From: a virus
DNA: 24,485 nt
IMG/VR virus record: IMGVR_UViG_3300017917_002037
Location: 1-24,485 of that record
Reading direction: 5' to 3' (one strand)
In this document: in pieces, positions 1-24,485 of the stretch
Layout: each line of letters opens with the position of its first letter
Numbering within the stretch: the stretch's first letter is position 1
The notes under the pieces: generated by a model
What the model was told of the DNA's origin: nothing
What the model saw: only the letters and a program-made list of their open reading frames with translations
Database searches by the model: none
Translations under genes and position numbers: made by a program

Positions 1-1
1 C

Positions 2-184
2 CGCTCGCCTGGTTTCGGGCTGTTGTCGCTTGATGACCAGCAGAAGACGGTGCAGTCCGTCCACAGCAAGTTCATGGAGCTGGCCAAGACTCAGCTCAAG
101 ACCGAAGACCCTGAGCTGGCCGCGAAGATCACGGAGCTGCAGGAGATGCGGAAAGCCAACGGCCTGTACTACAAGCCCGATTAA
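2..184 (+). CDS. C-terminal end of a virion-region protein (partial)
   Basis: An open frame enters from the left edge and ends at TAA 182-184, giving about 60 residues that finish in GLYYKPD. The visible part is charged and helical (KFMELAKTQLKTEDPELAAKI), followed by a short polar tail. It sits immediately before the tail fibre, where podoviruses usually carry their last internal virion or ejection protein, so that role is inferred from position only. No domain can be identified from this fragment. The overlapping frame starting at position 30 is out of phase with it and runs into the tail-fibre gene, so I reject that one. Confidence 0.75.
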   Translation, partial: RSPGFGLLSLDDQQKTVQSVHSKFMELAKTQLKTEDPELAAKITELQEMRKANGLYYKPD

Positions 185-217
185 GTTCGTACAATTTTCA
201 ACAGGAAGGATTGAGCC

Positions 218-2752
218 ATGGGCGTCCCAATTTCCAATGTCCCCCGCCGGGTGGTGTACGCGGCAAGCGGCACCGGCCCGTACAACTTCTCCTTTGAGAT
301 CCTGGCCGCGACCGACATCGCTGTCTACCGGGACGACACGCTGCTGACGCTGACCACCAACTACACGGTCACCATCAACCCCAACGGCACCGGCTATGTC
401 ACGCTGACTGCAGCTCCGACCGGCGCGACCCAGATCGCCATCGTCGGCAACCGCACCATCCAGCGCACCAGCGACTTCGTGACCGGCGGCGACTTCTTCG
501 CCAACACGGTCAACAACGAGCTGGATCAGCTGACCATCTTCGCGCAGCAGAACGCCGAGGGCCTGCAGCGTGCGCTGGTGGCACCGCAGACTGACCCGAC
601 CACCATTGACATGACGCTGCCCCGCGCAGCGGATCGGGCCAACAAGACCCTGGCATTCGACGCCAACGGCGATCCCACGCTGGGCATCAGTGCAGCCGAT
701 GTCGCCAATGCGGTGACCTACGCGGCCAACGCCGCCAACTCGGCAACGGCTGCGGCTGCCTCGGCAAGCTCCGCATCCAGCTCTGCCTCGAGCGCCTCCA
801 CCTCTGCCACGAATGCCGCGAACAGTGCGACCTCCGCGTCGAACTCTGCCAGCAGCGCGAGCAGCTCCGCGTCCAGTGCATCGACCAGCGCCAGTAGCGC
901 CTCGACCTCTGCGACCAATGCGGCCAACAGCGCAAGCTCGGCCAGCACCAGCGCGAGCAATGCGTCCACCAGCGCAACCAACGCAGCGAACAGTGCAACC
1001 TCTGCGAGCAACAGCGCAAGCACCGCCACCACCCAGGCGACCAACGCCAGCAACAGCGCCACGGCAGCGGCAACCAGCGCAAGCGATGCCGCCACCTCTG
1101 CAGCTGCAGCAGCCGCGGCCCTAGACAACTTCGATGACCGCTACCTCGGCGCGAAGTCCAGCGACCCGACCGTGGACAACGACGGCAACGCGCTGGTGAC
1201 GGGTGCCCTGTACTACCGCACCACTACGCCCGTGGGCATGAAGGTGTACGACGGCGCGCAGTGGCTTGCGGCCTCGAGCGCCATGCAGGCCGCCATGGTG
1301 ACCTACGAGTTCGTGGCCACCGCAGGGCAGACCACCTTCTCCGACACCGACGCCAACGGCGCGACCCTGAGCTATGTGTCGGCCAACATTGTGGTCACCC
1401 TCAACGGCTCGGCCTTGAGGCCCGGCGATGATTACACCGCGACCAACGGCAGCAGCATCGTGCTGGCCTCGGCTGCATCCCTGAATGATGAGCTGATTGT
1501 CCTGGCCTTCAACAGCTTCAACGTAGCCAACACCTACACGCAGAGCCAGGTGAACGGCTTCCTGGCCGCCAAAGCCAACCAGTCAACGACCTACACCAAG
1601 ACCGAGACTGATACGCTACTGGCCGGTAAGCAGGCCTCCGACGCAGAGCTGACCACGCTGGCTGGCATGAGCAGCGACCGCGCCACGTTCCTCGCGTCCA
1701 ACAACGGCTTCGCCTTCCGCAACCGCATCATCAACGGCGATATGCGGATCGACCAGCGCAATGTTGGTGCGAGCATCACGCCTGCTGGCACGACATACTG
1801 TTTGGATCGCTGGCAGTTGGGTGTGACGCAAGCAAGCAAGTTGTCTGTCCAGCGGGTGTCGGACGCGCCTACGGGTTTTATCAACAGTCTGCGGGTTACT
1901 GTTGCTTCTCAGTTTTCGCCTGGTGCTGGCGATGCCTTTTATGTGCAACAGCCGATTGAAGGATTCAATATCGCTGACCTCGCGTTTGGCACGTCTGGCG
2001 CAGTCACCATCACCACCTCATTTCAGGTAAAGGCTTCGGTCACTGGCACCTATAGCTGCCGAATCTGCAACGGGTCGGCAAACCGCAACTACATCGCCAC
2101 CTATACCATCTCGTCCGCAAACACTTGGACGCCGCTTGTTCTGACCATTGCCGGTGACACTTCCGGCACTTGGGCTACGGACAACACGGCGGGAATGTTC
2201 CTGTCGTTTGATTTAGGCTCCGGTTCAAGTCTCAACGGCACGGCAGGCGCGTGGAGTTCTAGCAACCAACTGCGGACTTCCGGCAGCGTCACGTTTGTCA
2301 ACCAGACTGCGGGTGCAACTTGGCAGATCACCGGAGTCCAGCTTGAGCGCGGCACCGTGGCCACGCCCTTCCAATTCGAGGACTACAGCGACACGCTGCG
2401 AAAGTGCCAGCGGTATCTGCCTGCGGTGACATTCGATACCGGCACCGCTGGCTACTCTCCTGTCGGCACTGGATTCGCATACGGAACCGGGAGCGCCTTA
2501 ATCACGGTGCCTTTCCAAGTAAAGGCCAGAACTGGCCCCAGTGGCGTCACTGTTTCAAACGTCGGTTCGTTCTCCCTCTACAACAGTACTGGGAGCTTAC
2601 TGGCGGCAACCGCGATTTCAGCAAACGCTAGCTCCGATGCGGCCTGCAACATCGTTGTGTCCGTCGCTTCTGGGCTTACAGCAGGCAACGGCACATCACT
2701 CGCAATCAGCAACATCAACGCCAGACTATTGTTCACGGGGTGCGAACTATGA
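218..2752 (+). CDS. Tail fibre protein with T7-type N-terminal domain
   Basis: This is the 844-residue receptor-binding fibre, attached to the tail hub. Residues about 1-150 look like the T7 tail-fibre N-terminal family (PISNVPRRVVYAASGTG..., then a beta-rich stretch ending DQLTIFAQQNAEGLQRAL). Residues about 165-305 are a long Ala/Ser/Thr/Asn heptad-like repeat (SASSAS, SATNAANSA), typical of trimeric fibre shafts. A DNFDDRYLGAKSSDP segment follows. From about residue 505 (RIINGDMRID) there is a beta-sandwich-like tip with the QLERGTVATPFQFEDY motif seen in many fibre tips. The start is supported by AGGAAGGA upstream of ATG 218. The tip region is visibly less GC-rich than the shaft, which suggests a swapped module. 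The next gene overlaps the stop (ATGA). Confidence 0.93.
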   Translation: MGVPISNVPRRVVYAASGTGPYNFSFEILAATDIAVYRDDTLLTLTTNYTVTINPNGTGYVTLTAAPTGATQIAIVGNRTIQRTSDFVTGGDFFANTVNNELDQLTIFAQQNAEGLQRALVAPQTDPTTIDMTLPRAADRANKTLAFDANGDPTLGISAADVANAVTYAANAANSATAAAASASSASSSASSASTSATNAANSATSASNSASSASSSASSASTSASSASTSATNAANSASSASTSASNASTSATNAANSATSASNSASTATTQATNASNSATAAATSASDAATSAAAAAAALDNFDDRYLGAKSSDPTVDNDGNALVTGALYYRTTTPVGMKVYDGAQWLAASSAMQAAMVTYEFVATAGQTTFSDTDANGATLSYVSANIVVTLNGSALRPGDDYTATNGSSIVLASAASLNDELIVLAFNSFNVANTYTQSQVNGFLAAKANQSTTYTKTETDTLLAGKQASDAELTTLAGMSSDRATFLASNNGFAFRNRIINGDMRIDQRNVGASITPAGTTYCLDRWQLGVTQASKLSVQRVSDAPTGFINSLRVTVASQFSPGAGDAFYVQQPIEGFNIADLAFGTSGAVTITTSFQVKASVTGTYSCRICNGSANRNYIATYTISSANTWTPLVLTIAGDTSGTWATDNTAGMFLSFDLGSGSSLNGTAGAWSSSNQLRTSGSVTFVNQTAGATWQITGVQLERGTVATPFQFEDYSDTLRKCQRYLPAVTFDTGTAGYSPVGTGFAYGTGSALITVPFQVKARTGPSGVTVSNVGSFSLYNSTGSLLAATAISANASSDAACNIVVSVASGLTAGNGTSLAISNINARLLFTGCEL
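720..1125 (+). repeat. Degenerate Ala/Ser/Thr/Asn codon repeat in the fibre shaft
   Basis: About 400 bases of imperfect repetition of GCC, AGC, ACC and AAC-type codons encode the coiled shaft of the tail fibre. The repeat leaves long spurious open frames on both strands. Copy number is probably plastic, because slippage would keep the frame. Confidence 0.8.
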
Positions 2753-2928
2753 ACCAGCCTATCTGGAAGCTCCTGCCGACCATGCCCATGCAGAAAACCC
2801 AGGTGGTATGGCGCGAATGGCCGGATGGCACGCAGGAGTCATGCCTTGTCACCGCGCCCGAGTACGTTGCATGGCTCGCGCAGGGTAATCAGCCACTGCC
2901 TGCCGACCCGCCGGAGCAGACCGGCTAA
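2749..2928 (+). CDS. Small tail-fibre-associated protein
   Basis: This 59-residue protein starts at ATG 2749, overlapping the fibre stop by ATGA; an ATG nine bases upstream is less likely. It contains W and DG residues (REWPDGTQESC) and ends EYVAWLAQGNQPLPADPPEQ. That ending resembles the tails of fibre-assembly chaperones and small proteins encoded directly after phage fibres. A role in fibre folding or attachment is inferred from this ending and from tight coupling to the fibre gene. It is too short for a confident family assignment. A terminator hairpin follows at once. Confidence 0.75.
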   Translation: MNQPIWKLLPTMPMQKTQVVWREWPDGTQESCLVTAPEYVAWLAQGNQPLPADPPEQTG

Positions 2929-2942
2929 GTACAGAAACCAGT

Positions 2943-2964
2943 AGGCCCGATTGGGCCTTCTTTC
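2943..2964 (+). terminator. Rho-independent terminator after the fibre genes
   Basis: A perfect 6-bp stem, AGGCCC/GGGCCT, with a GATT loop is followed by a T-rich run (TTCTTTC). It lies between the fibre-associated gene and the C1q-like gene and precedes that gene's ribosome-binding site. Confidence 0.7.
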
Positions 2965-2986
2965 AGAGCATCGAAAGGAGTCCCAG

Positions 2987-3451
2987 ATGGGCAAGTCAAG
3001 AGAGATCGCCAGGTTGCCGAATGCACCGGCTTTCAGCGCATACAGATCTGGCAGCAATCAGTCTGTCACTGCTGGCAGCTGGACGAAGGTGCAGGCGCAG
3101 ACCGAGGAATTCGACACGGCCTCTGCGTATGACAACGCGACCAACTTCCGCTTCACGCCGCAGGTCGCTGGCTACTACCAGGTCAACGCGCAGCTCTGCC
3201 CTGCTGGAGTCACGGTCATCAGGGGCATCGTTGCCATCTACAAGAACGGATCCATCTTCAAGATCGGATCTGATTATTTGTCAGACGCAACCACTGTCGC
3301 CAGGTCTAGCGTGTCTGCGCTGATCTACATGAACGGTACGACCGACTACCTTGAGATGTTCGGATTTGTCAGTGCGTCCTCGGGCACGGCCTTTGGTTTT
3401 GCGACAGGCGCAGACACTTATTTCCAAGCCTGCCTGGTTCGTCCTGCATGA
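2987..3451 (+). CDS. C1q/TNF-like domain protein, probable virion appendage
   Basis: This 154-residue protein has the hallmarks of a C1q-like jelly roll: SAYRSGSNQSVTAGSWTKV, EEFDTASAYDNATNFRF, then PQVAGYYQVNAQL and YKNGSIFKIGSDY. Such domains occur as trimeric adhesive heads on phage tails. The start is ATG 2987, preceded by GAAAGGAGTCCCAG. The longer frame from 2951 begins inside the terminator hairpin and is unlikely. Its position after the tail fibre suggests a second adhesin or a decoration of the tail. Binding target unknown. Confidence 0.85.
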   Translation: MGKSREIARLPNAPAFSAYRSGSNQSVTAGSWTKVQAQTEEFDTASAYDNATNFRFTPQVAGYYQVNAQLCPAGVTVIRGIVAIYKNGSIFKIGSDYLSDATTVARSSVSALIYMNGTTDYLEMFGFVSASSGTAFGFATGADTYFQACLVRPA

Positions 3452-3459
3452 GGTGAGAC

Positions 3460-3672
3460 ATGGAGCCTGGAGAGATTGATCCTGTGAAGTACGGCGTCCT
3501 GTGGGAGCGCGTGCAGCAGATGGACAAGAAGATCGACAAGATGGAAAAGCAGATCGAGCAGCTGCTTGAGCTGGCCAACAAGTCCAAGGGCGGGCTGTGG
3601 GCTGGCATGGCCATCGCGTCAGCTATTGGTGGCGTGGTCACCTGGGTGGTGAGCCACTTCAAGGGAGGCTGA
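3460..3672 (+). CDS. Small coiled-coil/one-TM protein (XhlA-like)
   Basis: This 70-residue protein has an amphipathic heptad helix (residues about 14-42, VQQMDKKIDKMEKQIEQLLEL) followed by one membrane segment (about 46-66, GLWAGMAIASAIGGVVTWVV). That is the layout of haemolysin XhlA-type holin accessory proteins. The start is preceded by GAGGTGAGAC. It is the first gene of a run of membrane proteins ending in holin and lysozyme, so a part in lysis is likely. It could also be an unrelated membrane anchor. Confidence 0.8.
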   Translation: MEPGEIDPVKYGVLWERVQQMDKKIDKMEKQIEQLLELANKSKGGLWAGMAIASAIGGVVTWVVSHFKGG

Positions 3673-3676
3673 AGCC

Positions 3677-4150
3677 ATGATCCCCATCGACCCCATCACC
3701 GCGCTGGCTGCCGTCAACAAGGCCGTGAAGATGGTGAAGATGGCGAGCCAGACCGCCAACGATGTGGCCCAGCTCGGCCCGCTGCTTGGCAACTACTTCG
3801 ACGCCAAGCACACCGCTATCAAGGCTGCGCGCCAGGCCAAGAAGAAGGGCGGCAGCAACCTCGGTGCCGCCATGCAGATCGAGATGGCGCTGAAGGCGCA
3901 GGCCGACTTTGAGCGCGAGATCCAGGGGCTGTTCTTCAGCTCCAACAACATGGACATCTGGCATCAGATCAAACGCCGCGAGGCTGAGATGAACGCCGAG
4001 GACAAGGCCGAGGCCGAGCGCGAGAAGATCGCGGAGATCCGCAGGCAGCGTCAGATGCGTGAGTACAAAGAGATCGGCCTGGCTGTTGTCATCTGTGCTG
4101 TGGCCCTTGGCTCACTTGGCTGGTTCCTGGTGAAGATCCTGTTCCTATGA
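3677..4150 (+). CDS. Coiled-coil protein with C-terminal membrane anchor, function unknown
   Basis: This 157-residue protein is helical and strongly charged, with the stretch AEMNAEDKAEAEREKIAEIRRQRQ around residues 99-130. A C-terminal membrane segment covers about residues 133-156 (EIGLAVVICAVALGSLGWFLV). No enzymatic motif is seen. It lies four bases after the XhlA-like gene with a good GGAGGCTGAAGCC leader. A tail-anchored cytoplasmic coiled coil inside a lysis cassette could act as a lysis accessory, but this is an inference. It does not look like an Rz spanin, since the membrane segment is at the wrong end. Confidence 0.8.
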   Translation: MIPIDPITALAAVNKAVKMVKMASQTANDVAQLGPLLGNYFDAKHTAIKAARQAKKKGGSNLGAAMQIEMALKAQADFEREIQGLFFSSNNMDIWHQIKRREAEMNAEDKAEAEREKIAEIRRQRQMREYKEIGLAVVICAVALGSLGWFLVKILFL

Positions 4151-4151
4151 G

Positions 4152-4325
4152 ATGTCGCAGCCTCCAGATGACATCAACAAGGTCATCTTTGATGCACTGG
4201 AAAAGTTCATCAAGGTCATCTGTTACCTGGTGCTGGCCAACGCAGCCTTCGACTTAATCATCACGCTGCCACCTGAAATCGCCAACAAGATCTTCGACGC
4301 AATATTCAGACGACTCGGACTATGA
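4152..4325 (+). CDS. 57-residue hydrophobic protein
   Basis: ATG 4152 to TGA 4323-4325 encodes 57 residues with a hydrophobic middle (FIKVICYLVLANAAFDLIITLP) between helical ends. The stop overlaps the next start (ATGA), and the start follows the previous stop by one base, so it fits the coupled operon exactly. It may be a small membrane or membrane-associated lysis accessory. No family recognised. Confidence 0.65.
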   Translation: MSQPPDDINKVIFDALEKFIKVICYLVLANAAFDLIITLPPEIANKIFDAIFRRLGL

Positions 4326-4801
4326 ACTTCATCAAGAAACCTGCTCCCGGTTCCAGCCGGTCTGAGCGCGAGGCCTACGTCAAAGCCTGGGCCGCCATCA
4401 CCATCTCTGCCTTCGCCCTGCTGCTGGCCATCAACGGCTACTTCGGCGGCAGCAACTCGAGCCGCGTGCTGAACAAGACCATCGAGTCCAATAACCTCTG
4501 GGCCTGGTATCAGGCCAAGAACATCCGCAGCGTGATCTACGAGGAGGCTGGCAAGGCAGACAAGGCTGCCAAGCAGAAGGCCGACATGGAGGAGATCAGC
4601 GCCAAGGCCAAGGCTGCCGAGGCCGAGCGTGATGTCGCCAAAAATAGAAGCCCCTGGTTCTCCTACGCAGGCATGGCCCTGCAACTTGCCATCGTCCTGT
4701 CGAGCGCCGCGATCTTGGCCGTGATGATGCCCATGCTGCTTGTCAGCGTTGCAGTGGGTGCGGGCGGTGCCGCGCTGCTGGTCTATGCAATGGTGATCTG
4801 A
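4322..4801 (+). CDS. DUF4337-like membrane protein
   Basis: This 159-residue protein has an N-terminal membrane segment (about 22-41, AWAAITISAFALLLAINGYF) and two more near the C-terminus (about 117-158). Between them lies the signature WAWYQAKNIRS followed by a charged coiled coil. This arrangement and the W-YQAK motif match the DUF4337 family, whose function is unknown and which is usually bacterial. It overlaps both neighbours (ATGA, TGATG). In this cassette it may modulate holin timing or envelope integrity; that is speculative. Confidence 0.82.
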   Translation: MNFIKKPAPGSSRSEREAYVKAWAAITISAFALLLAINGYFGGSNSSRVLNKTIESNNLWAWYQAKNIRSVIYEEAGKADKAAKQKADMEEISAKAKAAEAERDVAKNRSPWFSYAGMALQLAIVLSSAAILAVMMPMLLVSVAVGAGGAALLVYAMVI

Positions 4802-5301
4802 TGCTCTCTCTTCTCTCAACCCTCGGCGGCATCCTGCTAGGTGGCCTGCCCAAGCTGCTTGACTACTTCCAGTCCAAGCAAGACCACAAGCATGAACTGG
4901 AGCTGGCCCGCGTCCAGACCGAGCGCGAGAAGGAGCTGGCCGCGCTGGGCTTCGCTGCCCAGGCCAAGGTCGAGGAGATCCGCTCCGACCAGATCGCCAT
5001 GCAGACCGAGGCCGCGATGACGCAGGCCGCGCTCGACCATGACAAGCAGGTGCTGAAGTCGGCCAGCAAGTGGGTGGCCAACTACATCGGCACGGTGCGC
5101 CCGACGGTGACCTACCTGTTCGTGCTGGAGCTGCTGGCCATCAACGGGTTCCTGGCCTACTACCTCTGGTCGCACCCGGAACTCATCAAGGGCATCGACG
5201 ATGTCATCAAGTACTCGGAGCTGATCTTCAGCAGCGATGAGATGGCGATGCTGGGCGGCATCATCGGCTTCTGGTTCGGCTCTCGCGGGTTCAAGAAGTG
5301 A
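4801..5301 (+). CDS. Holin, GTA-type 3TM family
   Basis: This 166-residue protein resembles the 3TM holins of gene-transfer agents and phages. It has a short hydrophobic N-terminus (LLSTLGGILLGGLPKLL) and a long charged coiled coil (about 24-85). Next come the VRPTVTYLFVLELLAINGFLAYYL membrane segment and a final segment ending GGIIGFWFGSRGFKK, where RP and WFGSR are family landmarks. It is directly coupled to the lysozyme gene (GTGA overlap). It would permeabilise the inner membrane so that the lysozyme, which lacks a signal peptide, can reach the wall. Confidence 0.85.
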   Translation: MLSLLSTLGGILLGGLPKLLDYFQSKQDHKHELELARVQTEREKELAALGFAAQAKVEEIRSDQIAMQTEAAMTQAALDHDKQVLKSASKWVANYIGTVRPTVTYLFVLELLAINGFLAYYLWSHPELIKGIDDVIKYSELIFSSDEMAMLGGIIGFWFGSRGFKK

Positions 5302-5822
5302 AGCTGTCCGAGCGTGGCGCGGCCCTGATGCACAGGTACGAGGGCTGCCGGAACAAACCCTACCTGTGCCCGGCGCACATCTGGACTATCGGCTATGGCC
5401 ATGTGCTGTACCAGGAGCAGATCCGGCTGCCCATGGTTCACAAGGAAGAGGACAAGGCCAAGAAGACGCCGCCCATGCTGCGGCAGCAGTATCCGCTGAA
5501 GGAGGAGGACGCCCGTGTCTGGAGCAAGGACGAGATCAATGCGCTATTCGACACTGATGTCGCAAGTTTTGAACGGGGTGTTCTACGTCTTGTTCCCGGC
5601 GTGGCTGGCCGTCAAGGAGCTTTCGACGCTCTGGTCTCTTTTGCCTTCAATGCTGGGCTAGGCAACCTGCAGCGCAGTCAGATCCGCATCAAGGCCAACC
5701 GGGGCGATTGGCAAGGGGCGGCTGACGCGCTCATGGATTGGACGAAGGGCGGCGGCAAGGTGCTGCCTGGCCTGGTCAAGCGCCGCGAGGCAGAGCGGGC
5801 GCTATTCCTGTCCGACGACTAG
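5298..5822 (+). CDS. Endolysin, GH24 (T4/P21-type) lysozyme
   Basis: This 174-residue muramidase would cleave the glycan of peptidoglycan. The catalytic pattern E-x8-D/C-x5-T is present as E15, C24 and T30 in RYEGCRNKPYLCPAHIWTIGYGH. The usual second-half motif follows (QGAFDALVSFAFNAGLGNL), then KGGGKVLPGLVKRREAERALF. The start is GTG 5298, overlapping the holin stop. No signal peptide or signal-anchor is seen, so export should depend on the holin. The stop codon overlaps the end of a gene on the opposite strand by four bases. Confidence 0.95.
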   Translation: MKLSERGAALMHRYEGCRNKPYLCPAHIWTIGYGHVLYQEQIRLPMVHKEEDKAKKTPPMLRQQYPLKEEDARVWSKDEINALFDTDVASFERGVLRLVPGVAGRQGAFDALVSFAFNAGLGNLQRSQIRIKANRGDWQGAADALMDWTKGGGKVLPGLVKRREAERALFLSDD

Positions 5823-5950
5823 ATCAGGTTCCAGCCAGCCATCAGGCTGAGGTAGATCAGCTTGGCGACCAGGCCCGTGAGGGCCAGGCACAGGAACCAC
5901 AGGATCACCACCGTGGCGACCACGGACAGGACGTAGAAGACCTGGTTCAT
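5819..5950 (-). CDS. 43-residue single-TM protein, end of leftward operon
   Basis: ATG at 5950 overlaps the stop of the RecT gene (ATGA), and the frame runs 43 residues to TAG. Most of it is hydrophobic (MNQVFYVLSVVATVVILWFL, then ALTGLVAKLIYLSL), giving one or two membrane passes. The stop region overlaps the lysozyme stop tail to tail. Coupling to recT supports it being real, but a role cannot be named; small membrane proteins at the end of early operons sometimes affect host physiology. Confidence 0.6.
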   Translation of the reverse strand: MNQVFYVLSVVATVVILWFLCLALTGLVAKLIYLSLMAGWNLI

Positions 5951-6981
5951 ATGTTGGCCCCGAGCGCCCGCAGCCGCTTCTGGTAGCCCGCGGTGTGGCG
6001 CACGCGCTTCACGATGTCCACGCGCTGGATGTTCTCCTCATTGAGTTCCCGCAGCTCGCGCAGCTTGGTCATCCGATCTCGAGCTGGAACCTTGCCTGCC
6101 CTGGCGGTCTTGTCGCACAGGTCTTCGTAGGCGTCCGACCACTCATCAATGGTCGCGTGCGTGCTGAACGGCTCATCGCGGCCAGGTACCCGCAGGGCAA
6201 AGCCGATCACCGGCACAGGCACCGGCTCGCGCTCCTCATCATCCTGGCCAGGCTCGCGTTCCATCACGGGCGGGGCTGCCGTCACCGCGTCGGTGATCTG
6301 TGGCTCCACAACAACAGCCACCGGCTCCTCGACCGTGTCGGCCATGGCGGCCTCGATCACTACCGGGTCGGACACCGGCAGGGCCGGGGCCAGGGCGTCC
6401 AGCGGATTGCGCGTCGGGGTGATGTCCTTGGCCTGGCGAGGCTTGGCCTCATCCGGGAAGTCCATGGCCTCCTCGGCGGTGATGAGTCCCTTCAGGACAT
6501 CCGGAAAGGCGTCCCGCAGGGCGAAGCCCCTGGCCCGCATCTGCAGCATCCGCTTGGGGTAGGCCTGCCATGGCCCCTGCTTGCCCCACAGACCGGCCCG
6601 CTTGGCGTCCTCGACCGAGAACCTGGCGATCACCGGGTTGCGGCCCTTGCGCCGGGCTACGCAGACGGCCACCGGGTTGGGTGTGCCCTCGCCCTCGATG
6701 CTCTCATCAATGCCGTCGCAGACCGGGCTGGCCTGCGCCAGGGCCATGGCCGCGTCCCCGTACACCGACGGCTTGCCGTTGATGACCGAGATGTTCTGCA
6801 GCGCCTGGAGCGGGGCCAGGCCGATCTCATAGCCCCACTGCACGGCGACCATGATGTCCTCGGGTTTACCCTGGTATTGCTTGGGCACCATGGCCGACTT
6901 GGCCAGCATCTCGCTGAACTGGATGGCCTCGGTGATGGTGGCGGGCGCGAAGCCGCGCTGGTTAGTGGTGGTCAGTTGCAT
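5947..6981 (-). CDS. recT: RecT-family single-strand annealing protein
   Basis: This 344-residue protein carries the RecT core at about residues 10-205: TITEAIQFSEMLAKSAMVP, then YQGKPEDIMVAVQWGYEIGL, LQALQNISVINGKPSVYGDA, and the later YPKRMLQMRARGFALRDAFPD. It anneals complementary single strands produced by its partner exonuclease, which is encoded two genes upstream. The start chosen is ATG 6981, where the conserved region begins. The 30 residues upstream in frame are antisense-like and overlap the previous gene. After an acidic Pro/Val-rich linker there is an extra C-terminal segment (about 255-344) that the basic RecT fold does not need. Confidence 0.9.
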   Translation of the reverse strand: MQLTTTNQRGFAPATITEAIQFSEMLAKSAMVPKQYQGKPEDIMVAVQWGYEIGLAPLQALQNISVINGKPSVYGDAAMALAQASPVCDGIDESIEGEGTPNPVAVCVARRKGRNPVIARFSVEDAKRAGLWGKQGPWQAYPKRMLQMRARGFALRDAFPDVLKGLITAEEAMDFPDEAKPRQAKDITPTRNPLDALAPALPVSDPVVIEAAMADTVEEPVAVVVEPQITDAVTAAPPVMEREPGQDDEEREPVPVPVIGFALRVPGRDEPFSTHATIDEWSDAYEDLCDKTARAGKVPARDRMTKLRELRELNEENIQRVDIVKRVRHTAGYQKRLRALGANI

Positions 6982-7154
6982 ACGTCTTGTCCGGGTAGGT
7001 ATTGTTTCAGGGTGGCGAAGACCAGGGTCACGATGGAATCCACGATCTCCTCGGCGTCCTTGTCGCTGCACTTGGGAATGTTGGAGCGCACAGCGTGGAT
7101 GGCGCGGGCGTGGGCCACGGTCAGCTCATCGGCGTCCAGCAGCTCGATCTTCAT
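6972..7154 (-). CDS. 60-residue protein between exonuclease and RecT
   Basis: ATG 7154 overlaps the exonuclease stop (ATGA) and is preceded by AAGGAGGCCAAGGC. The protein is acidic and helical (IELLDADELTVAHARAIHAV, CSDKDAEEIVDSIVTLVF). It overlaps the recT start by ten bases. It is locked between two recombination genes, which suggests an accessory or inhibitor of that system, but no family is recognised. Confidence 0.75.
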   Translation of the reverse strand: MKIELLDADELTVAHARAIHAVRSNIPKCSDKDAEEIVDSIVTLVFATLKQYLPGQDVCN

Positions 7155-8113
7155 GCCTTGGCCTCCTTGATGGTGAGCGTGGACTGCCGGATGGTGTAGG
7201 CCTCCTTGGCTGGCACCATTTTGGCGGGCTGGGCCTGGTAGGAGCGCGTGGGCCAGGAGATGCTGTACGTCCCGGCCAGCGCCCTGGTGGCATCGCCCAT
7301 CAGCTCCTTGAGATGCTTCTCTGCCTCACTGATCGCGCTCTCGGACTGCTTGATGGCGGCACGGGCCTGGACAATTTTGGCGGCCAGTGCTGCGGCATCG
7401 TCAGTCAGCCGGATGGTTTCCTCATTGGCCGGGTAGAGGCCGCGATGCGCGGGCCACTGCTCGCCTTCTGCGGGCGGGTAGTACTCCACCACCCCGGTGT
7501 CCTTCCAGGAATCCAGGCGGCGCTGGAAGTCCTTGGCCACCGCGGCGATACGATCCACCGTGCCCTGGTGCGGGGCGAACAGGAAGACGCGCAGCTGCGT
7601 GCCCCGGTAGAGGGTGCAGACCGCGCCCCACTTGGCCTGGATGATGTCCATCTGGGCCTGCAGTTGGATGGGGCCGCGCCACAGGGGCGGGATGTCCTCG
7701 ACATCCATGCCGGTGAGCTTGGCCTCCAGCACCCCGACCCCGTCCAGCGTGATGCTGTCCTGGCCGATGACGTAGATCCCCTGGCTTGGGTCGGTGGTGA
7801 TGACCTGGCCGCGGCCATCGCCGGTGCCGTCCAGGCTGCAGCAAAGGGGCAGGCTTTCGTGATACTTGGCCACCGGGTGGTCGATGACCAGATCCACCAG
7901 CTCGAGGCGGCGGGCTGCATCCTCGAGGATCAGTGGCTCCATGAGGTTGCCCCAGGCCATGGCTTCGTTGCCGATGTCTTCGCGCTCCTCGCCCTTCATG
8001 GCGCGGATGCTGTACTCCAGCTCATCGTTGGGCGTCTGGTAGCGGCTGATGCCCATCACGCCGGGCAGGCGCGAGGCCGACAGCATCGTGTCGGGTGTGA
8101 CTTTATTGACCAT
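7151..8113 (-). CDS. YqaJ/lambda-exo-type viral recombinase exonuclease
   Basis: This 320-residue nuclease should resect double-strand ends to give the 3' strands used by RecT. Landmarks are the N-terminal SASRLPGVMGISRYQTPNDE and GNLMEPLILEDAARR (E60). The nuclease residues follow: CCSLDG (D95), GVLEAKLTG with the E-x-K pair E130/K132, and PIQLQAQMDI. This is the PD-(D/E)XK layout of YqaJ proteins. The start is ATG 8113, with AAGGAGAACC in front. The 27 extra residues available upstream overlap the preceding gene and look non-coding. A helical C-terminus (about 255-290) precedes the stop. Confidence 0.93.
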   Translation of the reverse strand: MVNKVTPDTMLSASRLPGVMGISRYQTPNDELEYSIRAMKGEEREDIGNEAMAWGNLMEPLILEDAARRLELVDLVIDHPVAKYHESLPLCCSLDGTGDGRGQVITTDPSQGIYVIGQDSITLDGVGVLEAKLTGMDVEDIPPLWRGPIQLQAQMDIIQAKWGAVCTLYRGTQLRVFLFAPHQGTVDRIAAVAKDFQRRLDSWKDTGVVEYYPPAEGEQWPAHRGLYPANEETIRLTDDAAALAAKIVQARAAIKQSESAISEAEKHLKELMGDATRALAGTYSISWPTRSYQAQPAKMVPAKEAYTIRQSTLTIKEAKA

Positions 8114-8408
8114 GGTTCTCCTTGAGTTGATAGACCCGCACGACACGGGCATGGGCTTGGGGATGCGTGGCCTCGGTGAACCCGCAGGCTTCAAATTGCT
8201 TGGTCTTGAACACCGCGCCCAGGACGGACGGGTGCATCTCCGCGGGCAGCTCGACGCTGGAGCGGATGTCGTTGATGCTGACGGTGCCCTGTCTGCGGGC
8301 GACTTCGACAGCTAGTGCCCGGCAGCGTGCGAGGAACGCTGCGTCTCTGCGCTGGAACAGATCCAGCTGGGCGTCACGGATCGCCCGTCCGATCTCGGCC
8401 TGCTGCAT
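8103..8408 (-). CDS. Possible winged-helix small protein, unknown function
   Basis: This 101-residue protein has a helical basic N-terminal half (IGRAIRDAQLDLFQRRDAAF) and a second half that could be a small winged helix (GTVSINDIRSSVELPAEMHP, then CGFTEATHPQAHARVVRVYQL). It overlaps the exonuclease start by 11 bases. The ribosome-binding site is weak. A DNA-binding accessory of the recombination genes is plausible but not shown. Confidence 0.75.
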   Translation of the reverse strand: MQQAEIGRAIRDAQLDLFQRRDAAFLARCRALAVEVARRQGTVSINDIRSSVELPAEMHPSVLGAVFKTKQFEACGFTEATHPQAHARVVRVYQLKENHGQ

Positions 8409-8415
8409 GGCCGGA

Positions 8416-8733
8416 TCAGAGGGTCAGGAAGACGACGGTCAGGCCGATGGCGGCGACTACATACAGCGCCAGGTCGGCGGCTGTGTCAGCGCGCCGCTCG
8501 GTATGCGTGCGCTTGTCCAGCAGGGCGCTCTGCAGGCGCTCTGCGTGGACGCTGTAGTCTTGATTGACGGGGGGCTGGTAGGCCAGACCGATCTTCACCT
8601 TGCCGGTGTTGTAGGGCGGGGTTTTCTGGCGCGCAGCCTGACCCAAGATGTAGTGGTCGGGCTGGGAAAAACCGCAATACACATATGCGCGTTCCGGTTT
8701 CTTCGTATCCAATGAATTCAATTGCTTGTTCAT
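8416..8733 (-). CDS. AYVYxGF-motif protein A with C-terminal TM
   Basis: This 105-residue protein has an AYVYCGF-x3-DHYI motif (residues 16-29) and a C-terminal membrane segment (about 86-105, DLALYVVAAIGLTVVFLTL). Between these lies a basic helical part (HAERLQSALLDKRTHTERR). The start follows AGGAGAAATC and overlaps the previous stop (ATGA). The motif recurs in the gene at 9331-9534 with an identical 18-base coding block, so the two are paralogous at their N-termini. Family unknown; the anchored, motif-bearing layout suggests interaction with a host membrane process, which is only an inference. Confidence 0.75.
   Translation of the reverse strand: MNKQLNSLDTKKPERAYVYCGFSQPDHYILGQAARQKTPPYNTGKVKIGLAYQPPVNQDYSVHAERLQSALLDKRTHTERRADTAADLALYVVAAIGLTVVFLTL
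8641..8656. repeat. NrdR-box-like dyad, degenerate copy
   Basis: The 16-mer ACCCAAGATGTAGTGG keeps the right half and centre of the CCACTAGATGTAGTGG element found downstream. It encodes the DHYI part of protein A on the minus strand, so part of the similarity comes from the shared peptide. Confidence 0.4.
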
Positions 8734-9155
8734 GATTTCTCCTGTTGCACATTCATTACGGCTGCGTCACAGCGCACACTAGATGTAGTGGTTGGTGCTG
8801 CTTCGCTTTCGCAGCATCGGCGCACGGCAACAACGCCGCCCGTGTGCACATGCTTTCCAGCCAGTTCCTCTGAAGTCGGCAAGCCAGCGTCCACGGCGAT
8901 GTCTTCACATCTCGCGCAGACAATCCGCTCGTCTGGAGGTGCGCTGAGGAAAGTGAACTTCGAGGTGCCGGTCATCCCGTTTCCACACCAGCAATGCACA
9001 GCAAGGTGTGCTTTCCAGCGGTCACCAATCTTTATCGTGGTGACATGCCGAACCCTGTGGATAAGCACGGCTCTGCTGTTCTCCACAAAAGGCTCGCAGG
9101 CAGTCCAATGCACGCCTGGTAAAGGCCGCCTGTACTTCTGCAATGGAACCTTCAT
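8730..9155 (-). CDS. Zinc-ribbon-like protein, unknown function
   Basis: This 141-residue protein has paired cysteines in HCWCGNG (C55, C57) and VCARC (C80, C83), which could bind zinc. The stretch DAGLPTSEELAGKHVHTGGV follows, a pattern met in small proteins of several actinobacterial and proteobacterial phages. The start is ATG 9155, overlapping the upstream stop. The last 30 residues, rich in Ser and Thr, are encoded by DNA containing the palindrome 8776-8791. Nucleic-acid or protein binding is likely, but the target is unknown. Confidence 0.75.
   Translation of the reverse strand: MKVPLQKYRRPLPGVHWTACEPFVENSRAVLIHRVRHVTTIKIGDRWKAHLAVHCWCGNGMTGTSKFTFLSAPPDERIVCARCEDIAVDAGLPTSEELAGKHVHTGGVVAVRRCCESEAAPTTTSSVRCDAAVMNVQQEKS
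8762..8794. repeat. CTGCGTCACAG plus NrdR-like dyad, copy 1
   Basis: CTGCGTCACAG (8762-8772) is followed by ACACTAGATGTAGTGG (8776-8791). The 18-mer CACTAGATGTAGTGGTTG at 8777-8794 is repeated in exact inverted form at 9607-9624. The element lies in the 3' end of the zinc-ribbon gene, in a frame unrelated to the AYVYxGF genes. Confidence 0.6.
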
Positions 9156-9334
9156 GCCGCACCGTCCTTTCGGTGCGCTTCGTCCCACTTCTTGACGCAC
9201 TCAATGCACGCCCATTCGCCCGCCTCTTCTGGCGTCGGGTAGTTCGCCTCGGTGAATGGCTGATCGCAGAAGTCACAGCGATCAGGGATGCCGCCGCGCA
9301 TGGCGACGATCAACTCAAGGATGGGGTTATTCAT
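9152..9334 (-). CDS. 60-residue zinc-finger-like protein
   Basis: Two CxxC pairs, C20/C23 (RCDFCDQPF) and C43/C46 (WACIECV), are spaced by about 20 residues, as in small treble-clef or zinc-ribbon proteins. Both ends overlap neighbours by four bases (ATGA). It lies in a run of three small, coupled genes of the leftward operon. The role is unknown; regulators and host-takeover proteins of this size are common in early phage operons. Confidence 0.75.
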   Translation of the reverse strand: MNNPILELIVAMRGGIPDRCDFCDQPFTEANYPTPEEAGEWACIECVKKWDEAHRKDGAA

Positions 9335-9534
9335 GCCGCACCTCCGTTGCAGAGGTGCTGTGTCACAGGAGCGTTGCGCTCCTGTCTGTTGCTATGCCAC
9401 TGAGGGTAGTGGCTGTGGGCTTTTATGCCCCCGTCATAACACTGTATGTAGTTGTTTGTGCTCCAAAAACCCGAATACACATATGCGCGTTTTGCTTCTT
9501 GGCCCGCGCTGGCCATCTGGTTGTTTTGCTTCAT
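9331..9534 (-). CDS. AYVYxGF-motif protein B
   Basis: This 67-residue protein starts at ATG 9534, which has AGGAGCAAAAGC in front; the longer frame from 9609 lacks such a site. It has AYVYSGF-x3-NNYI (residues 17-30), matching protein A at 8416-8733 at the same spacing, then a polar His/Gln/Asn-rich tail without a membrane segment. Two NrdR-box-like dyads and a perfect 9-bp hairpin lie inside its coding sequence. No known family. Confidence 0.65.
   Translation of the reverse strand: MKQNNQMASAGQEAKRAYVYSGFWSTNNYIQCYDGGIKAHSHYPQWHSNRQERNAPVTQHLCNGGAA
9358..9412. repeat. CTGTGTCACAG, 9-bp hairpin and dyad, copy 2
   Basis: CTGTGTCACAG (9358-9368, a perfect 11-base palindrome) overlaps a perfect 9-bp hairpin ACAGGAGCG-TTG-CGCTCCTGT (9365-9385). 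A dyad CCACT-GAGGGT-AGTGG (9397-9412) follows. All of it lies inside the coding sequence of protein B. Confidence 0.55.
9439..9454. repeat. Degenerate NrdR-like dyad, copy 3
   Basis: ACACTGTATGTAGTTG shares 12 of 16 positions with the published NrdR-box consensus form acaCwAtATaTwGtgt. It encodes the NNYI part of protein B, so coding constraint may explain part of it. Confidence 0.35.
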
Positions 9535-9594
9535 GCTTTTGCTCCTGGTTGTTGCAAGTTGCTGATCTGATTGGTGGAGGAAAAATCCAAAGGT

Positions 9595-9626
9595 CTGCGT
9601 CACAGGCAACCACTACATCTAGTGGT
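9595..9626. repeat. CTGCGTCACAG plus perfect-arm dyad, copy 4
   Basis: CTGCGTCACAG (9595-9605) is followed by the dyad ACCACTA-CATC-TAGTGGT (9609-9626). This is the only copy outside a favoured coding sequence. It lies 75 bases upstream of the start of protein B, where an operator or promoter would be expected. Confidence 0.65.
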
Positions 9627-9964
9627 CACCTGGTGCGCCTGTTCTCCTGTTCTTCCCTGTCCTTGGCTGCCAGCTTGATGCTGGTCTTCTGCTGGTTGGT
9701 GTGGGCCAGCTTGCTGCGGGCCTGCTCCATGGCGGCTCGAGCTGCCAGGATGCGCCAGATCTCGCTGCGGTCATCCACGAAGGCCAGATCGGTGAGCTGC
9801 TTGGCCAGGTCGCTAAACACGGTGGCTGCCCACTTGATGTCGGACAGCACCAGGATCGGGACATCCATGCGACAGTTGACGCCGCGGCCAACGCGGTTGA
9901 GGTACTTGGCCAGCTCCTTGCGCTCGAGGTTGGACTGGCCATCGAAGGGTTTGAATTGTTCCAT
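9626..9964 (-). CDS. Hypothetical 112-residue early protein
   Basis: ATG 9964 is preceded by GGAGACTGACG, a good ribosome-binding site. The product is mostly helical (SNLERKELAKYLNRVGRGVN, FSDLAKQLTDLAFVDDRSEI) and ends in a very basic and acidic mixed tail. It looks like real protein, whereas the recombinase frame that overlaps it at 9813-9964 reads like an out-of-phase shadow. Function unknown. Confidence 0.65.
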   Translation of the reverse strand: MEQFKPFDGQSNLERKELAKYLNRVGRGVNCRMDVPILVLSDIKWAATVFSDLAKQLTDLAFVDDRSEIWRILAARAAMEQARSKLAHTNQQKTSIKLAAKDREEQENRRTR

Positions 9965-10880
9965 CGTCAGTCTCCGTTAAGGCAATTCTGACCCGGCGCT
10001 GCGTTGTTTTTTCCGCGCTCAAACGCCTGAGCGTGATCTCCATCACGGCTTGCAAAGTGCATCTGTGACTCTGCGGCGCTGGTGATGAGCGACTCTCTGC
10101 GCTGTGCCTGGGCGCGTGCCTTGCGTGCGTCCAAGACACTGCCGACCCAGCAGACGGCGATGATGGAAGCGACCAGTCCAAGGCCGAGGGCTGCCAGCAT
10201 CCTTTGATTCGCTTGAGCAGGTTGCTGACCTGGCTCGCATTCCAGTGCTGATTGCCCCTGGGGGTTTCAACACCGCGGGCGGTCAGAGCTGCGGCGATGT
10301 CGCGCAGGGTGGATGCACCCGACTTGCGGACGATGTCGCGCACCAGGGGGCCGACCTTCTCGGCGTAGGCGTCGGCCTGGGCCTGGATCACCTTGATGCC
10401 TGCGGCGCTGCCGATCTCCGGCGTGGGGCTGCCCAGCTTCTTGCCCTGGCGCTTGAGCGCGGCCAAGGCCTGGGTGGTGCGCTCGCTGATGCGCTTGGCT
10501 TCGTACTCCGCGAACACCGCCATCATCTGCAGGAAGGTGCGGTCGGCCTCGGGCATATCGGCGCACACGAAGGGCACCTTGCCGTTGAGCAGCGTGCTGA
10601 TGAACTGGACATCGCGGGCCAGGCGGTCGAGCTTGGCCACCACCAGGGTGGCCTTCTGCTTGCGGGCGAGATCCAGGGCGGCCTGCAGCATGGGCCTGTG
10701 GCGCAGCCGCTTGCCGGTGCCCGACTCCACCTCGGTGAACTCGCCGATGAGCTGCCAGCGGCCACCGTTGAGGAACGTGGTGACGAGCTGGCGCTGGGCG
10801 TCCAGGCCAAGGCCGGACTGCCCCTGGCGGTCGGTGCTGACGCGGTAGTAGGCGACGAAGCGCCCGGTGTGTGCGGTCAT
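9813..10880 (-). CDS. Serine recombinase (resolvase/invertase family), long frame
   Basis: ATG 10880 opens a 355-residue frame whose first 225 residues are a complete resolvase-type recombinase. The N-terminal AYYRVSTDRQ contains catalytic S15 and R13, and then LDAQR, KLDRLARD (residues 83-90) and AEYEAKRISERT follow. A C-terminal helix-turn-helix-like part ends WNASQVSNLLKRI. Such enzymes invert, resolve or integrate DNA through a serine-DNA link. The last 130 residues (encoded at 9813-10205) are Pro/Ser/Arg/His-rich, out of phase with two better genes, and resemble no domain, so the functional protein probably corresponds to 10206-10880. No att site was identified. Confidence 0.85.
   Translation of the reverse strand: MTAHTGRFVAYYRVSTDRQGQSGLGLDAQRQLVTTFLNGGRWQLIGEFTEVESGTGKRLRHRPMLQAALDLARKQKATLVVAKLDRLARDVQFISTLLNGKVPFVCADMPEADRTFLQMMAVFAEYEAKRISERTTQALAALKRQGKKLGSPTPEIGSAAGIKVIQAQADAYAEKVGPLVRDIVRKSGASTLRDIAAALTARGVETPRGNQHWNASQVSNLLKRIKGCWQPSALDWSLPSSPSAGSAVSWTHARHAPRHSAESRSSPAPQSHRCTLQAVMEITLRRLSAEKTTQRRVRIALTETDDGTIQTLRWPVQPRAQGAGQVPQPRWPRRQLSHGCPDPGAVRHQVGSHRV
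9967..10200 (-). CDS. 77-residue protein with N-terminal TM
   Basis: From ATG 10200 the frame gives an N-terminal hydrophobic segment (MLAALGLGLVASIIAVCWVG) and then a basic helix (DARKARAQAQRRESL). It ends two bases before the next gene's ATG, and its last codons supply that gene's GGAGAC site. It is wholly inside the extended frame of the serine recombinase. Because this frame has a normal protein layout and the recombinase extension does not, I favour this gene, but the two readings compete. Its own ribosome-binding site is poor (AGG directly at the start). Confidence 0.5.
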   Translation of the reverse strand: MLAALGLGLVASIIAVCWVGSVLDARKARAQAQRRESLITSAAESQMHFASRDGDHAQAFERGKNNAAPGQNCLNGD

Positions 10881-10888
10881 GGCGGGCC

Positions 10889-11071
10889 TCAGCGGGTCAC
10901 GCAGGCCACGAGGCGGCCCAGGCGGGTGGTGATGGTGCTGCTGCCCCAGGCATAGCAGGCAGCCCACTCCAGGGCTTCGGCGCTTGTCCAGGCGCGGTGG
11001 GTGGCCGTCCAGCCGTCAGCGTCCACGAAGGACACGGTATAGGGCTTGAGGATGTTGATGATGCTTCGCAT
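10889..11071 (-). CDS. 60-residue first gene of the leftward operon
   Basis: ATG 11071 is preceded by AGGAGTTCAGATC and follows the control region. The product (KPYTVSFVDADGWTATHRAW, then EALEWAACYAWGSSTITTRL) has a beta-hairpin and helix flavour. It ends eight bases before the recombinase start. First-expressed small phage proteins are often host-directed, but no specific role is visible. Longer in-phase reading upstream crosses the dyad-rich control region and is rejected. Confidence 0.7.
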   Translation of the reverse strand: MRSIINILKPYTVSFVDADGWTATHRAWTSAEALEWAACYAWGSSTITTRLGRLVACVTR

Positions 11072-11100
11072 GATCTGAACTCCTGTATCTCGGTGGTTCC

Positions 11101-11119
11101 CGATGTCACCGCGACATCG
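11101..11119. promoter_or_regulatory. Perfect dyad CGATGTC-ACCGC-GACATCG
   Basis: A 7-bp perfect inverted repeat with a 5-base centre lies in what would be the leader of the leftward transcript, between the candidate -10 at 11129-11134 and the first gene. It could be an operator or an RNA hairpin. Confidence 0.5.
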
Positions 11120-11128
11120 TTGGGCTGA

Positions 11129-11160
11129 ATCATACACGAACCTGTCCAAGCCTGTACAAG
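11129..11160 (-). promoter_or_regulatory. Candidate leftward promoter with tandem 10-base half-sites
   Basis: Reading leftward, TATGAT (11134-11129) is a good -10. TTGTAC (11159-11154) could be the -35, although the 19-base gap is long. The same stretch is a tandem 10-base direct repeat (CCTGTCCAAG, CCTGTACAAG on the + strand), one helical turn apart, as for a regulator bound side by side. Confidence 0.45.
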
Positions 11161-11182
11161 CCCCAATCCGCACAATTTTGTA

Positions 11183-11200
11183 GGGATTAACCCTAATCCC
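11183..11200. promoter_or_regulatory. Palindrome GGGATTA-ACCC-TAATCCC
   Basis: A perfect 7-bp dyad with a 4-base centre lies midway between the divergent leftward and rightward genes. It is a likely operator. The adjacent ribbon-helix-helix gene is an obvious candidate for its binder, but this is inferred. Confidence 0.5.
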
Positions 11201-11235
11201 TGTGCAGGGGGCTGTGGCCGTACAGGATCCATCTG

Positions 11236-11241
11236 TATGAT
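11236..11241 (+). promoter_or_regulatory. Candidate rightward -10 element TATGAT
   Basis: TATGAT, within TGTATGAT, lies 30 bases before the rightward ATG 11271 and mirrors the TGTATGAT facing left at 11136-11129. GTACAGG lies upstream on each arm. No convincing -35 is seen (TGTGGC at 17-base spacing), so activation by a bound factor is possible. Confidence 0.4.
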
Positions 11242-11270
11242 CGCGCCGTCGCCGTGAATACAGGAACCCC

Positions 11271-11462
11271 ATGAGCCAATCCCCCAACAAGCCGCTGGTG
11301 GTGCGTCTGCGCCCTGATACCCGCGCCCTCCTCGACCGAGCTGCAGACGACCAGCGCAGGAGCCTGGCCAGCATCGTGGATGAGGCTGTGCGGGAGCATC
11401 TGCGCGACCGCTACAGCGATGTGAATGACCGGCTGGCCCGGCTGATCCAGCACGCCCGATGA
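11271..11462 (+). CDS. Ribbon-helix-helix (Arc/CopG-like) regulator
   Basis: This 63-residue protein has a short strand (KPLVVRLRPD) followed by two helices (TRALLDRAADDQRRSLASIV, DEAVREHLRDRY). This is the ribbon-helix-helix pattern of dimeric repressors that bind tandem half-sites in the major groove. It is the first rightward gene, 30 bases after a TATGAT element, and faces the dyads of the control region. It probably governs the divergent promoters. Its stop overlaps the next start (ATGA). Confidence 0.85.
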   Translation: MSQSPNKPLVVRLRPDTRALLDRAADDQRRSLASIVDEAVREHLRDRYSDVNDRLARLIQHAR

Positions 11463-11629
11463 CGCAGCAGGAAGCCATCCGGGTGCTGGACATGGCCCGC
11501 GAGGGGCAGTCGCTGCCCGTCGAGGTGATCCAGCTGGCGCTGTCCATCACCGACCAGCAGCCGCCGCCTGAGAAGGCCGAGCGGTATGAGCAGTTCCTGG
11601 CCGCTCTCAGGAAGGCGGGCTTGCTGTGA
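11459..11629 (+). CDS. 56-residue hypothetical protein upstream of RusA
   Basis: ATG 11459 overlaps the regulator stop, and TGA 11627-11629 overlaps the RusA start. The product is helical (EAIRVLDMAREGQSLPVEVI, AERYEQFLAALRKAGLL). The codon use and perfect packing support it as real. No function recognised. Confidence 0.7.
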   Translation: MTQQEAIRVLDMAREGQSLPVEVIQLALSITDQQPPPEKAERYEQFLAALRKAGLL

Positions 11630-12033
11630 TGGAGCTGCAGTTCACCGTGCCCGGCAAGCCCCGCGGCAAGGGCCGTCCCCGCTTCGGCAATGGCCGCACC
11701 TACACCGACAAGCAAACGCTGGAGTACGAGCGCCTGATCGCCACTAGGGCAGCCGAGGCCATGCCCTGCCCTCCCACCGAGCATCCCGTGCTGGTGCGGA
11801 TATACGCCCACCACGCCATCCCTGTGAGCTGGACAAAGGCCAAGCGTGCCCGCGCCCAGGACGGCCTCGAGGTGCCCGGCAAGCCCGACCTGGACAACGT
11901 GGCCAAGGCGGTGCTGGACGCGCTCAACGGCGTGGCCTACGTGGACGACACCCAGGTGGTGCGCCTGGTGGTGCAGAAACAGTACAGCCTGGAGCCGCGG
12001 CTCGAGGTGAGCATCAAGGAGCTGATCGAATGA
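11629..12033 (+). CDS. rusA: RusA-family Holliday junction resolvase
   Basis: This 134-residue endonuclease cuts four-way junctions formed during recombination-dependent replication. The family landmarks are clear: FTVPGKPRGKGRPRF at the N-terminus, GKPDLDNVAKAVLDAL carrying D87 and D89, and GVAYVDDTQV carrying D106/D107. These correspond to the three catalytic aspartates of E. coli RusA. GTG 11626 directly precedes ATG 11629; I take the ATG, which gives a TGATG overlap. It complements the exonuclease and RecT of the leftward operon. Confidence 0.93.
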   Translation: MELQFTVPGKPRGKGRPRFGNGRTYTDKQTLEYERLIATRAAEAMPCPPTEHPVLVRIYAHHAIPVSWTKAKRARAQDGLEVPGKPDLDNVAKAVLDALNGVAYVDDTQVVRLVVQKQYSLEPRLEVSIKELIE

Positions 12034-12242
12034 AACCCATTCCCTCTGAGTGGCTGCAGCCTGGGGCCATCGTGCCTGTGGATGCCGAGACCGTGCGCGA
12101 GCTTCTGGAGTGCGTGCGCGTGGCCTACCGCTGCGGCCAGGAGGCCGAGCGCGAGGCGTGTGCGAGGGTGTGTGAGGAGCGAAGCATGGTGAAGGGCGGC
12201 GAAGTGTTTGCCGCAAGAATCCGCGCAAGGGGCCAGGCATGA
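12030..12242 (+). CDS. 70-residue protein with EREACARVCEE motif
   Basis: The start overlaps the RusA stop (ATGA). The N-terminal part (IPSEWLQPGAIVPVDAETVR) is followed by a helix containing GQEAEREACARVCEE. Many small phage proteins of Burkholderiales share this helix, but its role is unknown. The two cysteines are not arranged as a metal site. Confidence 0.7.
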   Translation: MKPIPSEWLQPGAIVPVDAETVRELLECVRVAYRCGQEAEREACARVCEERSMVKGGEVFAARIRARGQA

Positions 12243-12325
12243 CAGGCTGGCTGATGTTCTTCGGCTTCGTGGCCGCGCTGGCCATCTGCTTCCTGATCGC
12301 CTTCCGCGAGGGAGATGACGAGTGA
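12239..12325 (+). CDS. 28-residue single-TM peptide
   Basis: ATG 12239 overlaps the previous stop, and TGA 12323-12325 overlaps the next GTG start. The product is a single membrane helix (WLMFFGFVAALAICFLIAF) with an acidic tail. Exact fit into the coupled operon is the main evidence. Confidence 0.55.
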   Translation: MTGWLMFFGFVAALAICFLIAFREGDDE

Positions 12326-12786
12326 GGAAGCGCAGCAGCTACCGTCCAAAAGGCATACGCCTGGACAACATGGGCTACGTGCTGTCGGGCTTCCAGCCGG
12401 TGGCGCGCACGGGTGACGCTGCCGTGACCCTGAAGATCAAGAACCACCAGGCGCTGGCCAGCATGGTCGCAGGCACCGGCAACCGGGATGACATCGACAT
12501 CCTGATTGCGGCCATGAACGTGGCCGAGGCGCTGGCCATCACCGCCAGCCTGGGGGCTGAGTACCGGGCCGAGATCACCGCCGCCCAGGACGCCATCTAC
12601 AGCATGGGCCAGCGTGGCGTGGCCAAGAACCGCTTCCTGTTCACCGGGCCGGAGCTGACGGCCATGAACCTGGGCATGGAGATCCACGACGCGCAACTGG
12701 ACGCCTGCACGGTGGGCCAGCTCGAGCGTGCCCTGGACTTCGTGGCCAGGGAGATCCGCGCCAGGCGTGCGAGGGCCATCGCATGA
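12322..12786 (+). CDS. Conserved phage protein, unknown function
   Basis: This 154-residue protein starts at GTG 12322, overlapping the previous stop. It opens with a basic RKRSSYRPKGIRLDNMGYVL, then a helical body (LKIKNHQALASMVAGTGNRD, IDILIAAMNVAEALAITASL). It ends with a basic tail (FVAREIRARRARAIA). This pattern is widespread in Burkholderiales phages and prophages near replication and regulatory genes. The function is not known to me; a nucleic-acid contact is suggested by the basic ends. Confidence 0.8.
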   Translation: MRKRSSYRPKGIRLDNMGYVLSGFQPVARTGDAAVTLKIKNHQALASMVAGTGNRDDIDILIAAMNVAEALAITASLGAEYRAEITAAQDAIYSMGQRGVAKNRFLFTGPELTAMNLGMEIHDAQLDACTVGQLERALDFVAREIRARRARAIA

Positions 12787-13226
12787 CTGGCCGCGCATCA
12801 CCGTACTACGGGCAGCTGCAGACGGCATCGCTGCCCAGCGAGGTCAAGCGCATCTGGTACAGCCGGGATGAGGAGCTGCCAGAGCTGCCCAGGCATGGCT
12901 GGTCATGGGAGCTGCAGACCGACATGACCGAGGTCGAGAACCGGGAGCTGGTGACCAAGTTGCTCGAGGCCATCGACTTCACTGAGCGGGAGGATCTGGT
13001 GGTGCGCCTGATCGTGATCGAGCTGGAGACCTTCAGGGATGTGGCCGAGCAGCTGGGCATCAGTGTCGCCAGGGTGCAGCAGATCTACAACAAGGCCATG
13101 CGCCGGGCGCGAACCAAGCAGCGGATGGTGACCGGCATCGCCCCGTGGGAAGTACACAGCGACATCATCCATTGGCAGTACTACAGGCGCCAGCAGGAGC
13201 GGGCCAGACGAGAGGCCAAGCCATGA
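12783..13226 (+). CDS. Sigma-70 region-4-like DNA-binding protein
   Basis: This 147-residue protein carries a helix-turn-helix at about residues 82-110 (TFRDVAEQLGISVARVQQIY, then NKAMRRARTKQR), the layout of sigma region 4. The preceding part (DFTEREDLVVRLIVIELETF) fits the helix before it. Region 2 is absent, so it is not a complete sigma factor. It may recruit or redirect host RNA polymerase, for instance to late genes. The start overlaps the previous stop. It could alternatively be a plain repressor-type HTH. Confidence 0.82.
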   Translation: MTGRASPYYGQLQTASLPSEVKRIWYSRDEELPELPRHGWSWELQTDMTEVENRELVTKLLEAIDFTEREDLVVRLIVIELETFRDVAEQLGISVARVQQIYNKAMRRARTKQRMVTGIAPWEVHSDIIHWQYYRRQQERARREAKP

Positions 13227-13435
13227 GCCTGTCAGCGCATCAGGTCTTCATGCTCAAGCACTTCGCCATGGGCTGGAAGTTCAAGCTGGTCAACGACAAG
13301 CCTGGCAGCTGGAACACCTACTGGTCGCTGCGCCGGCGTGGCCTGGTGGACGCAGGCAGCGTCGTGACGCAGCTCGGGCACAAGGTGCTGGCCAAGGAGC
13401 TGCAGCTGCAGGCCAAGCGGGAGGCCAAGCGATGA
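13223..13435 (+). CDS. 70-residue small phage protein
   Basis: ATG 13223 overlaps the previous stop. The product (LSAHQVFMLKHFAMGWKFKL, SWNTYWSLRRRGLVDAGSVV) has a possible small winged-helix shape with the pattern WSLRRRGLV and a basic, helical C-terminus. No partner is evident. It may be a minor DNA-binding protein. Confidence 0.7.
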   Translation: MSLSAHQVFMLKHFAMGWKFKLVNDKPGSWNTYWSLRRRGLVDAGSVVTQLGHKVLAKELQLQAKREAKR

Positions 13436-13665
13436 AGGGCTACCGCAGGCCATTCAGGCCGCCCAGGAACACAGGCCCGCTGCCCGAGCGCCCGTGGCTG
13501 GAGAAGGCCGTGGCCAGGGAGCTGCTGACCACCTGGGAAGCCAACAAGGACAAGGAAGCCATCGACCGCCACCTGGCCCGCATGGACAAGCTGTACGGCC
13601 AGGGAGCCGAGCAGCGCATCCGACAGTACATGAGAGACATCCGCAGGAATGAGCGCCTTGCCTGA
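13432..13665 (+). CDS. 77-residue basic protein
   Basis: The start overlaps the previous stop (ATGA) and the end runs 17 bases into the initiator gene. The N-terminus is Arg/Pro-rich (YRRPFRPPRNTGPLPERPWL) and the remainder is a helix ending QRIRQYMRDIRRNERLA. Nothing diagnostic is visible. Immediate coupling to the initiator suggests a replication-associated role. Confidence 0.7.
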   Translation: MKGYRRPFRPPRNTGPLPERPWLEKAVARELLTTWEANKDKEAIDRHLARMDKLYGQGAEQRIRQYMRDIRRNERLA

Positions 13666-14602
13666 CACAGTCATCCCGTTTGAGCTGCCCAAGCGCAAGC
13701 CCCGCGGGGTGCAGCAGGGAGCGCCGCCAGACCAGCGCAAGGTCTGCGTGCTGCCGATCAAGGCCGTGTTCGACCAGCGGCTGACCCATGGGGCGCTGCA
13801 GGTGCTGGCAGCCGTGTGCGCGTACTGCAACAGGGCAGGCATCACCTGGGTCAGCCAGACCAGGTTGGCCAAGGAGCTGGGCATCAGCCAGCAGGCCGTG
13901 GCCAAGCAGTTCAAGCAGCTGCGCGAGGCAGGCTACCTCGAGACAGTCCGCAAGGGCTTCAAGGGCGAGCGCACAGACACCCTGCGCGTGATCTTCGACC
14001 CAACGGTGGACGCAGCCACGGCCATCGCAGTGACCAGCGCCATCGAAGACACCAGACCACCTGTAATGCAGAAGGAGCAAGCCATGGAAGCTGAGAAGCC
14101 AGATCCCGAAGGGCAAAGACGAGTCGCCCAGGCCATCGCCCAAGTACTCAAGACACCAACCAAGAGGACATACACCATGCCCAAGTCAGGCGACACCCGA
14201 GCCGTCAGAGCAGTCAAGGAGGCCAACCAGAAGGCCTTGGCCAAGCGCCAGAGGATGGCCACCAATCACAACCCACAGGTTGTAAATGAGGAGGCCTCAG
14301 AGGTTGTAAATGAGCCTGTGGATAACTCATTACATTCACAACCTAATCACAACCTGGAGGTTGTAGATAACACAGAGAACACAGGTATAGAGAGTATTAA
14401 GGTTAAGAGTAGTAATAATCTAAATACAGTTCTAGACAACCAACAGGTGTCAGAGCTGACCAGCGCAGGCCTGACCGAGGCCGACATCGCCGAACACCTG
14501 GCCGACCTGCTCGCTGCGTACCAGGCCGAGGGTCTGACGCCCAGGCCTGAACACCTGGTGCCTGGGATCCTGCAGCTGCACCAGGATGCCCGCCGTGCGT
14601 GA
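13649..14602 (+). CDS. Lambda-O-like replication initiator with internal origin
   Basis: This 317-residue protein has an N-terminal winged helix-turn-helix at about residues 47-110 (THGALQVLAAVCAYC, then ITWVSQTRLAKELGISQQAV, KQFKQLREAGYLE). An Asn-rich linker follows at about 205-265 with repeated VVNE/VVDN peptides. The C-terminal helix (EADIAEHLADLLAAYQAEGL) could bind a helicase or loader. The DNA of the linker carries iterons, a DnaA box and an AT-rich block, as in phage lambda gene O. No helicase loader is seen directly downstream. The start overlaps the previous gene by 17 bases. Confidence 0.85.
   Translation: MSALPDTVIPFELPKRKPRGVQQGAPPDQRKVCVLPIKAVFDQRLTHGALQVLAAVCAYCNRAGITWVSQTRLAKELGISQQAVAKQFKQLREAGYLETVRKGFKGERTDTLRVIFDPTVDAATAIAVTSAIEDTRPPVMQKEQAMEAEKPDPEGQRRVAQAIAQVLKTPTKRTYTMPKSGDTRAVRAVKEANQKALAKRQRMATNHNPQVVNEEASEVVNEPVDNSLHSQPNHNLEVVDNTENTGIESIKVKSSNNLNTVLDNQQVSELTSAGLTEADIAEHLADLLAAYQAEGLTPRPEHLVPGILQLHQDARRA
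14264..14440 (+). other. Probable replication origin: iterons, DnaA box, AT-rich block
   Basis: Three direct copies of AGGTTGTAAATGAG-like sequence lie at 14277-14290, 14301-14314 and 14358-14370 (the last is AGGTTGTAGATAA). Three inverted relatives lie at 14264-14274, 14333-14344 and 14345-14355. A perfect DnaA box, TGTGGATAA, is at 14317-14325, between iterons. An AT-rich stretch (about 14384-14436) follows, which stands out in this GC-rich genome and would be the unwinding element. The whole lies inside the initiator gene. Confidence 0.8.
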
Positions 14603-14979
14603 CAGCCCCGCCAAGGCCTCAGGACGGGCCTACAAGGCGCGATCAGGGGCAAGGGTAGGCATGGGTACCAGCCCAGGCCTTCAGCGCCTCCTGGAGCCTC
14701 TGGCACAAACCCAGACGAACGTATGGGGATTGGACAGGGTGGGGGTGTCTGCCGTGTCCAGAACCAGGGGGGAGGGGCAAGCGTGTCCCTGGAAGGCCGA
14801 GGCCAACCATATGCGCGCACGCATCACGCGGGCGATAACGCGCCCGTTGACGCACGCGTGGAAACGACCCTTTGCCCCCCCACCCCACCCATGGCGCTGC
14901 GGGGGTCTGTCTCAATTTTTTCTCCCCTTTTTGTCGGCTGGGGTTTTCGCTGACAATTCCCAACAGGAGCTTTTTGTAA
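14603..14979 (+). other. 377-base gap after the initiator, no convincing gene
   Basis: No frame here has a good start site, protein-like composition and sensible end. The gap holds a dyad CGGGCG-ATAACG-CGCCCG (14829-14846), a C-rich tract (about 14874-14890) and T-rich tracts (about 14918-14945). The ribosome-binding site AGGAG of the next gene is at 14965-14969. It may carry a promoter or terminator for the downstream genes, or part of the origin, but no clear -35/-10 pair is seen. Confidence 0.5.
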
Positions 14980-15255
14980 ATGGCCACTAACTACCAACAA
15001 CGACCTGGACAGGGCAGCCTGTTCAAGAACGACAAGAAGACGACGGACAAGCACCCGAGCCTCAAGGGCAAGGTGATGCTGCCTGACGGCACGCTGCACT
15101 GGGTGTCGGCCTGGACGAAGGAGACCTCTGCGGGTGAGCGGTGGATCTCGCTGCAGATCGGTGAGCCTGTGGCTGGCCAGGCCATGAGCGCGCACAACAC
15201 GGCTAAGGGCAACGGCTACCAGCCGCAAGGGGACGACTCGGATATTCCTTTTTAG
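14980..15255 (+). CDS. Small protein with SSB-like acidic C-terminal tail
   Basis: This 91-residue protein begins QRPGQGSLFKNDKKTTDKHP. It has a beta-rich middle (LKGKVMLPDGTLHWVSAWTK, ERWISLQIGEPV) that could be a small OB-like barrel. It ends GDDSDIPF, like the DDDIPF tail by which bacterial SSB recruits replication proteins. The body lacks the full SSB fold length. An ssDNA-binding or SSB-interaction mimic is inferred. AGGAG lies upstream of the ATG, and its position next to the initiator supports a replication role. Confidence 0.8.
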   Translation: MATNYQQRPGQGSLFKNDKKTTDKHPSLKGKVMLPDGTLHWVSAWTKETSAGERWISLQIGEPVAGQAMSAHNTAKGNGYQPQGDDSDIPF

Positions 15256-15264
15256 GAGGACAGC

Positions 15265-15633
15265 ATGGCAATCGTTGCCTGGGCAGAAGTGCCCTCATAC
15301 CCCGGCATCTTGGCTTCGTCCGAGGGCGAGATCATGGTGGAGCCGCATGGCCGCTTCGGTGGCAAGCCAACCCGTGGCCAATGGGATGGTGGCCGCTACA
15401 TCTATCCCCGGCGCGGCTACAAGACGGCCAAGGTGCATCGTCTTGTCTGCGAGGCCTTCAACGGCCCGCCTGCTCCTGGTCAGGTGTGTATGCACCTGAA
15501 CGAGGATGCGCGAGACAACAGGCCGGAGAACCTTGCATGGGGAACCCAGAAGGAGAATCTGAACGCTCCGGGGTTCATCGCGTACTGCAAGAGCCGGACG
15601 GGCGAAAACCATCCGAGGAAGAAGCAATTCTGA
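15265..15633 (+). CDS. HNH endonuclease (HNH_3 type)
   Basis: This 122-residue nuclease carries VHRLVCEAFNGPPAPG and then MHLNEDARDNRPENLAWGTQ, the H-N-H zinc-finger nuclease core typical of homing-type HNH_3 proteins. AGGAGGACAGC precedes the ATG. The stop overlaps the small-terminase start (TGATG). It may be a free-standing homing endonuclease. Alternatively it may be a packaging nuclease, since HNH genes next to terminases assist cos cutting in HK97-type phages. The sequence alone does not decide. Confidence 0.9.
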   Translation: MAIVAWAEVPSYPGILASSEGEIMVEPHGRFGGKPTRGQWDGGRYIYPRRGYKTAKVHRLVCEAFNGPPAPGQVCMHLNEDARDNRPENLAWGTQKENLNAPGFIAYCKSRTGENHPRKKQF

Positions 15634-16064
15634 TGGCTGGCCCCAAGAAGCAGACCAATGTGATCCCTCCCCTGACCAACTGGGGTGGGGTGCGCTCTGT
15701 GCAGCGCAGGCTGGAGCGCAGCGCCACGATCCTGGCCAACAAGGAGGCCGTGGCCTATGCGCTGCTGTGCATGGCCAACACGAAGATCACCGATGTCATG
15801 GAGTGGGATGAGGCTGGCAACGTGAGGGTCAAGCCCTCGAGCGCCATCCCTGACCATGCGCTGCAGTCGATCAAGAACATCCGGGTCAAGACCGACAAGG
15901 ATGGCAACAGCACGCTGGAGCTGGAGCTGTACGACAAGGTGGGCGTGCTGCGCCTGCTGGCCAAGGCTTCTGGTCTGCTGGACAACCCTGATGACGGAAA
16001 TGAGAAGCCCAGCGTGATTGATGTGAACGTGGTGGCTCCTGAGCGGGAGATGCGAGATGACTGA
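15633..16064 (+). CDS. terS: Terminase small subunit
   Basis: This 143-residue protein (TNVIPPLTNWGGVRSVQRRL, NKEAVAYALLCMANTKITDV, then a strand pair before KVGVLRLLAKASGLLD) matches small terminase subunits of podoviruses near the large subunit gene. It would recognise the packaging site and regulate the large subunit. The start is ATG 15633; the longer in-phase reading upstream is antisense-like within the HNH gene. Three short genes separate it from the large subunit. Confidence 0.8.
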   Translation: MAGPKKQTNVIPPLTNWGGVRSVQRRLERSATILANKEAVAYALLCMANTKITDVMEWDEAGNVRVKPSSAIPDHALQSIKNIRVKTDKDGNSTLELELYDKVGVLRLLAKASGLLDNPDDGNEKPSVIDVNVVAPEREMRDD

Positions 16065-16335
16065 ACAAACAGAAGCCCTGCGGCTGGCTGATGCGCTGCA
16101 AATTGCAGATGCCAACTTGAGCCTGATGGATGACTCACTCTGGGTGCGTATCAGCCCCTCTGACCTTGATGCTGCCGCCGCCGAACTGCGCCGCCTGCAC
16201 GCCGAGAACGCGCAACTGCTGGCGGCGCTGGAGATGATTTGCGCCAAGTGCAGAGGCAACGAGTGGGGGCCGGACACGCCACGAAAAGAAATTCTTGCGT
16301 GGTTCCATGACTTTGCAGCGAAGGAGTTGACATGA
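16057..16335 (+). CDS. 92-residue conserved small phage protein
   Basis: The start overlaps the small-terminase end by eight bases. The product (EALRLADALQIADANL, AAAELRRLHAENAQLLAALE) is a helical protein of a kind very common in Burkholderiales phages. The C-terminal part has CAKC and an amphipathic end. The function is unknown, and its insertion between terminase genes is typical of genes that travel between phages. Confidence 0.75.
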   Translation: MTEQTEALRLADALQIADANLSLMDDSLWVRISPSDLDAAAAELRRLHAENAQLLAALEMICAKCRGNEWGPDTPRKEILAWFHDFAAKELT

Positions 16336-16553
16336 CCGACATCGAAACCCTTCGCGCCGCTGCCGAGCGGATCACCGCGCACAACGTGGCCCTGCGCTCA
16401 TTCCTGCTGCGCCTGCTCGACCCTGAAGACCTCGGCCACGCGGTGACGCCCGAGGTGCGCGAGAAGGCCAAGACGCTGCTGTCCATGCAGAACATCTGCC
16501 CGCCCTGCAACAACCACTGCCGCCAAGGCCGCGACTGCCCTGCCCGCCGATGA
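16332..16553 (+). CDS. 73-residue protein with Cys-rich tail
   Basis: The start overlaps the previous stop (ATGA). A helical part (ETLRAAAERITAHNVALRSF) is followed by ICPPCNNHCRQGRDCPARR, four cysteines that could bind a metal. It occupies the same small-gene island as its neighbours. No role assigned. Confidence 0.7.
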   Translation: MTDIETLRAAAERITAHNVALRSFLLRLLDPEDLGHAVTPEVREKAKTLLSMQNICPPCNNHCRQGRDCPARR

Positions 16554-16807
16554 AACGCCGCTGCAGCTGCCATCCCTACAGCGCCTTCCACTGGCGCGAC
16601 CCGGACTACCCTGCCTTCATCAACTGGCAGGCCATGAACAAGAACCAGATCGCCTCGGAGCGGTCGAGCGAGACGGTCAACGCCAAGCGCGCCGAGGGCG
16701 TGGATGTCGCCTTCATCCCAGGCCTGTCCAGCCGCACCCTGCAGATCCGCGTCGAACCCCGGCTCTTCCACGTTTTCACCAAAGCACGACCCCATGGCAA
16801 GAACTAA
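16550..16807 (+). CDS. 85-residue hypothetical protein before large terminase
   Basis: The start overlaps the previous stop, and the end overlaps the terminase start by 14 bases. It opens MKRRCSCHPYSAFHWRDPDY and ends in a basic tail. The mixed composition is unremarkable. Function unknown. Confidence 0.65.
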   Translation: MKRRCSCHPYSAFHWRDPDYPAFINWQAMNKNQIASERSSETVNAKRAEGVDVAFIPGLSSRTLQIRVEPRLFHVFTKARPHGKN

Positions 16808-18353
16808 AGAGCAATCCGACAAGGCCGTGGCCCAGGCTGGCCTGCGCCTGGACTTCAGCAAGTCCCCGGTCATCTACGACTTCATCCAGAGCAATGCCTT
16901 CGTGCAAGGCATCATGGGGCCGGTGGGGTCTGGCAAGTCCTACGGCTGCGCCTCCAAGATCTTCATCAAGGCTGTGCAGCAAAAGCCCAGCCCCGTGGAC
17001 AACATCCGGTATTCCCGCTGGGCCGTGGTGCGAAACAGCTACCCGATGCTGAAGACCACCACCATCAAGACCTGGCTGGATCTGTTCCCCGAGGCCACCT
17101 TCGGCCCGATGTTGTGGACGCCGCCCATCACCCATCACATTCGGCTGCCCGCCCGCGACGGAGCCGCTGGCATCGACTGCGAGGTGATCTTCCTGGCCCT
17201 TGACCAGCCCAAGGATGTCCGCAAGCTCCTGTCCCTCGAGCTGACGGGTGCGTGGGTCAACGAGGCCCGCGAGCTGCCTAAGGCGGTGATCGACGGCCTG
17301 ACCCACCGGGTCGGTCGCTACCCGACCAAGCGCGACGGCGGCGCGACCTGGCACGGCATCTGGATGGATACGAACCCCATGGACGACGACCACTGGTGGT
17401 TCAACATGGCCGAGAAGGAGAAGATGTCCGGCCCCTATGCCTGGAAGTTCTGGAAGCAGCCTGGCGGCGTGGTCGAAGCCGACCCCGACTCCCTGCCCGA
17501 CAACCCCGAGGCCAACGACCATGTGTACTCAGCGGGCAAGTGGTGGAAGGTCAACCCCAAGGCCGAGAACATCAACAACCTCCCGGCTGGCTACTACCCG
17601 CAGATGCTGCTGGGCAAGAGCCTGGATTGGATCCGCTGCTACGCCGGGGGCATCTACACCTACGTCCAGGAAGGCCGCCCTGTGTGGCCGGAATACGACG
17701 ACAGCACGATGTCCGGCGACACCGAGGTGGATCCCAACGTGCCCATCCAGGTGGGCCTGGACTTCGGTCTGACGCCTGCGGCCACCATCGGCCAGCGCCT
17801 GCCCAATGGCCGCTGGGTGATCCACAAGGAGGTGGTCACGTTCGACATGGGCCTCGAGCGATTCGGCATGGAGCTGCTGGCGCTGCTCAACCAGCACTTC
17901 CCCAACCACCAGGTGCTGCTGTGGGGCGACCCCGCGGGCATGGCCAGGGATGCGATCTATGAGGTGACCAGCTTCGACTTCCTGCGGACGCTGGGACTGC
18001 GGGCACAGCCGACCGCCAGCAACGACTTCAAGGTGCGCCGGGAAGCCGCGGCGGCCCCCATGCAGCGCCTGATCTCTGGCAAGCCAGGGCTGATCGTGAA
18101 CAGGGAATGCAAGCTCCTCCGCAAGTCCCTGGGGGGCGGCTATCACTTCAAGCGAGTATCGGTCGGCGCGGGCCAGGAACGCTTTAGGGATGCCCCTAAC
18201 AAGAACGAGCATTCACACATCGGCGACTCCTTCGGCTACCTGATGCTGGGCGGCGGCGAGTACAACCGCATGACGCGCACCCCGACCCTGGGCGGCAGGC
18301 CCATGAACCAGACCGTCATCATGAAGCAGGACTTCGATGTCTTCTCCGGGTGA
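16794..18353 (+). CDS. terL: Terminase large subunit
   Basis: This 519-residue packaging motor has an ATPase with Walker A GPVGSGKSYG (residues 42-51) and LTGAWVNEARE, where E158 would act as the catalytic acid. The TNPMDDDHWW motif follows. The nuclease half begins around VGLDFGLTPAA, and LLWGDPAGMARD carries further acidic residues. It would drive DNA into the prohead through the portal and cut concatemers. The start ATG 16794 was chosen because homology begins there; 30 more residues could be read upstream but look non-coding. Confidence 0.95.
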   Translation: MARTKEQSDKAVAQAGLRLDFSKSPVIYDFIQSNAFVQGIMGPVGSGKSYGCASKIFIKAVQQKPSPVDNIRYSRWAVVRNSYPMLKTTTIKTWLDLFPEATFGPMLWTPPITHHIRLPARDGAAGIDCEVIFLALDQPKDVRKLLSLELTGAWVNEARELPKAVIDGLTHRVGRYPTKRDGGATWHGIWMDTNPMDDDHWWFNMAEKEKMSGPYAWKFWKQPGGVVEADPDSLPDNPEANDHVYSAGKWWKVNPKAENINNLPAGYYPQMLLGKSLDWIRCYAGGIYTYVQEGRPVWPEYDDSTMSGDTEVDPNVPIQVGLDFGLTPAATIGQRLPNGRWVIHKEVVTFDMGLERFGMELLALLNQHFPNHQVLLWGDPAGMARDAIYEVTSFDFLRTLGLRAQPTASNDFKVRREAAAAPMQRLISGKPGLIVNRECKLLRKSLGGGYHFKRVSVGAGQERFRDAPNKNEHSHIGDSFGYLMLGGGEYNRMTRTPTLGGRPMNQTVIMKQDFDVFSG

Positions 18354-18375
18354 TAGCGCAGCGACATCAGATGGC

Positions 18376-18403
18376 TTGCAGTCTGTACAACCATCAATAG
18401 AAT
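18376..18403 (+). promoter_or_regulatory. Candidate sigma-70-type promoter before the cupin gene
   Basis: TTGCAG (18376-18381) and TAGAAT (18398-18403) are 16 bases apart in a locally AT-richer patch between terminase and the cupin gene. The expected transcription start lies at about 18410, one or two bases before ATG 18412, which would give a leaderless message. Confidence 0.45.
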
Positions 18404-18411
18404 CCGTTGGT

Positions 18412-18885
18412 ATGAGTACCGATCTCGCCCTACTGCCGGAGCCTGGCCTGCCAGCGCCCATAGCGCGGGGCAAGATCATGGCCATCCAGCGCGCTTGCCA
18501 GGGGCTGCCCGATGGCCAGCGCATGGATGAGTCCCCGCCGCTCAAGCACCACCTCGCGCCTGGCATCTACGCCCGCGAGATCCATCTGCCGGCGGGCACG
18601 CTGGTGGTGGGCAAGATCCATCGCCATCGCCACTTCAACATCATCAGCCAGGGCCGCATCACCTGCTACACCGAGTACGGCCTGGAGCATCACACCGCGC
18701 CCTCGAGCTTCATCTCTGAGGCTGGCACCAAGCGAGTGGTCTACACGCATGAGGATGCGATCTGGACGACGATCCATCCGAACCCTGACGACGAGCAGGA
18801 CATCACCAAGCTCGAGGAGCGGTACACCGCGCTCGAGTACGCCGAGCTGGGCATGGAAGTCATTGAAAAGGAGTTAATCACATGA
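18412..18885 (+). CDS. Cupin-like conserved phage protein
   Basis: This 157-residue protein has a cupin-like core. GIYAREIHLPAGTLVVGKIH is followed by RHRHFNIISQGRI, with H70, H72 and H74 as possible metal ligands, then SSFISEAGTKRVVYTHEDAIW and WTTIHPNPDD. Related proteins occur next to terminases in many podoviruses; the function is unknown. A longer frame from ATG 18337 exists, but only 7 of its 24 extra codons end in G or C, unlike this genome's genes, so ATG 18412 is preferred. No Shine-Dalgarno site precedes it. Confidence 0.8.
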   Translation: MSTDLALLPEPGLPAPIARGKIMAIQRACQGLPDGQRMDESPPLKHHLAPGIYAREIHLPAGTLVVGKIHRHRHFNIISQGRITCYTEYGLEHHTAPSSFISEAGTKRVVYTHEDAIWTTIHPNPDDEQDITKLEERYTALEYAELGMEVIEKELIT

Positions 18886-19331
18886 GCTATTTCATCTCCG
18901 GGGCGATCATCCTCACCGCTGGGGTGAACGCCTACCAGGCCAACCGCAGCCGCCAGCAGGCATCTGATGACCAGCGCAAGGCGCTGCAGCAGCAGGCCGA
19001 CGATGCCGCGGCCATGCGCCAACAGATCAGCAAGCAGACCGAGACGTATGCCGCACAGGCCGCGTCCCTGCAGCAGCAGGCTGAGACGGCTCGCCAGCAG
19101 TTCGAGCTGTCTGCTCAGTCCTACAAGGACAACAAGCTGGCCATGGAGGCCAAGGCCAAGGAAGTCCAGGCCGCCGCCGATGAAGAGCGCCGCAAGGCCG
19201 CTGCCGCCGAGGCTTCCGCGCTGAAGGCCCGCACCCGCGGTGGCCGCCGCTCGCTGCTGTCCGGTGAGCGCATGGACGCCGAGCTGGGCGTGGGCATGGG
19301 CCTGGGCGGCTCTGGCGGGATGTTGCAGTAA
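18882..19331 (+). CDS. Coiled-coil virion protein, ejection-type
   Basis: This 149-residue protein has an N-terminal hydrophobic segment (MSYFISGAIILTAGVNAY), then a long coiled coil rich in Ala, Gln and Lys. A Gly-rich tail containing GGRRSLLSG follows, like the short motif found in T7 gp14-like ejection proteins. Position next to the portal block and the layout suggest a minor virion or DNA-ejection protein. Its start overlaps the cupin stop (ATGA). Confidence 0.75.
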   Translation: MSYFISGAIILTAGVNAYQANRSRQQASDDQRKALQQQADDAAAMRQQISKQTETYAAQAASLQQQAETARQQFELSAQSYKDNKLAMEAKAKEVQAAADEERRKAAAAEASALKARTRGGRRSLLSGERMDAELGVGMGLGGSGGMLQ

Positions 19332-19909
19332 TGGCCACGCGGATGACCCAGGTGAACCTGGCGCGGCTGTCGCGCCGCACGGGCGGCCTCGACCGCCTGG
19401 CGGGCCAGTACAAGCAGCAAGTGGCTGCCCTCACCGATGAGTACTCTCAGGCCTTCGGTGACTACACGAAGCGCGTGAACGCCACCATGGCCCCGTATGA
19501 GGAGGCCGTGCGCCAGTACCAGACCACCACCCAGCCGCAGTACCAGCAGCAGGTGGCCGACTACAACGCGAAGCTGGAGGCCTACCGCCAGCAGCTTGCG
19601 GATCTGGAGAAGGATCCCGTGGTGGAGAAGACGGGCGAGCGTGAATACCGCACCTGGTACGGCAAGAAGAAGACCGAGCAGTTCACCTACTACGAGCCGA
19701 AGGAGATCCCGACCTTCACTGAGAAGCTGCCTGAGCTGCCGGACGCCCCGATGGCCCCGCAGATCGAGCAGTTCGACTCCTCGCAGTTTGAGGGCAAGCG
19801 CCAGATGGCCAGCGCCCAGCTGCAGCGCGAAGTGGGCGAGCGCCGGGCTGCGCGCCTGCAGGCCACCCGTCGCACAGCTCGCACGATGTTGGGAGGTGTC
19901 AAAGCATGA
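19331..19909 (+). CDS. Coiled-coil structural protein
   Basis: This 192-residue protein is rich in Tyr, Gln and Glu with extended helices (YKQQVAALTDEYSQAFGDYT, QVADYNAKLEAYRQQLADLE). It has a Pro-rich middle (KEIPTFTEKLPELPDAPMAP) and a basic end. The stop/start overlap with the previous gene (TAATG) suggests equimolar synthesis with it. A virion role is probable, with no family name available. Confidence 0.75.
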   Translation: MATRMTQVNLARLSRRTGGLDRLAGQYKQQVAALTDEYSQAFGDYTKRVNATMAPYEEAVRQYQTTTQPQYQQQVADYNAKLEAYRQQLADLEKDPVVEKTGEREYRTWYGKKKTEQFTYYEPKEIPTFTEKLPELPDAPMAPQIEQFDSSQFEGKRQMASAQLQREVGERRAARLQATRRTARTMLGGVKA

Positions 19910-20076
19910 AGACCAAGGTTGAGAAGGTGATGCACGAGTACAAGGCCGGGACGCTGAAGTCCAGCTCCGGCGACAAGGTCACCAACCGCAAGCAGGCAAT
20001 CGCCATCGCGCTGTCCGAGCAGGAACGCTCCCGCAGCAAGCGCAAGAACGGACTGATGAAGGGAGCCAAGGTATGA
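19906..20076 (+). CDS. DUF6496-like small basic protein
   Basis: ATG 19906 overlaps the previous stop, and TGA 20074-20076 overlaps the next start. The 56-residue product reads VMHEYKAGTLKSSSGDKVTN, then RKQAIAIALSEQERSRSKRK, which is the conserved core of DUF6496. That family is common in phages near structural genes. The high Lys/Arg content suggests DNA contact; function unknown. Confidence 0.8.
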   Translation: MKTKVEKVMHEYKAGTLKSSSGDKVTNRKQAIAIALSEQERSRSKRKNGLMKGAKV

Positions 20077-20270
20077 AGATCGAGATCTCCATCGAGAAAA
20101 ATGGTGAGGGCAAGGAAGGCATGGACAAGCCCGAAGGCATGGACAAGCCTGAGCTGGACGATATGCAGAAGGTCGCCCTGGGCAAGAAGCTCAAGAAGAA
20201 CCTCACGCTGACGCGCATGGAGCGAAACCTCCTGGCCGAGTACCTGCTCAAGGAGGAGGACGACTCATGA
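20073..20270 (+). CDS. 65-residue charged protein with a short tandem repeat
   Basis: The protein has a perfect internal peptide repeat GMDKPEGMDKPE (DNA about 20118-20153) followed by a basic helix (KKLKKNLTLTRMERNLLAEY). The repeat is close to exact at DNA level, implying recent duplication. It is coupled to both neighbours. Function unknown. Confidence 0.7.
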   Translation: MKIEISIEKNGEGKEGMDKPEGMDKPELDDMQKVALGKKLKKNLTLTRMERNLLAEYLLKEEDDS

Positions 20271-20425
20271 AGGAAGTCTGGGAAAAACCCCGGCCCAAGG
20301 ATCTGGGCAAGCCCAAGGAGCTGACCTCGGCGCAGAAGGCCAACGCCATGCGCCGGGCGCAGAAGGCCGGGCGGCCCTACCCCAACCTCATCGACAACAT
20401 GGCGGCAGCCAAGGCCAAGAAGTGA
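20267..20425 (+). CDS. 52-residue conserved small protein
   Basis: ATG 20267 overlaps the previous stop, and TGA 20423-20425 overlaps the next GTG. It reads LTSAQKANAMRRAQKAGRPY then PNLIDNMAAAKAKK, a pattern repeatedly found in phage structural regions. It is basic throughout. No role established. Confidence 0.75.
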   Translation: MKEVWEKPRPKDLGKPKELTSAQKANAMRRAQKAGRPYPNLIDNMAAAKAKK

Positions 20426-20745
20426 GCAAGCTCAAAGACCCCGATGGCGGCCTGACCGAGGCCGGGCGGCGTCACTACGAGCGCACGGGCGAGAGCAAGA
20501 ACCTGCAGCCCGGCGTGAAGGAGTCCAGCCCCACGGGCGAGCGCGCCCGCCGCAAGGGTTCCTTCCTGACTCGCTTCTACACCGACCCGAGCGGCCCGCT
20601 GGTCAAGGACAACGGCGAGCCGACGCGCCTGGCGCTGGCCGCTCGAGCATGGGGGGAACCGGCTCCGCGCACCGCAGCAGCCGCCGCCCGCCTCGCCGCC
20701 AAGGGCCGCAACCTGCTGGCCAAGTACAAAGCTGAAAAGGACTGA
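20422..20745 (+). CDS. DUF6321-like conserved protein
   Basis: This 107-residue protein starts at GTG 20422. It has the conserved GGLTEAGRRHYERTGE, LQPGVKESSP and RRKGSFLTRFYTD blocks, then a basic tail. These match the DUF6321 pattern seen in phages and host-range loci. It is the last of four small basic genes before the portal; a DNA- or head-associated role is inferred. Confidence 0.8.
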   Translation: MSKLKDPDGGLTEAGRRHYERTGESKNLQPGVKESSPTGERARRKGSFLTRFYTDPSGPLVKDNGEPTRLALAARAWGEPAPRTAAAAARLAAKGRNLLAKYKAEKD

Positions 20746-20752
20746 TTGCATC

Positions 20753-22360
20753 ATGGAATACAAGGACAAGAGCGGGGGGATGCGCCTGACTCCCGAGCAG
20801 ATCATCAAGCGCCAGGCCGTCGCGCAGACCAAGAAGGACGAGTTCCAGGCGCTCTACATGGACGCCTACGAGTTCGCGCTGCCCCAGCGCCAGCTCTACG
20901 GCGTGTGGGAGGGGGCCAGCACCGGCAAGAACAAGATGACACGGGTCTTCGACTCGACGGCCATCAACAGCACCCAGCGGTTCGCCAACCGGCTGCAGAG
21001 CGTTGTCTTCCCGCCACAGCGCAAGTGGTGCCGCCTGGACGCTGGCAGCGACATCCCCGCCGACCGCAAGCAGACCGCCCAGGCCGTGCTGGAGCTGTAC
21101 GGGGACAAGATGTTCACCGTCCTGCGCCAGAGCAACTTCGACATCGCCATGGGCGAGTTCCTGCTCGACCTGGCCGTGGGCACCGCCTGCATGATGGTGC
21201 AGCCCGGAGACGATGTCAGCCCGATCAACTTCATCCCGGTGCCCCTGTTCCTGGTCACCTACGAGGAGGGCGCGAACGGCCAGGTGGACAACGTCTACCG
21301 CAAGATCCGCATGAAGGCCGAGTCCATCCAGCGCCAGTGGCCGGATGCCAAGATCGAGGGCCAGCTCGCCCGCCTGATCCAGGACAAGCCCACCGAGGAT
21401 GTGGAGCTGCTCGAGGCCACGGTCTTCGACGCCAAGCGTGGCGACTACTGCTACCACGTCATCTACACGCACGGCAAAGACGAGCTGGTCTACCGCCGCC
21501 GCAAGTCCAGCCCCTGGGTGATCTCGCGCTACATGAAGGTGGCCGGTGAGATCTATGGCCGCGGCCCCCTGATGACGGCCCTGCCGGACATCAAGACCCT
21601 GAACAAGACCATCGAGCTGCTGCTCAAGAACGCATCGCTGGCTGTATCTGGGGTCTACACGGCAGCGGATGACGGCGTGCTGAATCCGAACACGGTGAAG
21701 CTGGCCCCTGGCGCGATCATCCCCGTGGCGCGCAACGGTGGCCCGCAAGGCCCGGCCCTGGCCGCCCTGCCCCGCTCCGGCGACTTCAACGTGAGCCAGC
21801 TGGTCATCAACGATCTGCGCTCCAACGTCAAGCGCATCCTGCTGGATGAGTCCCTGCCGCCGGACAACATGAGCGCCCGCTCGGCCACCGAGATTGTGGA
21901 GCGTATGAAGGAGCTGTCCCAGAACCTGGGCAGCGCCTTCGGTCGCCTCATCAACGAAACAATGATCCCGCTGGTCGCCAAGATCCTTGAGGTGATGGAC
22001 GAGCGCGGGCTGATCGACCTGCCCCTGCGTGTGAACGGCCTTGAGGTGCGCGTGGTGCCCGAGGCCCCGCTGGCGCAGGCCCAGGCCATGGATGAGGTGC
22101 AGGCCATCATGCAGTACGCCCAGATCATGCAGGGCTTCGGTGCTGACGGCGCGGTGGCCATCAAGACCGATGTGCTGCCCGACTACCTGGGCGACAAGCT
22201 GGGTGTGCCCGCGGCTGTCCGCAACACCAAGGCCGAGCGTGCAGTGCTGCTGGAAGAGGCCCAGAAGGCCCAGCAGGCCCAGATCATCGCCCAGGGCATG
22301 GCGCAGCAGGCGCAGGCCCAGGCCGCGTCTGGCATGGCCCCTGAAGGGATGCCCGCATGA
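20753..22360 (+). CDS. Portal (T7-type head-tail connector)
   Basis: This 535-residue protein is recognisable from RQAVAQTKKDEFQALYMDAY, YGVWEGASTGKNKMTRVFDS, FANRLQSVVFPPQRKWCRL and GRGPLMTALPDIKTLNKTIE, all typical of podoviral head-tail connectors. Twelve copies would form the ring at one capsid vertex through which DNA enters and leaves. The C-terminus is Ala/Gln-rich (AQAQAASGMAPEG). AAGGA lies upstream of the start. Confidence 0.95.
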   Translation: MEYKDKSGGMRLTPEQIIKRQAVAQTKKDEFQALYMDAYEFALPQRQLYGVWEGASTGKNKMTRVFDSTAINSTQRFANRLQSVVFPPQRKWCRLDAGSDIPADRKQTAQAVLELYGDKMFTVLRQSNFDIAMGEFLLDLAVGTACMMVQPGDDVSPINFIPVPLFLVTYEEGANGQVDNVYRKIRMKAESIQRQWPDAKIEGQLARLIQDKPTEDVELLEATVFDAKRGDYCYHVIYTHGKDELVYRRRKSSPWVISRYMKVAGEIYGRGPLMTALPDIKTLNKTIELLLKNASLAVSGVYTAADDGVLNPNTVKLAPGAIIPVARNGGPQGPALAALPRSGDFNVSQLVINDLRSNVKRILLDESLPPDNMSARSATEIVERMKELSQNLGSAFGRLINETMIPLVAKILEVMDERGLIDLPLRVNGLEVRVVPEAPLAQAQAMDEVQAIMQYAQIMQGFGADGAVAIKTDVLPDYLGDKLGVPAAVRNTKAERAVLLEEAQKAQQAQIIAQGMAQQAQAQAASGMAPEGMPA

Positions 22361-22620
22361 GCTGGGAGGAACTTGAAGCCATCGGCCAGACGGATGACAT
22401 CCGCGAGGCCACGCAGAAGCGCGAAGACTTGGCCCGCCTGTGCCTGCGGGTGCTGGGCAGCGAGGACGGCCAGAAGCTGCTCGAGTGGCTGCGCGAGATG
22501 TATGTGGATGTGCCCGTTGCCGTGCCGGGCGCTGATCCCTCCCACGCCTTCTATGCCGAAGGGCAGAGGAACGTGGTGCGGGATTTGATAGCGCGGATCA
22601 ACCAAGCAAGGAAGCTGTAA
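22357..22620 (+). CDS. Bbp19-like small protein
   Basis: This 87-residue protein (LCLRVLGSEDGQKLLEWLRE, then VPGADPSHAFYAEGQRNVVR) resembles Bbp19 of Bordetella phage BPP-1 and its relatives, always placed between portal and scaffold/capsid genes. The role is not established; a head-assembly function follows from position. Its start overlaps the portal stop (ATGA). Confidence 0.82.
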   Translation: MSWEELEAIGQTDDIREATQKREDLARLCLRVLGSEDGQKLLEWLREMYVDVPVAVPGADPSHAFYAEGQRNVVRDLIARINQARKL

Positions 22621-22624
22621 GCCA

Positions 22625-23404
22625 ATGAGCGACACCAACGACCAACCCGGCGGCGAGTCCACCGGCCTATTGGACTCGGTCACCGTCGAAGACCCCTCCA
22701 CCCCCGCCGAGCCTCAGAAGGCCGAGATCCCCCACAAGGCAGAGCCTGCAGCTGCAGCTCCAGCCGCAGCCCCTGGCGATGACAAGCCGCCGGAGTGGAT
22801 GCCCGAGAACTTCCTCAAGGACGGCAAGCCCGACTACGAGGCTTTGGCCAAGTCCTGGCGCGACCTGCGCGGCAAGATCAGCAAGGGTGCCCACAACGCC
22901 CCAGCTGACGGGAAGTACAACTTAAGTGCTTTCGGGGACAAGGGTGAGGAGAACCCCATCGGCCAGACCCTGGCGGGCTGGGCCAAGGAGAACGGCATCA
23001 GCGCGGCTGCCTTTGAGGAGCTGACCAACAAGATCAGCGCCCAGGCGCAGGAGATCATGGGCGCGGACATGGTCGATCCCAAGGCCGAGATGGCCAAGCT
23101 GGGGCCGAACGCCAACGCCGTGGTCAACGGCATGGTGGATTGGGCGCGTGGCCTGGTGAACAAGGGCGTCTGGGCCAAGGAGGACTTCGAGGAGTTCAAG
23201 ATCATGGGCGGCACCGCCCGTGGCCTGCAGGCTCTGCTCAAGATCCGCGAAGCCTACGAGGGCCGGGTGCCCATCGAATCGGTTCCGCAGGACGGTGCGC
23301 CCACCAAGGAGGATCTGTACCAGATGGTGGCCGACCCCAAGTACAAGACCGATGCGGCCTACCGCCAGAAGGTCGAGCGCCTGTTCGCACAGACGCTGGG
23401 ATAG
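22625..23404 (+). CDS. Capsid scaffold protein
   Basis: This 259-residue acidic protein has a disordered Pro/Ala/Glu-rich N-terminus and the conserved PEWMPENFLKDGKPDYEALA, AKSWRDLRGKISK blocks. Helices and a C-terminal basic helix (DAAYRQKVERLFAQTLG) of the kind that binds capsid protein follow. It lies between portal and capsid genes, the usual place for scaffolds. It should be removed or cleaved as DNA enters the head. A terminator follows. Confidence 0.88.
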   Translation: MSDTNDQPGGESTGLLDSVTVEDPSTPAEPQKAEIPHKAEPAAAAPAAAPGDDKPPEWMPENFLKDGKPDYEALAKSWRDLRGKISKGAHNAPADGKYNLSAFGDKGEENPIGQTLAGWAKENGISAAAFEELTNKISAQAQEIMGADMVDPKAEMAKLGPNANAVVNGMVDWARGLVNKGVWAKEDFEEFKIMGGTARGLQALLKIREAYEGRVPIESVPQDGAPTKEDLYQMVADPKYKTDAAYRQKVERLFAQTLG

Positions 23405-23440
23405 TGTCTCCAAGGTTGCGGCAATCTGCCGTTGCCACTT

Positions 23441-23470
23441 GCCCCGGCCTAACCCGCCGGGGCTTTTTTT
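23441..23470 (+). terminator. Rho-independent terminator after scaffold
   Basis: A perfect 8-bp stem GCCCCGGC/GCCGGGGC with a 7-base loop is followed by seven T residues. It separates the scaffold transcript from the capsid promoter, allowing capsid protein to be made at its own rate. Confidence 0.93.
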
Positions 23471-23492
23471 GTCCAAAGCCCCAAGGGGGGTA

Positions 23493-23519
23493 TTGACAAA
23501 GGCAATTTCATCCTACAAT
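23493..23519 (+). promoter_or_regulatory. Capsid gene promoter, TTGACA-15-TACAAT
   Basis: A consensus -35 TTGACA (23493-23498) and a near-consensus -10 TACAAT (23514-23519) lie just after the terminator. The 15-base spacing is shorter than the usual 17. The region is AT-richer than its surroundings. A host sigma-70 promoter for the capsid gene is the simplest reading. Confidence 0.65.
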
Positions 23520-23657
23520 CGCGGCAAGGCTCACCGGGCAACCGGCCCTGACCGCAGCGAGATGCTGACGAGTGGCTGCCGCAAGCAGCAAGCACAGGCC
23601 CGCATCTGCGGCTCACCGACGCGCAAAACCCTGTCCAACAACCGAATGAGGTAAATC
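23520..23657 (+). promoter_or_regulatory. Structured 5' leader of the capsid mRNA
   Basis: About 130 bases lie between the -10 and the capsid ATG. They can fold as CCGG-GCAA-CCGG (23534-23545), a GNRA hairpin. A long arm follows: CCGCA/TGCGG (23552-23556 with 23607-23611), GATGC/GCATC (23561-23565 with 23602-23606), GTG/CAC (23572-23574 with 23593-23595) and GCTGC/GCAGC (23575-23579 with 23585-23589). No coding frame fits here. A weak GAGG (23648-23651) precedes the ATG. Confidence 0.6.
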
Positions 23658-24485
23658 ATGAGCGTTTCTCTCTCGAACGCCTTCGTGACCCTGTTCGACG
23701 CTGAGGTCAAACAAGCCTACCAGGGCAAAGCAATGCTGGTGGGCGCTGTGCGTCAGCGTCGTGGTGTCGAAGGTGCCACTGTCAAGTTCCCCAAAGTTGG
23801 TCGCGGCGTGGCTACTGCCCGCGTGACCCAGACCGATGTGACCCCGATGAACGTCGGCTTCAGCACGGTCACCTGCACCCTGTCTGACTGGAATGCTGCC
23901 GAGTACTCGGACATCTTCTCCCAGCAGAAGGTCAACTTCGATGAGCGCAGCGAGCTGGCCCAGGTGGTCGGTGCCGCGATTGGCCGCCGCCAGGATCAGC
24001 TGATTCTGGACGCGCTGAACGCTGCTTCCGGCACCGGCACGGTGGCGAACTCTATTGGTGGCGCGAACACCAACATGAACATCGCCAAGCTGCGCGAGGC
24101 TTCCAAGATCCTCAACGCCAAGAACGTCCCGGCTGAGGGCCGCAACATCATCATCCACGCCAACTCCCTGGCCGCGATGCTCGAGCAGACCTCGGTCACC
24201 AGCTCGGACTTCAACACGGTCAAGGCGCTGGTGCAGGGCGAGATCAACCAGTTCATGGGCTTCACCTTCCATGTGCTGGGCGACCGTTCCGAAGGTGGCC
24301 TGCCCATCGACGGCTCCAGCGATCGCACGCTGTACGCCTTCCACCGTGACGCCATCGGCTACGCCGAAGGCATCGCTCCCAAGACGGAGATCAACTACAT
24401 CCCCGAGAAGACCAGCTGGCTTGTCAACGCCCTGTTCTCCGCCGGTGCTGTGGCCATCGACGCCGAGGGTATCGTCAAGATCACC
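23658..24485 (+). CDS. Major capsid protein (3' end cut by window edge)
   Basis: From ATG 23658 the frame stays open to the window end, 276 residues. It begins MSVSLSNAFVTLFDAEVKQA, then AVRQRRGVEGATVKFPKVGR, LSDWNAAEYSDIFSQQKVNF and GAAIGRRQDQLILDAL. It ends near FSAGAVAIDAEGIVKIT, which resembles the usual last residues of this family, so little is probably missing. It is the HK97-fold capsid type of BPP-1-like and marine podoviruses. Its own promoter and leader imply the high expression expected of a capsid gene. Confidence 0.92.
   Translation, partial: MSVSLSNAFVTLFDAEVKQAYQGKAMLVGAVRQRRGVEGATVKFPKVGRGVATARVTQTDVTPMNVGFSTVTCTLSDWNAAEYSDIFSQQKVNFDERSELAQVVGAAIGRRQDQLILDALNAASGTGTVANSIGGANTNMNIAKLREASKILNAKNVPAEGRNIIIHANSLAAMLEQTSVTSSDFNTVKALVQGEINQFMGFTFHVLGDRSEGGLPIDGSSDRTLYAFHRDAIGYAEGIAPKTEINYIPEKTSWLVNALFSAGAVAIDAEGIVKIT

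Follow-up and report, generated by a model that had tools for sequence, protein, structure and literature searches.

The lambda O protein joins an N-terminal DNA-binding domain to a C-terminal partner domain and makes use of the host helicase, a plan to which the protein studied here can be likened. The iterons and the AT tract of lambda and Stx phages are located within gene O (PMC7466680). In the rep gene of pSK41 the boxes occupy a central position; the N-terminus of the pPR9 chimera is of the HTH_36 type. In the PLE satellites of Vibrio cholerae the DNA-binding domain of RepA covaries with the iterons and the C-terminus is conserved; replication requires cognate RepA/ori pairs, and an origin-directed nuclease was suggested as the driver (PMC8263062). 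In-gene origins and the covariation of domain and origin are already known, and the arrangement reported here is known in kind. The new part of the finding is the helix-to-iteron code at the residue level, with four types inside one open reading frame. No such residue-level code was found in the open-access papers searched, among which earlier reports may be missed.

We detected a candidate in-gene origin in the window, the whole stretch of phage DNA analysed (24,485 nucleotides). The gene at 13649-14602 (+) encodes a 317-aa protein with a winged helix-turn-helix (wHTH) N-terminal domain, a hinge, a linker bearing the candidate origin, and a helical C-terminal domain. It is very probably an O/Rep-type initiator, its own linker-coding DNA being the predicted replication origin of the phage, which would be read by residues 81 and 86 and be host-dependent. 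The best reading is an in-gene origin similar to that of lambda O or pSK41, which would depend on replication proteins of the host. A preliminary description of this DNA had placed a winged-helix initiator gene around the repeats, and this was confirmed by the Pfam profile search (HTH_36, PF13730, 38.1 bits, cut-off 25) and by the PHROG matches of the gene product, which are annotated as replication initiation and include some O-like families.

In the AlphaFold2 model of the window protein, the wHTH domain spans residues 47-114 and the linker is a low-confidence region. The recognition helix region, LGISQQAVAKQFKQLREAG (13877-13933, +), covers residues 77-95, with the helix itself at 81-94 according to DSSP of the model; the Q81 codon is at 13889-13891 and the K86 codon at 13904-13906 (+). 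Residues 81, 85, and 86 belong to the first turns of the predicted helix. The best Foldseek matches of the model were the RepA_N-type initiators 4pql, 4pt7, and 5kbj, with modest scores (E about 1e-3, TM by target 0.40-0.51) and with MarR proteins close behind. The PDB sequence search with the initiator returned generic winged helices only. The C-terminal three-helix domain (14399-14599, +; AlphaFold2 on 46 relatives, mean pLDDT 82) is a putative contact to the host replisome. Its fold search of the PDB gave nothing significant (best E 1.4), and its helicase- or primase-binding role is therefore conjecture.

The lambda gene O layout proposed earlier for this locus is retained in one part, the iterons and the AT-rich tract located in the middle of the initiator gene, but not in the protein family. 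The window protein scored below the cut-off of the lambda O family (Phage_rep_O, PF04492; E 0.11, 13.4 bits, cut-off 28.7), its closest folds are RepA_N and MarR-like, and no lambda P was found in the 18 records searched. Lambda has four tandem repeats, whereas the window has short dyads and half-sites in both orientations, a DnaA box, and a half-site beyond the AT-rich block. The pSK41-type RepA_N initiators are among the closest solved folds, at modest scores, and the pPR9 N-terminus is also of the HTH_36 type; however, RepA_N (PF06970) is absent among the Pfam matches listed for the window protein, the C-terminal domain is without a PDB match, and the window belongs to a phage, in a Gram-negative setting suggested by the phage MEP301. 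The likeness to PLE is the covariation of binding domain and iterons with a conserved C-terminus; the PLE origin is intergenic with two types, whereas here the predicted origin is in-gene with four types, and the covariation can be assigned to individual residues.

The candidate origin holds six exact copies of the half-site ACAACC/GGTTGT (at 14268, 14278, 14302, 14338, 14349, and 14359). Four of the six are paired as two perfect dyads ACAACC-N4-GGTTGT, the sole exact ones within the 24.5-kb window: ACAACC-CACA-GGTTGT at 14268-14283, with a 4-bp spacing conserved in QQAVAK-type relatives, and ACAACC-TGGA-GGTTGT at 14349-14364. Two half-sites are single, GGTTGT in AGGTTGTAAATGA (14302-14307, +) and the inverted ACAACC at 14338-14343 (-), which differs in codon frame from its neighbour at 14349. 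The perfect DnaA box at 14317-14325 (-) is TTATCCACA, also written as TGTGGATAA. The repeats are followed by the AT-rich block (14367-14445), the proposed unwinding element, with 68% AT in a window of 63% GC, and a seventh half-site, ACAACC at 14436-14441 (-), is located on the far side of the block. The six half-sites, the DnaA box, and the AT-rich 60 bp fall inside the linker-coding part of the initiator gene.

The preliminary description had listed, at 14264-14440, six iteron-like repeats in both orientations with a DnaA box between them and an AT-rich block after them. The six copies and the perfect box are present, and the most AT-rich 60-mer of the window does start there, at 14386. The natural unit is the 6-bp half-site or dyad rather than a set of equal iterons, and the distal half-site had been missed. 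GC skew, computed for the window and for nine relatives, was weak, with no consistent turn at the site and no clear origin signal. The promoter scan found none, and terminators were at the chance level. Elsewhere in the window, another perfect DnaA box lies near a box with one mismatch (9056-9064, -, and 9079-9087, +); the region at about 8.7-9.4 kb is less GC-rich, and the second most AT-rich 60-mer of the window is at 8699.

Relatives were collected by IMG/VR scans, with at least 143 full genes at the main analysis and 284 IMG/VR relatives in total. Removal of genes at least 95% identical gave a non-redundant set of 81 genes, 79 of them classed, the rule being that a single half-site type occurs three or more times in the linker; the enlarged set has 89 genes. 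The iteron types were named after inspection of the same genes, and one setting was used for the alignment, the linker bounds, and the half-site threshold. The alignment of homologues, suggested earlier as a check, showed this repetition of a single type in all 79 classed relatives, as the classing rule itself demands. The 60-bp stretch richest in AT within each gene starts shortly downstream of the final cluster site, in all 79 genes (5th-95th percentile 8-52 nt). Perfect DnaA boxes, mostly on the minus strand, are in the linkers of 34 of the 79 against 0.1% expected, about 400-fold enriched; the box, found between the repeats in the window, is not universal.

Past the AT-rich block, 41/57 Gln81 (ACAACC) genes have a further half-site matching their own type, as do 13/17 with Arg81 and Lys/Arg86 and 3/12 with Asn86; one Asn86 gene (L105) has GCAACC, not its own type, beyond the block. 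The two half-sites of a dyad are 4 bp apart where the helix reads QQAVAK, and mostly 5-6 bp apart where it reads QQAISK or has Arg81. The linker cluster was the densest of its own type within the record in all nine relatives checked, clearly so in eight. In one record (G012, with L185/L186) a second cluster of four GCAACC half-sites is located outside the initiator gene, compared to five in the main cluster.

Helix and iteron type agree in all 79 classed representatives: 52 have ACAACC with Gln81, 16 have GCAACC with Arg81 and Lys/Arg86, and 11 have GGACAC with Arg81 and Asn86. The enlarged set added a fourth type, Lys81 with TCAACC, in L203 and L207, and its counts are 57 ACAACC, 16 GCAACC, 12 GGACAC, and 2 TCAACC, with 2 unclassed. 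The unclassed pair is the same in both sets, L090 (Arg81, divergent sites) and L078, the MEP301 gene (no sites). The L090 gene (1305-2228) has an Arg81/Arg86 helix, and its sites read GCAACA and GGTAGC; its specificity may be intermediate. By normalised mutual information with the iteron type, residues 81, 86, and 85 rank first among the non-linker aligned positions. Loci outside the rule-setting set, a small hold-out with several near relatives of the training genes, agree wherever the linker is present and residue 81 is Gln or Arg; for L117 and L214 the contig ends before the linker. Taken together, there is strong computed evidence that protein and site form a matched pair across about 85 related phages.

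On the tree of residues 1-180, built without the helix and the linker, the three iteron types require at least nine changes. The starred independent pairs differing in type agree with the residue in four of four (sign test p 0.125), and the test cannot reach 0.05 because there are only four starred independent switches, six in all. L093 and L111 are 95% identical in the hinge DNA, 89% in the N-terminus, and 82% in the C-terminus, and 68% in the DNA-binding domain and 27% in the iteron DNA. L119, L207, and L208 are related in the hinge and 81-98% identical at the C-terminus, yet residue 81 is Arg, Lys, and Gln and the sites are GCAACC, TCAACC, and ACAACC, respectively; the L119 and L207 contigs have an IMG sample number in common. 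The window is 89% identical to L011 in the C-terminal region; their binding domains differ, and so do the dyad spacers, 4 bp in the window and 6 bp in L011. As computed from these comparisons, the DNA-binding domain and its sites appear to be exchanged in concert. A plausible, still tentative, interpretation is a natural recognition-code experiment, in which the reader (residues 81, 85, and 86) and the sites in one gene would be switched together by exchange or mutation, and the diversity among co-occurring phages would be kept by pressures such as origin-directed nucleases, satellites, or competition for initiators.

The repeats could be a by-product of an Asn/Val/Gln-rich linker peptide kept for protein reasons, as EVV/QVV and HNP/HNL do recur in the linker; this is practically excluded by how the half-sites are encoded. 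Six half-sites were reached in 0/20,000 protein-preserving synonymous resamplings (mean 1.5), and the observed 6-mer count in 0/2,000 first-order Markov sequences. Across the relatives, the half-sites occur in every codon frame (EVV/QVV, HNL/HNP, SQP, TTS, GC), and the linker Val codons are GTT/GTA, with GTG/GTC dominant elsewhere in the genes, both being descriptive counts over related genes and not independent events. The linker peptide changes exactly with the DNA type and the recognition helix. Since the half-sites are read in three frames, it is the DNA rather than the peptide that is conserved, which supports the earlier suggestion that the protein is shaped by the DNA element; peptide-driven repeats are ruled out by the frame use and codon choice.

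The sites might act as an intragenic operator, through which the winged-helix protein represses or times its own transcription, with the origin elsewhere. In fold, repressors of the MarR kind come almost as close, the GC skew is uninformative on the origin position, and a repressor would be expected to show the helix covariation as well. We consider this reading unlikely, as the PHROG matches are replication initiators, perfect DnaA boxes are far over chance, the AT-rich block always adjoins the cluster, a matching half-site is located past the block, and most relatives have no other dense cluster of sites. Regulation by self-binding may be a secondary effect beside the origin role. Iteron arrays can also act in partition or copy control, and the sites might have a part in partition, packaging, or incompatibility instead of initiation. 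Such a role is very improbable: no adjoining ParA/ParB-like gene was found in the Pfam and PHROG profile searches, and the DnaA box and the AT-rich block are a better fit for an origin.

The predicted in-gene origin is located in a phage close to the Methylophilales phage MEP301 in a comparison of TerL, initiator, and gene order, with TerL 73% identical over 94%, and RusA, ssDNA-binding, YqaJ, and resolvase genes are common to the phage and the MEP301-type phages. MEP301 is the only annotated (named) phage with an initiator homologue, and one scan of the genome collection gave no confirmed prophage relatives. The MEP301 homologue has 201 aa, without the linker and iterons, and the in-gene origin layout is therefore not universal. 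The small protein at 14980-15255 (+), SSB-like with an acidic DSDIPF tail, is the positional counterpart of MEP301_gp50, annotated as an ssDNA-binding protein. Between it and the initiator are 377 bases without a clear gene (14603-14979) and without an Rfam match. A serine recombinase at 9813-10889 (-) has DNA-invertase/integrase profile matches; according to the MEP301 paper, its counterpart there has only the N-terminal resolvase domain.

The earlier statement that helicase and loader genes are absent from the window agrees with the profile searches. The profile of a DnaB-type helicase gave no match in 19 records, and those of the IstB/DnaC loader (PF01695), Pol A, and lambda P (PF06992) gave none in 18 records each, counting the window; the records are linear and may be fragments. 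The MEP301 paper also reports no polymerase. Because none of these four phage proteins was found, recruitment of the host helicase and polymerase is proposed.

From the anatomy and the covariation, we infer the following origin activity. The winged-helix domain, probably as dimers on the dyads, would bind the half-sites of its own linker DNA. Residue 81, at the start of the helix, would read the first base of the half-site (Gln-A, Arg-G, Lys-T), and residue 86 would help to set the inner bases. Host DnaA at the DnaA box may assist the binding in many members. Binding of the initiator would load and then melt the AT-rich block, which is flanked by the main cluster and the distal half-site. The C-terminal domain would next bring in the host helicase and polymerase.

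Origins of uncultured phages are rarely located from sequence alone. The initiator and its sites are within one open reading frame, and therefore hundreds of metagenomic genes would be matched protein-DNA pairs. The family offers a direct, testable read-out of how a winged-helix recognition helix may specify DNA (at one base, Gln-A, Arg-G, and Lys-T). It may also show how an initiator changes its specificity and still keeps its origin.
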